DNA from: Acidobacteriaceae bacterium TAA 166
GTDB lineage: Bacteria > Acidobacteriota > Terriglobia > Terriglobales > Acidobacteriaceae
Direction: 5' to 3'
DNA: 64,000 nt
Assembly (NCBI GenBank): GCA_000421065.1
Contig: ATWD01000001.1
Location: 2,038,001-2,102,000 of the forward strand
The notes under the pieces were generated by a model that saw only the letters and a program-made list of their open reading frames with translations, made no database searches and was not told where the DNA came from. The position numbers and the translations under genes are program-made. Positions 1-64,000 of the stretch are shown one piece after another (positions within the stretch are counted from its first letter, which is position 1; each line of letters begins with the position of its first letter).

Positions 1-533
1 GTACCCTCCGTAAAATACGCCTGCAGCGCCGTGGCAAGTGTGCTCAAAAATGGCGTGTACGTGGATTCTGCAAGCTCCGGCACCGCAGGGCGCTCGATCG
101 AAAGTAGCCAGCGCAGGAGTCCGTCCCATTGATTGATGGGTTGGCCCGAAACAGCAGCTTCGCGGATGAGCACACCAGCACTCCCAGCCAGATCGCACAA
201 GTAGTATCCGGCACCGCTGAGAGTGAGGAGCTCTGTAGCAAGCTGTTCGCCGTATCGAGACGAAACGTAAGCGTGTAGGAATGCGGCTGCGAAACGGAGT
301 GCGAGAGGCTCTTCCGGCAAGATACGGCCTACGGAGTCAGTTCCATCCATCTCCAGGTCTGCGATGCGTGCGGCTTCATCGCCTAAAATTCCTATCACCA
401 ACGAAAGCAGCTCGGCTGGGTCGCTTCCCGACGTATCGAGATTAGCGAGCCCCTCGGGAACATTGAATTCGAACATGCGCGCCCGCGCATGTGTCATACC
501 GTCGATTCTGCGGGACGAACGCTCAGGCTTCAT
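1..533 (-). CDS. HamB-like helicase, N-terminal part (partial, runs off the window)
   Basis: An open reading frame runs leftward from the ATG at 533 to the window edge without a stop (about 177 codons). It overlaps the end of the upstream HamA-like gene by 11 bp, so the two are translationally coupled. The visible part is a helical N-terminal region with no Walker motif yet; it contains an AGYYLCDLAGSAGVL segment. From memory this resembles the helical region in front of the DEAD-box core of Hachiman-type and related defence helicases. In known Hachiman systems a HamA nuclease is paired with a large helicase, HamB, and order and overlap here fit that. The helicase assignment is inferred from neighbourhood and N-terminal resemblance; the motor domain lies outside the window. 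Confidence 0.6.
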   Translation of the reverse strand, partial: MKPERSSRRIDGMTHARARMFEFNVPEGLANLDTSGSDPAELLSLVIGILGDEAARIADLEMDGTDSVGRILPEEPLALRFAAAFLHAYVSSRYGEQLATELLTLSGAGYYLCDLAGSAGVLIREAAVSGQPINQWDGLLRWLLSIERPAVPELAESTYTPFLSTLATALQAYFTEG

Positions 534-1353
534 TCGCCGCCACCTCGAAAAGATGATGTACAAGAGTCATCATCTGATCACCCTTCAGGACGATCAGAAA
601 CAAATTTTCATGATTCGGATGATTCGCCACAGACACATTAGCGGCGCCTGCTTCTTCATAAACACTTTCACAATAGACCGCTGCAGCCGTGTATTGGCTT
701 TTGAAAGGATGGTCTACTTCACTCTGAAAGCGCCGTACTAACGCAGCTCCTGCCAGATCCTGATCTAAGCGCAGCCGTTGCTTCATGGCATTCAGGGTGA
801 AAGCCCGTCGTAGATGATCCTTCGCAGAGTGATCGATCGCATCCTGCAAACGTGGCTTCGCGCTTGTCCCCGAGAACTGGGCCTTGACCTCTACACTCAT
901 CAGGGTGTCGTTGGGCGAATATTGCTGCGCGTTGATGTTGGTCGTCGGATCGATGGCGAAAGCAAGGAAATCCGCGCCCTTGACCGACTCATCCGGCACT
1001 GCCTTTGCACGGTACCGAGTTCTCGGAACTCGCCAATTCAATACGTACTCGAAGTAATCCGCTACAAGGATTTCAGCGAAATCGCCGGCTCTGACGCTAG
1101 GACCCGGGGCCGTACTCTTGTTGGGAAATGCAAATTGCAGCAGAAAGTCTTTTCTGCTTAGCCCCGTTCCATCACGCGCTTCGTCAAGCACGGTATCCAG
1201 ATAGTAGTGCTCTCGAAAGTGTTTGGCCCAGGCAGACAGGACCGCGGGTTCTTCAAGGTGCTTGAATTCCAATACGCCTATCTGCCTTCCTTCGGGTGTC
1301 GTGATGACCTTGCCGGTGTTTTGTAACCAAGCGATATGTGAAGGCAGAGGCAT
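523..1353 (-). CDS. hamA: HamA-like (DUF1837-type) PD-(D/E)XK nuclease, candidate Hachiman effector
   Basis: This 276-residue cytoplasmic protein has a PD-(D/E)XK nuclease-like pattern: Glu94 in GDFAEILVADYFEY, Asp128 in GADFLAF and the E155-V-K157 pair in SVEVKAQF. The arrangement of a G-D/E-x-x-E-I-L helix, then a K-G-x-D strand, then ExK is that of DUF1837/HamA proteins, and the length is close to the family norm. In Hachiman, HamA is a DNA-degrading effector held inactive by HamB. The stop overlaps the start of the HamB-like frame by 11 bp. No good ribosome binding site is visible before the ATG, and 204 bp separate it from the Argonaute gene, so it may have its own promoter. A stand-alone restriction-type nuclease is the main alternative. 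Confidence 0.65.
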   Translation of the reverse strand: MPLPSHIAWLQNTGKVITTPEGRQIGVLEFKHLEEPAVLSAWAKHFREHYYLDTVLDEARDGTGLSRKDFLLQFAFPNKSTAPGPSVRAGDFAEILVADYFEYVLNWRVPRTRYRAKAVPDESVKGADFLAFAIDPTTNINAQQYSPNDTLMSVEVKAQFSGTSAKPRLQDAIDHSAKDHLRRAFTLNAMKQRLRLDQDLAGAALVRRFQSEVDHPFKSQYTAAAVYCESVYEEAGAANVSVANHPNHENLFLIVLKGDQMMTLVHHLFEVAANEA

Positions 1354-1557
1354 TTTCGATGACGGGTGTCATAAACTCGACTGAAAAGGGACAATGACAT
1401 TGTAATTGCCGTCTGTGTGAACAAAAGACATGCGACGAAGGGTTATTCAACTGGTGACTGGGCCAGCCTCAGCTAGAAGGTCCCGAACCTTGCAGTCCGC
1501 GATGGCCAATGTTTGCAGGAGGTCAAGATCAGGTTTGCTGAGCTCTCGTTTCAGCCT

Positions 1558-3030
1558 TCAAATGAAGAAACGGAAACTCGGCTGCACCGAACCGCCCTCG
1601 GGGATACATTTCAGAATGTCGCCAACCCGCCGGGCAGCCCGAAGGGTGATCGGTTCACCGCCGTCGAACTGTGTATTGTTCCAATTTAACTTGGAGAGCG
1701 AGAGCATTTCCTTGGCAATCTGCTCAATCGACGCTTCTGATCGGGTGACAGACAGCTCCAGTGGACGCGGCACGTACATACCGGGGTAGGTTTGGAAGAA
1801 CTGGACGCTACCCCGCAGGTACAGCAAACCGGTGTCAGCCTGCATCTTCAAGAAGGTGCCGCGTAAGGGCGGGTAGGTTCCTTCCCGAAAGAGCCGCGTA
1901 AAAGACCGTTTGACGCTGATCAATTCCACCGAATCAATATCGTGGTCTTCGGCAGCTTCCTCAAAACCAGCAACCTCCCCCGCCGTGAGCCGGGACGTTT
2001 TATGTACCACCAGACGCGCAGGGCTGGTGTGATGTTCTTTCCGATAGACCGCAATCGCATTCTTCAGCAGGGCTTTTGCGTCGTCCCTGCTCAAATGAGG
2101 CTGGCGATCATTCTTATCGAGTTGCGCCTGAGCCCCTTTGACGATGATCCCTTCGCCGCGCTCATTGAACACCTGAGCTACTGAAGTCATGACGAGATCC
2201 CCATCCAGACTCCGGTAGAAGCTGATCCCGACAAAGCACGTCGTCAGTTCGCTCGGGCTTCGCAGCAAACGCCAAGGCGCACCCCCGGCCTTGTAGTAAA
2301 GAGCCGTGTGAATGTTCCACGCTCGTGTCGCTTCATCCTGTAATGGCAATGAAAGCGCGCGCGAGTTCTTGCTACGTCGCCCCTGACCTCCATAGGTAGA
2401 AGGACGTACCATTTGGATCGGTACTCCCACGCGCATGATCTCTGCTTTCAACAAGTCGTGGAAAGCTGGAATCGCAGTATTGTCGTCTTCGGCTGCTTCA
2501 GAGCTTTCGTCCAACTCCTGTTCCTGGCTGTCCAATTTCTTTGCGATCTTCGCATCGACAGCGTCCAACAAGTCTTTCGGAGGGGCGCAGATGACCACCA
2601 TGGGGCCAGCCGTTTCCTTAACGGCTGCGACATTTTCAACGAAGAGCTTGACGCAATCCTGTATCAGCGTCGGACTCCCTTGATTCTTGAGGAGCATATC
2701 AATCTCTTTTTGTCGCAGTGTTGACGTCCAGCGATCGTGGAATGCCAGCTGTGACCGGAACGTTGTGTCGGAACGGAATCCGGGAAAGAGTGGAAATAGA
2801 TTGCTCAACCGGCTTTTCTTCGCGCCCACGCCCGACTCGCAACTCTGGAGCCAGCTCCGAATACCGTCGACACTCTCGCTGGTTCCCACCAGCCCTACCC
2901 GAATCTGATTCGGGGCTGTGGCTTCGCCGAGGTCCAGCGGACCGTGTTGCATTAAGCCGTGGCGGATGTCGACATGCGTTCCACCGGACCCAAACTCCAA
3001 CTCTGGTTCGTCGAAGAACTCGATTTTCAT
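1558..3030 (-). CDS. Short prokaryotic Argonaute (MID-PIWI), catalytically inactive
   Basis: This 490-residue protein has the size and layout of a short pAgo without N and PAZ domains: an N-terminal and MID region up to about residue 255 and PIWI from about 262 to the end. Recognisable PIWI landmarks are YYKAGGAPWRL, CFVGISFYRS, RLVVHKTSRLTAGEV, a YLRGSVQFFQTYPGMYVPRPLEL-type strand region and the terminal NWNNTQFDGGEPITLR helix. The first catalytic aspartate (VGID/VGVD in active enzymes) is Ser270 here, so slicing is not expected. Short pAgos of this kind use a guide to sense invading nucleic acid and then activate an associated effector. The start overlaps the stop of the upstream DUF4365-APAZ gene (ATGA), which makes them an obligate-looking pair. 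Recognition is by motif, not by search. Confidence 0.82.
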   Translation of the reverse strand: MKIEFFDEPELEFGSGGTHVDIRHGLMQHGPLDLGEATAPNQIRVGLVGTSESVDGIRSWLQSCESGVGAKKSRLSNLFPLFPGFRSDTTFRSQLAFHDRWTSTLRQKEIDMLLKNQGSPTLIQDCVKLFVENVAAVKETAGPMVVICAPPKDLLDAVDAKIAKKLDSQEQELDESSEAAEDDNTAIPAFHDLLKAEIMRVGVPIQMVRPSTYGGQGRRSKNSRALSLPLQDEATRAWNIHTALYYKAGGAPWRLLRSPSELTTCFVGISFYRSLDGDLVMTSVAQVFNERGEGIIVKGAQAQLDKNDRQPHLSRDDAKALLKNAIAVYRKEHHTSPARLVVHKTSRLTAGEVAGFEEAAEDHDIDSVELISVKRSFTRLFREGTYPPLRGTFLKMQADTGLLYLRGSVQFFQTYPGMYVPRPLELSVTRSEASIEQIAKEMLSLSKLNWNNTQFDGGEPITLRAARRVGDILKCIPEGGSVQPSFRFFI

Positions 3031-4457
3031 TCGCGTTCTCCAGTCGGCGTTTCGATGGGAAGGAGGCCTTGCAAGGTGCTCTGCTGATCCATTTCCGTAG
3101 TCTCGGGATCATTCTGTTGCCAGGATTTGTCATCAATGCCGACACCGATGTTGATCGTGTTCAGTTCTCCAAAGACGATCATCGGGGGGCCCTCCGAAAA
3201 CAGCCCATCATCAGGCTGCAGATAGTCGGCCCAAAATAGAACAGAGCTCAGGACAGCGCGGTTTCCCTCAATCTCCTTGATCTTTTTCAGGCGCGATTCG
3301 TGGAACTTATCTTTCCGGTAACCGTCGGTGGTGAAGCGGTACGTGGGCGTAATCTCAAGAAACCATGCGTCGTCGAGGAATCTGAATTGCGCCCGGAAGG
3401 CCATGTGTCTCCAGTAATAAAATGTTCGGCCATCCATCGACTTGGAGCTGAATTTCGAGACCACACTGAGCCCACTCGTGCGCTTGAGTGACTTATAAGA
3501 CTGCTTTCTTTCCTGGCCAGCGATGGCGTAGCACTCATCCTTGGGCCAGAAGCGCAGATGCGACTCCACTTGCAATTTGAATGTCGCATTGAGGAGTTGA
3601 ACAAACAGGCGCTTTCGCTCCGGGTCGGACGATTCCGACCACTCGCTGGTTTCGAAGCCCTCGACCGTACCTGGCTCGCAGATCCCATCCCAATCATCGC
3701 TCGATAGGTCATCGAAGCTGATGATCTTCTTTTCCCATGGAATCCAGCCGGATCGGAGCTTTGCCTTATTTTTGTTAAGCGCCCTCCAGATATCTCCGCG
3801 CTCCCGAAGTTCCGTGCCTCCCACGAACACCAGGTCGGGAAGTCCATCGATTCTAAGCAAATTGCTCCAAAGGCGTTCACGCTCGGGTCGAGGAGCGATA
3901 TAGAGTCCCCGCGTTGGCGCTCCAATCCGTACGAGTTCCGTCAGGGCGCTGGGATCGAACCGCGCCTGGTCCTTGCGGAACAGAACAGTAGTCGGGTCTC
4001 CCGGCTTCCAATTCGGAAATGCATCCTGAAGCCAAACCCAGTAGGCCTGTTCCGTTTCCGGATCCGAAACGATCAGGATGACGGGGATGTTGCTCTTGAG
4101 CCAGTAATCAAGATCCCCGGCGTCGCACGTGTACCGGAACTCTTCCGTGGCCTCGCGGATGGACGATACCACCTTGCTCTGCGCGGCCAATGTCAAACCA
4201 AGGGACAGGCGGGAGGTAGGATCAAACAGCTCGATGTATCCATCGATACCGACCTCATTCGCTCCGCTGGCTGTCCACCGGGAGCCCATCTTGAGAAGAA
4301 TCCCTTCAATAAGATTGACACCTTTTTGCCCAGCAATCCCTTGCGCGGAGATTGTCTTTGGGCGAACACCGTTCTTATTGTGCCTTCGTTGGGCCATCCT
4401 TCCATTTAACTCGAAGATGCCTTGGGATTTCACCTGTTGAGTGCAAAAGTGGTACAC
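3027..4457 (-). CDS. DUF4365 (DREN)-APAZ effector nuclease, partner of the short Argonaute
   Basis: The N-terminal third carries a DUF4365/PD-(D/E)XK-type nuclease signature: Glu51, then GIDGYIELFD with Asp72 and Glu76, and Q93-S-K95 in LAAQSKVV. The region from about residue 190 to 450 resembles the APAZ domain that replaces the missing half of short pAgos; typical parts are LVFVGGTELRERGDIW, the YYWRHMAFRAQFRFLDDAWFLEI strands and the SRLKKIKEIEGNRAVLSSV helix. This pairing is that of SPARDA-type systems, where guide and target recognition unleashes indiscriminate nuclease activity and kills or arrests the infected cell. The first possible start is a GTG at 4457; an ATG at residue 21 (4397) gives a 456-residue product and may be the true start. 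Its stop overlaps the pAgo start by 4 bp. Confidence 0.8.
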   Translation of the reverse strand: MYHFCTQQVKSQGIFELNGRMAQRRHNKNGVRPKTISAQGIAGQKGVNLIEGILLKMGSRWTASGANEVGIDGYIELFDPTSRLSLGLTLAAQSKVVSSIREATEEFRYTCDAGDLDYWLKSNIPVILIVSDPETEQAYWVWLQDAFPNWKPGDPTTVLFRKDQARFDPSALTELVRIGAPTRGLYIAPRPERERLWSNLLRIDGLPDLVFVGGTELRERGDIWRALNKNKAKLRSGWIPWEKKIISFDDLSSDDWDGICEPGTVEGFETSEWSESSDPERKRLFVQLLNATFKLQVESHLRFWPKDECYAIAGQERKQSYKSLKRTSGLSVVSKFSSKSMDGRTFYYWRHMAFRAQFRFLDDAWFLEITPTYRFTTDGYRKDKFHESRLKKIKEIEGNRAVLSSVLFWADYLQPDDGLFSEGPPMIVFGELNTINIGVGIDDKSWQQNDPETTEMDQQSTLQGLLPIETPTGERE

Positions 4458-4602
4458 CTACGCGTTTGGGACCACGGCAACGACTGTCGAGCCTTGCCCT
4501 GGCGGTCAATAAGCGACGGCTCGAAAGGTTCTCGCTAATCGGAGCCGGACGTAGATAGCGACCTGACTCCAGTCCTTCCAATCACATTCTGGTAGACCAG
4601 CT

Positions 4603-5649
4603 TCACGCATCACTTGCAGGATGCCCAGCGTACCAGGCATCGTCTTTCATTCGCTGCTCAATCAGGCGCGGGGATGAGTCGATGAGATCAAGCAGACACC
4701 ATGCTGGAACAACCCCCATCATGCCCGCGTGAACCTGCACCATGTGTCCCTCCTGCAGCGGGTATCCCCGAAAATCCAGGAGGCGAACTTGCTCAGGAAC
4801 ATGACCCCAGTCCACGCCGAGCAGTCGCATATCCATCATCGGCAACACAGCACGTCTGTTGTTCACGGCGTGCTGATTGAGTGTGAATACGGGTGAGCCG
4901 CTATATCCGCTCCTTGACCGAGCTTCGACCAGAAAGCCTACCTGCGAAGTCCGCGTGTGGTTGTCGATGTCATACGTAATCGGCTCACGTTCATTGGGAT
5001 TCATCGAGATATTCCCAAACCGAACCGAAGGCATGTTTTCGTACTTTCCAGCATGACCGGCGAACCTGCCCACATAGACCACATCGTCGCCCGGCCCGAT
5101 GTCCTCTTCCACGAACTGCTTCCTTGTCAGCAGGAAATCTCGCGTTATGACCGAAAACTCAGCGAGAGGCGTATTGAAATCAGGCGGAAGCATACACACT
5201 GCCAAATCGTTGGCCGGATCTGTCACCCAATCAGCCTGCTTGAAGTCCAACACGATCGTCCGCTCGAAGTCATCACCAGGATTTCTTAGATTCATCCGCA
5301 CGACCGGGCAATTGGGCTGACCTTCAATGACGTGCTTATTCGTAACGATGTAGATGTGGTCGCACTGCTCTATGTGTCTGCGAACTTCCGCGTTCGCATT
5401 TGCGATTGTCTTAGCCTTCTGACGGTCTCCGGACTCGTGTGCGATCCGGAAATCATCCATTAATTCTTTCCGAACTTGATCCACCAAGGAGGGATCGTTC
5501 TGGACGACTGGACGGATTCCACCTGATACAGCGGAACGTTCAGCTAATAAGAAGCCGCTTGCTCCGGTCTCGGAACCATTTTGCGCGTGATCGCGATCCG
5601 GGTAGAGGTAAACGATGCTGTTGAGGATGACTGTAGGGATTCTCGGCAT
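4603..5649 (-). CDS. Trypsin-like serine protease, cytosolic, defence-island neighbour
   Basis: The 348-residue protein has a complete chymotrypsin-fold triad: His106 in YIVTNKHVIEG, Asp148 in ANDLAVCML and Ser250 in SRSGYSGSPVF. A charged, probably helical insertion (about residues 45-95) sits between the first strand and the catalytic His. No signal peptide or membrane segment is seen, so it probably acts in the cytoplasm, unlike DegP-type proteases, and no PDZ domain follows. It lies 145 bp upstream of the DREN-APAZ/pAgo pair on the same strand and may be co-transcribed. Trypsin-like proteases occur in several defence systems as effectors or activators; a role with the Argonaute is inference from position only. 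The fold is secure, the biological role unknown. Confidence 0.75.
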   Translation of the reverse strand: MPRIPTVILNSIVYLYPDRDHAQNGSETGASGFLLAERSAVSGGIRPVVQNDPSLVDQVRKELMDDFRIAHESGDRQKAKTIANANAEVRRHIEQCDHIYIVTNKHVIEGQPNCPVVRMNLRNPGDDFERTIVLDFKQADWVTDPANDLAVCMLPPDFNTPLAEFSVITRDFLLTRKQFVEEDIGPGDDVVYVGRFAGHAGKYENMPSVRFGNISMNPNEREPITYDIDNHTRTSQVGFLVEARSRSGYSGSPVFTLNQHAVNNRRAVLPMMDMRLLGVDWGHVPEQVRLLDFRGYPLQEGHMVQVHAGMMGVVPAWCLLDLIDSSPRLIEQRMKDDAWYAGHPASDA

Positions 5650-6529
5650 TTAATCCAACCAATCGCAGGTGCGTATCGGCAGCGCTAAGGGGCTTCGAAG
5701 CAGAGCTGGCCTCTACAAATCCAAGATACCGAATTTGTTAGGCAGCGGCTGGGGAAGCACCGTCCACACTAGCCTGCGGAGAATTGGCGGTCGCCGGGGT
5801 CAATCCCTCTGTTTCACCTGAAGGATCAATTCCCAAAGGTCATGAACAACTATGGCACTCAGAAACGAGGGAACAAACCGGGGAACACTAAGAATGGCCA
5901 CCTTGTATCCTACTGATTCCAAAGAGAGGCTAGGGATCATCTACGCCGCTCTAGTTCTTTTAGAATCAGCTATTTATCCTTCTCATAACCCATCGCCATT
6001 AACTAGCTTTATGAGCTATATCTCCTTTAGAAGCATCGATTTGCAAATATCGAGCAGCAAATTTTAGGGAACGAACTGGGGAACAGTAATAACACTCCTA
6101 TCGATCCTCGCAAATCATCCCGATCCATAGAGATTCTTATTGGTCGCTATGGATCACGTATCGGCATTTTTCACACCCCAAAGGCCGGCCCAACATTTGG
6201 TCTACCTTACCCACCTGTCTTCATGCCTTTGCAAGGGCGGCAGGTAAAAGGAACCCGAGCAAGCGCTCCACAGGGTGGCCAACGCATATTTCCCCTTGCT
6301 CAGGAATATCCAATCTCTCTGGGGTAATGGTTGACAGGGCCTACCGGCAGTAGCCTCTCTTCCGAGACGCGCCTTATACAGTACTCAATGTCCAGAGCTT
6401 CCTTCACCCTAGCTGATATATCGCCCAGCCGGCAACGTTGAAATTCCGGATTAGCAGGGAATTAGGAAGCACTGTTTACCTTGACCGCATTCGTTGTTCT
6501 CAGAAGTCGTTTCATGGCAAGCACCCAAC
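5650..6529. other. Intergenic region with a long repeat and mobile-element scars
   Basis: Apart from the 127-bp repeat described separately, these 880 bp hold no convincing gene. A GGGAAC-n-GGGGAACA motif occurs at about 5869 and again, slightly changed, at about 6066. Short open frames in the interval have no recognisable domain. The interval separates the leftward defence genes from the leftward GlxA-type regulator and looks like a recombination border. Confidence 0.5.
5866..5992 (+). repeat. Long direct repeat, left copy
   Basis: This 127-bp sequence recurs almost unchanged, in the same orientation, at 16981-17108. It begins with a GGGAAC(A)-type double motif, contains the core AGAGAGGCTAGGGATCATCT and ends in TTCTCATAACCCA. 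Differences are limited to a handful of substitutions and one extra G in the right copy. Both copies are intergenic. The pair brackets about 11 kb of accessory genes and may be attachment sites or remnants of two related integration events. Confidence 0.85.
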
Positions 6530-7486
6530 TTATTTAGAAGATCCGACGTCCCTTTTGAAACGATGCAGATATTCATGAGCTGTGATTCCGAGTACCCGAA
6601 GAAATGTGCGCCGCATCGCGTCGGCAGTTTGGAATCCACATGCGTCAGCAATCTCCTTGAGCCCCATGTTTGAACTGTCGATCATCTGTTGAGCGGCTTC
6701 AACGCGCATTCTATCTACGAATTGCCCTGGATTCATCCTGGCATCCTTGAGGCACACTCGGGTGAAATGCCGGGCGCTCATTCCTAAACGGTCGGCCAGC
6801 TTTTCCACGGTGAGATCTTCACGCAGGTTTTCCATCATCCAGACCTGCAGTTCCCGGAGCGGTTTGGAGGTGACAGCTTGATGCGAGAGCATATGGCTGA
6901 ATTGCGCCTGGCCGCCTGGACGAACAAGGAACATTACCAGAAAGCGAGCGACGTTAAGTGCTGTAGCGTGGCCTTGATCTTCTTCAACCAGGGCAAGTGC
7001 CAGATCGATACCTGCGGCAATTCCGGCGGAGGTGTAGATGGGACCGTCCTGCAAAAAGATGGGTTCTGGGCGGACTACCGCACGAGGGAATTCACTCGCC
7101 AGCTGGTCACAGAACTTCCAGTGCGTCACCACCTGTTTTCCATCGATGAGGCCGGCCGCTCCAAGTAAGAATGTTCCCGTGCAAATGGAGGCAATACGAC
7201 GAGACCGCTTCGCAGCGTCCGCTATCCAGGATACAAACGCCGGGTCGTAGCTCCCAGTCTCTGCCCCGGGACCACCTGCAATTACCAGCGTATCGATTGC
7301 GCCAGTGATTTCGTGTATTGGCAAGGCGTCCGTTAGCGCAAAGTTCCGATTTGTTCGGAGCACCCGTTCCTGACCTGGATTTCCGAGGACGACATCGTAA
7401 CCACCCGCACTTGAGAAGACCTCTAGAGGGCCGGTGACATCGAGAACCTGCACCGGAGGAGGGCCGACAATCACCACTTTTCTCAT
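6530..7486 (-). CDS. GlxA-type transcriptional regulator (DJ-1/PfpI + AraC HTH)
   Basis: A two-domain regulator of 318 residues. Residues 1-190 form a DJ-1/PfpI-like sensor domain with GGPGAETG and the nucleophile-elbow-like Cys102 in ASICTGTFLLGAAGL. Residues about 210-315 form an AraC/XylS double helix-turn-helix (LTVEKLADRLGMSARHFTR, then GLKEIADACGFQTADAMRR). The family senses small metabolites or stress and activates neighbouring operons. The divergent neighbour is an HD-domain hydrolase with its own ribosome binding site at 7605, a likely target. The shared 118-bp intergenic region should hold the operator, though I see no clear palindrome. Confidence 0.9.
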   Translation of the reverse strand: MRKVVIVGPPPVQVLDVTGPLEVFSSAGGYDVVLGNPGQERVLRTNRNFALTDALPIHEITGAIDTLVIAGGPGAETGSYDPAFVSWIADAAKRSRRIASICTGTFLLGAAGLIDGKQVVTHWKFCDQLASEFPRAVVRPEPIFLQDGPIYTSAGIAAGIDLALALVEEDQGHATALNVARFLVMFLVRPGGQAQFSHMLSHQAVTSKPLRELQVWMMENLREDLTVEKLADRLGMSARHFTRVCLKDARMNPGQFVDRMRVEAAQQMIDSSNMGLKEIADACGFQTADAMRRTFLRVLGITAHEYLHRFKRDVGSSK

Positions 7487-7604
7487 CGAATCATTTTAGA
7501 TATACCGGCTCAGAGATGTCCTAATTTGCTGTATCCATGTCGTGGCATCCTGCGACACGTCGCCCTATCCTCGGATCTGTAAGAGAAGGCATAGGAGATA
7601 TACG

Positions 7605-8273
7605 ATGACAACTTTGGGTCAAATCAACACCAAAATTCCCGATACTAAATTGGCTTCCGAGGCGCATGACATCCTGCGGGAGTATTCAACTGATCTGCTT
7701 TATAACCACTCGAATCGCGTTTACTTGTTTGCCGCCGAACAGGGACGTCAGAAGGGTCTGCGCTTCGATGCAGAACTCCTCTATGTTAGTGCTGCATTCC
7801 ATGACTTGGGCCTCTTGAGTGAGTACTCGAGCAAGACGGAGCGTTTCGAAGTGGATGGCGCGAATGCCGCCAGGGCATTCCTTACATCGCATGGAATTGC
7901 AGTCGAGACCGCTCAAACGGCATGGGAAGCAATTGCCCTTCACACGACTCCCGGAGTAACGCAGTATATGAAGCCGGAGGTCTCGCTCCTGTTTACGGGG
8001 GTCGGGCTGGACGTGCTCGGCGAGGGCTTCAATCAGTTTCCGGCTGAGCTACGGGAGCGGATCGTCGCAGAGTATCCGCGCGTAGACTTCAAGCAAGGCA
8101 TCGTACAAGCCTTCTTCGGCGGCTTTGCACATAAGCCAGGATCGACCTGGGGAACAGTCAAGGCGGATGTATGTGAGCGTTTTATCTCCGGTTACAAGAG
8201 CCCCAATTTTTGTGACCTCATTGCGGCCTCGCCCTTCCCCGATTTGCCATCAACTCCAGGCTCCATCGGCTGA
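7605..8273 (+). CDS. HD-domain hydrolase, cyanamide hydratase-like
   Basis: The frame is open from 7542, but the ATG at 7605 follows a good ribosome binding site (AGGAGATATACG) and is taken as the start, giving 222 residues. It shows the HD metal-binding pattern: LLYNHSNRVY with His35, and the His66-Asp67 pair in SAAFHDLGLL. The HSNRVY context and overall length resemble the cyanamide hydratase/HD phosphohydrolase family, which hydrates small nitriles or acts as a metal-dependent phosphohydrolase. It is transcribed away from the GlxA-type regulator, which may control it. The exact substrate cannot be read from sequence. Confidence 0.8.
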   Translation: MTTLGQINTKIPDTKLASEAHDILREYSTDLLYNHSNRVYLFAAEQGRQKGLRFDAELLYVSAAFHDLGLLSEYSSKTERFEVDGANAARAFLTSHGIAVETAQTAWEAIALHTTPGVTQYMKPEVSLLFTGVGLDVLGEGFNQFPAELRERIVAEYPRVDFKQGIVQAFFGGFAHKPGSTWGTVKADVCERFISGYKSPNFCDLIAASPFPDLPSTPGSIG

Positions 8274-8352
8274 GCGAACTGCGGGCTTTCCTATCTGGCA
8301 CTTATAAGCGCTCTGGGAAACGGTTATAAGAGTCATTCAAAAGGTGAAAAGC

Positions 8353-9231
8353 GTGAGCGACTCAATTTCAGTGCGGCAGGGATCGGAGATCATTCCAATC
8401 GTCCCGAATGTAGTCAGAAGGCATCCGAATCTAGCTGCACGTGGACTGCTCGTGGAGCACCACGCCATTGAACCGACCGAGTTTCCGGAGCGCGAGCCGC
8501 TACAGCATAACTTTTTTATGTACACCAGTCCTGCTGTGCGAGCGGAGATCAAAAGCCCTGAGTTCTCCGGCGTGCGCTGGATTCGTCCCGGAGCCCTTTG
8601 GGTTATGCCTCAAGGTTGCCGGCACGAAGTTCGTTTTGAAGGAGCGGTGGAAGGCGTGGCGCTTGCGTTCGATCCAGTTCGCTTCGACAACCTGGTGGAG
8701 TCTGCTGGTGGAAAGTCTTCTACGCCGATTATTCAGTCATTGGCGGCCAGCCCGCCGAAGATTGAGCATCTGATGCGAGCGCTGGACCACGAGAGCAAGT
8801 TGCCCAGCACTCACGACCACTTCGGCCTGGAGTGCATCGCCACAGCGATCGCTCTGGCGTTGAGCCAACATGCCAGGGCCATCGCGGCGCCGTCAAAGGC
8901 CGGCCCGCGGCTGGCCCCGAGGCAGATTCGCGCGGTTCAGTCCTACGTGGAGGAACACCTGGAGCAGCCCATCGCTCTGGCTGAATTAGCCGCCGCAGCG
9001 GGGCTGAGTTCTTTTCACTTTCTTCGCGCGTTCAAGGAGAGCCTCGGAGTTACACCTGGCCAATATGTTCTCGACCAGCGCATGGAGCGAGCGAGGTCCT
9101 TGCTCAAGACCAGCAACCTCAGCATAGCTGAGATAGGAGTCCGCGTCGGGTTTGACTATTCGAGCCACTTCACACGCGCCTTCGGTCGGGCAGTGGGCAC
9201 GACACCGTCGACATTCCGGAACAGTCTCTGA
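8353..9231 (+). CDS. AraC family transcriptional regulator
   Basis: An N-terminal cupin-like sensor region is followed by a C-terminal AraC double helix-turn-helix over the last 100 residues (PIALAELAAAAGLSSFHFLR, then LSIAEIGVRVGFDYSSHFTR and the closing GTTPSTFR). Two GTG starts are possible, at 8344 and 8353; the latter has AAGGTG at a sensible distance and is preferred. The gene lies just before an alpha/beta hydrolase and an SRPBCC-like gene on the same strand, which it may regulate. The HTH assignment is secure; the inducer is unknown. Confidence 0.9.
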   Translation: MSDSISVRQGSEIIPIVPNVVRRHPNLAARGLLVEHHAIEPTEFPEREPLQHNFFMYTSPAVRAEIKSPEFSGVRWIRPGALWVMPQGCRHEVRFEGAVEGVALAFDPVRFDNLVESAGGKSSTPIIQSLAASPPKIEHLMRALDHESKLPSTHDHFGLECIATAIALALSQHARAIAAPSKAGPRLAPRQIRAVQSYVEEHLEQPIALAELAAAAGLSSFHFLRAFKESLGVTPGQYVLDQRMERARSLLKTSNLSIAEIGVRVGFDYSSHFTRAFGRAVGTTPSTFRNSL

Positions 9232-9379
9232 GAAATAAGCAACAAGCGTCACAGCGCAGCAATATCCGGTAGCAGCTTTTTCAGGAATCCACATCATAAT
9301 CGGCATGAGTGCAGCCATCAGGCCAGAACCAGCAACAATTTCTCTTGCCATCTGTGGCTCAAAACTATTGGAGAACTTC

Positions 9380-10078
9380 ATGTCTCAAATAACTCCGGCA
9401 AAAAATATCGTCCTCGTTCATGGCGCTTTCGCCGATGGATCAAGCTGGTCCAAAGTGATCCCACTGTTGCAGGCGAAAGGGTACAAGGTCACCTCTGTCG
9501 CCATTTCTCTCACGTCCTTCAAGGATGACGTTGCCGTGACCAAACGCGCACTCGCCGCACAGGATGGCCCGGTGATCCTGGTTGGCCACTCCTACGGTGG
9601 CGTGGTGATCACGGAAACCGGAAACGACCCTAAGGTCATCGGCCTCGTTTATGTTGCCGCGTTCGCTCCGGATGCGGGCCAATCCATTGTGGACGTCAGC
9701 AAGGATTTTCCTAAACCGCTCGGATTAGAAAAACTGGTTCCACAACCGGACGGCTTCCTGCTTCTGTCACCGGATGGAATCAAGGCTGGCTTCGCACAAG
9801 ATCTTAGTGAGGAAGAGCAGAACCTCCTCATCGCCGTTCAACCAGAGACGTCAGGATCACTCTTCGCCGCAGAGCCTACAGAGGCTGCATGGCACAACAA
9901 GCCGTCGTGGTACATCGTTGCTTCGAACGATCACATGATCACACCGGAAAATGAAGTGAGCATGGCCAAACAGATCAAGGCCACCATCACGACACTTCCT
10001 TCAAGCCACGTAGTGATGCTGTCGCATCCGAAAGAAGTCGCCAAGGTCATCGAAGAAGCTGCTGCAGGCGCGAAGTAA
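9380..10078 (+). CDS. Alpha/beta hydrolase (salicylate/pyrethroid esterase-like)
   Basis: A compact 232-residue alpha/beta hydrolase. It begins with the oxyanion-loop motif LVHGAFADGSSW and has the nucleophile elbow GHSYGG (Ser71 from the ATG at 9380) and a late His in SSHVVMLSHP. This is the plant-esterase-like subfamily often annotated as alpha/beta hydrolase acting on small esters. The frame is open upstream to 9305, but the ATG at 9380 preceded by TGGAG fits family length better. No signal peptide, so cytosolic. The SRPBCC-like gene follows after about 70 bp and is probably in the same transcript. Confidence 0.85.
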   Translation: MSQITPAKNIVLVHGAFADGSSWSKVIPLLQAKGYKVTSVAISLTSFKDDVAVTKRALAAQDGPVILVGHSYGGVVITETGNDPKVIGLVYVAAFAPDAGQSIVDVSKDFPKPLGLEKLVPQPDGFLLLSPDGIKAGFAQDLSEEEQNLLIAVQPETSGSLFAAEPTEAAWHNKPSWYIVASNDHMITPENEVSMAKQIKATITTLPSSHVVMLSHPKEVAKVIEEAAAGAK

Positions 10079-10147
10079 AACTCCGCGAGCAATCGATCAG
10101 TCTCTCAAGCAATTTCCACGAACAACATTCCATTACCAGGAGATCCT

Positions 10148-10726
10148 ATGACAAACCAGACCGAACCATCCGTGCACACTATCGGCGGAGCCACGAATGC
10201 CATCCGCAAAATGCTTGTCAAGAGCAGCTCCAAAGCTGTGATCAACGCCCCCATTGAAAAGATCGACATAACAGAGTGGGTTTTCAACCTGAGCGATGCC
10301 GAGTACCAGAGCTGTTCCAAGGCGCACTTCGCTGGCGGCACCAGCACGGCCTCCGATGGAAAGCGCATGTCCATCAACGCGGAGATGGTCGGCCCGGGAC
10401 TTATCCTCGAGCACTATGTTGAGGACATATCGGAGAAGCGTCACTGCCGACTAATTTCTCTGTCGGATGTATTGGCTCCCCAGGGGAAGACCACAATACA
10501 GGTCCAGTGGGAAATGATTGCGACGCCGCTAACCGACAACACTTGTGAGTTGACGAATAACGTCGTGACCGGAGCTACAGATGATTACCTGGTGTTTCTT
10601 GAAAAAAACGGCATTCCTTACGAGCCTGCCAAAGAGGCGATGCAGAAGGCTCTGGACGCACACAATCTCGAAGAGACACCGAACTTTGCCAAAAGCATTG
10701 AGCGGAAAGCACTATCGGCAAACTAG
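10148..10726 (+). CDS. SRPBCC-like protein of unknown function
   Basis: A 192-residue soluble protein with a strong ribosome binding site (CAGGAGATCCT) before the ATG. The pattern (SSKAVINAPIEKIDITEWVF near the N-terminus, a central run of beta strands with TIQVQWEMIATPLTDNTCELTN, and a C-terminal helix) suggests a START/SRPBCC-type ligand-binding barrel. I do not recognise a named family. It sits between two alpha/beta hydrolases on the same strand and may bind the same class of small hydrophobic compound, which is inference. Confidence 0.6.
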   Translation: MTNQTEPSVHTIGGATNAIRKMLVKSSSKAVINAPIEKIDITEWVFNLSDAEYQSCSKAHFAGGTSTASDGKRMSINAEMVGPGLILEHYVEDISEKRHCRLISLSDVLAPQGKTTIQVQWEMIATPLTDNTCELTNNVVTGATDDYLVFLEKNGIPYEPAKEAMQKALDAHNLEETPNFAKSIERKALSAN

Positions 10727-10856
10727 CGTAGCAAGCGGTTCATGGCTTGCCCGCCTAATCTGGCACGAAGCATGGAATGCAGGTGGTCGCTGAAGATACC
10801 TGCGCCGAGTAATCCGGATGCTTCGTAGGCAAATTTGTAAGGCGAGGGCGAAATTC

Positions 10857-11645
10857 ATGCTTTTAACAATTCAGAATGTAGAACTCGAGGTCGAAATATC
10901 GGGTCGGGGAGAACCTGCCCTCGTCTTCCTGCACTACTGGGGAGGAACGCACCGTACCTGGGACGCAGTTGTAAGGGATCTTCAGTCCAACTTCCAGATC
11001 ATCACCTACGATATGCGAGGTTGGGGTCACTCCGGGCCTGCGGACGACGGCTACTCGATCAAGGCGCTGGCCGATGAAGTGACTGCGCTTATCGAACATC
11101 TTGAGCTAGAGACATACGTTTTGGTGGGTCATTCGATGGGCGGGAAAGTGGCCCAGCTCGTTGCTTCCAGCAGACCGCAGAAGCTTGCCGGCTTGATCCT
11201 TGTGGCTCCGGCTACGCCTACGCCTTCCCACATGCCTGAAGAGGCGAAGCAACAACAACTCCATGCTTATGATGACCGCAGCACCGTGCTTCAGACTATC
11301 GAATTTCTGTGTGCAAAGACGCCTTCCCCTGAGTTGCTGGAGCAGATTATTGCAGATAGCTTGAGCGGTTCTTCAGAGGCGAAATCCGCTTGGCCGACAC
11401 AAGGAATGCTCGAGGACATCTCCATCGAAGTAACGCAGATTGAAGTTCCCACGCTTGTGCTCGCGGGGGAGCTTGACCGCCTCGACTCGGTCGAGCAACA
11501 CCGCGAGGAAGTGGTAGCCAGAATTCCTGGATCGGTTCTGCGGATCATTCCACAAAGCGGCCACCTGCTGCCCATCGATCAACCTCTGCACACCGCGGAG
11601 GCGATCAGACAATTCCTCGGTACCAACGTGCGTCAGGGAGAGTGA
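10857..11645 (+). CDS. Alpha/beta hydrolase
   Basis: From the ATG at 10857 (preceded by GGCGAGGGCG) the product is 262 residues. It has the full hydrolase set: the LHYWGG oxyanion region, GHSMGG with nucleophile Ser93, an acid in LAGELDRLDS and the catalytic His in SGHLLPIDQP. It resembles the haloperoxidase/3-oxoadipate enol-lactonase branch. No signal peptide is present. It follows the SRPBCC-like gene by 130 bp and is the last gene of this same-strand series before a 290-bp gap with no clear feature. Confidence 0.85.
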   Translation: MLLTIQNVELEVEISGRGEPALVFLHYWGGTHRTWDAVVRDLQSNFQIITYDMRGWGHSGPADDGYSIKALADEVTALIEHLELETYVLVGHSMGGKVAQLVASSRPQKLAGLILVAPATPTPSHMPEEAKQQQLHAYDDRSTVLQTIEFLCAKTPSPELLEQIIADSLSGSSEAKSAWPTQGMLEDISIEVTQIEVPTLVLAGELDRLDSVEQHREEVVARIPGSVLRIIPQSGHLLPIDQPLHTAEAIRQFLGTNVRQGE

Positions 11646-11934
11646 CATGGTTGAAGCTTTTTTGTGCCCGCACTGTAACTTCCTTCGCGCTGGGATCGCT
11701 CTAGGTTCAACAGTTCCGAAAAACCCAACCACAGTTCCACTCGCAGAAGTAACTATGGACCGTACGAGGTCATTCGACTGAGCATTCGTTCGAGGTGAGG
11801 AGTCTGTCTTTCGCAGGTAAATACTGTTGTTACTCTCGATCACTAACAACGGGATCTTATCGTCCAGGGCCACTTGGGATTAAACACATTCGATGTCAGC
11901 TACTCACTGCCATCAATTCGCCACACGAGGCCAT

Positions 11935-12915
11935 ATGAAGTCCATGACGTTCCTGGCTTTAGCGGGAGCATTCCTTCTCTCCAACCAGATCCATGCCGCT
12001 ATCCACTCGTCCGCTCCACCGCCCCAACAGCGGCCCACCCCCGTGACTGTTGAATCGAGCAGAACTATGACATTTGTGTCCCGGTTCAATCACGAGGCAT
12101 ACAAGGTCGACATCTACATCCCAAAGGGTGCGCCGCCGCCGGGAGGGTATCCTGCCCTGTACGTGTTGGACGGAGACACCGTATTTGCCACGTTTGCTGA
12201 GGCTGTACGCAATAAGTCCAAAGTGAAAGAGATTGAGCCGGTTGTGGTCATCGGGATCAGCGGCGCGGATGGTCCCAAGGGCGGAGATCGAACCTACGAC
12301 TTTACCTATTCCGATATGTCGCCGGAGGAAAAGTCTTTTTCGGTCGATCTTGGGGATCATCCGCGATTCGGCGGATACGATCAGTTCTTTAGAACGATCC
12401 AAGAAGAGGTAAAGCCGATGGTGAACCGCCTGGTGCCTCTGAACGCAACGCGCGCATCGCTTTTCGGTTGGTCTCTCGGTGGTCTATTTGTTGTTCATAC
12501 GATGTTTGTGCATCCAGAGTCGTTCCATGGGTACATTGCGCTGAGTCCGTCGATTTGGCGCGGCAACAAAGCCGTTCTTGCGGAGCTCCCGGACTTCGAG
12601 AAGCGAGTGTCTGAGAGCAAGATTGACTTGAACCTGTTTCTTGGCGTTGGGGAACTGGAAGAGAAATTTCTTCCCTCGATGGAGAAATGGGGCTACGACA
12701 AAGACAAGTTTCGCCAGGAGATCGGCTATGTACGCATGGTCGGCAATGCGCAGGACCTTGCGAATCAAATTGGGCTCTATTTTGAGCAGAACAAACTAAG
12801 ATTCTCGTTCAATATCTTCAAAGGACAGACGCACAATAGCGCGCCCTGGAGTGCCGTGAATCCCGCACTTGATTTTGAGTATTCCTTGATTGATGAGAAT
12901 GCCCAAGGTCGCTGA
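11935..12915 (+). CDS. Secreted esterase of the IroE/Fes-like (esterase D) family
   Basis: The ATG at 11935 starts a signal peptide (MKSMTFLALAGAFLL, cleavage probably after an Ala near residue 22), giving a 326-residue exported protein. The nucleophile elbow is FGWSLGGLF (Ser180), and the sequence has PALYVLDGD and GHIALSPSIW-type segments (here YIALSPSIW) of the enterochelin-esterase-like/putative esterase family (PF00756). Such enzymes cleave siderophore or acyl esters in the periplasm. A stem-loop follows the stop and probably ends transcription against the convergent TetR gene. Confidence 0.82.
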   Translation: MKSMTFLALAGAFLLSNQIHAAIHSSAPPPQQRPTPVTVESSRTMTFVSRFNHEAYKVDIYIPKGAPPPGGYPALYVLDGDTVFATFAEAVRNKSKVKEIEPVVVIGISGADGPKGGDRTYDFTYSDMSPEEKSFSVDLGDHPRFGGYDQFFRTIQEEVKPMVNRLVPLNATRASLFGWSLGGLFVVHTMFVHPESFHGYIALSPSIWRGNKAVLAELPDFEKRVSESKIDLNLFLGVGELEEKFLPSMEKWGYDKDKFRQEIGYVRMVGNAQDLANQIGLYFEQNKLRFSFNIFKGQTHNSAPWSAVNPALDFEYSLIDENAQGR

Positions 12916-12918
12916 TCC

Positions 12919-12956
12919 GCGCTGCTGGAACGATATTGATGTCGCTCCAGCAGCGC
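12919..12956. terminator. Stem-loop between convergent genes
   Basis: GCGCTGCTGGA and its exact reverse complement TCCAGCAGCGC are separated by a 16-nt loop in the short gap between the ends of the esterase and TetR genes. A bidirectional terminator role fits the position; there is no clear U-tract. Confidence 0.5.
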
Positions 12957-12968
12957 CTACCGAGATTG

Positions 12969-13676
12969 CTAACCATCTCGTTCATTAGGTGTCTTTTCTT
13001 GCCTGGTACTGACGAAGCAAAGTCTTAAAACTCTTAGGGAATTCGTGATGTATTTCGTGTCTTTACGGAACATGGCTTCGATGGAGAATCCGCGTATGGC
13101 CGCTACGGCGAAGTTCGCAAGTTCTCGGTTGATGGCTTCGTTGCGCAGTCCCGCGTCATGCATAAGCTGCCGAAATCGAGCCTGTGATTCAGACTCGATT
13201 TCGGCTTGTAGTGGAGCGAGACGTGCGCCCAACGCACTATTGCTCCGCGAGGACATCATGATTTCAAGTACTGCGATACCGGACGGCCCGCTCATTACTT
13301 CCCAGGCTAGATCGGGTAGAGCGAAGTATCTTTCGAGCGGATCGCTGATCTTCGCTAGCCCTGCTCGCAAACTGATCGAATCACGTTCATGTGCGGCGCG
13401 CACCACAGCCAGCATCAGGTCATCTTTTGATGGGAAATGATGGAGCATGGCTCCGCGGCTCACACCCGCCCGCTCAGCTATCTTGTGGGTCGTGGCCGCC
13501 ACATAGCCTTCGTTGTAAAGGAGTTCGATCGCAGCGTTGAGGATTCGCTGCTGAGTGCCCTCGCTTCGTTCCTCCTGCGTCTGGCGTTCGGGACGCACAC
13601 TAATGCGACGAGATGGGCGAAGACGGTTCTCTTCCTCTGAAGAGCGGTCTAAAACCTTCTTTGAAATAGACAACAT
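12969..13676 (-). CDS. TetR family transcriptional regulator
   Basis: The protein (up to 235 residues) has a TetR N-terminal DNA-binding domain after a basic lead: QRILNAAIELLYNEGYVAAT, then HKIAERAGVSRGAMLHHFPSKDDL. The C-terminal ligand-binding helices are unremarkable. It is divergent from a secreted protein/SGNH esterase pair, and a clean inverted repeat lies between the two genes (13729-13754). A classical local repressor arrangement is therefore likely, controlling both itself and the two rightward genes. Confidence 0.9.
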   Translation of the reverse strand: MLSISKKVLDRSSEEENRLRPSRRISVRPERQTQEERSEGTQQRILNAAIELLYNEGYVAATTHKIAERAGVSRGAMLHHFPSKDDLMLAVVRAAHERDSISLRAGLAKISDPLERYFALPDLAWEVMSGPSGIAVLEIMMSSRSNSALGARLAPLQAEIESESQARFRQLMHDAGLRNEAINRELANFAVAAIRGFSIEAMFRKDTKYITNSLRVLRLCFVSTRQEKTPNERDG

Positions 13677-13728
13677 TGTCTCCTCTGCATCGAATTGCTT
13701 CTCAAGACATCTATTGTTTCAGTGTAAT

Positions 13729-13754
13729 ATACAAACCATCTGGATTGTTTGTAT
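13729..13754. promoter_or_regulatory. Probable TetR operator
   Basis: ATACAAAC and GTTTGTAT form a perfect 8-bp inverted repeat with a 10-bp spacer, in the divergent promoter between the TetR gene and the secreted-protein gene. The size and symmetry are typical for TetR-family repressors. Confidence 0.65.
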
Positions 13755-13770
13755 GTTAGAAAAGAGATCA

Positions 13771-14733
13771 ATGAGTATGCAACCAAACCTCAGAACCTGC
13801 TTCCTGCTTGCTGCAATCGGCACGGTGGGGTATGCCCAGTCGCCCAACCGCACGCCTCTCCTCACATCTTCGTCGCATTCGTATTCAGTTGGGGCCAAGT
13901 TGCTTGTGGGGTTTCAAGATATGCCGGCAGGGGCTAAGGGCGAGCTTGCAATTACACCGAGCAATGTCATCTTCACTAGTTCGGCAGTGATTGATCGATT
14001 GACACGACGCCGAATCAGCGATGTTTTCGTGGGAGATGAACGATTGGAAACGGGAGGTGCTGTCGGCAAAGTGGCTCGCGTTGCGATACCTTTCGGTGGC
14101 GGGGCGGTATTAGGCACCGTCACTCAGGAGCAGGTCGGACTCCTCACCATCAACTATCGAGATGATCACGACGGGCTTCGGAGCGTCGTTTTTCAGCTTC
14201 CTAAAAAGGACGCATTAGAAATTGAGAATGAGATGGGATTCGACGTTATCAGCCATCCTCCCGTGATTCATTCCAGGGTTTGTACGATCCACGATACGTC
14301 AGCCTCCCTGCATGTACGGCCAATTCAGAGTATCCAGGGTCTCCTGGTTGCTCCGGAATACGAGTCGTTGCTATATGAAACTCTCATCGAACTGCCTGCG
14401 CAGAAGTTCCACGTCAATAGACTCTTCCCTGGCGGCGCACAAGGTGCGGAATGTGCAAATTACACTTTGACACTCATCGTAGAGGACTTCTCCAAAGGCA
14501 ATGCACTTACCAGAGCCTCTACCGGTCCCGCAGGACTATTCGTTGGCGTTACAAAGCTGGCCGTCCGCATGGAATTGCGTGATGCAAACGGCAGACTCCT
14601 TCTAGGCAAAGAAGTGAAAGCATCTCGCAGAGGCGATCGAGAAAGCTTGACCGCGGCTTCTGCTGCGGCCGGAGACATTGCAAAAGCAGTGAAGAAGGCA
14701 GACCTTTGGCTCGATCGCGCGAGGATGAACTAA
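13771..14733 (+). CDS. Secreted protein of unknown function
   Basis: The frame is open well upstream, but the ATG at 13771 has AAGAGAT in front and opens a signal peptide (NLRTCFLLAAIGTVGYAQ), so it is chosen; the mature protein has about 298 residues. I recognise no catalytic motif. The middle is rich in beta strands with a conserved-looking glycine stretch (IPFGGGAVLGTVTQEQVG), and the C-terminal half contains NYTLTLIVEDFSKGNALTR. The stop overlaps the start of the SGNH esterase gene (TAATG), so the two are co-translated and probably work together in the envelope under TetR control. Confidence 0.7.
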   Translation: MSMQPNLRTCFLLAAIGTVGYAQSPNRTPLLTSSSHSYSVGAKLLVGFQDMPAGAKGELAITPSNVIFTSSAVIDRLTRRRISDVFVGDERLETGGAVGKVARVAIPFGGGAVLGTVTQEQVGLLTINYRDDHDGLRSVVFQLPKKDALEIENEMGFDVISHPPVIHSRVCTIHDTSASLHVRPIQSIQGLLVAPEYESLLYETLIELPAQKFHVNRLFPGGAQGAECANYTLTLIVEDFSKGNALTRASTGPAGLFVGVTKLAVRMELRDANGRLLLGKEVKASRRGDRESLTAASAAAGDIAKAVKKADLWLDRARMN

Positions 14734-15701
14734 TGAACTATCAACGAAAGACTCAATTGCGATCCTTCACGAATAGGATAGGCCTGAGAACCCTTCTCTT
14801 AACGTTGGGTGCAACCCTCCTCGTTGCCTGTCTTATGGTTGCGGGTGTTATCGTTCGGTGGCATTCGCTTCCGGCTAAGAATAATGCCGAGTATGTCGCA
14901 TTGGGCAGTTCCTTTGCGGCTGGACCTGGTGACGTAAAGAGGTCTAAAGGCGGTCTCGCACTTTGTTTTCAATCGGACGCAAATTACCCTCATCTCCTGG
15001 CGCGCCGATACGGACTCTCTCTTTACGACGCCACTTGCTCCGGCGCTACGACTGGCGATGTTCTAAAAGGAGGCCAGTGGTTTCAAAGAGCGCAGTTGGA
15101 TGCCGTCAATCCGAACACGAAGCTAGTGACGATAACGGTGGGCGGAAATGATGTGCACTACGGCGGGCTGTTTACTGCATGGGCATGCGCCAATCAGCCA
15201 TCTCAGACCCCTCTGTTGGTCCGTCCTCTGGGCTGGTGCCGCATACCAGAATCGGACAAGGTAGAGAAGGGATTCCAGGCGTTTCCCGATCAACTCAGGC
15301 GGATCGTTGAAGAGATCCATCGTCGCGCCCCCGGAGCAAATATTCTGTTCGTTGACTACGCAACAGTATTTCCCGACACGGGAACGTGCGATCGCCTCCC
15401 ATTGACGAACCTGCAGGCGGACAGTGGAAGAAATATCGCCAACCGACTTCGCTCGATTACAGAGCAAGTCGCCCGTGAAACAAACTCCGGACTGCTGAAG
15501 GCCTCGGAGATTACGTATGGACATGATGTTTGCTCTGCCGACCCTTGGGTCTATGGATATCAGTTTCCATCCCACTTTCTTGAATTTGGTCCAGCCCCAT
15601 TCCACCCAAATGAGAAAGCGATGGTTGCCATTGCGGATGCCGCTTCTCGACAATTGGCTCACCTTCTTCAGCGAATTCACACTGCGAAGGAAATAGATTG
15701 A
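14733..15701 (+). CDS. Membrane-anchored SGNH/GDSL esterase
   Basis: A 322-residue SGNH hydrolase. One N-terminal transmembrane segment (about residues 18-42) anchors it with the catalytic domain outside. Block I is ALGSSFAAGPGD with nucleophile Ser60, block III is VTITVGGNDV, and block V is the PFHPNEKA region carrying the catalytic His. Several cysteines (for example LYDATCSG, CANQ, GWCR, GTCDR) suggest disulfides, as in secreted bacterial lipases/esterases of the SEST-like group. Its start overlaps the preceding stop (TAATG). Substrate is probably a lipid or acylated saccharide. Confidence 0.85.
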   Translation: MNYQRKTQLRSFTNRIGLRTLLLTLGATLLVACLMVAGVIVRWHSLPAKNNAEYVALGSSFAAGPGDVKRSKGGLALCFQSDANYPHLLARRYGLSLYDATCSGATTGDVLKGGQWFQRAQLDAVNPNTKLVTITVGGNDVHYGGLFTAWACANQPSQTPLLVRPLGWCRIPESDKVEKGFQAFPDQLRRIVEEIHRRAPGANILFVDYATVFPDTGTCDRLPLTNLQADSGRNIANRLRSITEQVARETNSGLLKASEITYGHDVCSADPWVYGYQFPSHFLEFGPAPFHPNEKAMVAIADAASRQLAHLLQRIHTAKEID

Positions 15702-16007
15702 AGTGGTTCAGAGTTTGTATAACGCCAAAGGCTCATTTGTTGCTCGCAGGGAAATCTTATCGATTCGGTGGAATGAATATCGAGTAGCTAGGGCTCGAGA
15801 ACTACGGCCGGAGGGAAAAGTAACTCCACAGATAAATCAAGCTTCATTTGAGTGTTCAAGGTTGTGCAGGACAAAATGCCGATGTCCTCTCCAGTTGAAG
15901 AAAGTAGCGATTCAATCCAACAGTCTCGTTCATCATGCACGCTCTGACAACTCGTGCATGGTCGTAGAGTAACGGCCTAATATTTCCAATAAAGGATCGA
16001 CTTCCTT
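15702..16007. other. Intergenic gap, nothing recognised
   Basis: The 306 bp between the SGNH esterase and the CPBP protease contain only short frames without domain character. AAAGGA near 15991 probably serves as the ribosome binding site for the next gene. Confidence 0.5.
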
Positions 16008-16901
16008 GTGGTGAGAAAAGAAGGTTTTCCCGGCTGGCATGATCCTCGTGCATGGTGTGCTGTCATTCTCGTCATTGCGGCTAACTACGCTTGGTTTCCG
16101 GTAGACTCCACTCTTCATCATGCATTGCTGTCTGTGCTGCATCTCCATCAGAGCGCTTCGCACACCCTTGGCCAGGCTTCCTTTGGGTTGGAGATGTTTC
16201 TTCGGCTGGCTTGGGACAGCCTGCTTTGGTTTGGCGTGTGTTTGCTGTTATGCCGATTACCGCAGGGCTTTCCAATCACTGGGCCTCGACCGCTCCGCTT
16301 TGTTTGCTTAGGACTCCTGACCGGTCTCTCTGTAATGCTGGTCGTCATACTCGCGATCTGGAAGCTCGGCGACGCAAGCGTTGTCCTTTCTGGACAATCG
16401 ATCTTCTCTGCGTTAAGAAACGGCCTGAGTTGGCTTGCTCTTGACGCACTTGGGGCTCTCGGCGAAGAACTCGTCGGGAGGGCCGTCATTCTGGTTTTGG
16501 CGGAACGCTTTGTGAGGGTGAGGGGTGCTGTCGTCGTGTCCGGCATTATGTTCTCCTGGATGCATCTGAGCAATCCGGGAGCAAGCAAGATATGGCTTAT
16601 ACGGCTATTTCTGCAGGGTGTTCTTCTTGCTTATGCCGTTTTCCGCACCCGTTCCATCTGGTGGTCTGTTGGCTACCACACGGGGTGGAACTGGATCAGT
16701 GCACCGCTATTTGGGGCGGCTGGCAGCGGATACCTGGACGAAGGTCATATTTTCGATTTCTTACCGCATGGCACTCCATGGATCACAGGCGGCGCCGTTG
16801 GGCCCGAAGGAAGTTTGCTTGCCTTCGCCGCAGTTCTGGCCGCGTTCGGACTGCTGCTCTTGACGAAAACCCGGAGGAGAAACCTCGAACTCGCTAACTA
16901 A
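16008..16901 (+). CDS. CPBP family intramembrane metalloprotease (CAAX protease-like)
   Basis: A polytopic membrane protein of 297 residues with at least six hydrophobic segments. It carries the CPBP/ABI motifs: EE-x3-R as E153-E154-LVG-R158, then FSWMH, and a third His in GYHTGWNW. These residues bind the catalytic metal inside the membrane. It starts with GTG (16008). Family members process peptides or act in bacteriocin immunity; no bacteriocin gene is visible nearby. It is followed by a 754-bp non-coding region containing the right repeat copy and the tRNA-derived attachment site. Confidence 0.88.
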   Translation: MVRKEGFPGWHDPRAWCAVILVIAANYAWFPVDSTLHHALLSVLHLHQSASHTLGQASFGLEMFLRLAWDSLLWFGVCLLLCRLPQGFPITGPRPLRFVCLGLLTGLSVMLVVILAIWKLGDASVVLSGQSIFSALRNGLSWLALDALGALGEELVGRAVILVLAERFVRVRGAVVVSGIMFSWMHLSNPGASKIWLIRLFLQGVLLAYAVFRTRSIWWSVGYHTGWNWISAPLFGAAGSGYLDEGHIFDFLPHGTPWITGGAVGPEGSLLAFAAVLAAFGLLLLTKTRRRNLELAN

Positions 16902-16980
16902 TTGTTCCCGCCTATCTATGTGCAACAGTCCTCACAAATCCGTTTGCATTCAAGGTCATGGTCCTTTGCGAAGACTTAAA

Positions 16981-17108
16981 CGAGGGGAACAAATCAGGGA
17001 ACACTAAGAAGGGCTGCTGTGTATCCTACTGATTCTAAAGAGAGGCTAGGGATCATCTACGCCGCTCTAGTTCTTTTAGAATCAGTTATTTATCCTTCTC
17101 ATAACCCA
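16981..17108 (+). repeat. Long direct repeat, right copy
   Basis: Near-identical counterpart of 5866-5992. Here the sequence after the repeat reads CTCATAACCCAAGGGCCGTA followed by GGTTCAACTC, which resembles the anticodon-to-T-arm part of a tRNA-Met(CAT), although the 3' acceptor half is not preserved. That is compatible with an old attachment site whose crossover lay in the anticodon loop. Confidence 0.8.
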
Positions 17109-17458
17109 AGGGCCGTAGGTTCAACTCAATCTCAAGAAACGTTTAGAGCTATCCACTCTGTCCGAATTGTTTAAGCAGGCAGATAGATAACAAGATCATT
17201 CAGAGGAATGTACAGAGGTGTGTGATGTTGAACGTCGCCGTCTCTGGTCACCATACTTAGCAATTCCGTAGCGGATCTTATACTCGGTGCAACGACGAAG
17301 CCGTTGTCCATATTATCGAGACGACGCGACCAGCCGGGGATTGCTCCCCCATGAGTCGAAGAATCCACGTTTGACGGGTCGGAGCCGATGACCGCTACTA
17401 TTCAGAAGATCGGATTTCACAATCGAAAACATGCAGAAAATAAAAGGCTTGGCACGTA

Positions 17459-17500
17459 GGAGCAATAAGGGCCATGTGGGAGCAATAAGGGAGCAATAAC
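17459..17500 (+). repeat. Three short direct repeats, candidate integrase arm sites
   Basis: GGAGCAATAA occurs three times (17459, 17479 and 17490), about 80-120 bp outside the tRNA fragment that borders the integrase. Clustered short direct repeats next to a core site are typical arm-type binding sites of tyrosine integrases. Confidence 0.5.
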
Positions 17501-17578
17501 TGGCTCTTGGGGCGTCTTGGGGGCCTTTAGGGGCGACGGAGGCCTTCAAAATCAATGAGTTACGTGATCGTTCGAAAA

Positions 17579-17622
17579 TGGCATGGAAGAGGTCATCGGT
17601 TCGATCCCGATCAGGTCCACCA
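17579..17622 (+). other. tRNA-Ala(GGC) 3'-half, candidate attachment site
   Basis: The stretch begins with the GGC anticodon context, continues through a proper variable loop (AGGTC) and T-arm (ATCGG-TTCGATC-CCGAT) and ends with CAGGTCCACCA. The 5' half of the tRNA is absent: upstream sequence cannot form the anticodon or D stems. A tRNA 3' end beside a tyrosine integrase whose 3' end points to it is the standard att arrangement of genomic islands. The intact tRNA gene should lie at the other island end, outside this window. Confidence 0.75.
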
Positions 17623-17655
17623 ACCAACCCCTTCAATACCAACGATTTACCGGAA

Positions 17656-18796
17656 CTAGCCGACCGCCTCCAACTGCGTCGAGGGTGCGGAAGGGTGCTG
17701 AAGCATTTTCGGAGCACCCGGCAACATCATCTCCACCACCTTCGCATTGGCCTCACGCTTCTGCTGCGAAACCGCTCTGGTGTAGATATCGAGCGTCGTT
17801 CGGACGTTCGCGTGACGCAACAGCTCCTGCGCCACCTTCACATCCACTCCCATCGCCCGCAGGTTCGTCGCCAGCGAATGACGGAAGTTGTGCCAGCCGA
17901 TCACCTTCCCCACAATGCCTGCCCGTTGGAGCGCCGGACGGATATACCGTTTCAGCAGATTGTCCGGCCCCATCGGTTTTGCTCCCTTGAGACGAAGCGA
18001 CGCAAAGAGGAAGTCGGCATTGCCTTGGTAGACAGATTCGCGCTTCCAATCCAACAACGATTCGAGCACTAACGGATGAAGAGGAACAGGACGCCGCGAG
18101 GCGGTGTTCTTGCCGTCTCCGAAGCGGTTGCGGACGCACGAGCGAAGTACGGTGACTTCGAGGTTGACTGCGTTCACATCCTTCCAGGTCAGGGCAATCA
18201 TCTCCGACCGCCGTAATCCGGTGCTCCCCGCGAGAAGGACCATTGCGCGGTCCCGCACCGAAAGCTCTCCAAGCAATGCCTGAAACTCTTCCGGGCTGAT
18301 GACATCCTTTTCGCGCAGTGGCTTCGACGAGGTGCGGACTTTACTGATGGGGTTGAAGGTGAGCCATTCGTACCGGATGGCGTGGCTGTAAAGAACGGAG
18401 AATGAGCTTTTGATCTTCGTCTTCGAGGCCGGAGCCAGCGGCAGGGCGTGCAGCCATTCCTCAACCTGCATGGTGCGTACATCGCTCAGGTGGTAGTGAC
18501 CCACCGTGGTCCGATGTAGCGGTTGGTCATCCCGATATGCGTGGAAATGCTTGAAAACGACTTTCGCTCAGGGACCAGTTCACGCTGTTGGTAATGGATG
18601 ATGAGGTCGCTGACCTTTTGTGGCGCGGCGACCTGCGAGTTGATGGTGTAACGAAACGACAGCAGGGCTTTTTCGCATCGCGGCGCTGCGGAAACTCGAC
18701 CACCGTGCCGATGGTCCGTTTCATATAGCGGCGTTTTCCGTTCTTGTAGTCGTACCAACGGAAGACCCACGCATCCGGTGCGCCCTTGCGTTTCAT
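17656..18796 (-). pseudogene. Tyrosine recombinase/integrase, two frameshifts
   Basis: Three frames together encode one phage-type integrase. The first 40 or so residues begin at 18796 (APDAWVFRWYDYKNGKRRY), a second frame continues with KALLSFRYTINSQ to IGPRW, and the third, longest frame (17656-18504) holds the SAM-like core-binding remainder and catalytic domain. All catalytic residues are present: Arg in TGLRRSEMIALTW, HNFRH, RHANVRTT and the Tyr in LDIYTRA. The breaks near 18676 and 18500 each look like a single missing base. If the shifts are real the enzyme is dead and the island fixed; if they are assembly errors it is a complete integrase. It borders the tRNA-Ala fragment. Confidence 0.8.
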
Positions 18797-18935
18797 CCTG
18801 AAGAGGCCAAAGGTAGGCCCGATGGAGAACAGGACGGTGGAAGGTTTTTCCGGGGGTATGGAGAACCGCGCTACGGCCCAAAAACGGCGTAATTCAGCTT
18901 ATTCGTTGTAGAATGAAGGGGGTTTGGTAGATTCT

Positions 18936-19187
18936 ATGACCCTGCACCTCGACATACCGGAATCCATCACCAGCAGCCTGCGGTTGCCCGTGCCGGAGAT
19001 GGAACCGCGCCTGCGTGTCGAGCTTGCCCTTGCGCTCTATGCGCAAGGCATCCTGCCTTTCGGTAAGGCATCCGAGCTGGCAGGAACTTCCCGGTATAGC
19101 TTCGCGGACCTGATTGGTCAGCGCGAGATACCGCGGCACTACACCGAAACAGAACTGGCTCAAGACCTCGAATATGCGGGCGGTTAG
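18936..19187 (+). CDS. UPF0175 family antitoxin
   Basis: An 83-residue protein with the UPF0175 pattern: a short strand (MTLHLDIPESI), then RVELALALYAQGILPFGKAS and the helix-turn-helix-like ELAGTSRYSFADLIGQREI. Proteins of this type neutralise PIN-domain toxins encoded directly downstream. The stop overlaps the toxin start by 11 bp, which supports the pairing. It probably also autoregulates the pair. It is the first gene after the integrase, a usual place for island-stabilising toxin-antitoxin modules. Confidence 0.8.
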   Translation: MTLHLDIPESITSSLRLPVPEMEPRLRVELALALYAQGILPFGKASELAGTSRYSFADLIGQREIPRHYTETELAQDLEYAGG

Positions 19188-19665
19188 CAATACCTCTCCC
19201 ATCTCGAACCTTGCCTCCATCGGTCGCCTCGAACTCCTGAAATCCCAATTCTCAGAACTATGGATACCGGATGGCGTCATGGGAGAACTCACGGCGCATC
19301 CCGATCCCATTGCACAAGCGGCAATCCAGACCGCGATTAGAGATCAATGGTTACGGGTCGCCACGCCTGGGGATTCCGGCTTGCTTCGCCTCCTGCTCCT
19401 GCAACTCCATCAGGGGGAAGCCGAGGCTATCGCGCTTGCAACGGAGCTGAAAGCCGACATCGTGCTCATGGATGAGCAGGAAGGCCGTCAGTTGGCATTC
19501 AGAACCGGCCTCGCCGTTACGGGCGTTCTTGGCATTCTCTTGCGCGCCAAGCGCGATGGCGAGATTCACGCCGTCAAGCATGAAATCAATCTTCTCCGCT
19601 CCAAAGCCCGCTTCTTCGTGTCTTCCGCACTCGAAACTAAGATTCTTGCCGCAGCCGGGGAATGA
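19177..19665 (+). CDS. DUF3368/PIN-domain toxin
   Basis: From the ATG at 19177 the product is 162 residues. It follows the DUF3368 version of the PIN fold: an N-terminal SNTSPISNLASIG strand, the acidic GEAEAIALA helix, ADIVLMDEQEGR and VTGVLGILLRAK. The first PIN acidic position is an Asn (SNTSP), as in many DUF3368 members, while the Glu and Asp of the other motifs are present. PIN toxins cleave RNA. Coupled to the UPF0175 antitoxin by overlap. Confidence 0.8.
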   Translation, partial: RAVSNTSPISNLASIGRLELLKSQFSELWIPDGVMGELTAHPDPIAQAAIQTAIRDQWLRVATPGDSGLLRLLLLQLHQGEAEAIALATELKADIVLMDEQEGRQLAFRTGLAVTGVLGILLRAKRDGEIHAVKHEINLLRSKARFFVSSALETKILAAAGE

Positions 19666-19676
19666 TGAGATTGGCG

Positions 19677-20777
19677 CTATTTGGAAGTAACCGTTCGCAC
19701 TCTTTGAAGATAGTAGCGATCTCTTATCCAGAAGGCTACATTCACGAGGCCGATTAGTGCCGGAACTTCGATAAACGGGCCAACGACGCCAACAAACGCC
19801 TCTCCCGAATTCAAGCCGAACACCGCAACGGCCACGGCAATCGCCAGCTCGAAGTTATTTCCGGCTGCGGTGAAGGAAAGCGTAGCCGACTGTGCATAGT
19901 CCGCACCGAGCCGTTTGCCCATCCAGAAGCTCACCAGAAACATGATGAGGAAGTAGACGACCAGCGGGACGGCGATTTTCAGCACATCCAGCGGCAATCT
20001 CACGATGAGATCACCTTTCAGGGAGAACATCACCAGAATCGTGAATAGCAGCGCAATCAACGTCAGCGGGCTTATTCGAGGAATAAACCGCGTCCGATAC
20101 CATTCCTCTCCCTTGACCCGAATGAGAATCAAACGTGTCAGGAATCCGGCAGCGAACGGAACGCCAAGATAGAGTCCGACGCTCTCATCAATCTGGCCGA
20201 TCCCAATGTTGACGACGCTGCCCGCAAGACCAAACCACTTCGGCAATACAGTCAGGAAGGCCCAGGCATAGAGGCTGTAGAAGAGCACCTGAAAGACGCT
20301 GTTGATGGCGACCAGCCCGGCGACGTAATCCGTATCGCCTTCCGCCAGTTCATTCCAGACCAGCACCATCGCAATACAGCGTGCAATGCCGATCAGGATT
20401 AGACCGCGCATATAGGCAGGTTCGCCGCGCAGGAAGACCACGGCGAGAGCAAACATGAGCGCCGGGCCGATAAGCCAGTTCTGTACCAGCGAGAGGCCAA
20501 GCACGCGCTTATTGCGGAAGACTTCGCCCAATTTCTCGTACCGCACTTTTGCCAGTGGCGGAAACATCATAATGATGAGTCCGATGGCGATAGGGACATT
20601 CGTTGTGCCCGTCTGAAAGCGATTGACTAAGGCAGCCGAGCCGAGAATGAAGTGGCCGATGCTGACGCCGATAGCCATAGCCAGAAATATCCAGAGGGTC
20701 AAAAAGCGGTCGAGGAAAGACAGCTTCTTTCGCTGCGCGGGCGCGCACACACGGCCTTGCATGATGGCTGCGGGCAT
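19677..20777 (-). CDS. arsB: ACR3-family arsenite efflux permease
   Basis: A 10-transmembrane arsenite permease of 366 residues beginning at the ATG at 20777, one base after the arsR stop (TGATATG). Family signatures are [20 protein letters not shown] at the start, the conserved Cys in [20 protein letters not shown] (required for As(III) transport) and [16 protein letters not shown] near the end. It expels arsenite with the proton motive force. It is transcribed with arsR and divergent from arsM. An upstream in-frame ATG at 20807 would overlap arsR and is less likely. Confidence 0.93.
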
Positions 20778-20778
20778 A

Positions 20779-21195
20779 TCAGCAAGCCTCGCAGCATGGC
20801 TCGGCAAGAGCCGTGGGCAATGGCGCGCCTTCGAGCGCAGGGTACTTCGACGGCGAGCAGCAAGCCTTAGTGAGACGCGCCTTGTCTGCCTGCATCGCCC
20901 TGTCTTCTTTCAGCCAGTCGAGTGTCTGCCGCAAAATCTGCGTGGCTCCAATGTGGGGCGGCATGACGATGCGGTAGTGCATCCACTTGCCCTCGCGCCG
21001 CGCCGAGACAATGCCCGCATTCCGCAGATAGGCCAGATGCCGCGAGATTTTCGGCTGCGGCCCGCCCAGAATTTCCACGAAGTAGCAGACACACACCTCC
21101 TGCTCTCCCATCAGGTTCAGTAGCCGAAGCCGGGTCTTGTCTCCCAGGGCTTGAAAGAACCGTTCCACATCGAATTGCTGCGCTCGCCTTGCCAT
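20779..21195 (-). CDS. arsR: Arsenic-responsive ArsR repressor
   Basis: A winged-helix repressor of about 138 residues starting at the ATG at 21195. The DNA-binding domain shows [17 protein letters not shown] and [16 protein letters not shown]; the arsenite-sensing thiols are in [12 protein letters not shown] (C-x-C). The tail carries extra cysteine pairs (KACCSPS, PCCEAC), which are unusual and may hold arsenite more tightly. A perfect inverted repeat lies in the divergent gap to arsM. The gene is co-transcribed with the efflux permease. Confidence 0.92.
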
Positions 21196-21236
21196 AGAAT
21201 ATATATACGTCTTGACGGATGCGTTATGCAATCCAT

Positions 21237-21256
21237 ATATTCGCGTTAGCGAATAT
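21237..21256. promoter_or_regulatory. Probable ArsR operator
   Basis: ATATTCGC and GCGAATAT, separated by GTTA, form a perfect inverted repeat between the divergent arsR and arsM starts, 18 bp before the arsM start codon. The AT-rich ends and position are typical of ArsR/SmtB operators. Confidence 0.7.
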
Positions 21257-21274
21257 GAAACTGGAGGGATTCAC

Positions 21275-22174
21275 ATGGCGGAACAGGTTCTTGAGTCGGT
21301 GAAGTCGAGATACGGCGCAGTCGCGCAGAGCACGCTTTCCACCAACGATGCGGGGGTCAAGGCAGTTGCCGAAGCCTTTGGCTACTCGCTGGAAGAGCTG
21401 ACTTCGATTCCCGCAGAGGCCAATATGGGTCTGTCGTGCGGCAATCCCACGGCGACCGCAAAAATCCGTCCCGGCGCGGTGATCGTAGACCTCGGCTCCG
21501 GCGGCGGTCTGGACGTGTTTCTCGCATCGAAAATGGTCGGGCCGAATGGCCGCGCCATCGGCATCGACATGACTCCGGCGATGATCGAGCGGGCGCAGGC
21601 GAACGCTGCCGCAGGCGGCTACGCCAATGTCGATTTTCACCTGTCCACCATTGATCGGATTCCGCTGCCCGATGTTTCGGTGGATTGCGTTATCTCGAAT
21701 TGCGTCCTCAACCTCGCGCCGGACAAGCCTGCCGTCTTCCGCGAGATTGTGCGCGTGCTTAAGCCGGGAGGCCGTCTTGCCGTCAGTGACATTGCGCTGA
21801 AAGGGGAGCTGCCAGAGGCCATCGCGCGCAGCATGGCCGCCTATGTCGGCTGCATTGCCGGTGCGATCAGGATGGACGACTACCGCGCCGGTCTGCTCAC
21901 TGCCGGATTCGAGCACGTCGAGATCGTGGACAGCGGAGCGGACCTGAACGCTTACGCCAAGGTCGAGAACCAATCCGGCTGCTGCTCTCCAGCAGCCGAT
22001 GGCGGCACCTGCTGTACACAAGGCGCGGAAACCGCAGCATCGCTGCATACGGAACTGGCTGAGCTGCTGACGCAGTATGACATTAACGCGGCTGCGGCAA
22101 GCGTGAAGGTTTATGCTGTCAAGCCGAAAGCCACAGCCGCTGCTTCATGCTGCGGACCGTCCTGCTGTGCATAG
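21275..22174 (+). CDS. arsM: Arsenite S-adenosylmethionine methyltransferase
   Basis: A 299-residue SAM-dependent methyltransferase with CTGGAGGG in front of the ATG at 21275. It has the SAM motif [14 protein letters not shown], the ArsM cysteines in [10 protein letters not shown] and [12 protein letters not shown], and a cysteine-rich tail ([20 protein letters not shown]) of the kind that binds As(III). It converts arsenite into methylated, partly volatile species. First gene of the rightward ars transcript under ArsR control; arsC follows with 8 bp between. Confidence 0.93.
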
Positions 22175-22182
22175 GAGGGGCG

Positions 22183-22671
22183 ATGCCACACTATAACGTC
22201 TTATTCCTATGCACTGGAAACTCCGCGCGTTCAATCATGGCCGAAGCCATTATGAACCGGAAGGGAGCGCCCACCTTCACCGCCTACAGCGCGAGGAGTC
22301 ACCCTTCCGGCGCAGTGCGCCCGGAGGCCATTCGCCAGATCGAGGCGGCTGGACTCCCCACCGAGGGATTGCATAGCAAGTCATGGGACAAGTTTGCGGA
22401 GCCAGGCGCTCCCATAATGAACTTCGTCTTTACGGTCTGTGACAACGCGGCAAAGGAAGTCTGTCCCATCTGGCCCGGCCAACCGATGACGGCCCATTGG
22501 GGCGTGCCCGATCCTGTCGTGGTGCAGGGTACGCCGCAGGAGATCGAGAGAGCGTTCAAGCTAACATTCGCCACACTGGAGCGGCGCATCTCGTTGATGC
22601 TCGCGCTCCCGCTCGCCAGCCTGGACTCGATAGCGCTCAAGAGCGAACTAGACAACATTGGAAGAAAGTAA
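22183..22671 (+). CDS. arsC: Arsenate reductase, low-molecular-weight phosphatase type
   Basis: A 162-residue protein with the PTP loop LFLCTGNSARS (C-x5-R) close to the N-terminus, the SARSHPSGAVRPEAI segment and FVFTVCDNAAKEVCPIWPG. This branch of thioredoxin-linked arsenate reductases has acidic/Pro changes in the usual DP motif (WGVPDPV). It reduces arsenate to arsenite for export by the ACR3 pump or methylation by ArsM. AGGAGGGG precedes the ATG at 22183; the frame is open to 22147 but overlaps arsM there. A second arsC-like gene follows after 11 bp. Confidence 0.88.
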   Translation: MPHYNVLFLCTGNSARSIMAEAIMNRKGAPTFTAYSARSHPSGAVRPEAIRQIEAAGLPTEGLHSKSWDKFAEPGAPIMNFVFTVCDNAAKEVCPIWPGQPMTAHWGVPDPVVVQGTPQEIERAFKLTFATLERRISLMLALPLASLDSIALKSELDNIGRK

Positions 22672-22682
22672 CGGGAAACTTC

Positions 22683-23085
22683 ATGCTCAAGGTCATTTTC
22701 GCGTGTGTTCACAATGCCGGCCGTTCTCAGATGGCGGCGGCGTTCTTCAATCAGCTTGCCGACCCGCAAAAGGCGAGGGCTATTTCAGCGGGTACGGAGC
22801 CGGGGGAGCGTCCATCCCGAAGTGCTGGCCGTGATGCAGGAGGTCGGAATTGACCTGAGTGACGCCAAACCGCAGAAGCTCACCGAAGAGCTGGCAAAGG
22901 ATGCCCAGCTTCTTATCACGATGGGTTGCGGAGATAAATGCCCCTATGTGCCGGGCTTGCGCCGGGACGACTGGCCGCTACAGGACCCCAAAGGATTGCC
23001 TCTCACCGAAGTTCGCAGCATCCGCGACGAGATTCAGCAAAAGGTGAAAGATTTGCTCGCGGAAGAGCACCTAAACCGGCAATGA
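22683..23085 (+). pseudogene. Second arsenate reductase, frameshifted
   Basis: The first frame starts MLKVIFACVHNAGRSQMAAAFFNQ, a complete PTP loop (CVHNAGRS), and runs to SAGTEPGE. The rest of the enzyme (VHPEVLAVMQEVGIDLSDAK, then MGCGDKCPYVPG and DDWPLQDPKG) is in another frame from about 22815. Loss of one CG dinucleotide from an original GAGCGCGTCCAT would explain the break. The Cys of MGCGDKCP and the DP motif are intact, so the gene was functional until recently or the shift is an assembly error. It is the thioredoxin-coupled type, distinct from the arsC just upstream. Confidence 0.82.
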
Positions 23086-23100
23086 AGCCGATACATCCGT

Positions 23101-23289
23101 TCAGATAGCCAAACATCGCTTCGCCAGAGCGAGGGCATCGTATTTCACGCCTTCGCTCAGAATGACCAGCCTGCTATCGTCCCGAAAGGTTGGGTATTCG
23201 GGAGCATATTCGATGGCAATGGATGGTGGTTGCTCCTGGCTGAATCTGTGAATCGAATGGTGTTTTAGAGAATTCGCTGTGGTTACCAA
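23101..23289 (-). CDS. Unrecognised 62-aa open frame (doubtful)
   Basis: A short frame after the ars genes, with IAIEYAPEYPTFRDDSRLVI and ending KYDALALAKRCLAI. It has no recognised domain and no obvious ribosome binding site. It could be the C-terminal remnant of a larger gene destroyed when the adjacent kinase gene was truncated, or chance. Confidence 0.2.
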   Translation of the reverse strand: MVTTANSLKHHSIHRFSQEQPPSIAIEYAPEYPTFRDDSRLVILSEGVKYDALALAKRCLAI

Positions 23290-24650
23290 CGCTGTTTGCG
23301 GACTGCTGGCTTTTGCTCTGACTATTGTCTTTCGTCAAAGACACCTTCTTCCGCTAGTCTGTTGCGTCGCCTTCGCGACTTCCGCAGTTCTTCTATTGAT
23401 GCGCGCATCCGTTTGCGGGACTGACAACGTTGGGTCTACTCGGAATATCCAGCAACCTGTTTCTAGGCTTTATGGAAACCAATCGGCATATTCCCCTTGG
23501 CCGACTCGTAGTTGGTCTTGAAGTATCGACCGTTTCCATCGAAGTTTCGATCATGTTGATTGTGCTTGGTGTGATGTTCGTCTTCGCAGGTTTGCGACAA
23601 GCAGATATCATCGTAAAACGAGTTGTCACTCTATACATTTGGTGTATCACTTCTCTTGCAGCATGGTTTGCAACTACTTTTCTCTACTCTCACCAAACGC
23701 ATCGGATCATTCAGGATGCAGGACTATCCCTGATCGCGGTGACGATCATCGGAACGGGGATATGGCTTAGGCCCCTCCTTATACGGATGACGAATGAGCA
23801 GATTGACAGATGGGTGTTCCAGGTTCCAGATTTCAACTTCGCCATCCAGCAGTTGTGGCAGCAAATGCTGGAACTTGCAAGTGCGGATGATGTCTATCGC
23901 GCATGTGAAGTGGCACTCCGGAATACGTTGTCCCTGGCTGCGGTTAGGATCATGGCGGTGTCAGAAGTACCTGCGCTCGAAGGTGCGCCTCTATCGGTAA
24001 TCGGGCCTAACCCTTATTTCATTCCCAAAGACAGTTCCTTGCGTTTCCTTCTCTCACCACCAGCTGTTGTTCTTCTTCCATTGAACCATGAAGGCATTGC
24101 CGATCACTGGATTGCCTTAAGTCATGGCGTAATTCGCCCACCGCTCACGGCCGTGGAACTGAGCTTCGCGTCTCGGGTCGCAGCAGAAATCCAAACGCGT
24201 GTCAGCGCCATCTCTGCTGAAGAGCGACGGCTTGAGAAACTCAGAAGAGAGAGCGCCTTCCGCGAGGAGATTGCCGATGCGGAACTTCGTGCTCTTCGCG
24301 CACAAATCAATCCTCACTTTCTCTTCAACTCTCTAAATACGATTGCTGATTTATCAGTTGTCAATCCTGTTAAAGCAGAAGAGATGACACTCCGTCTCTC
24401 TTCAGTATTTCGCTATGTTCTTGCGAACACAGAGCGGCAGTTTACTTCGGTCGGTGAAGAGCTAGATTTTGCTCGCCGCTATCTGGATATTGAAGAAGCC
24501 CGTTTCGAAGATCGACTGAAAGTTCAATTTGATGTGGAGCCAGCAGTCCTTCAGGAGCGTATTCCCGCCTTACTATTGCAACCGCTGATCGAGAATGCTC
24601 TTAAGCACGGGATTGGCCCTAGAATGCAGGGAGGTACTTTAGATATCTGG
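23275..24650 (+). pseudogene. LytS/YehU-type sensor histidine kinase, truncated at both ends
   Basis: This is a decayed paralogue of the intact kinase at 33090-35105. It starts in the middle of the membrane domain (TNAVCGLLAFALTIVF corresponds to IANALSAVLTCGLSII of the paralogue), has a deletion plus frameshift near 23400, and then reads on from LGLLGISSNLFLGFME through the GAF-like region to the His-kinase motif LRAQINPHFLFNSLNTIADLS and IPALLLQPLIENALKHGIGP. It breaks off at GGTLDI, just before the ATP-binding G boxes. The following sequence encodes a GDVTATTTGPN-like stretch seen in the DUF3300 protein of this window, so the 3' junction is a recombination scar. No response regulator follows. 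Confidence 0.85.
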
Positions 24651-24692
24651 CCGCAGCATTGGCGATGTGACCGCCACGACAACCGGTCCTAA

Positions 24693-25445
24693 TTATAGCT
24701 TAAGCGTCACGGTAGCGTTATCGACGACCTGTGCCCATTTCTTATCTTCGTTTCCGTAGGCGTCGTGCCAACGCCACCACTTATAGCGATCCGTCTTCGG
24801 ATACCCTTCAGGCGAGTCTTCCCAGTCTTCTTGCCGTCCCAGCGGCGTGGCGTCTAGGTAGCTCCACACGCTCCCCATTGCCTCATCGCCGCGGGCATTG
24901 ATGAGATATGTGCGAAAGATTTTATCATTCTCGTCGCGGAAGAAGACGTTATGGCCGTGCCACTCGTCGACACCAAAATCTTTATCGAAGTCGTCCGTGA
25001 TGGTGTACCAGGGAATGTGTTGCCATCCCATGCGGTTTTTGAGCGTGGCAAGCTGTTCCTGTGTGCCGCGTGAAGCGTAAGCAAGTGTGGTGTTGCGGGC
25101 ATGGAGGTGCGAGAGATGCGAAACCTGGTCTGCGCCAAGCGAACAACCGACACATCCATGTTCAGGCCAGCCGTATACTCCCGGATCATAGAAGGCACGA
25201 TAGAGCACTAGCTGCCGCCTGCTTTCAAAGAGATCGAGCAGTGCAACCTTCCCCTGTGGACCTTCAAAGACATATTCCTTCTCCACCGCAAGCCAGGGCA
25301 TCCGTCGCCGCGCCGCCGCGAGTGCATCACGGGCACGGGTGTGTTCCTTCTCCTTGACCAGCATGTCGAACCACGCTTTGTTCCATTCGTCTTTGGATAC
25401 GACCGCGGGCTTGGTCATTGCAGCTATCTGTTCATTGCTCCACAT
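24693..25445 (-). CDS. DUF899 family thioredoxin-like protein
   Basis: A 250-residue protein from the ATG at 25445 (AAGGAGAAAGCC in front). It shows the DUF899 hallmarks: RRRMPWLAVEKEYVFEG, LYRAFYDPG, the HGCVGCSLGADQVSHL redox-like Cys pair, and WGWQHIPWY-type (MGWQHIPWYTITDDF). The last 20 residues do not look like the usual family end, and the sequence beyond the stop is recombined with the kinase remnant, so the C-terminus may have been altered. It is the last gene of a leftward operon with ArsR, SRPBCC and a 47-aa protein. Role probably redox-related; substrate unknown. Confidence 0.85.
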   Translation of the reverse strand: MWSNEQIAAMTKPAVVSKDEWNKAWFDMLVKEKEHTRARDALAAARRRMPWLAVEKEYVFEGPQGKVALLDLFESRRQLVLYRAFYDPGVYGWPEHGCVGCSLGADQVSHLSHLHARNTTLAYASRGTQEQLATLKNRMGWQHIPWYTITDDFDKDFGVDEWHGHNVFFRDENDKIFRTYLINARGDEAMGSVWSYLDATPLGRQEDWEDSPEGYPKTDRYKWWRWHDAYGNEDKKWAQVVDNATVTLKL

Positions 25446-25575
25446 GGCTTTCTCCTTGTTTGTGTGTTTGCGGTTTGTTCTTCCAAAGCTTTGTGACGGC
25501 AACAGCAGACGCGCCGCCGGCAGCAATGACGCATGCCGTAATCCATACTGCGGTTCCTATGCAGAAGGGACACAT
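25432..25575 (-). CDS. Small CPFC membrane protein, 47 aa
   Basis: A short gene with an excellent ribosome binding site (GAGGAGGT, 6 nt before the ATG at 25575). The product starts MCPFCIGTAVWITACVIAAG, one hydrophobic segment preceded by a C-P-F-C motif, and ends in a charged tail. It starts 3 bp after the SRPBCC stop, and its own stop overlaps the start region of the DUF899 gene, so the four genes are tightly coupled. The CxxC next to a membrane helix suggests metal binding or redox work with DUF899; that is inference. Confidence 0.7.
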   Translation of the reverse strand: MCPFCIGTAVWITACVIAAGGASAVAVTKLWKNKPQTHKQGESHVEQ

Positions 25576-25578
25576 GAT

Positions 25579-26031
25579 TTACCTCCTCGCCCGTTCGAGG
25601 GCTGCTGTGCGGATGCAGTCGATTAGGTGACTCCAACCTCCATCGACGCCACGCTCGGCTTCTCCGATCCAGCCCATCGCGCGATGTACGAAGCGAAGAT
25701 GGGTGACTCCGTTTTCTTCCGTGAGCCGGTATTGGAGGTTGTTTGTAGCTGGAGTCGACATAATGAGCGGGCCCGAAATCTCCAACAGCGTTGGAGGCTT
25801 GATGGCCTGCACCGAACCCCAGAAGTGGCCAGCGTTGTTGCTCAGGTCACGAAACCACCGTCCTCCGGGCCAGGCTTCCAGGACCATCGGCATCGGCTTC
25901 TTAGGAATCGTATTCAGCGGCCCCATCTGTTCAAGAATGGTCTCGAAAACGATCTCGATGGGAGCCGCGATCTCCTCTTCTTTAATGATCTCGAAGGCTT
26001 CCAATACGCCTTCCTTCACCGTAGCTGCCAT
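25579..26031 (-). CDS. SRPBCC/AHSA1 domain protein
   Basis: A 150-residue START-like barrel: the IIKEEEIAAPIEIVFETILEQ lead, EAWPGGRWFRDL, and the C-terminal helix GVDGGWSHLIDCIRTAALER are characteristic of the activator-of-Hsp90-ATPase-homology family. These bacterial proteins bind small hydrophobic ligands and are commonly encoded behind an ArsR-type repressor, as here: the ATG directly follows the stop of the regulator. Confidence 0.85.
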   Translation of the reverse strand: MAATVKEGVLEAFEIIKEEEIAAPIEIVFETILEQMGPLNTIPKKPMPMVLEAWPGGRWFRDLSNNAGHFWGSVQAIKPPTLLEISGPLIMSTPATNNLQYRLTEENGVTHLRFVHRAMGWIGEAERGVDGGWSHLIDCIRTAALERARR

Positions 26032-26409
26032 CTACTCCTCCTTCGTTGGTTTTGAGCCGTCGTCGAGACGAATCAACCGTTCGAGGGCTTTGCGCTCGGC
26101 GCGTTCCTTAATCTGGCCGATCTGGTGGGTCCAGTAGTGTTCGTAGACCTTTACCCAGTCGTACACCGATTTGAGGCTTGTGGGGTTAAGGCGGTACATG
26201 CGATGTTGTCCGCGCTTGACGACCGTCACTACTCCGGCCCTGCGCAGCGCCCCGAGATGCTTCGACACAGCAGGCTGCCCCATCTTCATCCGAACGACGA
26301 TCTCATTGACGGCGTATTCCTCCCCGTCGGACAGCACTGCTATGACCTCCCGTCTTCGCGGCTCGGCAATGGCAGTGAAAACGTCCTCTGGAGGGGTCGT
26401 TCGTGTCAT
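26032..26409 (-). CDS. ArsR-type transcriptional repressor (SdpR-like)
   Basis: A 125-residue winged-helix protein: FTAIAEPRRREVIAVLSDGE, then QPAVSKHLGALRRAGVVTV and RGQHRMYRLN. It lacks the metal-binding Cys pairs of true ArsR and belongs with the SdpR/PadR-like regulators that accompany AHSA1-type SRPBCC genes. It heads a leftward operon (regulator, SRPBCC, CPFC protein, DUF899). A perfect inverted repeat lies 10 bp upstream of its start, indicating autoregulation. Confidence 0.9.
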   Translation of the reverse strand: MTRTTPPEDVFTAIAEPRRREVIAVLSDGEEYAVNEIVVRMKMGQPAVSKHLGALRRAGVVTVVKRGQHRMYRLNPTSLKSVYDWVKVYEHYWTHQIGQIKERAERKALERLIRLDDGSKPTKEE

Positions 26410-26418
26410 GCAGTAAAT

Positions 26419-26438
26419 ATATTCCCAATTAGGAATAT
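26419..26438. promoter_or_regulatory. Probable operator of the ArsR-SRPBCC operon
   Basis: ATATTCC and GGAATAT, separated by CAATTA, form a perfect 7-bp inverted repeat just upstream of the leftward regulator start at 26409, as expected for autorepression. Confidence 0.6.
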
Positions 26439-26540
26439 GTCAAGCCGCAAAAAGTTTCGAAGATATCCCTGTAATCCATGATGATTTCCATCTAGGAGCA
26501 ACAAACCGGTTGCGCATCAAGCCGCAATACGATTAGTTCT

Positions 26541-26564
26541 ATGAGCAACTAAGAGGTTGCTCAT
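26541..26564. promoter_or_regulatory. Inverted repeat overlapping a start codon
   Basis: ATGAGCAAC and GTTGCTCAT are exact reverse complements with a 6-nt centre; the right arm runs into the ATG of the AHSA1-like pseudogene at 26563. It may be an operator for the ArsR-type gene at 27066 or an RNA hairpin limiting translation. Confidence 0.4.
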
Positions 26565-27056
26565 GGATTCCAGCCGAATTGAGAAAAAAATCATCTTGAA
26601 GGCCACGCAGGAACGAGTGTGGAGCGCGATAAGCGATTCAGCGAACTTCGGTGCGTGGTTCGGAGTCGACATTGATGACCCGTTCGTCGCCGGCAAGGAG
26701 GCGTCCGGACGGATTTCCCCGACAAAAGTCGATCCGGATGTTGCAAGGCTATAGGAGCCGTCCAAGGGACTCCCGTGGCGTGTCGTGGTAGACGGATCGA
26801 ACCGATGACGCTGTTTTCGTTCCGGTGGCATCCATATGCAGTTGACCCTGCTCATGATTACTCCAGTGAGCCCATGACCCTGGTAACGTTTGAGCTGTCA
26901 GAGGCCGAAGGTGGCACACTGCTCACAATTACTGAATCGGGTTTTGAGGGCATTCCACCGGATCGTCGTGCGAAAGTTATAGAAAGCGATAATGCTGGTT
27001 GGACTCATCAGGCCAGGTTGATTGAAAAGTACCTTGTACTTGAAGAGCGATCCTGA
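26563..27056 (+). pseudogene. AHSA1/SRPBCC gene with amber codon and frameshift
   Basis: The start MDSSRIEKKIILKATQERVW and the later part (RIEPMTLFSFRWHPYAVDPA to HQARLIEKYLVL) are the two ends of one AHSA1-type protein of about 160 residues. An in-frame TAG at 26752-26754 (codon 64) follows DPDVARL; reading through it gives EPSKGLPWRVVVD, the expected next segment. One missing base near 26808 then shifts the frame. So there are two independent lesions. An ArsR-type regulator follows 9 bp downstream, the normal partner of such a gene. Confidence 0.8.
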
Positions 27057-27065
27057 GGTTCTTCC

Positions 27066-27419
27066 ATGTTGGAACTCGGTAGTAGTATCGGCAAATTATC
27101 GAAGACGGCACCGATTTTTTCTGCTTTAGGAGACCCAGTTCGACTGGCGATTATTACGCGACTATGCCAGGAAGGACCACTTCCTACCATTGAGCTGAAG
27201 CAGTTTGTTGGTGACGTCTCACGCCAGGGCCTCACCAAACATTTGCAAATCCTCGAAGGGGCCGGTTTGGTAAGTAGCGATCGAGTAGGAAGGGATCGGC
27301 AGTGGCAGATACAGGCGCGGCAACTTGAGGCTATGAGGGACTATCTCAACCTGATTTCGACACAATGGGATCTGTGGTTGGAACAGTTGAGAAAGTTTGT
27401 GGAAGACGACACCGACTAA
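27066..27419 (+). CDS. ArsR-type transcriptional regulator
   Basis: A 117-residue winged-helix regulator (IFSALGDPVRLAIITRLC, DVSRQGLTKHLQILEGAGLV, GRDRQWQIQARQLEAMRDYL). No metal-binding cysteines in the usual places; it belongs to the group that controls AHSA1-like genes, and indeed follows such a gene, now broken. Apparently intact, so it outlived its target. Confidence 0.88.
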   Translation: MLELGSSIGKLSKTAPIFSALGDPVRLAIITRLCQEGPLPTIELKQFVGDVSRQGLTKHLQILEGAGLVSSDRVGRDRQWQIQARQLEAMRDYLNLISTQWDLWLEQLRKFVEDDTD

Positions 27420-27441
27420 CTAAGGTATACCCGCCACAGCA

Positions 27442-29154
27442 CTATTGAATGATGATATCTCCTGAAGGTTTTGTCGGTGGAGGTGTAGTTTTCCAGAATT
27501 GGCAATGGTGCTCAACATCGAAATTGTTCGATATGGAGTCGCCTAAAGGGGACAGCACTACAAGAGCAGGTTCCTCAACTCGATATCTGGGCCAGTGGAT
27601 ACCGCGATCGTCACTGGGGTCTCCTTTCTTCACAAAGCTGGCCCAATAGCGCATCATCCGTTCTGACAACGCCTGCTGGGATGTTGATTGTGGCCCAGGA
27701 TATCCCTTTTCCGAAAACAGATACTGCAATTCGCCGGCATGATACGCACCGAGGCTCATGCCGGCTGCGTCTGCCAGTCCGGGAGGAAGAGATGTGTTAA
27801 GATCCGAGAATTCGTATCGAAAGGTCGGCGTCTTAAGAGCTATTACATCCGCCTCCGATGAGACCTCACATCCGAGCGCGCTTGTGTCCGTGTAGATCCC
27901 CGAAAGTGCAGAGAACGGCGATGGGTACGATGAAGACGTATATTCAGCTTCAACCGCTGAAGCGTTGTCACCCAACACACTATTCAGGATTGAAATATAC
28001 GTATCCTGAGTTAAGGGCCAATACTGCATCTCTGAAAGTTGGTTCATTCCCTGCTTCAGCTCCTGCAATTTGAGGCTTCCGAATACGATCGTCCCAGACT
28101 CACCATTATTTGAACCTAACAAGATCGGAACATTATTCCAATTGCCCGAAGCAATTGCATCTTCTGGCTGCAAGGGGAGTACATCACCATCAACGTAAGC
28201 GCTGTACTGAACATCCTTTCCAGCCTTGAGTAAAGATCGCGTGGATTGAGCTAACATGCACGACGCTACATCTGTTGATTGATCACATCCTACGCCATGG
28301 ACCACCGCCGACGCAGCCAGGACCGCACGCTCCTTATTATGTTGTTTGCACTCGAAGCTTTGCATAATTGCCTGCTGGAAGAGTCCATGTGCCTTTGGTG
28401 ACGCCAGTTGAGCGCAGATATCAAATGCTCCGGCCGATTCTCCGGCGACCGTGACCTTCGATGGGTCTCCTCCAAAGAACGCGATATTATCTCGTACCCA
28501 GGAAAGTGCTGCCTGCTGATCCATCAAGCCGAAGTTGCCGGATTCGTTGCCTTCATGGGCCTCTTTCGTAGGAATCGGCAGGAATCCAAAGACGCCAAGC
28601 CGATAATTGATCGTAACAACGATGATTTTGTTATCCCGCACCATTTTTTCTGGATCATAATCAGAACCGCTACCGCTGATATTACTTCCACCATGAATCC
28701 AAACCATGACCGGATAAGGATCATGCAGCAGACTTACGGATGGACGATAGATATTCAGATAGAGGCAATCTTCTTTCATCGAACGATCGCTGGGTCCGGG
28801 TATTGATAGCCTCTGCGGGCATGAAGAAGCAAACTGTGTGGCATCCCGGATACCCTCCAGAAAAGACACAGGATGTGGAGGATGCCAGCGCAGCTCTCCC
28901 ACCGGGGGCTCAGCGTACGGGATGCCGAGGAACTTGTCGACTCCGCCTTGGGAGAGGCCGGCTAAGGTTTCAGCTTTGAGAGGAACACTGGCTTGGGCGT
29001 GCGCCATTCTAACACCACAAATAAGAAGCGCGAACATAATGGCGGTTGCCGCAGCTTTCGACGTATTTCCCGATACAAAACTGATTTTGTATAGAAACGA
29101 TTTAGGCATACCGCAACCACGGCGTCTGCAATAAGATTTGTAATTCCAAGCCAT
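27442..29154 (-). CDS. Secreted type-B carboxylesterase
   Basis: From the ATG at 29154 (AGGAGG in front) the product is 570 residues. An N-terminal hydrophobic segment (AAATAIMFALLICGVRMAHAQ) is the export signal, preceded by a longer basic lead than usual. The catalytic domain shows FLGIPYAEPPVG, VWIHGGSN (oxyanion hole), the nucleophile elbow VAGESAGAFD and the catalytic His in AGELQYLF. It hydrolyses esters outside the cytoplasm. A related but frameshifted carboxylesterase lies at 35352-37096, and the LytS/LytTR pair lies between them. Confidence 0.88.
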   Translation of the reverse strand: MAWNYKSYCRRRGCGMPKSFLYKISFVSGNTSKAAATAIMFALLICGVRMAHAQASVPLKAETLAGLSQGGVDKFLGIPYAEPPVGELRWHPPHPVSFLEGIRDATQFASSCPQRLSIPGPSDRSMKEDCLYLNIYRPSVSLLHDPYPVMVWIHGGSNISGSGSDYDPEKMVRDNKIIVVTINYRLGVFGFLPIPTKEAHEGNESGNFGLMDQQAALSWVRDNIAFFGGDPSKVTVAGESAGAFDICAQLASPKAHGLFQQAIMQSFECKQHNKERAVLAASAVVHGVGCDQSTDVASCMLAQSTRSLLKAGKDVQYSAYVDGDVLPLQPEDAIASGNWNNVPILLGSNNGESGTIVFGSLKLQELKQGMNQLSEMQYWPLTQDTYISILNSVLGDNASAVEAEYTSSSYPSPFSALSGIYTDTSALGCEVSSEADVIALKTPTFRYEFSDLNTSLPPGLADAAGMSLGAYHAGELQYLFSEKGYPGPQSTSQQALSERMMRYWASFVKKGDPSDDRGIHWPRYRVEEPALVVLSPLGDSISNNFDVEHHCQFWKTTPPPTKPSGDIIIQ

Positions 29155-29475
29155 AGATGAAACCTCCTGTTGATTCGTCGAGAACGCGCATCGTAAACAT
29201 CGTGATGCTTCGGACGAAGACATACGCCATGAGTCCCGCAGATAACCGTTGCGCCTGAGATCGACCGTACACAGGCTGCGGAGGATCAGGCGTTTATCAA
29301 ACTGCAGGCAATGCATGAGGTCCTGCTCACCTATGATTGTCGCCAAAACTTTTTCAGATATTGTTAGTGATAGTTTGAGCGCGGAATGTTTTACGCCAGC
29401 GCGGTACATCGAAAACTAGCGCGTCACTTAACGAGTAAGGACGCCGTTACACTAACCGTAGCCAGAAGGAAGAAT

Positions 29476-29715
29476 ATGACCGAAAGTGAATATATCGTCC
29501 GTTTTGCTGGAATCCCGTGGCAGTCTGCTGAGACGGGTGTGCGGTTCAAAGCCCGCCTGTGTGGCGAACAACAGCTTCGATTGCTCGAATTAACCTCTGA
29601 GCTCGCACATCCGGAATGGTAGCCGAAGACACATTGATGTCGTACCGCAGGGATCGCTCGAAATTCGCTTTGCAAGTGTGATATAGAGCTTCAATGCTGG
29701 CGATGCATTTATGAT
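29476..29715 (+). pseudogene. Cupin-domain protein remnant
   Basis: The frame starts MTESEYIVRFAGIPWQSAET and runs through RLCGEQQLRLLELTSELAHPEW, the usual beginning of a small cupin, then stops. The following 100 bp encode, in shifted frames, HIDVVPQGSLEIRFAS and NAGDAFMI-like pieces that would be the next cupin strands. The remainder is missing. A truncated, frameshifted remnant. Confidence 0.55.
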
Positions 29716-30168
29716 TTCTCAAGCTATAGCGCCCCTCATCTTCCTTATCGGTTCATTCGTGTTCTTTCGCATTCTTGGCATGGAGTGGGCATCTTTCTCG
29801 GATTGGCATCTGTCTCTTCGCGCCGCCTTCGGCGCGATGTTTTTGCTCACGGCGTTCGCCCACTGGGGCACACGGAGGGCGGATCTCATGCGTATGGTTC
29901 CGAGCGCATTGGAAACGCGGGTACATGGGTGACCATAACTGGCATGGGCGAGCTTGCAATTGCTATTGGGCTTCAAATACCAAGTCTCGCCCTGTGGTCC
30001 GCTGCCGTCGGCGTCCTGATGCTCTGCTGCTTGTTTTAGGCTAATTTGAAGGCCGTTCGCGAACATCTTACGGTCAACCGGAAACCGGGGCTGCCCACAA
30101 CGCCGCGCTTTCTCATTCAACTCGTTTTTATCGCCGCATTAATAGGAAGCGTTTGGCCGAATCGGTAG
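29711..30168 (+). pseudogene. DoxX-like membrane protein with frameshift and amber codon
   Basis: The first frame gives a membrane protein start (APLIFLIGSFVFFRILG, then AFGAMFLLTAFAHWGTRRAD). After a frameshift near 29920 the sequence continues TWVTITGMGELAIAIGLQIP and VGVLMLCCLF, then an in-frame TAG at 30036-30038, then ANLKAVREHLTVNRKPGLPT and FIAALIGSVWPNR to a TAG at 30166. Together this is one complete four-helix DoxX-family protein of about 150 residues with two lesions. Confidence 0.7.
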
Positions 30169-30198
30169 ATGAAACAGAGCACGAACACTGAGGGTACG

Positions 30199-30564
30199 AT
30201 GAAGCGCATATGGGGGATCATTGGCGTAGTCGACGTATCCAGGAGCATCAAGTGGTATCAGACGCTACTCGGTCTGACAGAGATGACTCCTGCCCATAAT
30301 TACTTCGGGGCAAATCGTCGATTTAGATGGAACGGTCTTACTCTGTCTCCACGAATGGGGCGCTCACGAGCATTCTACGTTGACGGCTCCGGATCGCGGT
30401 ACCCCCGGCAACGGGCTCCTGCTGTTTTTCCGTGTCGACAATTTCGAATTGGCGCTTCAAAGAGCACGCTCTCTCGTTCATCGGCTCGAAGAGGAGTCCC
30501 GCGTAACCCGAACACTCAAACCAGAGAGTTCTCACTTCGAGATCTGGACGAATACTATGCATGA
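30199..30564 (+). pseudogene. Glyoxalase/VOC-family remnant
   Basis: Starts MKRIWGIIGVVDVSRSIKWY, QTLLGLTEM, PAHNYFG in one frame. The central strand and helix (GTPGNGLLLFFRVDNFELAL, QRARSLVHRLEEE) are in another frame, and the end (EFSLRDLDEYYA) is back in the first. At least two compensating indels are needed. A decayed vicinal-oxygen-chelate protein. Confidence 0.7.
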
Positions 30565-30673
30565 TAAGCGCGCTGGATCCGACCTGAGAGCTGGTTAATA
30601 GCCGATGAGAAGCCGACTTTTCGTTACTCATCCCTCTTGGTCACAAATTAAATATGTTTACACTAGTCCTATG

Positions 30674-31245
30674 ATGTCGGTTAGGACTCTAATGTTCACA
30701 TATGTGGGGTACACACATTGGGCGAATCTAACGATACTTGCTGCCTGCAAAGGCATGTCCCGCGCGAGTCTCGAAGCGAACGTAGGGGCTTCACACGGCA
30801 GTTTGCTCGACACCTTGCGACATACTTACCTTTCAGATGTCGCGTGGCGGAACCGGGTCGTATTGGGAGAAATGCCGTCTCTATTTGAGATGGCACAACC
30901 TGAGCAGTACTCAGGCGCGAGTCTCGCTTTCACAATTACCGATCTGGAAGAACACTGGCCGCAGGTCACACTGAGTCTACTCGGATGGCTGGAGCGGATC
31001 TCTGATTCAGAACTAGAGGAGATCATGATTTGTCGCCTTCCCTCAGGCGATGACCTGAAGCTCACTCGCGCCGAGGTTCTCCTGCACGACCTCAATCATG
31101 GGACAGTTCACCGTGGTCAAGTGCTCAGCATGTTCGCGCGGCTCATATTGCACCACCGAACATCGACGTGTTCAGTTTCTACATGCAACGCAGGGTTGCC
31201 AGCAGCAAAGGCAGTGAACTCCTTCGCGATCCGCGACTCGTGTAA
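30674..31245 (+). pseudogene. DinB-family protein, C-terminus frameshifted
   Basis: A four-helix DinB-like protein: FTYVGYTHWANLTILAACKG, a HTYLSDVAWRNRVVLGE helix with its His, and LLHDLNHGTVHRGQVLSM with the two metal His residues. Near 31142 the expected end (APPNIDVFSFYMQRR to LRDPRLV, stop at 31243) is in the neighbouring frame. In the main frame translation goes on to 31252 with an unrelated tail. The metal site is complete, so the protein could still fold in part. Confidence 0.7.
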
Positions 31246-31350
31246 GTCCTGAGAAATGTCATTCTCGCCAGCTGACGAAGGAGCTGATGCGAGGCCAACT
31301 TCTAGGGATCGGTTGAAGATCTCTATCGAAGAATGAGTAACGGCGTGGAA

Positions 31351-31763
31351 TCACGTTCGCAATACAGGCTCTCCGGTACGCGGATTCGTTACGGTTACAT
31401 TCTCAAGCGCCTGGATGCGCCAAACATTGGCCCGGAGTTCAACACGGCAAGAATTACGGTATCGACTGCATGCGGACCAGCCGGATGTGCTTTTTCTACG
31501 GGGAGACGGCTCCAGCAGTGGACCACGGTGGCATCATCGCCGAGATCGATCGTAGAAATGACCTCGTTCTTTATCGTGGAATCGCTATAGATAATCTCGT
31601 TAATCGGCGTGTGGAGAGAAACAATTTCCTGCACGCCACGCACGTAGTGGCCGAAGCGGTTGACGAGAGTGGCATCCTCACAAAAGAGAGAACCAATTGC
31701 GGCCATGTCGTGGCTGTTCCACGCTTTCTGGAACTCGTCAGCTATTTCTTCGGGTCGTTTCAT
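31351..31763 (-). pseudogene. SnoaL-like (SgcJ/EcaC family) protein, frameshifted end
   Basis: The main frame (MKRPEEIADEFQKAWNSHDM, ATLVNRFGHYVRG, VVHCWSRLPVEKAHPAGPH, VDTVILAVL) is a typical SnoaL-like ligand-binding cone fold. The last strand (NVWRIQALENVTVTNPRTGE, PVLRT) follows in the next frame after a shift near 31440. Expected length about 136 residues. Confidence 0.75.
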
Positions 31764-31817
31764 CGAAATTATATTAATCCAAGAATTGATGGATGACGCT
31801 ATGCTGACTTGTCGTTA

Positions 31818-32298
31818 CTAAATCCGATCCATTGACGATCGTTTCACCTTCTCCTTTAGGCAGCGGGCTTCCGTGGCAACAAACTGTCGTATTTTTCTGG
31901 CAAAGAACATCGAAGCTATGGCTTCGACTAACCCTTTCGAAAAGAACAAAAGTTCGACCTCTCAATCCACCTTTCACGCGCACGACATGGGATGCAAACA
32001 GCCCGCCACCCGGCATCTTGTGGGCCCAGATAAAACTCTTATTCGGAGTGCAAGCAGCGACTTCGTACTCCGCCGGTTGAAGCCCTGGCTGTAAGACGCG
32101 GTACCGAGCTCCGACCTGGAGACTGTTGCCATCAAGCGGCTCGATGTCCACAATAGTTGGCGTCCACTTTCTCCAACGGGACACATCTTTTCCGATCTCA
32201 TCATGAGCGAACTCGGTTTCTCGGTGACTGAGCGCACGAGTACGGAGCACGCGACTCATATTCTGTTGGAGAGAATTAGCCGTGACATGTGAGACCAA
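31818..32298 (-). pseudogene. SRPBCC-family protein, frameshifted
   Basis: The frame contains VSRWRKWTPTIVDIEPLDGN, GARYRVLQPGLQPAEYEV and WAHKMPGGGLFASHVV, a polyketide-cyclase-like SRPBCC core. The C-terminal helix (EVELLFFSKGLVEAIASMFF, ARKIRQFVATEARCLKEKVK) lies in another frame, ending at a TAG at 31818-31820. The N-terminal strand also looks out of frame. Confidence 0.65.
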
Positions 32299-32328
32299 CC
32301 TTCCTGTCGCTGACCTCTTGTCTAGTGA

Positions 32329-33093
32329 TCAGAGGCCAGGGAGTCGATCTCTTAGCTCACGAGCCCGCCGTTCACTCACAACAATCTCAGTTTCTTGCTG
32401 ATCAGCCATCAACAGAGCAAAAGTACTTCCTTCGTACGGCTTAATTGCCTTGATTCCCGAAAGATTCACAAGTATCTCGCGTCGCGCACGAAAGAAGATT
32501 ACTGGATCAAGGCTATTCTCAAGTTGGCTCAATTGATAGTTCGTCCAATAGCTGTCGCTACGGGTCTGTACGCGAACGATGCCGTCCTGAATGTAAAACC
32601 AGAGGACATCATCGGCATTGAGAGGAACAAGCCGATTCAACTTTCTACAGATAATTCTACGGATCGTTCTTGCGCCAGCATGGTCGGAAAGGGACCGAAT
32701 ATTCCGTTCGTCTTCTGCCCGCTCCCCCTCCGAGGCGAGTAGCTTTATCGCTCTTTCGAGAGCCATGGCAAGACGTGGTTCTTCAACCGGCTTGAGCAAA
32801 TAAGCGATAGCATTGGCGCTGAAAGCTTCGAGAGCATAGTCGTCGTAGCTGGTTGCGAAGATGATCAATGGCATCTTCGCATCTGAATGCAGAGAACGAA
32901 TCACTTCGAACCCGTCCAGTTCTGGCATGCGAACGTCTAAGAAAACAAGGTCAGGTTTTAGCGACTCAATGACGTCTATCGCCTCAAGCCCATTTTTTGC
33001 CTCGCCAATAATCTCGATTTCGGGAAAGGATGCGAGAAGTCGCGTCAGCCGACGCCGTGCCGCGCTTTCGTCATCTACGAGCAGTACTCTCAT
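32329..33093 (-). CDS. LytTR-family response regulator
   Basis: A 254-residue regulator: a receiver domain (RVLLVDDESAARRRL, phospho-acceptor Asp53 in DLVFLDVRMPELDG, Lys in YLLKPVEE) and a C-terminal LytTR DNA-binding domain (CRKLNRLVPLNADDVLWFYI, FFRARREILVNLSGIKAIKP). Its ATG overlaps the kinase stop (ATGA), so kinase and regulator form one operon. The neighbouring carboxylesterases are plausible targets but no LytTR direct-repeat operator was identified. Confidence 0.93.
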   Translation of the reverse strand: MRVLLVDDESAARRRLTRLLASFPEIEIIGEAKNGLEAIDVIESLKPDLVFLDVRMPELDGFEVIRSLHSDAKMPLIIFATSYDDYALEAFSANAIAYLLKPVEEPRLAMALERAIKLLASEGERAEDERNIRSLSDHAGARTIRRIICRKLNRLVPLNADDVLWFYIQDGIVRVQTRSDSYWTNYQLSQLENSLDPVIFFRARREILVNLSGIKAIKPYEGSTFALLMADQQETEIVVSERRARELRDRLPGL

Positions 33094-35105
33094 GCTCCTT
33101 CCTCCTCACAATGAATGGTTATGATGGCGTCAGATCCACCGGATCTCCCAGGCGTTAGCCTGAACGAAGCCTTATCGCCATAGGCCGCGCGCAGCCGCCT
33201 TTCGGTATTGCTTAGTCCGACATGAGTACTTCTCTCCGACGAATCATTACTAAAGATTGTGCCGAGTCCCACTCCATCGTCAGCAACAACAATTTTGATG
33301 CCATCCGAAATCCGGTGAGCCGAAATCTTCAACGTACCGCCATGCATTCGAGGCGCAATCCCATGTTTGATCGCGTTTTCAACGAGCGGCTGAAGGAGCA
33401 ACGTCGGAATTCTTTGCTTCAGTACGGAAGTCTCCACATCGAACTGAACCGTTAGACGTTCTTCGAAGCGAGTTTGCTCGATGTCTAAATAACTACGCAC
33501 AAATTCCAGTTCCTCGCTAACGGTTATGAACTGCTGATCTCCATTCACTAAGACATAACGAAACACCGCAGCGAGGCGCAGCGTCATTTCCTCAGCCTTC
33601 TTCGGTTCGACAATCGAAAGGTCAGCAATTGTGTTGAGGGAGTTGAACAGAAAATGCGGATTTATCTGAGCGCGCAGCGCCTTCAGTTCGGCACTCGTTA
33701 TTTCCTCGCGCAGTGCTGCCTCTTTTCGTTGTCGGTCTAGCCGAATTTCTTCGGCCTCGATCGCTGTGAGCCGACGTCTAAGTTCGGACGAGACCTGGCT
33801 TACAAAGTCCAGTTCTGCTGAGGTCAAGGGAGGTCTTGCCACACCCTGGCTGAGAGCAATCCAATGCTCGGAAGTATTGGCACCTGACAGAGGCACTACC
33901 ACATCTGGCACCGGAGACAACGCCAAGCGCAGTTCATTCTGTTTCGTGAGAAAGTGTGGGCCGGATCGAACATGGGATAGAGCGGAGAGAAAGGGAACAT
34001 CGGTGGTCGCAACGATGCGGGCTGAAGCAATGGACAAGGTGGTGCGGACGATATCTTCCGACGCTCCGTAAGCGCTTTGAAGTTCGTCAATGGATCTTAA
34101 GTGTTCGGCAAAGCGGTGAAGCGCCGCCGTGAACGAAGGTACCTGAAAGACCCATCTATCGACCCAGTTGTCACTTTTTTGGGAAAGCAGGAGTGCACCT
34201 ACCGCCAACGCAGCAAGGCTCATTATAGCCCAGAGCGACAGTGAAGCATCATGAATAATTCGGTTCTGGAATCGGGAATAGACTTCGGTTGCAATTGCCC
34301 AGCCGCACAAGGGAGTCAGACACCAAATATAGAGCTTGAGTGCATGCTTGATCAGCACATCTGAGAGTCGCAGGCTTGCAAAAACGAACAGCATTCCCAG
34401 AACAATGAGAATGTTCGAGAACTCTTGCCATGCAGTGGACCACTCCATCGCCAGCGCGATATGGATATGACGAAATTGGTGTTGAGCAGCAATAAAGCCG
34501 AGAAATAGATTAGCGGATACCCCGAGCAGCCCTGCGGAGGTCAATGATGCGAACAGGATCAATCCACGCTGACGAATTTGAAGGTTCTGTGCTTTCGATG
34601 CCAAGAGCATCAGCAAACTGCCGGAAATGGTAAGCGTGACACTGCAAATGAGGGGAAGAAGATAGGCTGACTTGAGAATGATGGAAAGTCCGCAGGTCAA
34701 TACTGCCGACAGAGCGTTCGCGATCATCGCTCGTTGAATCCAAGCGCTCCATCTCCACCGGGGAGATATTGAATACCCAACATAGTTCGTGGAAAGGATG
34801 ATGGGAATCGTCAGCATTGTCATAAACAGTAGTAAAACCGTCAATGCGTTCAGCCATCTTGGGGGCAAAGGTGCGAGCCATGTGTAAATCAGCCGCGTTG
34901 CGCGAGCCAAACTGGCGAGGGATATGAGAGCTGCAATTGGAAAAAATCCCTTGGGAACCCGATCTTCCCGATGAAGGCTCACCAACGTGCGGACCAACAT
35001 CAGGGTGACTACGATTTGCGCGATGCCGCCGATTGTGTGCATCAAGAGCACATTGGTCGCAGCTAGTACATTCTGTCTGATGAGGTTGATCGTTTGCACT
35101 TCCAT
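33090..35105 (-). CDS. LytS/YehU-type membrane sensor histidine kinase
   Basis: Starting at the ATG at 35105 (AAAGG in front; the frame is open to 35336) the product has 671 residues. The N-terminal 350 residues contain many hydrophobic segments forming a 7TM-like sensor, followed by a GAF-like region and a His_kinase domain: LKALRAQINPHFLFNSLNTI carries the phospho-His, IPTLLLQPLVENAIKHGIAP is the N box, and VVADDGVGLG the G box. It is the intact paralogue of the broken kinase at 23275. It phosphorylates the LytTR regulator encoded with a 4-bp overlap. Confidence 0.9.
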   Translation of the reverse strand: MEVQTINLIRQNVLAATNVLLMHTIGGIAQIVVTLMLVRTLVSLHREDRVPKGFFPIAALISLASLARATRLIYTWLAPLPPRWLNALTVLLLFMTMLTIPIILSTNYVGYSISPRWRWSAWIQRAMIANALSAVLTCGLSIILKSAYLLPLICSVTLTISGSLLMLLASKAQNLQIRQRGLILFASLTSAGLLGVSANLFLGFIAAQHQFRHIHIALAMEWSTAWQEFSNILIVLGMLFVFASLRLSDVLIKHALKLYIWCLTPLCGWAIATEVYSRFQNRIIHDASLSLWAIMSLAALAVGALLLSQKSDNWVDRWVFQVPSFTAALHRFAEHLRSIDELQSAYGASEDIVRTTLSIASARIVATTDVPFLSALSHVRSGPHFLTKQNELRLALSPVPDVVVPLSGANTSEHWIALSQGVARPPLTSAELDFVSQVSSELRRRLTAIEAEEIRLDRQRKEAALREEITSAELKALRAQINPHFLFNSLNTIADLSIVEPKKAEEMTLRLAAVFRYVLVNGDQQFITVSEELEFVRSYLDIEQTRFEERLTVQFDVETSVLKQRIPTLLLQPLVENAIKHGIAPRMHGGTLKISAHRISDGIKIVVADDGVGLGTIFSNDSSERSTHVGLSNTERRLRAAYGDKASFRLTPGRSGGSDAIITIHCEEEGA

Positions 35106-35351
35106 GACCTTTGCTAGTCGCGCCTTTCTACTTCGAAGTTCGGCCCCGTTCTCAATCAGATCGAACACGATTTGTCTTCCATTAGACTCGGCCAGAGTCG
35201 GTATATTCCACCCCATTTTCGAGGGGCTATTTGACCAATAGAGAGGAGGACAAAATTTCCAGTAGAAATTAGAGAAGCGCAAGATTTCATCCTCCTGAGC
35301 AAGACGCGAATTCTTCAAAGAAAGACTGAGATGCACCGAACCGTGAGACTG

Positions 35352-37096
35352 CTAGGCTAGTTGAAGGCGATTATTGCCCCTCGTCTCCTGTAGAAGAGAC
35401 GTCCACAACTGGCAGTGATGTTCCGTATCGAAGGTGTTTGTTACGGAATCTCCTGCCGGGGACAAGCTAAGCATATCCCCTGATTTGCCTTGATATTTGG
35501 GCCATTCGCTATCACCGTCGTTTGACGGATCGCCATTGGCTACAAAGTTTCCCCAATACCGACTCATTCGTCTCGATAGTGCCTGCTGCTCGTTCGATCC
35601 AGGTCCAGGATAGCCAGCTTCGGAGAACAGATACTGCAACTCGCCAGAATGATAGGCACCTAGAAACTGCCCCGCTGACTTCTGTACAAGTCTTGGAAGT
35701 GGTGTATTCGGATCAGCAAATTCATACCGAAATACCGTTGTCTGAGCGGCTAAGATGTCTGCTTGCGGCGATATGGGGCATCCGAGGACGTAGGAATCGC
35801 CGAAGATGGACGACAAAGAATCGAAGGGCGTCGGATACTCGGAACCCTGATAAGTCTCTTCGAGAGCCTGATTCTGACGGGAATTTTGCGCTAATAATCG
35901 TTTTGTAAGTATGTTCCGAAAGCGGCCAATACTGTTGCGCTGAGTTTCCACCAGACCTTCTTCTTTAAGTTGCTGAAATTTCAACCCGGCAAAAGTAGCT
36001 TCTGCTGCTTCACTGCGGTCCGAACCGAGAAGTATAGGAACCTTGTTCCACACTCCTGATGCCACCGCGGCTTCGGGTGGGACAGGAATTAGGTCTCCGT
36101 CGAGATAACCGCCAAACGATAAGCTCGTCAATTGCGAGTCGATCGATCGCAAGTCCTCCGGTGCGTCAAGTAGGGCGGATACAGGCAAATCGCGCATACA
36201 TGCAGCAATCTGCTCTGGCTTCCCGCCATCGCATTTCACCTTTTTCACGACGTCGTGAGCCAGTTTCTCGACATAGCTCTGTGTGGCCTGGTGACAATCG
36301 AAGCTTTGCATAATCGCTTGCTGAAACAGACCTCTGGCTTTCGGGGAAGCCAAATTTGCACAAATGCCGAACGCTCCTGCTGATTCTCCTGCGGCTGTAA
36401 CCTTTGAGGAATCTCCCCCGAAAAAGCCGATATTCTTTTGAACCCAAGCTAAAGCCGCTTGCTGATCCATCAGTCCGAAGTTACCCGACGTTTTACCTTC
36501 GGGCGATTCGATTGTGGGCATCGGAAGCCAGCCCAGCACGCCAAGCCGATAGTTAATCGTGACGACGATGATTCCATCCTGCCGCACCATTTGCATCAGG
36601 TCGTAGTCTTTCCCACTACCGTTAGTATTGCTTCCGCCATGAATCCAAACCATCACGGGATATGGCCGATGAGCGATGTTCCCGCTGGGGCGGTAGACGT
36701 TAGGTAAAGACAGTCCTCGTTGCGAGACGGATCGTTCGGCCCCGGGTAGGTCAGCTTTTGCGGGCATGCGGAGCCGAATTGCTTGGCTTCTCGAACGCCC
36801 TCCCATACAGGCAATGGTTGTGGAGCGTGCCACCGCAACGGTCCAATTGGCGGTTGTGCATAAGGGATACCCAAGAACTCTTCCACTCCCTCATTAGCGA
36901 TTCCTGTGAGGCTACCGCCGCTCATGGTGACGTTTAACTGAGCCTTCGCTGCGCTCGTGCCCATACAGAGGAGCATGAACACGATCATCCACCTAAGTAG
37001 TGACACATTTTCAAATTCTGAGGTATATGGATTCATTGATCTTTGACTGTTGCAACGGTTCCGTGCAGGCGATTTGCGCCGTGAGACAGACAACAT
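35352..37096 (-). pseudogene. Second type-B carboxylesterase, one frameshift
   Basis: The N-terminal frame starts at 37096 (AAGGAG in front) with an export signal (LLRWMIVFMLLCMGTSAAKAQ is its core) and reaches NEDCLYL; the rest of the enzyme continues in the frame ending at 35352 with NVYRPSGN, VMVWIHGGSN, AAGESAGAFG and the His in YHSGELQYLFSE. One missing A near 36702 (CTAACG for CTAAACG) explains the break. All catalytic elements are otherwise intact. It is a clear paralogue of the carboxylesterase at 27442. Genuine mutation or assembly error are both possible. Confidence 0.82.
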
Positions 37097-37265
37097 AGCG
37101 ATGATCTCCTTGGAAACTTAGGATGAGGAGCAGAGCCACGAAGAAGCAAGCTTCAGCATCGCGGAGGTTCAAAGAACAGAAATATGAGCTTGGCTTATTT
37201 GCGCGTGACTCAGAGAATTGCTCCACCTACCGACGAAACAAACGCTTTGGAAAGTTGTCATATCG

Positions 37266-37676
37266 TCACTGGTAATTTGACCCGCCGTTTTGAATCCGTT
37301 CGCGGATGTGCTCCTTCATCTGTTCGCGCAATTGCGCATATTCTGGTTTCTGATCATTGGTGAGTACAGCCTCAATCTTCTTGTCACTGTCTGCGAAGAT
37401 GCCTTTCAGCTTTCGAGCCTTCCGGAGTCGCGGACTCGACGAGTCGTTTCTCAATGCGGCCAACTTCTGTTGTCGGTCGGCGATGATCGGTTGAATCTTC
37501 GTCTTCTGATCCGCAGAAAGATACAGTTTTGAGTCGAGAAACGCGACCACTTGAACTGGAGTCCTGGGTTGGAGGCCGTCTGGTTGCTGAGTGGCCGTCT
37601 GCCCGTAAGTTGGAACAACCGCAATCGTGGGCAACAGTGCAAGAGCGAGCATCGCAGTAGTAAGGAAGTTTTTCAT
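37266..37676 (-). CDS. Periplasmic Spy/CpxP-like protein
   Basis: A 136-residue exported protein with a clean signal peptide (MKNFLTTAMLALALLPTIAV, cleavage near TYGQ). The mature part is helical and charged, with LYLSADQKTKIQPIIADRQQ and ILT-type LTNDQKPEYAQLREQMKEH helices. This resembles the short Spy/CpxP-like (LTXXQ-type) periplasmic proteins common in Acidobacteriota. Likely role: envelope-stress chaperone or regulator; assignment rests on pattern and length. Confidence 0.7.
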   Translation of the reverse strand: MKNFLTTAMLALALLPTIAVVPTYGQTATQQPDGLQPRTPVQVVAFLDSKLYLSADQKTKIQPIIADRQQKLAALRNDSSSPRLRKARKLKGIFADSDKKIEAVLTNDQKPEYAQLREQMKEHIRERIQNGGSNYQ

Positions 37677-38178
37677 TTCAGCTCCTTCAAGAGTGTTGGG
37701 TGCCTAATATCTGCACCTTCTGGTCTATTGTGAAGGGACGCTTCCGAGATGTTGCGCTCATACCTCTGAGCGCGGAAATTGGCATATGGGCGCGGTCATT
37801 CCCGCCCCAGCCACGATTTCCTCTGTTTGCAGAGCGGGCGCTTCAAGTGCAATGTGGCGACAAACAGTAGGGTCTTCGCCATTTTCCTTCTGTGCCTCCT
37901 CCAAATCAATGGGGACGAAGGCTAATTTCGAAAGAATCTCCGTCTCGACCGTGAGCGCTTGAGGAACGAAATATCTGATCTCGACTACAGGCTAACAACC
38001 GCGCTTGTGGCAAAATTCCCGCGTTTGGAATTACCGAGAAGAACGCGTTCACGTGGCCACCCACACTATGTTTGGCAACCAACGACGTGAGCGAATGTGC
38101 TCGCGCCTGCAGCGTCGAGTCGGAACCAATGGAATCCAGCCATTCATGTTCCCTGAACCAATTTACGAGAGGTACATC
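37677..38178. other. Divergent intergenic region
   Basis: About 500 bp between the leftward Spy-like gene and the rightward DUF3300 gene. Open frames here lack domain character. It must contain both promoters; I see no convincing boxes or palindromes. Confidence 0.4.
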
Positions 38179-39729
38179 ATGGCAATTGTGTCTGCAAAGA
38201 AGAAACGACAAATCCAAATCCAGCGTGTCATTCGAACGGCGGTCGCAACATCCAGACTTGCCGTGCAGCGCACGTTGTGTCTCGCGCGAGCAGGACTCGT
38301 CCTTTTTTTGATCGCGGTCCTCAGCCTCTCAGGAGAGGCGATGGCGTCCGCTCAAGTTGGGCGTGTCCCTGCGGATCACTACGATCAGCTGAGCTTTCTC
38401 CAACTAGATCAACTTGTTGCTCCTATCGCGCTCTACCCGGATGCGCTCGTTGCCCAAGTGCTCGCAAGCGCAACGTATCCCAACCAGGTCGCCGAGGCGA
38501 ACCTTTTCGTTCAGGCAAATCTGAACCTGTCTTTGGAAAAAAGGGCGCGGTTAGTGGATGCAAGGACATGGGATCCGGGTGTTAAATCTCTCGTCGCGTT
38601 CCCAAATGTCCTCGACAACATGGCAAAGAATTTGTCGTGGACTACGCAGCTTGGGAATGCCTATTACAACCAACCACAAGACGTAATGGCGGCCGTTCAG
38701 AGGATGCGCGAACGTGCTTACCAGGCAGGGAATCTTCGATCGACACCTCAGTTGAGTGTCGGATATCAACCTGGAACTGTTGTAATTCAGCCAGTGACGC
38801 CTTCCCTAATATATGTTCCTGTCTACAACCCATGGATTGTTTATGGACAGCCTGTACCTGTGTATCCGTCCTATGTTCACGTGGGTCCTCCTTCTGGAGC
38901 AGTCGTAACGGCGGCAGTGATAGGTTTTACCGCTGGAGTGCTGGTTTCTGCTTTGGCACCGTATAACTGGGGCTGTGCGCATTGGGTGCCAAATTGGACG
39001 GCTCACACGGTTGTTTTCAATCACGTAACCTACATCTCGCGCAGCGTTACGGTCATTAATCATGGCTACTATGGTTCGTTTGACCATTCGCCCGTGGCGC
39101 GTGCTTATAACCGTCAGGTCATCATTGGTCCCAGCGGTGGAGTCGCGACGCGAACATTTGTCGGCGGGCCCAACGGTACGAATGTACGAATTACCGGGCC
39201 TCAGGGTGGAACATATGATCGGGCAACATTTGCGGGCGGAAAATCCACGACGGTGACGGGCCCGAACGGTGAGTCCGCAAATCGAACAATCACAGGACGT
39301 GGTACTGGCGATGTAACCGCAACGACAACAGGGCCGAATGGCACTACGACTCGCAACACACAAGTCACGCCAGGAGGTACTACCACTACCATCACCGGAA
39401 CTCACGGACAAACCGTTACCCACACCGTCACAGGCCAAGGGACCGGGGACGTGACGGCCACAACGACCGGACCAAACGGCACGACAACAAGGACGACCCA
39501 ATCTACTCCAGGTGGCAATTCGACCACCATGACAGGGCCTAATGGACAACTTGGAACACGCGCCGTCACAGGGCGAGGGACTGGCGATGTCAATGCGGTG
39601 ACAACGGGGGCGAATGGAGGTTCAGTCGAGCGTCAGTCCGTGAATGGTCCTCACGGGGGAACGTCCACTATTACGGCTACCTCATCGAATGGTAAAAAAT
39701 GGACGCGTACTCGACACTTTCGTCGCTAG
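38179..39729 (+). CDS. Secreted DUF3300 protein with Thr/Gly-rich repeats
   Basis: The ATG at 38179 follows ACGAGAGG and opens a long basic lead and a hydrophobic signal (ARAGLVLFLIAVLSLSGEAM). The mature protein of roughly 470 residues has the DUF3300 core: LSFLQLDQLVAPIALYPDAL, VAQVLASATYPNQVAEANLF and YVPVYNPW. A hydrophobic segment (VVTAAVIGFTAGVLVSALAP) follows. The C-terminal 140 residues consist of a 46-residue Gly/Thr repeat beginning GTGDVTATTTGPNG, present three times with the last one diverged. The tail ends basic (RTRHFRR). Exported envelope protein of unknown function; the repeats suggest a flexible surface stalk. Confidence 0.85.
   Translation: MAIVSAKKKRQIQIQRVIRTAVATSRLAVQRTLCLARAGLVLFLIAVLSLSGEAMASAQVGRVPADHYDQLSFLQLDQLVAPIALYPDALVAQVLASATYPNQVAEANLFVQANLNLSLEKRARLVDARTWDPGVKSLVAFPNVLDNMAKNLSWTTQLGNAYYNQPQDVMAAVQRMRERAYQAGNLRSTPQLSVGYQPGTVVIQPVTPSLIYVPVYNPWIVYGQPVPVYPSYVHVGPPSGAVVTAAVIGFTAGVLVSALAPYNWGCAHWVPNWTAHTVVFNHVTYISRSVTVINHGYYGSFDHSPVARAYNRQVIIGPSGGVATRTFVGGPNGTNVRITGPQGGTYDRATFAGGKSTTVTGPNGESANRTITGRGTGDVTATTTGPNGTTTRNTQVTPGGTTTTITGTHGQTVTHTVTGQGTGDVTATTTGPNGTTTRTTQSTPGGNSTTMTGPNGQLGTRAVTGRGTGDVNAVTTGANGGSVERQSVNGPHGGTSTITATSSNGKKWTRTRHFRR
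39301..39714 (+). repeat. Three tandem 138-bp coding repeats
   Basis: Units start at 39301, 39439 and 39577, each encoding 46 residues that begin GTGDV and contain TTGPNG-like and PGG-like turns. Copies one and two are close; the third is diverged. The exact 138-bp period keeps the frame. Confidence 0.8.
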
Positions 39730-39848
39730 CCGTTTGTCGCTGTTATGACGGATACAGCGTTGGCTGTGATCCGGCATAACTGCAATTGCTAAATACCGCG
39801 AATCGTTGTTTCTCATAGCCGTGTGTAAACGGAGCACAAGACACAGCC

Positions 39849-40118
39849 ATGTATGGCAACAAAAATCTAGAAAATCTAAGCATTGCATTCATCGCGATAC
39901 TTATCGTTGCGTTGAGCTTGTTTGAGGGAGTACGTATCACGTACCCGACGATTCTCGCGTACGTCGATCCCAACTATTTTGAATTTGTGAATATTGCTGG
40001 TGACATCTATGTTGAACCGCGTATGCCGGATCGAGAGCGCGAAGCTCTCCTGAGTACCGTTGGCGCCTCGGAAAAGGAACTCTCGCAATTTTACGAAGGC
40101 CTTAGCAGCCATCCACGT
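39849..40118 (+). pseudogene. Truncated membrane-anchored protein of unknown function
   Basis: Starts MYGNKNLENLSIAFIAILIV, a signal-anchor helix, followed by an acidic segment with GDIYVEPRMPDREREALLST and KELSQFYEGLSSHP. From about 40118 the frame (open to 40253) merely reads the opposite strand of the MFS remnant, so the true C-terminus is lost. A recombination joint lies at the fusion point. I do not recognise the family. Confidence 0.5.
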
Positions 40119-40541
40119 ATGTCGCCTACCAGTTGCGCTACGAAAGTCTGCCGCGCGGAAGCATCAAGCGCGGCCGCAGAGCCGAACAGGAACAAATATA
40201 TAGACGTGCCAGAGATGGACGCTGCCTGCGATCGTAAGGATTCCCAAAGCTAGGACCGGTATGGCCATCGTCGCCTGGGTGATCATGAGGAGCTTGCGTT
40301 GATTGAAACGATCCGCAGCAAGTCCAGTCCAGGGCAACAGAAGGAGTTGTGGAGCAAACTGGAACGCCATGACGAAACCGACGGCAGATTCATCGTGGTG
40401 TGTTAGTTGGGTGAGGACGAGCCAGTCTTGAGCGACGCGCTGCATCCATGTCCCGATGTTGGAAACCAGAGAACCAGCGGTCCAGAGACGAAAATTGAAG
40501 ATGCTCAGAGCCCGGAAAGCACCCGCCACTGGATTCCTCAT
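40118..40541 (-). pseudogene. MFS transporter, N-terminal fragment
   Basis: The first 115 residues (FRALSIFNFRLWTAGSLVSN, IGTWMQRVAQDWLVL, PWTGLAADRFNQRKLLMIT) are an EntS-like major facilitator start with the GxxADRxxRR-like loop. A frameshift near 40195 is followed by FLFGSAAALDASARQTFVAQ, LVGD in another frame, and then all further transmembrane segments are missing. The ATG at 40541 overlaps the stop of the gene before it (ATGA), so it was the last gene of the MarR-controlled operon. Confidence 0.8.
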
Positions 40542-40867
40542 GAACGTTCCGGAGAATTACCTCCATGAAACTGGCCGAAATGCCGCGCCGAGAACAGGCT
40601 GATCAGCATTAAGCCAACCGCAAGAGCAACAACATCACTTATCGATCTCAGATCAAAGTCGCCAACGCACACCACGAGAAGGTAACCGACGACGGCGTTG
40701 AAGAAGCCCCAGAGAACGTTCACGGTAGACGAGGAAAGCCCTTCGCCGGAAGGCTTTGCGAAGGGAGATTGGAAAGGCTCTCCCATCATGCCGCTGACAG
40801 AATGCGGAATGGCATTGGCCAGGAAAATTCCTCCAAAGAAGTACGACACAAGATGAAGCCAGTTCAT
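40538..40867 (-). CDS. Small membrane protein of unknown function
   Basis: A 109-residue protein with three or so hydrophobic helices (VSYFFGGIFLANAIPHSVSG, VNVLWGFFNAVVGYLLVVC, VVALAVGLMLISLFSAR). No named family recognised. It is encoded 2 bp after the isochorismatase-like gene and overlaps the MFS start, so it belongs to the same MarR-headed operon. It may be an accessory membrane component of the exporter or a quinone-type oxidoreductase; unproven. Confidence 0.65.
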   Translation of the reverse strand: MNWLHLVSYFFGGIFLANAIPHSVSGMMGEPFQSPFAKPSGEGLSSSTVNVLWGFFNAVVGYLLVVCVGDFDLRSISDVVALAVGLMLISLFSARHFGQFHGGNSPERS

Positions 40868-40869
40868 AG

Positions 40870-41433
40870 TTATGCGCTCCTCATCGCCAGCAGGTTAAGA
40901 ATGTCGTGGGTTGAACCTGTTTCTCCGAGCCGGGGAAAAACGCTTGCAAGACTATACTCGTGTGCTTCGGGACGCCTATCGGTCATGGCATCGAGGGCCA
41001 GCGTGACGTTGAACCCAGCCTCATATGCCTGCCGAGCGGTAGCCTCAACCCCTGTGCCAGTCGCCACGCCAGTGATAACAACCTGCGTTATTCCCTTCGC
41101 CTTCAATTGTGCTTCGAGATCCGTGCTCGCGAATGCGCCCCACGTCCGCTTCGTCACGACGATGTCGCCGGGCTGGAGATCTAACTCTGGAATCAGATCG
41201 CTAAATCCTTCGGGCAGCGTCGAGTGACACCGCAGCTGTTCGGTCCGTCCTGGCGCGCCTCCAGCGACATTGACCAAGACGACAGGGAGATCACGCTGAC
41301 GAAAGGCATCCAGCAAAGCACGGGTTTGCTCGATCACATCAGCGATAGGGTGAATAAGGGACGAGTTGATAATGCCCTTCTGAAGATCAATGACAATGAG
41401 GGCGGTCTTCGGATCAAGTGTTGTAAGGGACAT
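40870..41433 (-). CDS. Isochorismatase-like hydrolase, no catalytic Cys
   Basis: A 187-residue isochorismatase-fold protein: Asp in ALIVIDLQKGI, Lys in VVTKRTWGAF and the cis-peptide/nucleophile region VVITGVATGTGVEATARQAY. The position that is Cys in nicotinamidases and N-carbamoyl hydrolases is not Cys here, as in isochorismatases proper and several MarR-linked family members. Probably acts on a small aromatic or vinyl-ether compound. It follows the MarR gene in the same direction. Confidence 0.85.
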   Translation of the reverse strand: MSLTTLDPKTALIVIDLQKGIINSSLIHPIADVIEQTRALLDAFRQRDLPVVLVNVAGGAPGRTEQLRCHSTLPEGFSDLIPELDLQPGDIVVTKRTWGAFASTDLEAQLKAKGITQVVITGVATGTGVEATARQAYEAGFNVTLALDAMTDRRPEAHEYSLASVFPRLGETGSTHDILNLLAMRSA

Positions 41434-41489
41434 TCGGCTTTTTCCTTAAATGTGATGGGATGAGAGTTGAGTTTCTGCACAAGAGGACA

Positions 41490-41942
41490 TCAGTCCTCGA
41501 TGAGTCGCGTGAGCAGGTCGACGGCGGCCGTGAGCTTTTCCTGCTCCTGACCGGAGAGCTTCTTCTGGATTGTGGTTGTGAGCCAATCCTGAGTTGCGGC
41601 GCGACCTTCCCTGAGCAGCTTCTCGCATTTTCGAGAGAGTGAAATCAAGGTCTGGCGCCCGTCCTTCGGGTCCGGGGAGCCTTTCACTAATCCGGCTTCC
41701 AGCAATGATGTGACGATGGTGCTCATGGACTGAGGACGCATGCCCTCAGCTCGGGCGAGGCTCGACACGGCTGCAGGACCGTCTTTCTCGAGACGAAGGA
41801 GGACGGAGGCCTGTGAAGGCTTCAAATCACTTCGTCCACCTTGCTCGCGCAGCTTCCGCTTCAGTTTGCCGAAGGCCGCACGAAGTTCTGCTGCAAGCGC
41901 AGAAGCCCGCTCGGCTTGATAACCACTTGCTCGATTATCCAT
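41490..41942 (-). CDS. MarR family transcriptional regulator
   Basis: A 150-residue winged-helix protein: LKPSQASVLLRLEKDGPAAV, SSLARAEGMRPQSMSTIV and the wing SPDPKDGRQTLISLS are typical MarR. It heads the operon with the isochorismatase-like, membrane and MFS genes, and palindromes directly upstream of its start indicate autoregulation. Ligand probably a phenolic or drug-like compound. Confidence 0.92.
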   Translation of the reverse strand: MDNRASGYQAERASALAAELRAAFGKLKRKLREQGGRSDLKPSQASVLLRLEKDGPAAVSSLARAEGMRPQSMSTIVTSLLEAGLVKGSPDPKDGRQTLISLSRKCEKLLREGRAATQDWLTTTIQKKLSGQEQEKLTAAVDLLTRLIED

Positions 41943-41961
41943 GAATCGATTCTTGCATATC

Positions 41962-41987
41962 TACAGTTTTCTGTACAGTATTCTGTA
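41962..41987. promoter_or_regulatory. Probable MarR operator (two overlapping palindromes)
   Basis: TACAG-TTTT-CTGTA and TACAG-TATT-CTGTA are two perfect 5-bp inverted repeats sharing two bases, 20 bp upstream of the MarR start codon. Such overlapping dyads are usual MarR-family sites. Confidence 0.65.
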
Positions 41988-42075
41988 TACTTCAAAGTTT
42001 CAAACCATCTGTGGTGATCAGGCTGCTCACTGAGCAGTGTGGATGGATACCCTTCCGCATTTCCAATCGCAGAAT

Positions 42076-42635
42076 ATGAGGATTTGGTCTTTTCAGCCTT
42101 GCACACTCGCCGTGGTGTTCCTGATTGGTGGCTCCGACGCTTACGAGCACTCCCCACTGGCCAGACTTTGGATACTGGACGGAAGAGACTTTCTGCTTAG
42201 CCACTCTCGTTGGCTATGGACCTTGATTCTGTCAGTAGTGTGGAGCTACCAACACAGGATTCACTTTCCTTCCTGAAGCCGCCGGAGTTTAGGACGTATC
42301 AATCTCAAGTGCAGGGTCTGAAGCAGATAGCCGCGTCGCGCGAGCCCGCTTTTTGCCGCAACTCAACCTGGATTTTCAATACGGCCTCGATTCTACTCAC
42401 GCAACTGTACGCGACCGTGGATATGCTGACTTCGTCCGATTGGACATCCCGGTTTTCGACTTCTTCAAGGCACGAAACGAACAAAAGCAAATATAGCAAC
42501 AGGTATCCGCCGCGCAGATCAATGCCTATATAGCGAAGAGAGTCCTCTCGCGTGAGTATCAAGACGCGCTTAGTGAAGTAAACGGCACACGGGCACAGTT
42601 CGATGCCACCGCACAACAGAGAGATCCATGCCGTA
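42076..42635 (+). pseudogene. TolC-like outer-membrane efflux protein, remnant
   Basis: A signal-peptide-like start (MRIWSFQPCTLAVVFLIGGS) is followed by frames that do not connect. From about 42318 one frame reads VARARFLPQLNLDFQYGLDS, HATVRDRGYADFVRLDIPVF and DFFKARNEQKQI, then an in-frame TAG, then QQVSAAQINAYIAKRVLSRE and YQDALSEVNGTRAQFDATAQ. This is the strand-to-coiled-coil region of a TolC-family protein. Both ends are lost. It may have belonged to the broken MFS exporter system nearby. Confidence 0.6.
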
Positions 42636-42672
42636 CACCTTCTGATCCCGCTCCGGCGGGATCAGAAGGTGT
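42635..42672. terminator. Perfect 17-bp stem hairpin
   Basis: ACACCTTCTGATCCCGC pairs exactly with GCGGGATCAGAAGGTGT across the loop TCCG. The T-rich stretch TGTTTCTTCTT follows on the + strand. A strong intrinsic terminator for rightward transcription is likely; a palindromic repetitive element is the alternative. Confidence 0.6.
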
Positions 42673-42738
42673 TGTTTCTTCTTCGCCTCCGTTCGCGGAG
42701 CCAATTTAAAGCCCGATACCTTCCCAGGGCTCATACTT

Positions 42739-42985
42739 TTAGTCCAACAGCCCGTTCTCGAAGTAAAACTTGAAATGCCAAGGGGCGTGTTCAAGCAGCG
42801 TCGGGATACTCGGTAGTCCGGTTACCCACTCCGGATGATCTAGTATGCTGAGAACGGTCCTAAAGCCGTCCGAACGCTCCGCAAAAGGAGGGAATATTGA
42901 TGTGATCTGACGCAATAGTCTCCGGACTTCACCTCTAGACCATCCGGCTTCCTCGCGCAGGCGGCTGATGGTTAGTTTTGTGCCC
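42739..42985 (-). pseudogene. Unrecognised coding remnant
   Basis: Reading leftward, an open stretch of about 80 codons has protein-like composition (LTISRLREEAGWSRGEVRRL, LRQITSIFPPFAERSDGFRT, HAPWHFKFYFENGLLD) and ends in TAA. No start codon is available in frame; a nearby ATG with GGAGG before it (about 43005) is in another frame. Looks like a frameshifted small gene. Family not recognised. Confidence 0.3.
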
Positions 42986-43210
42986 GTATGTCATCCTTTG
43001 AACACCTCCGGTATTCAAGTACAAACCAGGACTTCCCTCTGAATGCCGGCAACATAAGGAAATCCGCATAGTTCTCGTGCAGAAAGTCGACGCTTTCGTG
43101 GGGCATTTCGACGGTACTTACCTTGTATAGCCAAATGGGAGAACGCAGCAAGTGCTGGCATACCTAGCTATCAGGGTTTACAGGATTTGAGGGAACCTTT
43201 TAGTCAGAGA

Positions 43211-43241
43211 TTGACACCCCTAGCGCACTATGGGTTAGCAT
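43211..43241 (+). promoter_or_regulatory. Candidate promoter of the PadR-ADOP operon
   Basis: TTGACA at 43211 is followed after 18-19 bp by TTAGCAT, about 25 bp before the PadR start codon. The -35 box is perfect, the -10 weak; PadR probably binds in this area. Confidence 0.35.
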
Positions 43242-43265
43242 CTTATCGTAACAGGGTCTAAACAA

Positions 43266-43592
43266 ATGGCCAAGACCGACATTCAGGGCACCTTGGATCT
43301 TCTCATCCTCAAAACGCTTTCACAGACGGGAGAGTTGCATGGGTACGGGATTGTTCTGCATATCCAGACTGCCTCGGCTGAATTGCTACGGGTCGAGGAA
43401 GGTTCTCTTTATCCGGCGCTCCATCGCATGGAGCAGAAAGGCTGGGTCAACTCGCAATGGGCACTCACCGAAACGAACCGAAAAGCGAAGTATTACAAGC
43501 TGACCGCCGTTGGGCGCAAGCAGCTTCAGGAAGCCGAAAAGAGTTTTGAACAACTGGTGAAAGGCCTGCGCGCCATGTTGCGCTACGCGTGA
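43266..43592 (+). CDS. PadR family transcriptional regulator
   Basis: A 108-residue winged-helix protein of the short Acidobacteriota type: QGTLDLLILKTLSQTGELHG, YGIVLHIQTAS, LLRVEEGSLYPALHRMEQKG and NRKAKYYKLTAVGRKQL. It is encoded 6 bp before the first of three large permeases and is the normal partner of ADOP permease operons, presumably repressing them until an unknown signal is bound. Confidence 0.93.
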   Translation: MAKTDIQGTLDLLILKTLSQTGELHGYGIVLHIQTASAELLRVEEGSLYPALHRMEQKGWVNSQWALTETNRKAKYYKLTAVGRKQLQEAEKSFEQLVKGLRAMLRYA

Positions 43593-43598
43593 GGTCCC

Positions 43599-46235
43599 AT
43601 GTCGCTCTTTCGCCGCATCTCTAACCTGTTCTTGCGCTCAAGGATGGACCGCGAGATCGATGCTGAGATCAGATCCCATCTGCGGATGAGAACTGAGGAC
43701 AATATCGCTTCCGATATGCTGCCAGATCAGGCACGACGGGACGCATTGCTTCGTTTCGGAAATCCCACGGTAACCAGGGAACGAGTTGCGGCCTCGGATG
43801 CCGCACTCACACTGGAGAGTATCGGGATGGATGTACAGTATGCGTTTCGTCGACTTGCAAAATCACAGGGCTTTTCGATTGCTGCGATTCTGACTCTTGC
43901 TCTCGGGATCGGAGCAACGACGGCCATCTTTAGCGCCGCGTATGCGCTGCTGCTCAGGTCGCTGCCTTTTCAGCATGCTGATCGCATCCTCGGTATCTAT
44001 GAGACCCACCCACAAATTGTTGGAGGCGCAGAGGTCAATTTCCTGGACTATCAGGACTGGCGCAGACAGCAGACGAGCTTTGAGCAGGTAGCTGCCTATT
44101 CCGGCTCAAGCTCCGACACCATGTCCTTGCTTATGCAGGATCATGGAGAACAGGTTCGCACGGTTCTCGCATCGACCAATCTATTCTCGCTTCTTGGGGT
44201 TACGCCTCTTCTAGGCCGCGCGTTTGTACAACAGGATGACGCTCCGAATGCAAATCATGTTGTTGTGCTCAGCGACGAAGCCTGGCGGCGATATTTTGGA
44301 GCTGATCGCAGTGTCCTCGGGCGCAGCATCGATCTCAACAGCGTCAGCTATACCGTGATCGGTGTGCTTCCTCCCGAAGGCGCTTATCCTTCTACCGGCG
44401 AATTCTGGATGCCTCTCTCGCTGATGGACAAAGAGTCGCAGACCCGTCGCGTAGGGCACACGCTGGATGTCTTGGGCCGGCTGAAGCCCGGTATCGATTT
44501 TGCAGAGGCGCGCGCCGATATGCAGACCATCGCGGCACGGCTGGCGCAGGTTCATCCGGCAACGAACAGAAACATCGGTGTACTCCTCATTCCGTTGCGC
44601 GAACAGCTCGTGGGCGCGTTACGACCGGCCATCCTGACGCTCCTGGGTTGCGTTGTCCTGGTCCTGTGTATCGCCTGCGCCAATGTAGCAAATCTCTTAT
44701 TGGTACGGAGTGCTACACACGTCCGCGAAGCTGCCGTAAGGCAGGCGCTTGGGGCAAGCCGCCTCCGCATGTTCGCACTGTACCTTTCCGAAACCTTGAT
44801 TCTGTGTCTGCTTGGAGGTTTTCTCGGGACGATACTCGCCGCACACACTCTTCCACTCCTGCGAGTGGCGTTTGCACATACGGCGGGAACCGACCCATCG
44901 TTGATTCAATCGATTCAGCTCAATGTTCCGGTTCTGCTGGTCACGTCAGGCATTTGTCTATTCACTGCCATCCTCTTTAGCTTGCTGCCGATGGCGAAGG
45001 CCCCGAACAAATTGGCTGACTCGCTGCGCCCGGGTGACCGCAGCAGCACAATCAGAAGGGACTGGAGCCGAAGCGCGCTTATCTCCACGGAGATTGCGAT
45101 AGCCATCGTTGTGCTGTTTCTGGGAACGCTTCTGATCCGGAGCTTTCAAAAGCTTAATCGAGTGGAGCCAGGTTTCCGTACTGATCACCTGCTTAGCCTT
45201 GAGATCAAATTGCCCCAACCTCGATACGAAGATTCGACTCCCGCAACGAATCACTTTTACGAGAGGTTGATCGACAAGCTACGGCAATCGCCAGGCATTC
45301 TGTCGGCCGGGACGACAATTACCGTTCCGCTTCGAGCGTCGCATGCGATGACACGGTTTCTCATTGCGGGTGCAGCTCCGGTGGCCCCGGGTGCGTTGCC
45401 GATGGAACAGGTCCGCTCCGTCAGTCCAGATTTCTTCCATACGATGGGCCTTGAATTGAAGCAAGGCAGGGTGTTCGAAGAGAAAGACATCGAGAGCAAT
45501 TCGAATTTCATCATCGTGAATCAGGCATTTGCCCAACGTTATCTCACCGGCAAAGACCCGTTGACTTCAAGCATTCTGATGAATGTCCTTAGTCCTCATC
45601 CGGAGAAGATGCCTGTGATTGGCGTAGTCTCGAACGCTCACGATCTGGGTGTCGAGACCGAGGCTGAACCTGAACTCTACTTTCCAGGTTTTGGCACCCA
45701 TGCCGTTCTTCTGATCCGCACGAATGCAGACCCGAAGAGCATACTTCCCGAGGTGCGCAGTGCTGTCAGGGAGTTCGATCCGAATTTACCCATCTACCAT
45801 GTAGAGACCCTCGATGAGGTTCTCTCCGATTCCTTGGCTCGACAAAAGATGATCGCGATTTTGCTCGGCATCTTTGCATTGCTGGCGCTGACGCTTGCGG
45901 CCATCGGCATTTACGGAGTGATCACCTATTCGGTCACGCAACGTCAACGTGAGATTGGCGTCCGCATGGCACTTGGCGCAACCCGAGCGAAGATATTGCT
46001 GTTAATCCTGCGGGAATCCGCCACTTTCACAGGCGTTGGAGTTCTGGTGGGGCTGGTCGCCGCCTTCGCAAGCGCACACCTTGCAAGTGCGCTTCTATTT
46101 CAGACCAGTACCGCCGATCCCGTTTCTACTTGTGTATCAATCTTTGGGCTCCTGGTTATTGCAATCTTGGCGGCTGTCTTGCCTGCTGGCCGGGCCGCAA
46201 AGATAAATCCCGTTGAAGCTCTTCGATCGGAGTAA
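43599..46235 (+). CDS. ADOP-family permease (MacB/FtsX-like)
   Basis: An 878-residue membrane protein. Residues 1-80 are the permease prefix domain (SLFRRISNLFLRSRMDREID, QARRDALLRFGN). Then come a MacB periplasmic-core domain after the first helix (ILTLALGIGATTAIFSAAYA), an FtsX unit (LTLLGCVVLVLCIACANVAN, LLLVRSATHVREAAVRQALG), a second periplasmic region and a final FtsX unit (LAAIGIYGVITYSVTQRQRE, IGVRMALGAT). The fused, duplicated design without its own ATPase is that of acidobacterial duplicated orphan permeases. Substrate unknown. No ATP-binding subunit is encoded nearby. Confidence 0.92.
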   Translation: MSLFRRISNLFLRSRMDREIDAEIRSHLRMRTEDNIASDMLPDQARRDALLRFGNPTVTRERVAASDAALTLESIGMDVQYAFRRLAKSQGFSIAAILTLALGIGATTAIFSAAYALLLRSLPFQHADRILGIYETHPQIVGGAEVNFLDYQDWRRQQTSFEQVAAYSGSSSDTMSLLMQDHGEQVRTVLASTNLFSLLGVTPLLGRAFVQQDDAPNANHVVVLSDEAWRRYFGADRSVLGRSIDLNSVSYTVIGVLPPEGAYPSTGEFWMPLSLMDKESQTRRVGHTLDVLGRLKPGIDFAEARADMQTIAARLAQVHPATNRNIGVLLIPLREQLVGALRPAILTLLGCVVLVLCIACANVANLLLVRSATHVREAAVRQALGASRLRMFALYLSETLILCLLGGFLGTILAAHTLPLLRVAFAHTAGTDPSLIQSIQLNVPVLLVTSGICLFTAILFSLLPMAKAPNKLADSLRPGDRSSTIRRDWSRSALISTEIAIAIVVLFLGTLLIRSFQKLNRVEPGFRTDHLLSLEIKLPQPRYEDSTPATNHFYERLIDKLRQSPGILSAGTTITVPLRASHAMTRFLIAGAAPVAPGALPMEQVRSVSPDFFHTMGLELKQGRVFEEKDIESNSNFIIVNQAFAQRYLTGKDPLTSSILMNVLSPHPEKMPVIGVVSNAHDLGVETEAEPELYFPGFGTHAVLLIRTNADPKSILPEVRSAVREFDPNLPIYHVETLDEVLSDSLARQKMIAILLGIFALLALTLAAIGIYGVITYSVTQRQREIGVRMALGATRAKILLLILRESATFTGVGVLVGLVAAFASAHLASALLFQTSTADPVSTCVSIFGLLVIAILAAVLPAGRAAKINPVEALRSE

Positions 46236-46256
46236 CGCTCCGTGTGAGGTGATTCC

Positions 46257-48956
46257 ATGTCGCTTTTTCGCCGTATCACGAATCTATTCTCACGCGGGAG
46301 GTTGGAGCGGGAGATACAGGACGAAGTGCATTCTCATCTCGACCTGCGCACCGCGGGAAACATCGCAGCAGGAATGACTCCTGAACAGGCTCGCCGGGAT
46401 GCTCTTCTACGATTTGGGAATCCTATTGTCATCAGAGAAAGAATTGTGGCGGTTGATGCTGGATTGGGAGTTGAGATGCTGTTCCGCGACCTGCGGTATG
46501 CGTTTCGACAATTTCAGAGAAATCCTACCTTCGCCATAACAGTCATTGGAACAATCGCTCTTGGCATTGCGGCAACGGTTGCGGTATTCAGCGTCGTCCA
46601 TTCCGTTCTATTACGCCCGCTCCCCTATAGACAGCCTGACCGGCTGGTTGTTGCAATCGGAGAGATGCGCAAGCGCAATACCTCGGACCTTCCATTCTCA
46701 AGCCCCGACTTTGTGGATCTGGAGAATGGCGCCAAGCGCATGTTTGAAGGTTTTGCCGGTGTACGGACGGGCAAGATGCTTTTAGAACATCGGGACGGCG
46801 GAATGGAACAAATTCGCACCGCTTCGATCACAACAAACTTTTTCAGTCTGTTGGGTGGGAAAATCCTGCTGGGCCGTGACTTCAACCAAACGGATGCACC
46901 CGCACAGGTTGGAATACTAGACGCAACAACGCCGACGCGGGCCGCGCAGAACACAGCACCCCCGGCGATTCTGAGCTATGAATATTGGCAGCGCCGCTAT
47001 GGAGGCAGTCCTTCCGTAATCGGGCAGCGGTTGTCGAGCGGTGCCAATAACGGCTCGGAGATTATAGGAGTCCTTGCCCCTGGATTTGAATTGCTCTTTC
47101 CTCCGAGGGCAGACGTTGAGCGTCTACCGGACGTTTGGATTGCAACCCGTCTCACTTACAACAACGCGGACCGGAAGACATTGATGTACCGCGTTATCGG
47201 GAGGTTAAAAGATAAGGTCAGCCTGGCCAATGCGCAATCAGAAGTCGATGGCGTTGCTGCTGAGCTACGAAGAGAGTTTTCTCTTTGGCAGACTTCCGAT
47301 TGCCATATTCAGTTACAACCAATGCACCAGTATCTGGTAGCAGAATTGAAGCCTTCCGTTGTCGCGTTAATGGGGGCAGCAGCATTCCTGCTCCTCATTG
47401 CCTGCGCGAATGTAGCCAATCTACTGTTGGTGCGGATGTCTTTGAGGGAGCGGGAACTTGCTATTCGCAATGCTCTCGGAGGCGGACGCTGGGACCTGGT
47501 TCGCCAAGTGTTGGCAGAGGCCACACTGCTCGCCGGAGCTGGGACAGTTTTTGGTTTAGGGATAGCCTGGGCAGCCATTCACGAATTATCGAACTTCGCT
47601 TTGCCCAATCAACCACTCCTGGCTTCGGTGAGTTTGGACCCCACCGTAATTGGATTCGCGGCTCTCTTCGGAATTGTTGCCGCAACACTCTTTGGAATCG
47701 GCCCCGTGCTGTATGTCTCACGCCCTGCTCTGATGACTGTTCTGCGGTCGAGCGGTCGAAACTCGTTGCTTGCCGGTGGACGCCTGCTGCGCAATGGCGT
47801 TGTCATCACGGAGATTGCTCTTTCCTTCGCGCTGCTGGTGGGAGCCGGGCTGATGCTTCGCAGCTTTCTCAAACTACAGAACGTCGATCCTGGATTTGAC
47901 GCTCGCAACCTTTTGACCTTCCAGGTCATCGCTCCTCAACCTTCGAACCCGGAACAGCGCAGTGCCTTCACACGCAAAATTCACGACTCTCTCATGAGCA
48001 TTTCCGGTGTGGCGGGCGTAACTGCCGCTACACCTTTTCCATTGGCAGACCAGTTCTTTCCCATCCGCTGGGGAACGGAACAGGCACTCGGCGATTCGAG
48101 TAGGTTTCAGTCTGCCGACTATCAGGTTGTTTTACCGGGCTACTTTGAAACCCTTAAGACACCTCTACTTACAGGACGCAGCTTTACGAATGCGGATAAC
48201 ACGCCGGAGCGCAATCTTGTCGTTATCGATCAACTCCTCGCCGCTAAGGCCTTTCCTCATGAATCCGCTGTTGGTCAGCGCATTCTGATACGTCTGCGCA
48301 CGCCCGAACCGGAATGGGTTGAGGTGATCGGTGTCGTGGCTCACCAGCGAGATACATCCCTGGCCGAAGCGGGCCGGGAAGAAGTTTATCTGACGGATGG
48401 CTTTATGGGACATGGTTTCACCACACGATGGGCCATCCGAACGTCGGGTGATCCAGCCTCCTACGGGGCAATTGTTCGTAGTCGTCTCGCTCAATTGAAC
48501 GGCCAAACGGTTCTAACTGAAATTGAACCTATGGATGAGCTGGTAAGACAGGCGAAAGCCACGACCCGCCTTGCGTTCATCTTGATCGGTGCCTTCTCCG
48601 TTGTGGCCGTGTTGCTTGCGGCGCTCGGTGTCTATGGCGTTCTTTCTACTTCGGTTCGTCAACGTACCTCTGAAATCGGCGTGCGGATGGCTCTCGGAGC
48701 CACGAGAATCAGAGTCTTCAGCCTGATTGTGGGCCAGGGATTAAGGCTCGGCGCGTCCGGCATTCTAATCGGCTGCGCCGTGGCCCTATGCCTATCCCAA
48801 TGGATTCGCAGTCTTCTGGTGGAAACAAAAGTGGCCGATCCGCTTACTTACTTCGGCATCACAATAACATTCTGCCTTATCGTAGCTCTCGCTTCGTGGC
48901 TGCCCGCGCTTCGTGCGGCTTCGGTCGATCCTATGCGCGCCCTGCGAAGTGAATGA
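46257..48956 (+). CDS. ADOP-family permease (MacB/FtsX-like), second copy
   Basis: An 899-residue paralogue of the preceding permease with the same order: prefix domain (SLFRRITNLFSRGRLEREIQ, QARRDALLRFGN), MacB core, FtsX (LLIACANVANLLLVRMSLRE, RELAIRNALGGG), second MacB region and last FtsX (VYGVLSTSVRQRTSEIGVRM). It starts 21 bp after the first permease, so the genes form one transcript. Divergence between the two copies is considerable, especially in the periplasmic parts, indicating an old duplication. Confidence 0.92.
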   Translation: MSLFRRITNLFSRGRLEREIQDEVHSHLDLRTAGNIAAGMTPEQARRDALLRFGNPIVIRERIVAVDAGLGVEMLFRDLRYAFRQFQRNPTFAITVIGTIALGIAATVAVFSVVHSVLLRPLPYRQPDRLVVAIGEMRKRNTSDLPFSSPDFVDLENGAKRMFEGFAGVRTGKMLLEHRDGGMEQIRTASITTNFFSLLGGKILLGRDFNQTDAPAQVGILDATTPTRAAQNTAPPAILSYEYWQRRYGGSPSVIGQRLSSGANNGSEIIGVLAPGFELLFPPRADVERLPDVWIATRLTYNNADRKTLMYRVIGRLKDKVSLANAQSEVDGVAAELRREFSLWQTSDCHIQLQPMHQYLVAELKPSVVALMGAAAFLLLIACANVANLLLVRMSLRERELAIRNALGGGRWDLVRQVLAEATLLAGAGTVFGLGIAWAAIHELSNFALPNQPLLASVSLDPTVIGFAALFGIVAATLFGIGPVLYVSRPALMTVLRSSGRNSLLAGGRLLRNGVVITEIALSFALLVGAGLMLRSFLKLQNVDPGFDARNLLTFQVIAPQPSNPEQRSAFTRKIHDSLMSISGVAGVTAATPFPLADQFFPIRWGTEQALGDSSRFQSADYQVVLPGYFETLKTPLLTGRSFTNADNTPERNLVVIDQLLAAKAFPHESAVGQRILIRLRTPEPEWVEVIGVVAHQRDTSLAEAGREEVYLTDGFMGHGFTTRWAIRTSGDPASYGAIVRSRLAQLNGQTVLTEIEPMDELVRQAKATTRLAFILIGAFSVVAVLLAALGVYGVLSTSVRQRTSEIGVRMALGATRIRVFSLIVGQGLRLGASGILIGCAVALCLSQWIRSLLVETKVADPLTYFGITITFCLIVALASWLPALRAASVDPMRALRSE

Positions 48957-48970
48957 GGGAGGCCCTCCCA

Positions 48971-50790
48971 ATGTCGTTATTAAGCGGAATCTCGAATCTA
49001 TTCTCTCGTGCGAAGCTTGCGCAAGATATCGATGATGAACTGCAAGCGCACATCGAAATGCAAGTGTCCGACAATATTGCTGCCGGCATGTCTTCCGAAG
49101 AGGCCCGCCGCGATGCTCTATTGAAGTTCGGCAATGTGACGGCAATGAAGGAGAAGGTTACAGGTGCGGATGCGGCGCTGACGCTGGAGAGCCTGTTTGC
49201 GGATGTTCGCTACGGTCTTCGTCAGCTCGTGCGCAATCGTGGGTTTGCTGTCATTGCCGTAATGACTCTGGCGCTCGGTATCGGCGCAACGACCGGGATC
49301 TTCTCGATACTGAATGCCTGGATCATTCAACCGCTACCGCTCAAAGATCCTCAGCAGCTTGTTATCTTTTGGAGAGCCGCGGCTGCCAGCCCCAATGAAC
49401 CTGCGTATTACTTCAGTTGGAGAGACTACTTGTATTTTCACGAACGCAGCCATGCGTTTCAATCGCTCGGCGCATCCTTCGAGCGCGGATACGCTTTGAC
49501 GGGAAGGGGGAGCCCGAGAGTTTGCACGGTGGGATAGCCAGCAGAACTCTCTTCGCCACGCTCGGAGTAACAGCCTTTCGTGGGCGGCTCTTTCTGGTGG
49601 ATGACGACAACGGACCTTCTGTTGCAGGGATTAGCTACGCTTTGTGGACGCAGCGATTTCACCAATCCCCGGAGGTGTTGGGCAAGACACTGACACCCAA
49701 TGACAAACCTTTCAAGGTCGTCGGGATTCTTCCTTCGGGGTTCTCCTACCGAGTCCTTGATTCGCCGCACGATGTAGAGGTGTGGACGTTGATTCAAGCA
49801 GGTGATCCAGAATACAAACCTGATTCGGTTGCCGGGGTCGCCATTGTTGGACGGCTCAAACCAGGAGCAACACTGAATCAGGCACGGTCGGAGATTACTC
49901 TCCTCAAGCATGAGAACGACCGGCACTCTCCCAACATCCTCAAGTCCACGGCACTGCTCGATGGACTCCAGCGGGACAACACGCGGACTGTGCGGTCGTC
50001 TCTCATCGTCCTGGGGGGAGCGCCGGTAACGGTTAGCCTGCCGGTATTGGCAGCAGCAGCGCTGCTCACTGTATTGTCCGGATTGATCTTTGGAGCATAC
50101 CCGGCATTTCGGGCCGCACGGCTCAATGTCAATCAGGCGTTGCGTTCGGGCAGCTCCGGCACTTCTGCGGGTGCGGAAAAGTTGCGCTCACGGAACATCC
50201 TTGTGCTGACGCAGATTGCCCTTTCCGTCATTCTCCTGATTGGCGTCGTTATTGTTGACGACCTTCCTTCGTCTGAATGTCCAGGCACTTGGATTCAACC
50301 CCGCCGATACTCACAGCATCAACCTGTCATTACCGCATAAGCGTTACGGTTCGGACACGCAGCTTACTCAATTTGCGGATCGTTTATCTCAGCAACTGAG
50401 AGCGCTTCCGGGCGTGGATTCCGTAGGAATGACATACTTCCTCAGATTGTCGGATGCCGGAACCGTGCCGTTCCAAATGAAAAGTTGGGACGATCTCACG
50501 GAGGAGCATTTGCCACAAGCCGTACCGGTTACTGTCGGGCCTGGATATTTTCGGGCAATGGGTATTGCGACGGTCGGGGGCCGAGACTTTGCAGGCTCCG
50601 ACGTGCAGGCGACGCACCCGATCGCCCTCATCAATGAAGAGGCCGTTCAACGGTACTTCGGGGCAAGAACCCAATTGGCGAACATCTCCGCATCGGAGAC
50701 CCGAAAGATCCGGAAACACAGAAGAATCCCTGGCTCGAGGTGGTTGGTGTCGTACAAGCATGAAATCGACTCGCAAAAGCTCCGAATGAG
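48971..50790 (+). pseudogene. Third ADOP-family permease, frameshifted and truncated
   Basis: Begins 14 bp after the second permease with the usual prefix (SLLSGISNLFSRAKLAQDID, ARRDALLKFGN). A homopolymer-type shift near 49507 (GGGGG run) moves the reading to a frame carrying the MacB core (GYALTGRG, then ESLHGGIASRTLFATLGVTA), a second shift near 50255 leads to LRLNVQALGFNPADTHSINL, and a third near 50680 to PIGEHLRIGDPKDPETQKNP and WLEVVGVVQA. The closing FtsX unit is missing, and the first FtsX unit has also lost a large part. Clearly a dead copy. Confidence 0.88.
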
Positions 50791-50894
50791 CAGGGCAGGT
50801 CGTCAGAAGTTGACGGAAATAGGCCCCCCCGGCTGATTCTCATCAGAGAAACTTTCTAAGCCGGGATTTGATGCAACTCACCGATCCAGCTCCC

Positions 50895-52673
50895 CTAAGG
50901 CGACAATATGAATTGTGTCACTCTCTCGCCTCGTCCTGAGTCAGCAGTCGTAAGCAGCGTCGTGGCCAAAACAGCCCCAAAGCGGTCAATCGTTATAATC
51001 TGAGGCGTCGCTGTAAAGTTCATTGCAACGCCAACAGCATTATCTATAGCTGTCCTGCGAACGAATGACAGTACCTTATCGTTTGTCGTGTCGATCATTG
51101 TCATGGAGCCATCCCGGAGCGCAGAATTTGACCGGCGCAGGCTCATCAACTCCCTATACCAGTTCAGTAGAGAATGAGCGTCGTAGTTCTCGCTCGCGAC
51201 ATTCATCTCCCTATGACTGTAGGGGATTGGAAGCCACGTCAGCCTGCCGGTTGTGAAGCCGGCGTTCGTTCCACCGGTCCACTGCATCGGTGTCCGATCA
51301 CCATCGCGACCCTTTTCCGCTGGCCAGCCAAGGATACCGATCGGATCTTTGACGTCTTCCTTACGCGTAGGCGGCGTCGTCACCATACCAATCTCATCTC
51401 CGTAGTACATCAGCGCCGTTGCACGCGAGGTGAAAAGAAGTGTTGAGAGCATCTTCTGAATCGCCAGAGACTGCATTCCGTCCGTCACGATGCCAGTCGA
51501 CGCCGCGGTGCAATAGCGATCTGCACGGGCATTGTCGTGGCTGTCGAAGACAAATAACGGCTGGCTGCCATGAATCTTCGTCTCTGCATCTTCGATGTTC
51601 CCGCGAAATGCTGCAACATCGAGCTTGTTGAACATCCCTACCTGGAAGTCCATCGGCAGTTGCAGTTCGTCCTTCTTCGCTCCTCCATAGGTACGGTCCA
51701 GATCGGTCACATTTTCGAAGTACGTCTCCCCAATCAAGACTCGATTTCCTAAATAGCTATCGATCAAGGTCCGCATACGCCGCAGCACATCGTGCACTTC
51801 AGGCAAGTTGCTCGTCTGAGTGTCGTGCAGCCGAAGGTCTCCATAAGCATTGCGCGACGTCTTTCCGTTCGCGTCCAGCAACGGAGTTTCATCCTTCATG
51901 TCAATATTTTCAAATAGCGTTGGTATCGCATCTAGGCGAAACCCCGCAACCCCACGATCCAGCTAGAAGCGCAGCACGTCGAACATCGCCTTCTCCACGG
52001 CTGGATTGCGCCAGTTCAGGTCCGGCTGCTCCACATAAAACTTATGGTAGTAAAACTGCTTCGTCCTCGGGTCAAACTTCCACGCCGAGTGACCAAACAG
52101 GCTTTCCCAGTTGTTAGGCGGCTTGGTCTTATCTGGCCCCGTGCCGTCGGCCCAGACATACCAATCGCGCTTAGCATTCGTACGGCTGCTGCGCGACTCC
52201 TTAAACCATGCGTTTTGATCGCTGGTATGGTTCAGAACCATGTCCAGCAGCACTCGAATGTGGTGCTTGCGCGCCTCCTCGATCAGCTGGTCCATATCGG
52301 CCAACGTTCCATACTGAGGATCGACCGATCTGTAATCCGAGATGTCGTAGCCAAAATCGACCTGCGGCGACGGAAACATCGGCGCAATCCAGATCGCATC
52401 CACACCCAGGCGCTCCAGGTATCCGAGGTGTTCGGTAATTCCCTTCAGATCACCCGTGCCGTCACCGTTCGTATCCTGAAAGCTCCGCGGATAGATCTCA
52501 TAGAACACCGCATGCTTCCACCACGGATCGCCAGCGTCGGCGATCACGACGCTCCCCGTCCTCGTTGAGGAAGCCGTCTGTGCGAGAAGAGAGCTGAGCA
52601 GGAGGCCAAAGGCCAGCAGAAGTGCCGAAAAGACACCCGCCCTCCGAAGGAGCACTGAGCCGATGCGATACAT
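50895..52673 (-). pseudogene. Exported GH13 alpha-glucosidase-type enzyme with internal TAG
   Basis: From the ATG at 52673 (GGAGATCTTCT in front) a signal peptide and a GH13 catalytic domain follow: WWKHAVFYEIYPRSFQDTNG, DAIWIAPMFPSPQVDFGYDI, LLDMVLNHTS. Codon 237 (51965-51963) is TAG where the family has Trp (VLRF-W-LDRGVAGFRLDA). The frame continues uninterrupted with the nucleophile Asp in GFRLDAIP, Glu in LIGETYF and FDSHDNAR, to a normal C-terminus at 50895. A single G-to-A change (TGG to TAG) would account for it. Without readthrough the product has no active site. Full length would be 592 residues, oligo-1,6-/alpha-glucosidase-like. Confidence 0.85.
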
Positions 52674-52758
52674 AGAAGATCTCCTGGAGGCGAGCACTGC
52701 TTTGCCCTGGCAAGATAAAGCAAATAGATGAAGAGCTTCTGCGCAATTCGTAAGAAGA

Positions 52759-53745
52759 TCAAGATCTATTGATCTCCCCTTCAATAAGCCGCCTCAGCAG
52801 AAGATGAAAGACGCGATCTGAGTCAGGCTCGAGGCACACCATGACATTTGCCGCACCGGGCGTCTCTTGTGTAAGGCCCCGATCGTCCACAATCAGGCGC
52901 ATCGACTGCACAGGACAGGTCTGCGGGTCCAGCACCTGCTCGACGGCGAGGATGTCGTAGAGCGTCGGTGTTGGATTGCTGGTCGAGAGCGTCCACTGTT
53001 CATACAGCGTTGTTATCGCATCGGTCAGCGGCGTATCCGAGCTGAACAGAGCGGCGCGCTTATTTTCATCCAGCTTCAACTGCGTGGAATCGAGCGGCAA
53101 TACCGTCAGAGGAATACCTGAGGCAAAAAGCTTGCGCGCCGCCGCAATATCCGATCGAATGTTGTACTCCGGGTCTGGACCGTGATCGGGCCGATAGCCC
53201 AGGTCGCCATAACCACGCCGCACCGAGCCCCCCATAATCACCACGCGCTTCAGCTTGTGTGCAAGCGCAGGATCACGGTCCAGCAGGTCTCCAACATTGG
53301 TAAGCGGCGCCACGGAGATCAGCGTGATCTCTCCAGGCGCCCTGCGAATCTGATCCAGCATCCAACTCACCGCATCCGGCAAAGGCTGGGACGCTACAGG
53401 CTGACGCCTTGCCCATGCCGCCTGGGTAAAGGGAGCATCCGTCGCCGGCGCTGTCGTCCTCCCGACAGCAACTGGAATCTCACCGCGGCCACCAGCCGCA
53501 ACAAAACGCTGCAGCAGGCGCGCGCGCAACGCAGTATCGCCCCAGGCGGAGGTAACGCCCAGCAACTCCACCTGCGGGCTTCGCAGCAGCAGGCCCAAAG
53601 CAAACGCATCGTCTATATCGTCACCGATGTCGGTATCGAAGATTACCTTTTCGCGGGCGCTAGGCGAGGACTTTGGCGTCTGCGATCCTACCGGCAAGAC
53701 AAAAAGGAAAGACAAAAGCACGACAACGAGACGGCGCGAGATCAC
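52759..53745 (-). CDS. Exported inosine-uridine-type nucleoside hydrolase
   Basis: A 328-residue nucleoside hydrolase with an N-terminal signal peptide (MISRRLVVVLLSFLFVLPVG). The Ca/ribose-binding cluster DTDIGDDIDDAF (residues 37-48) and VAPLTNVGDLL, VVIMGGSVRRG and the PDPEYNIRSD region are intact. It releases ribose from nucleosides outside the cytoplasm. The ATG overlaps the ribokinase stop (ATGA), and a sugar transporter is next, so the set reads as nucleoside cleavage, ribose uptake and phosphorylation. The GH13 gene follows after 85 bp. Confidence 0.92.
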   Translation of the reverse strand: MISRRLVVVLLSFLFVLPVGSQTPKSSPSAREKVIFDTDIGDDIDDAFALGLLLRSPQVELLGVTSAWGDTALRARLLQRFVAAGGRGEIPVAVGRTTAPATDAPFTQAAWARRQPVASQPLPDAVSWMLDQIRRAPGEITLISVAPLTNVGDLLDRDPALAHKLKRVVIMGGSVRRGYGDLGYRPDHGPDPEYNIRSDIAAARKLFASGIPLTVLPLDSTQLKLDENKRAALFSSDTPLTDAITTLYEQWTLSTSNPTPTLYDILAVEQVLDPQTCPVQSMRLIVDDRGLTQETPGAANVMVCLEPDSDRVFHLLLRRLIEGEINRS

Positions 53746-54695
53746 GAGCGAACCTCCAGGGGGCTACTGCTTTGCATGGTATCCATAAGCGTGCGAACCT
53801 CCGCCTCCGTAGGCAACGAGGGCAGCGCACCGGTTCGCGTAACCGAGACAGCCGCTGCCGCTGCTGCGAAGCGAGCCGACTCTCGGGGATCGTCGCCGTA
53901 GACCAGCCGCCATGCAAAGGCACCGTTAAAGCAATCCCCCGCTGCCGTCGTATCGACGACTGCAACCGAGAAAGGAGCAATCATCTCCCGTATGCCGGTA
54001 GCTGTGGCAAGGTAGGCTCCCCGTCCGCCAAGCTTCAGCAGCAAGTTGCGCGGCCCGTCTCGAAGGATGCTGTCGGCGAGCTCACGCAGCCTCCTCTCGC
54101 TCGCCTCACCGAGCCACGTGCCGAAGAGTAATTCCGCCTCCGATTCGTTCGGCGTCAGCCACGTGACCTTGCGTATCGTCTCGGCCGAGAACGCTTGCGC
54201 CGGTGCCGGGTCAAGCATCAGGGGAACTCCGTACTCCTCGCACAGCAGTGCAAGCGCATCCAGCGTCGGAAGCGGCGTTTCGAGCTGCGTCAAGACCATA
54301 CCTGCCCCGGCGATACGATCGCGATGGGCGTACAGAAGATCAGGGCTAAGCTGCCCGTTTGCCCCGGCAGAAAGCAAGATCGCATTCTCCCCCGAAGCAG
54401 TCACGGTGATCACCGCCACTCCAGAGCCGCCCTCTGCCCTTCCGATAAGATTCGTAGCCAATCCAGCCTCGGCAAGCGAGGTCAGCAGCCCATCCCCCAG
54501 CGAATCGCGTCCCACCAATCCCAACATAATCGCCCTTCCCCCCAGCCGGGCAACCGCAGTCGCCTGATTAGCACCCTTACCTCCGGTAAAAATGGAGAAG
54601 GATGCGGCATGCAGCGTCTCGCCCGGTAACGGCAGCCGCTCTGCCCGCAACACCAGGTCGGTATTGATGCTTCCAACCACTACGATTGGCTTCAC
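53742..54695 (-). CDS. rbsK: Ribokinase
   Basis: A 317-residue PfkB-family kinase: SINTDLVLRAERLPLPGETL, FTGGKGANQATAVARLGG and the anion-hole/catalytic motif VVDTTAAGDCFNGAFAW with the catalytic Asp. The GKGANQA segment and overall length match ribokinase. It makes ribose-5-phosphate from ribose and ATP. It lies between the sugar transporter (11 bp upstream) and the nucleoside hydrolase (overlapping), supporting ribose as substrate. Confidence 0.92.
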   Translation of the reverse strand: MKPIVVVGSINTDLVLRAERLPLPGETLHAASFSIFTGGKGANQATAVARLGGRAIMLGLVGRDSLGDGLLTSLAEAGLATNLIGRAEGGSGVAVITVTASGENAILLSAGANGQLSPDLLYAHRDRIAGAGMVLTQLETPLPTLDALALLCEEYGVPLMLDPAPAQAFSAETIRKVTWLTPNESEAELLFGTWLGEASERRLRELADSILRDGPRNLLLKLGGRGAYLATATGIREMIAPFSVAVVDTTAAGDCFNGAFAWRLVYGDDPRESARFAAAAAAVSVTRTGALPSLPTEAEVRTLMDTMQSSSPLEVRS

Positions 54696-54706
54696 GTCTT
54701 TCTCCT

Positions 54707-55705
54707 CTAACGATGCAGCGGCGCAAGTGCAATCAGCGCCAATCCAAGAATGAATGCAAGAAACATCAGAGCCAGCAGCCTGTTCACGGTTCCTGATGCG
54801 CCGGCGAACTCACGCCATACAAAAACGCCCCATACTGCACTGACCATGGTAGCTCCCTGCCCTGCCGCATACGAGATAGCTGGGCCGACAAAGCTGCCCT
54901 GCGCCGCCGCCACGTTCAATGTCGCCCCGGCCATCCAGATCAGCCCACCCAGCATACCCGCAGCATGAAAACCGGCAGGTGAGGAACGAAAGTCTTTCAT
55001 CTGCAGGGACGGGCCTCCAGTCAGCGGCTTCTTCATCATCAGCAGATTCACTGGGATTGCACACAGCTCCACGCCAATCGCGAAGAATGCCAAGGCTGCA
55101 TATGGCGAAAATTCATGTGGCGGCTGCATGGAGCGCGTAAGAACCGGATAGAACAATCCCATCAACAGGCCGCTCACCAGGCTCAGCACCAAGCCTCTCG
55201 CCGTGAGTTGCTGCCTCGTCGCGTCCCGCATCCTGTAAGCCAGGGCGTCCAGCACGATAGCCAACAAAACCAGCGCGACCCCGCCGAACAGCAGTCGCGC
55301 ACTCCCCAGCGGCGCAAGCAGGTAGTTGAGAATCACCCCCAATACCAGGGCGACTCCAATCCCAACGGGAAACGCCACCGCCAACCCGGCGATCTCAATC
55401 GCCACCACCAGAAGCTGATTTGCCAGGTTGAAGATCATACCCGCAGCCAGCGCCAGGAGGAGATGCACGCCATCGGAGGCTCCGAGTGAGCCCACGAATC
55501 CCGCTCCCCCACCAAGCAATAGCCCGAACACGATGCTGCTGCCCAGCACTCCAACCACATAGTCCCAGTAGAAAAGAGCGAATGGCCAACCACGCGTAAG
55601 CTTTAGGGTCGACGCCCAGGAGCCCCAGCAAAGCATGCTGCTGAGCAGCAGCCCAAGCTGGGCCAGATAAGTTTGAGGCTGGTAGGGCAGATTTTTGATC
55701 ACCAT
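54707..55705 (-). CDS. GRP/RhaT-like sugar transporter (10 TM)
   Basis: A 332-residue, very hydrophobic protein of the drug/metabolite superfamily: LLLSSMLCWGSWASTLKLTR, WPFALFYWDYVVGV and, near the end, AQGSFVGPAISYAAGQGATM. It resembles glucose/ribose uptake proteins (GRP family). Given ribokinase and nucleoside hydrolase downstream, ribose is the likely cargo. First gene of the leftward operon; a LacI-type operator candidate sits 15 bp upstream of its start codon. Confidence 0.85.
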   Translation of the reverse strand: MVIKNLPYQPQTYLAQLGLLLSSMLCWGSWASTLKLTRGWPFALFYWDYVVGVLGSSIVFGLLLGGGAGFVGSLGASDGVHLLLALAAGMIFNLANQLLVVAIEIAGLAVAFPVGIGVALVLGVILNYLLAPLGSARLLFGGVALVLLAIVLDALAYRMRDATRQQLTARGLVLSLVSGLLMGLFYPVLTRSMQPPHEFSPYAALAFFAIGVELCAIPVNLLMMKKPLTGGPSLQMKDFRSSPAGFHAAGMLGGLIWMAGATLNVAAAQGSFVGPAISYAAGQGATMVSAVWGVFVWREFAGASGTVNRLLALMFLAFILGLALIALAPLHR

Positions 55706-55719
55706 TCGTCCCCGTTAAA

Positions 55720-55731
55720 TGAACCGTTTCA
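55720..55731. promoter_or_regulatory. LacI-type operator candidate 1
   Basis: TGAACCGTTTCA is an imperfect palindrome with the central CG typical of LacI-family operators. It lies just upstream of the leftward transporter start. The identical 12-mer recurs at 55853. Confidence 0.5.
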
Positions 55732-55814
55732 AATAAATGGAGTGAAACAGAATTTCTCTATAGATGTCAACGATGCTAGACTCCCCGGCGAACCTGTCTT
55801 AGGCTGGAATGCCG

Positions 55815-55844
55815 TTGACAATATTACAAAGGCACCCTTACGAT
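55815..55844 (+). promoter_or_regulatory. Promoter of the rightward glycan operon
   Basis: TTGACA (55815-55820) and TACGAT (55839-55844) are separated by 18 bp. The start point would fall at about 55851, on the first codons of the SGNH gene and inside the second operator, so repression by occlusion is easy; it would also imply a nearly leaderless message. Confidence 0.45.
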
Positions 55845-55851
55845 TCAGCAC

Positions 55852-57102
55852 ATGAACCGTTTCAAAATAACGTTCACGCCGCTTTTTTTCCTGCTGCGCG
55901 GCATCAATCTTCAGGCCCAGGCACTTGCCCCGGAGGTTCATCTCAGTTCAGGCGACCGGGTCGTCACCTATGGTGACAGCATCACAGCCCAGCGGCTCTA
56001 CACCAGATTTCTCGAGGATACCGTCGTCTCCCGCTCCGGACTTCACATTGAATTTCATAACGCCGGAGTCAGCGGAGACACAGTCGCCGGAGGTTCAGCC
56101 GGCACACGAGCAGAGCGCGTTCGCCGCGATGTGCTCCCCTTGCGGCCCACCCTCGTCATCATCATGCTCGGCATGAACGACGGCCTCTACCGCATTGATC
56201 ACCCAGAAGACATTGACGCCTACCGCACCGGTCTCAGCAGCCTCCTCGATCAGCTTCACACCTCTCTCCCAGCCACCACCATCATGATCATCAAGCCCTC
56301 TCCCTATGATGAAGTAACCCGCAAGCCGAAGATACCTGGCTACAATCGCCGCCTGCAGCAGCTTGGTGCCGTAGCGGAGACTCTCGCGCGTGACCGGCAT
56401 ATGCCTGTATGCGATCTCAATACCCCTATGGTGGGGGCTCTCAAAAAGGCGCAGGCATTCGATCCAACCTTCGCGGCCTCTCTGTTGCCGGACCACATCC
56501 ATCCCTCCGAAGCGGGCCATTGGATACTGGCACTCGCACTCGCCCGCTGCCTCGGGGTCGGTCCCCTGGTCAGCAATACCGTCCTGAACGCAGCAGATCT
56601 GCGGGTCGTGGAGAGTCGCCGAGCCACCATCAGCCTACTCCGGCGCGTAGATACATCCATCTTCTGGACCTCTTTGGAAGAAGGCCTCCCACTCCCCCTG
56701 GAGTTGCAAAGCCCCGTCACGGAACTCCTCCTTCGCATCGCCCCATTGGCCGAGAGCGAACAGGAGATGCTTTCCATACGAAGCCTCCCCGAAGGCTAGT
56801 ACACCCTGCTGATCGACGATATGGAGGTGGGACACTTCTCCGCAGCAGAGTTATACGCAGGGATCAACCTGTCGCTCCTTCCAACCCCGATGCAAGCCGC
56901 CTCTCGTCCCATCGACTGGAAGACCGATAGCCGTGCAAAGATCTCCGCCACCCGGTTCAATCTTTTGACAGCCTCCCCAACGATCGCCGGGACAGAGACA
57001 AGCCTCGGCGCAATGGATGAGCTCGACCACCGGCTGGAGGCATCGGAATGGGAGAGCGCGCAACCAAAGCCACACCGGTTTCAGCTCGTGGTGAAGCAAT
57101 GA
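55852..57102 (+). CDS. Exported SGNH esterase with an internal in-frame TAG
   Basis: Begins with a signal peptide (FKITFTPLFFLLRGINLQAQ). SGNH blocks: TYGDSITAQ (Ser43), IIMLGMNDG and PDHIHPSEAGHW. Codon 316 (56797-56799) is TAG after SLPEG; the same frame continues YTLLIDDMEVGHFSAAELYA, GINLSLLPTPMQ to a TGA at 57100-57102. That later segment is what follows the catalytic domain in related esterases, and the distal stop overlaps the next start (ATGA), as do all other junctions in this operon. Thus the ancestral gene certainly ended at 57102 (416 residues). The first 315 residues hold the entire active site and may suffice. Likely deacetylates plant polysaccharide. Confidence 0.82.
55853..55864. 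promoter_or_regulatory. LacI-type operator candidate 2, overlapping the SGNH start
   Basis: Second exact copy of TGAACCGTTTCA, 133 bp from the first, beginning in the ATG at 55852. In both places the neighbourhood reads ATGAACCGTTTCAAA, so the sequence may have been duplicated with the promoter. Confidence 0.5.
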
Positions 57103-59057
57103 TCCCCTCGGGCAGATGGCCCTATGCCTTGCTCCTGCCTATGATCCTGCCACTCGCCGCGCAGCAGCCTGCGTCGGTGCAATCACGCTTTCCTTCCGAC
57201 GCCAATGTACTCGACGTCCGAAGCTTCGGCGCAAAGGGCGATGGCATTGCAGACGATACCAATGCGATCAACCGCGCCATTGCAGCCTCCGGCCAAAGCA
57301 TGGGCTATTCCTGGTGGCACGACCGGCTCGTGTATCTGCCGCGAGGCCGCTATCGAGTCACCGCTCCGCTTCTGAAGCGATACGAAAATGGCTCCTTTGG
57401 GTCTGGCCTTCTCCTCATTGGTGACGGGGTGGGCGAGACCACCCTCGCACTCGCAGATCATGCCGCCGGATACGAAGACCCGTCGAAGCCACGCGCGATC
57501 GTCTTCACCTCGTCGCAACTGCTCGACCGCGGCGGACCATACGGCGGCGGCAAAGACTATCCGAAGCTGGGTGAAGGCAACGATGCCTACGAGAACTTCG
57601 TCGAGAGTCTCACCATCGACGCAGGCACGGGAAATCCCGGAGCCATCGGCATCGACTATCTAGCCAATAATCTTGGAGCTGTGCGTCACGTCCGGTTAGT
57701 GGGACATGACGGAAGCGGCGTAATTGCCTTATTGATGACCCGCAAGTGGATCGGTCCGGCGATCCTGGAGGATGTTGAGATCGACGGCTTCCGAGAGGGT
57801 ATCGACATAGCCGGCACCGAGTATGGACTAACGCTCGACCAGATTCGCCTGCATGGACAGATTGACTTCGCCCTGCGCAACAGATCCAATATGCTCTCCG
57901 CCAAAAACCTGCAGATTCAGGAGACGGGAGACTGCAGGGGAGTCATAAACGACACGCCAGCCGGTCTCATCCTGCTGGTGCAAAGCCACATCGTCACCAC
58001 CCCTCCAAACGCTCTGGAGAATCGCGGCACAATCGTCATGCGGCAATCCATCTTCAAAGGATTGGCTCCAGCACTCTCCGCAAAACGCATCGCATCAAGC
58101 GATGGTGTTCTAACGGAAGCAACCTGGAAAACCGCCTCCCCCTGGAGCCTGCCTCTGCTAAACGCTCCTGTCATCACCGATCCACCCGCCGCAGAGTGGG
58201 TCAGTGTAGCCGCCTTCGGTGCGAAGCCCGACCCTACGTTCGATTCAACCGAAGCATTTCGCCATGCCCTTCTCTCGGGGGCACGCACGGTGTACGTGCC
58301 GATAGGCATCTACGGCATCAGCGGTCCCCTTACCCTGCCTCCTACCCTCCATCATCTCGCAGGCTTCAACGCAGCCCTGCGATTGCTGCCCACCCGCGAG
58401 GCTAACTTCCTTCCGCAACAAGGGATGCTTCGCGTACTCGCTCCAACCGGTGAGCCGCTACTGATCGACCGCCTCGGCCTCTCGAACTCAGCAGAGCAAA
58501 TCGCAGTTGAAGTCGCCGGCGCACGCACAGTCGTACTGCGGGATATGCCCAGCTCGGGAATCAACTTCCTATCGCGCTCCGCAGGTGGGGGCGAGGTCTT
58601 CCTCGACGACGTCTGCTGTGGCGGTATGCGCCTCGCAGGCTCCGAGCCTGTCTCCGCCGAGCAATTCGACACCGAAGGCCCAGGAGTACGCATCCTCAAC
58701 GCTGACGCGCCGCTTTCGATTCTCGGCCTCAAGACGGAGCGTCCCAACGTCGTGCTTCAGCAAGGCGCAGGCGCCCGCTCGGAGATTATGGGTGGACTGC
58801 TCTACATGGTGCTGCCCAATCCAAACCCGGGCACACCCGCGTTCAGCATCATCGACTCGACCCTGGTTGCCACTTTCGTCGAAGAGGCCTTCGCCCCTGA
58901 CCGCACCTACAGCTTCTACGCCGCCGCCTCCGAAGACGGCAAGCAGCAGAACATTCCCCGCACCACCTTTCCAGCCCGTGAAGGCGCCGGCAGTGGACGC
59001 ATTGTGCCACTGCTCACTTTTGCCCCTCGCACCAAGACAGGCAAGATAAAGCCATGA
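57099..59057 (+). CDS. Pectate-lyase-superfamily beta-helix protein
   Basis: The ATG at 57099 overlaps the SGNH stop; the product has 652 residues with a signal sequence (PYALLLPMILPLAAQQ). Two right-handed beta-helix starts are visible: VRSFGAKGDGIADDTNAINR near the N-terminus and VAAFGAKPDPTFDSTEAFRH in the middle, the second with TVYVPIGIYGISGPL. This is the pectate-lyase-superfamily/GH28-like fold (PF12708). Probably an exported polysaccharide lyase or hydrolase acting on pectin-like glycans. Catalytic residues not assignable by eye. Confidence 0.85.
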   Translation: MIPSGRWPYALLLPMILPLAAQQPASVQSRFPSDANVLDVRSFGAKGDGIADDTNAINRAIAASGQSMGYSWWHDRLVYLPRGRYRVTAPLLKRYENGSFGSGLLLIGDGVGETTLALADHAAGYEDPSKPRAIVFTSSQLLDRGGPYGGGKDYPKLGEGNDAYENFVESLTIDAGTGNPGAIGIDYLANNLGAVRHVRLVGHDGSGVIALLMTRKWIGPAILEDVEIDGFREGIDIAGTEYGLTLDQIRLHGQIDFALRNRSNMLSAKNLQIQETGDCRGVINDTPAGLILLVQSHIVTTPPNALENRGTIVMRQSIFKGLAPALSAKRIASSDGVLTEATWKTASPWSLPLLNAPVITDPPAAEWVSVAAFGAKPDPTFDSTEAFRHALLSGARTVYVPIGIYGISGPLTLPPTLHHLAGFNAALRLLPTREANFLPQQGMLRVLAPTGEPLLIDRLGLSNSAEQIAVEVAGARTVVLRDMPSSGINFLSRSAGGGEVFLDDVCCGGMRLAGSEPVSAEQFDTEGPGVRILNADAPLSILGLKTERPNVVLQQGAGARSEIMGGLLYMVLPNPNPGTPAFSIIDSTLVATFVEEAFAPDRTYSFYAAASEDGKQQNIPRTTFPAREGAGSGRIVPLLTFAPRTKTGKIKP

Positions 59058-60352
59058 CAACGCCACGTAAGACTTTTCCATGGCGATCCATGCTTGTCGG
59101 AGCACTCTTCGTAATCACGGTGCTGAACTATATCGATCGCCAGACGCTATCGATTCTCGCACCCGTCCTGCAGCGCCAGATGTCGATCAGCGATCGCTAT
59201 TACGCTCATATAGTTACTGCGTTTCTGTTTGCATATACACTCTCCTACCTGCTGGCCGGCCCCATTACCGACCGCCTTGGTTCGCGGCGCAGCATGACGA
59301 TCTTCGCCCTGTGGTGGTCATTTGCAGAGATGCTGCCGCCCCTTCTGCACTCCGCATCCGGCCTGGGGATCAGCCGCTTCCTGCTCGGCATCGGCGAAGC
59401 GGGCAACTACGTCGCCGCTCCAAAGAGCATCAGCGAAAACTTTCAGCCTCGCCATCGTGCCCTCTCCCTGGGCATCTACACCGCCGGAGCGACGGTCGGA
59501 GCGACACTCGCTCCTCCGCTCGTCAGCGTGCTTAGTCACCGCTGGGGCTGGCAATCCGTCTTCTTCGCGACCGGCCTTGCAGGCGTGCTCTGGACGATTC
59601 CCTGGATCCTGCTGCAACGCCGCCTCGCACCTGTAAAGCTGGAAGCCCAGCAAGCATCGGTTCGTTCCGCCGGCGCCTGGAAGGTCCTCCTCCAACGCCA
59701 GGACACCTATCTCCTCCTTCTTGCCCGGCTTCTCACCGACCCCGTCTGGTACTTCTATCTCTTCTGGTATCCCAAGTATCTGCAAAGCGTCCGACATCTC
59801 ACGCTGGGCGAAACCGGGCACAGCGCCTGGGTGGTCTATCTTGCCGCTGACCTCGGCACCATCGCCAGCGGATTCGCCATCCTCTGGCTCCTTCGCACCG
59901 GACTGGCCCTCTTCACCACCCGCTACATTGTGCTCGCCGTCGCCGCGGCCACCATGCTGCTCAGCCCTCTTATAGCAACCAGCCCCACCGTGCGAATGAG
60001 CTTCGTCTTTGCCTCCTGCATCGCTTTCTCGCACATGTTGTTTCTCGTCACGCTCACAGCCGTGGTGCTGGACCGCTTCCCCACCGCGATCATCGGTACG
60101 GCAACCGGCCTCATCGCCGCCGGCAGCGGCCTGGGCGGCATGTTGTCGACCGAGGCAGTCGGTACCGTTGTCGCACACTTTGGATACACCCCTCTCTTCT
60201 GGGTCATGGCTGTCTTACATCCACTGGCTCTGTTCCTGCTGTGGCAGCTGCGAAGGCCCACAACACCCGCATCCACACCTTCCTTTCAACCTTCCAGTTT
60301 GATCGTTTCACCTGAAGCTTCCCCACCATTGATGGAGAACACGCATGCTTGA
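59054..60352 (+). CDS. MFS transporter, hexuronate/galactonate (ACS) type
   Basis: A 432-residue, 12-TM major facilitator of the anion:cation symporter group: LNYIDRQTLSILAPVLQRQM, AGPITDRLGSRRSM, GIGEAGNYVAAPKSISENF and AGATVGATLAPPLVSVLSHR. ExuT-like members import hexuronates. Start overlaps the preceding stop (ATGA). It would carry sugar acids released by the beta-helix protein and GH31 into the cell. Confidence 0.9.
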   Translation: MTTPRKTFPWRSMLVGALFVITVLNYIDRQTLSILAPVLQRQMSISDRYYAHIVTAFLFAYTLSYLLAGPITDRLGSRRSMTIFALWWSFAEMLPPLLHSASGLGISRFLLGIGEAGNYVAAPKSISENFQPRHRALSLGIYTAGATVGATLAPPLVSVLSHRWGWQSVFFATGLAGVLWTIPWILLQRRLAPVKLEAQQASVRSAGAWKVLLQRQDTYLLLLARLLTDPVWYFYLFWYPKYLQSVRHLTLGETGHSAWVVYLAADLGTIASGFAILWLLRTGLALFTTRYIVLAVAAATMLLSPLIATSPTVRMSFVFASCIAFSHMLFLVTLTAVVLDRFPTAIIGTATGLIAAGSGLGGMLSTEAVGTVVAHFGYTPLFWVMAVLHPLALFLLWQLRRPTTPASTPSFQPSSLIVSPEASPPLMENTHA

Positions 60353-62645
60353 AGTCGTTCGTCCCGCCAGGAACAGAGCCCTACAAAGAGAACACCGCAC
60401 CGTACAATTGGCCGTGGTAGGCGGCGGACTCGCCGGTGTCTGTTGCGCCATCACCGCGGCTCGCATGGGAGTCCGCGTCCTATTAGTGCAGGACCGCCCC
60501 GTGCTCGGCGGCAACAGCTCCAGCGAAGTACGTCTCTGGGTTCTCGGCGCTACCTCGCATATGGGCAACAACAATCGCTGGGCCCGCGAGGGTGGCGTTA
60601 TCGATGAGATCCTGGTGGAAAATCTCTGGCGAAATCCCGAAGGCAATCCCATCTTCTTCGACGCCCTTCTGCTCGAAAAAGTCACAGCGGAACCAAACAT
60701 CTGCCTTCTACTGAATACAGCCGTTCACCGTGTCGAAACAAGCGACGACGGTCGCGTTCGTACCATCGAAGCCTTCTGCAGCCAGAACGAAACCGCATAC
60801 ACAATCGATGCCGAGCTCTTTTGCGATAGCTCCGGCGATGGCATCGTGGCATTTCTCGCCGGCGCACCCTTTCGAATCGGAGCAGAGTCGCAGGCGGAGT
60901 TCGACGAAGGCTTTGCGCCGGCCGCGGAGTACGGCTCCCTGCTCGGTCACTCGCTCTACTTCTACAGCCGCGACACCGGTAAACCCGTGCGCTTCACTCC
61001 ACCCGCCTTCGCGCTGGAGAATGTAAGCGAGATCCTGCGCTTCCGCGAACTCAAAGCGTCCGACAGCGGCTGCAGGCTCTGGTGGCTTGAGTACGGCGGT
61101 CGCCTCGACACCGTTCACCAGACCGAAGAGATCAAGTGGGAGCTATGGAAGGTCGCCTACGGGCTCTGGAACCACATCAAAAACTCCGGCGAATATCCGG
61201 AGGCCGAGAACCTCACGCTTGAGTGGGTTGGCACCATCGCCGGCAAACGCGAAAGCCGCCGCTTCGAAGGCGACTATATCCTTCGTCAGGCCGACGTGGT
61301 CGAACAGACCCACTTCCCCGACGCCGTCTCCTTCGGAGGCTGGGCCATGGACCTGCATCCCGCCGACGGAGTCTACAGCTCTGAACCCGGCTGCACGCAG
61401 TGGCACCCGCGCGGCGTTTACGCCATCCCCTATCGCTGCATGTACAGCCGCACCGTCGACAATCTCTTTCTCTCCGGCCGCATCATCAGCGTCACGCACG
61501 TGGCCTTCGGCTCTACAAGAGTCATGGCAACCAGTGCACATAACGGCCAGGCAGTGGGTGCTGCAGCAGCGCTCTGTCTGCAAATGAAGCTGTCACCCCG
61601 TCAGCTTACCGCCCCCGAACATATCCACACGCTTCAACAGGCACTCTTGCGGCGCGGGCAATACATCCCCGGTGTCCGCGCAACACTCCCCAACGATCTC
61701 GCCAATACTGCCGCCCTTAGCGCCAGCAGCACATTGCAACTCTCGGCATTTCCCCCTTCCAGCGACACCGTCGCCCTCGATACCGACCGTGCAATGTTGT
61801 TGCCTCTCCCAAACGGACCACTCCCGGAGTTCTTCCTTCACCTCTCTTCAACCGACGCCACAACGCTGCGCGCAGAGCTTTGGATCGCCAGACAGCAAGG
61901 AATCTACACCCCAAGCCACTGCGTTGCCACCTACGACCTCGCCGTGCCGAACTCGCCACACCCAGCTTCCTTCCCTATCCAGTTCAACGCCTCACTCAAC
62001 GAACCTCGTTACGGCTTCCTCATGCTTCGGCGTAACCCCGCCCTGCGCGTGGCCACCAGCCCCATGCTGGTAACTGGCATCATCGTGCTGTCCCGCGGAG
62101 TAAATCCAGCAGTCGCCAAGAGCTCCACCCAGCAACCGCCCGACGGTATCGGCGTCGAAAACTTCGACTTCTGGCTGCCGCAGCGCAGGCCCTTCGGCGG
62201 TGACAACCTCGCCATCGGAATCTCACCTCCTCTTAGCGCCTTTGCGCCGGAGAACATCACCAACGGCTTCCACCGTCCCTACATCGGAACTAATGCATGG
62301 GTCGCAGACTCCGAAGATAAAAAACCCCGCCTCACTCTCACCTGGGACCAGCCCGTCGAGCTTCGCACTATCATTCTGCGCTTCGACACCGACTTCGATC
62401 ACGCAATGGAGTCTGTCCTCATGGGCCACGGCGAACGCGCCATGCCCTTCTGTGTCCGCCGTTATCAGATCTGCGACGACCTCGGACGGCTCCTGCATAG
62501 CTCCACGGACAACCATCAAACCGTAAACGAAATTGTCCTGTCGAAACCAGCACGCACCCGGCAACTTGTTATCGAAATCCTCGAAACACATGGCGGTCTC
62601 CCAACAATCTTCGGCGTCAGCTGCTTCAGCGAGGCCGTCGTATGA
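60345..62645 (+). CDS. FAD-dependent oxidoreductase with C-terminal discoidin-like domain
   Basis: A 766-residue protein. The Rossmann motif QLAVVGGGLAGVCCAITAAR and VLLVQDRPVLGGNSSSEVRL place it in the FAD-dependent oxidoreductase group (PF12831). The catalytic part runs to about residue 450 (LFLSGRIISVTHVAFGSTRV, MATSAHNGQAVG). A C-terminal region from about 600 (GENFDFWLP-like start, ITNGFHRPYIGTNAWVADSE, VELRTIILRFDTDF) resembles a discoidin/carbohydrate-binding module. Such proteins occur in sugar-catabolic loci of soil bacteria; the substrate is probably a sugar or sugar acid. Starts 8 bp inside the MFS gene. No signal peptide seen. Confidence 0.82.
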   Translation: MLEVVRPARNRALQREHRTVQLAVVGGGLAGVCCAITAARMGVRVLLVQDRPVLGGNSSSEVRLWVLGATSHMGNNNRWAREGGVIDEILVENLWRNPEGNPIFFDALLLEKVTAEPNICLLLNTAVHRVETSDDGRVRTIEAFCSQNETAYTIDAELFCDSSGDGIVAFLAGAPFRIGAESQAEFDEGFAPAAEYGSLLGHSLYFYSRDTGKPVRFTPPAFALENVSEILRFRELKASDSGCRLWWLEYGGRLDTVHQTEEIKWELWKVAYGLWNHIKNSGEYPEAENLTLEWVGTIAGKRESRRFEGDYILRQADVVEQTHFPDAVSFGGWAMDLHPADGVYSSEPGCTQWHPRGVYAIPYRCMYSRTVDNLFLSGRIISVTHVAFGSTRVMATSAHNGQAVGAAAALCLQMKLSPRQLTAPEHIHTLQQALLRRGQYIPGVRATLPNDLANTAALSASSTLQLSAFPPSSDTVALDTDRAMLLPLPNGPLPEFFLHLSSTDATTLRAELWIARQQGIYTPSHCVATYDLAVPNSPHPASFPIQFNASLNEPRYGFLMLRRNPALRVATSPMLVTGIIVLSRGVNPAVAKSSTQQPPDGIGVENFDFWLPQRRPFGGDNLAIGISPPLSAFAPENITNGFHRPYIGTNAWVADSEDKKPRLTLTWDQPVELRTIILRFDTDFDHAMESVLMGHGERAMPFCVRRYQICDDLGRLLHSSTDNHQTVNEIVLSKPARTRQLVIEILETHGGLPTIFGVSCFSEAVV

Positions 62646-64000
62646 CCCTCCGTTCTATATCGAAATGCCGCGCCTGTGGCGTCTTTGCCCTTCCACTCGT
62701 CATAGCGGCGCATTGCTCTGCACAAAGCCCCGCCAGCGCAAAGCTTCACGCCGGCAAACTGACAATGCAGCTTAGAGCCTCACCTTTCCGATACAGCTTC
62801 ACGCTTGCCGGTAAGCCCGCTGTCGATGAGGTCCACGACGGCAGCCTTCTGATCGACGGCAAACCTGCCGTCGCCGCTTCCCTCACCAACTGCGAACCCA
62901 CCCATTGCGAACTCCGACTCCAAACCTCCTCTGGTGACCGTGCCAATCTCAGCATTTGGCTCACGCCGCATCATGCCACACTCAAGTTATCGCATGAGCA
63001 ACCCGGCCTGCGCGTTGAGTTCCGCAGCCGTGGAGCAGCCCCCGGCTTTGGCCTCTCCGATCACGCCTTTCTCCACGCACACTACAACACGGACGTAACC
63101 GGCTTTACCGACGATCACTTCCTCTCCGGAGAAGAGACCTCGCGCCTCGTGAGCAACTTCATCATCTATCCCCGGCAGCACTTCGCGGTGCTGCTGGTCG
63201 ATCCCACCACAAAGATCATCCACAGCTCCGCAAAGGAGATCGTGCAAGGCGTCACGCACGCAGCAACGTCCGTCCCCATGCACTACTTCTTCGGCAACCC
63301 GCACGAGATCTACGGTGAGTATCGAGACGTTCGCATCTCCTCCGGCGCCGCAATCCTCACGCCAAAGCCAGCACTCTTTGGCGTCGGCTGGGAGGCCTTC
63401 GGCGCACTCGGCTGGAAGAGCGACTCTACGACAGTCCTCCAGAGTATCGAGCGCTATCGCTCGCTAGGCTTCCCCCTCTCCTTCGCCGTCATCGGATCGG
63501 GCTTCTGGCCCGCCGGACGAACCACCGAGGAGACCACCAGCTTCGGGCTTGTCAATCACGATCGCTACCCCGATCTCCATGCAACCACCGCTCAACTTCA
63601 CGCTCTCGGCCTGAAGGTACTCTTCGGCCTACGCATCGACTTTCTCTCCAAAGGTCCATTCACAGCCGAAGGTCTGCGAGACCATCTCTTTATCGAACGC
63701 AACGGCCATGCGCAGATCTTCCATGGCGGTTGGCCGAAATCACCCTACTATCTTTTAGATACCCAGAAGCCCGGGGCTGTTCGATGGTATCTCACGCTGA
63801 TCGACCGCTGGCGAAGCTTCGGTGTGGACGGCTTCAAAGAAGACTACTTCGACTTCGGCCCCTACGGACTCCGTGACGACAAAGTCGACGTCATCGACAC
63901 CCTGCAGATGCAGCACGGCGACTACGTCATCGAGCGCAACGGCTACCTTTCTTCGAACGGCGACATCCAGCGCATCAACGACTTCAACTTCGATCAAAAT
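62642..64000 (+). CDS. Exported GH31-like glycoside hydrolase (partial, runs off the window)
   Basis: The ATG at 62642 overlaps the preceding stop (ATGA). A signal-type start (GVFALPLVIAAHCSAQS) is followed by a beta-sandwich domain and a (beta/alpha)8 barrel: FPLSFAVIGSGFWP, LHALGLKVLFGLRIDFL, and the nucleophile segment FGVDGFKEDYFDFGPYG, comparable to the GH31 KxDxGE region. At least 453 codons; no stop before the window edge. Probably an alpha-glycosidase of the same glycan-degrading operon. Confidence 0.8.
   Translation, partial: MTLRSISKCRACGVFALPLVIAAHCSAQSPASAKLHAGKLTMQLRASPFRYSFTLAGKPAVDEVHDGSLLIDGKPAVAASLTNCEPTHCELRLQTSSGDRANLSIWLTPHHATLKLSHEQPGLRVEFRSRGAAPGFGLSDHAFLHAHYNTDVTGFTDDHFLSGEETSRLVSNFIIYPRQHFAVLLVDPTTKIIHSSAKEIVQGVTHAATSVPMHYFFGNPHEIYGEYRDVRISSGAAILTPKPALFGVGWEAFGALGWKSDSTTVLQSIERYRSLGFPLSFAVIGSGFWPAGRTTEETTSFGLVNHDRYPDLHATTAQLHALGLKVLFGLRIDFLSKGPFTAEGLRDHLFIERNGHAQIFHGGWPKSPYYLLDTQKPGAVRWYLTLIDRWRSFGVDGFKEDYFDFGPYGLRDDKVDVIDTLQMQHGDYVIERNGYLSSNGDIQRINDFNFDQN

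Follow-up and report, generated by a model that had tools for sequence, protein, structure and literature searches.

Adjacent SPARDA and Hachiman genes in an Acidobacteriaceae genome: a probable defence island of two separate systems beside a protease

Introduction

Five neighbouring genes of Acidobacteriaceae bacterium TAA 166 raise the question of whether two anti-phage systems and a protease form one combined defence system or are separate units that share a locus. The genes lie at the left end of the window, the stretch of 64,000 nucleotides that was analysed. The genome (G000) has 6.1 Mb in three contigs, and the window spans 2038001-2102000 of the contig of 4.7 Mb. The original prediction placed a Hachiman-like pair, a short prokaryotic Argonaute (pAgo) system and a trypsin-like protease back to back, and proposed cooperation or a combined island. 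The comparisons reported below favour a defence island with two separate known anti-phage systems and a toxin-antitoxin pair. Mobile cargo probably brought the two systems together on more than one occasion, and the protease is probably unrelated.

Gene layout of the island

The five genes predicted for one strand are all on the minus strand, and their identities as HamA-like, partial HamB-like, short pAgo, DREN-APAZ and trypsin-like protease genes were confirmed by PADLOC, Pfam and PDB matches (Table 1). The order on the minus strand is protease, DREN(DUF4365)-APAZ, short pAgo, hamA, hamB, a HigB-type toxin and its helix-turn-helix partner. The proposed coupling of two gene pairs is real, with an overlap of 4 bp between DREN-APAZ and pAgo (3027-3030) and of 11 bp between HamA and HamB (523-533). 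The start of DREN-APAZ was inferred as the ATG at 4397 in a frame that opens at GTG 4457, and from this start the gap to the protease is 205 bp. The gap between pAgo and HamA is 204 bp. A sigma-70 consensus scan of the locus gave 0 sites (3.8 in shuffled sequences), and the 7 terminator-like sites are at chance level (6.7 in shuffles). PADLOC gave no match in the three genes to the right of the island. The SPARDA, Hachiman and protease parts look intact.

Table 1. Island genes inside the window, in window positions
Gene product	Position	Strand	Length	Residues	Matches and remarks
Trypsin-like serine protease, standalone	4603..5649	-	348 aa	H106-D148-S250	Pfam Trypsin_2, PADLOC PDC-S45
DREN(DUF4365)-APAZ, SPARDA effector half	3027..4397	-			Pfam DUF4365, PADLOC Aga_REase, PDB 9qbq
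Short prokaryotic Argonaute (MID-PIWI)	1558..3030	-	490 aa		PADLOC pAgo_I, PDB chains
HamA nuclease of Hachiman	523..1353	-	276 aa	D128, E155, K157	PADLOC HamA1, Pfam HamA
HamB helicase, first part	1..533 (3-533 in profile match)	-			Continues left to G000:C1:2035360

The SPARDA module

The short pAgo matches PADLOC pAgo_I with E=9.7e-173 and the PDB chains 9qbp, 9qbl and 9jsb over nearly its full length (E 2e-104 to 7e-95). It has the size of a MID-PIWI protein and shares an operon with an APAZ protein. The latter matches Pfam DUF4365 (E=3.6e-22), PADLOC Aga_REase (E=1e-129) and PDB 9qbq (E=8.6e-51), and it aligns with SPARDA chains over nearly its whole length. The DREN domain carries the D, Q and K of the catalytic site as D52, Q73 and K75, which in a sequence alignment correspond to D41, Q60 and K62 of NbaSPARDA, the residues named as catalytic in PMC12205087. 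In the HMMER alignment to the NbaSPARDA chain a gap shifts the K column, and no such shift is seen in two other chains. By its family membership the pAgo would be dead, short pAgos being described as catalytically inactive in PMC10810196.

Compared with known SPARDA systems (e.g. NbaSPARDA, PDB 9jsb, PMC12205087), the module has the same two-gene operon, matches the PDB chains and keeps the DREN D/Q/K. The module itself showed no difference, and what sets the locus apart is the Hachiman pair that comes next. A pAgo search of plasmids gave 98 records, all below 60% identity, and a search of viral contigs gave 2 loci.

In other short-pAgo operons the N-terminus of the APAZ protein is PNP_UDP_1 instead of DREN (L091:8217-10004, L035:10671-12461, L187:7504-9297 and L188:10033-11826; Pfam E 2e-11 to 9e-14). 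A tblastn search with this N-terminus gave matches in 13 of the 104 loci searched. PNP effectors with pAgo are already known (PMC10952713).

The Hachiman module and the HigBA-like pair

HamA matches PADLOC HamA1 with E=8.4e-98 and Pfam HamA with E=7.1e-06, and it covers positions 5-270 of the 271 profile positions. The D...ExK nuclease residues are present. The published motif is D-GEXK (PMC12799240), and the residue before ExK is V in the window and G in that motif. A PDB search with HamA gave no match at E<=1, and a structure model from a 5-row alignment was poor (mean pLDDT 46.2).

The first part of HamB matches PADLOC HamB1 with E=1.7e-26 over profile positions 1-171 of 1037. A helicase core had been expected to the left of the window, and it was found there: the complete HamB is a single frame of 1057 aa (G000:C1:2035360-2038533) that matches PDLC00188 with 1168 bits over profile positions 1-1034 of 1037, matches Pfam DEAD and Helicase_C, and contains the helicase motifs TSAGKT, DEGH and GRAGR. 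A superfamily-2 helicase HamB is therefore encoded beside HamA. In comparison with Hachiman HamAB (PADLOC HamA1 PDLC00161 and HamB1 PDLC00188; PMC12278908), the module has the same HamA D/E/K, the same HamB motifs and coupled genes, and no difference was found save the V for G before ExK in HamA. Both modules belong to systems that are known individually, as the original prediction stated.

The gene directly downstream of HamB matches Pfam HigB_toxin with E=5e-23 and encodes a toxin of the HigB type. Its helix-turn-helix partner matches HTH_3 with E=0.0025, which is below the cut-off; the pair occupies L002:8381-9153, which is G000:C1:2034381-2035153. HigBA-like pairs were also seen in the pAgo locus L089 and beside a relative of the protease in L222.

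Recurrence of SPARDA beside Hachiman

Recurrence of the gene order, which the original prediction took as support for a combined system, was found for a part of it. SPARDA-Hachiman adjacency recurs in G394, G543 and L052 and is over-represented in the family sample described next, and the five-gene order was found in none of the other loci. Among 200 genomes of the family, the pAgo query matched in 25, eight of them at 40% identity or more. The APAZ partners of these eight are DUF4365 in four (G000, G543, G305, G394), PNP_UDP_1 in three and SMEK in one, a typing that covers these eight out of the 25 matches.

HamB genes of more than 1000 aa are present in G000, G394, G543 and G550, and in G536 a contig of 3.6 kb breaks off within a HamB gene, of which a fragment remains. 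A protein search with the HamB of the island matched in 133 of the 200 genomes, from which the four matches below 1e-15 were kept and the other 129 genomes left uncounted. The PDLC00174 search matched in 7 of 200; by their lengths the matches in G257 (646 aa) and G452 (800 aa) were taken for other helicases and left out, and G536, with its HamB on the 3.6-kb contig, was retained as a fragment. Hachiman may be undercounted, since the HamB searches score few candidates per genome. By these counts Hachiman occurs in 5 of the 200 genomes (one being the fragment) and DUF4365-type SPARDA in 4, and the three genomes with both (G000, G394, G543) have them adjacent. With TAA 166 itself left out, two of the three DUF4365-SPARDA genomes fall among four Hachiman genomes (p=0.0009, or p=0.0005 when the HamB fragment is also left out), a statistic that is post hoc and involves few genomes. 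SPARDA without Hachiman nearby was found in G305 and L053, and G550 has Hachiman in a genome without a pAgo match.

At least 554 pAgo relatives came out of a contig scan, and the analysis retained the 80 best. L052, from an Edaphobacter MAG, is among these best 80 of at least 554 and has HamA-HamB 2.4 kb from DREN-APAZ; across the three other acidobacterial loci (G394, G543, L052) the distance between the systems is at most 2.4 kb. Pairing outside the family was seen, among the best 80 of at least 554 loci, in L093 and L113 only, with divergent HamB-like helicases. In a set of 100 pAgo loci, which includes the island itself and in which each of the pairs L054/L034, L077/L187 and L123/L037 represents one contig as judged by length, the HamB HMM at E<=1e-20 matched the island, L036 (G394), L052, L184 (G543), L093 and L113, and the HamA HMM matched the island, L036 (G394), L052 and L184 (G543). 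A phylum sample of 396 genomes gave HamB-profile matches in 14, and 11 of these are candidate Hachiman genomes from outside the family. None of the 11 has a pAgo match on the HamB contig, and the SPARDA-Hachiman association therefore lies mainly in Acidobacteriaceae. A literature search that covered few subscription papers did not find SPARDA-Hachiman adjacency described as a system.

Order, partners and divergence

The island in TAA 166 has SPARDA and then HamAB, with a HamB of the PDLC00188 type. Elsewhere this order was found in G394 only, which has one gene in between, HamAB of the other type (PDLC00174) and a pAgo 46% identical to that of the island. The gene in between (L036:10491-11177) is weakly DUF2971-like (E=0.002, below the cut-off); it overlaps the pAgo end by 4 bp and precedes HamA. 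G543 and L052 have HamAB first and then SPARDA, the stretch between the systems differs in the two loci, and their pAgos are 80-81% identical to that of the island. The Hachiman of G543 is of the PDLC00174 type, and that of L052 was assigned by 80% identity to the one in G394. Between Hachiman and SPARDA in L052, a 547-aa protein is encoded on the opposite strand (L052:5376-7019), with no Pfam or PADLOC match at thresholds.

Judged from the sequences, partner type and order represent at least three different SPARDA-Hachiman combinations. Because order and partner lineages are swapped, repeated assembly of an island is favoured over a single combined system of fixed form. The original prediction holds for the island; a fixed system finds no support in loci that differ in gene order, in the genes between the modules and in the lineages of the partners. 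In-place replacement of a module is an alternative to separate assembly.

G543 and L052 are 92-95% identical in SPARDA, 83% in HamA and 80% in HamB. Four-fold silent sites are identical at 164 of 280 positions in SPARDA and at 117 of 332 in HamB (p=1e-8), and at 33 of 68 in HamA (p=0.14 against SPARDA). At the amino-acid level the HamA of G543 is nearer to that of G394 (87%), with a bootstrap of 0.94, and the bootstrap for HamB is 0.65. Comparison of nucleotides and silent sites pairs G543 with L052 as nearest for both HamA and HamB, so the two loci may be one pairing in which HamB was later replaced or changed faster. The Granulicella locus L053 has a pAgo 97.7% identical to that of G543 and no Hachiman within its 21 kb.

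Mobile-element context

ParB-like and ArdC-like neighbours are common to L052, G394 and the SIR2-type pAgo locus of G249, and an integrase-like gene is 96% identical between G543 and the PNP-APAZ pAgo locus of G049; these names are our reading of the sequences. Because such genes are shared, the pairing is most simply traced to the cargo sites of integrative elements. In the region 2008001-2102000 around the island, no relative of the ParB-like, ArdC-like and integrase-like genes was found at E<=1e-20. The island is not flanked by direct repeats of at least 16 bp, and its GC content is ordinary. A gene in L053 (L053:5614-6063) is 89% identical over 129 aligned aa to one in TAA 166 (G000:C1:2030647-2031315). 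In L053 it is separated from SPARDA by 2-3 kb, and in TAA 166 it sits about 3 kb past the HigBA end of the island, which may reflect a shared insertion neighbourhood.

The protease

The protease matches Pfam Trypsin_2 with E=3.4e-06 (28.3 bits against a cut-off of 27.6) and PADLOC PDC-S45 with E=2.6e-14, and its triad is invariant in a 5-row alignment. The structure model from that alignment was poor (mean pLDDT 33.9). Searches gave no PDB match at E<=1 and, by tblastn, no match in plasmids. Relatives were found by protein search in 5 of the 396 phylum genomes and PDC-S45 profile matches in 29 of the 200 family genomes, both counts including TAA 166. Among these 29, the match shares a contig with a matched pAgo or HamB in TAA 166 only. 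In five of the other 28 genomes a different contig carries a pAgo match, and the assemblies of G413 and G547 are fragmented, so that a contig break may have separated neighbours there.

The protease family HMM gave no match in the flanks of the 99 other pAgo loci, some of which are short, so that the conserved co-occurrence expected of a combined five-gene system was not seen there. Inspection of 16 relatives with their neighbours found no HamA, HamB, DREN-APAZ or pAgo in the stretch covered. The relative in G504 adjoins a HigBA-like pair. A scan for trypsin motifs in 1424 gene calls from 98 loci gave 17 matches and overlooked a fourth known relative, in L045. Three matches are the protease relatives in L043, L044 and L046. 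Four others resemble HtrA by motif alone: those in three Nostoc loci are on the opposite strand at a distance of about 2 kb from DREN-APAZ, and the one in L085 is about 3 kb away from pAgo. The remaining matches appear to be due to chance.

Activation by proteolysis has been described for Hachiman (PMC12799240). The variant in question, HamMAB, has a protease fused to HamA and an MBL-type nuclease gene upstream, and its HamA motif is nearly always lost. The island shares with HamMAB a trypsin-like protease and Hachiman at one locus. It differs from that description in having a separate protease gene with SPARDA in between and in keeping the HamA active site; HamA fills its profile, and a Pfam scan of the genes in Table 1, the complete HamB and the toxin-antitoxin pair recognised no MBL-type nuclease. 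The protease was rejected as a system component, since it does not recur beside SPARDA or Hachiman in the loci covered and the HamMAB hallmarks are missing among the genes scanned. Its predicted part in the combination is therefore not upheld, and it is probably a bystander outside either system.

Discussion

The best explanation of the locus, which we consider probable, is a defence island. It would consist of two distinct known systems and a toxin-antitoxin pair next to an unrelated protease, the two systems having been joined from mobile cargo on more than one occasion. The short pAgo loaded with guide RNA would recognise invader DNA, upon which SPARDA complexes would form filaments and the DREN domains would turn into collateral nucleases. 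HamB would monitor DNA for damage or ends and then unleash the HamA nuclease. Both systems would act by abortive infection, killing or stalling the infected cell via different triggers. They are probably interchangeable cargo modules in Acidobacteriaceae, at least partly on integrative elements. The comparisons show which genes are present and that they carry catalytic motifs, that the pairing recurs, and that partners and order are exchanged; we infer the activity of the two systems, their mutual independence and the cause of their co-location.

Defence systems are known to cluster, and ordinary clustering, with the family recurrence reflecting the sampling of few related elements, is the next candidate, though an unlikely one. 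It agrees with the element genes shared beside several pAgo loci, with the possible single origin of the L052 and G543 pairings and with the rarity of the pairing outside Acidobacteriaceae; however, 3 of the 5 Hachiman genomes and 3 of the 4 DUF4365-SPARDA genomes among the 200 coincide, and both the Hachiman type and the SPARDA lineage vary between them.

A relay from SPARDA to Hachiman is more doubtful still. Collateral DREN cuts would make nicks or ends sensed by HamB, so that recognition by SPARDA would fire Hachiman, and selection for this relay would explain a pairing rebuilt repeatedly with different partners in Acidobacteriaceae. Activated SPARDA is a collateral nuclease (PMC12205087), HamAB has nicks, 3' ssDNA ends and DNA damage as its triggers (PMC12278908), and the pairing persists despite differing partners. 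Against the relay stand the unpaired systems (SPARDA in G305 and L053, Hachiman in G550) and the spacing of the units, which are about 200 bp or more apart.

Gating by the protease, which would cleave or activate HamA, DREN-APAZ or pAgo as in the nuclease-protease pairs of Hachiman and AVAST, is very improbable: the gene is on the same strand upstream of SPARDA with its triad present, and proteolytic activation has a precedent in Hachiman (PMC12799240), but the protease is not fused to HamA, no MBL-type nuclease is among the island genes, HamA keeps D/E/K, and the protease is absent from the 99 other pAgo flanks and, in the 28 other family genomes, never on a matched pAgo or HamB contig.

As a caution, the neighbouring protease should not be added to SPARDA or Hachiman. 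From a soil phylum, the island contributes new members to SPARDA and to Hachiman, and their motifs are intact. Since four natural loci with different partners join an RNA-guided nuclease and a DNA-damage sensor, cooperation of adjacent systems is testable with matched pairs. If the relay were true, defence would proceed in two steps, from sequence-guided recognition to DNA-damage-triggered suicide.
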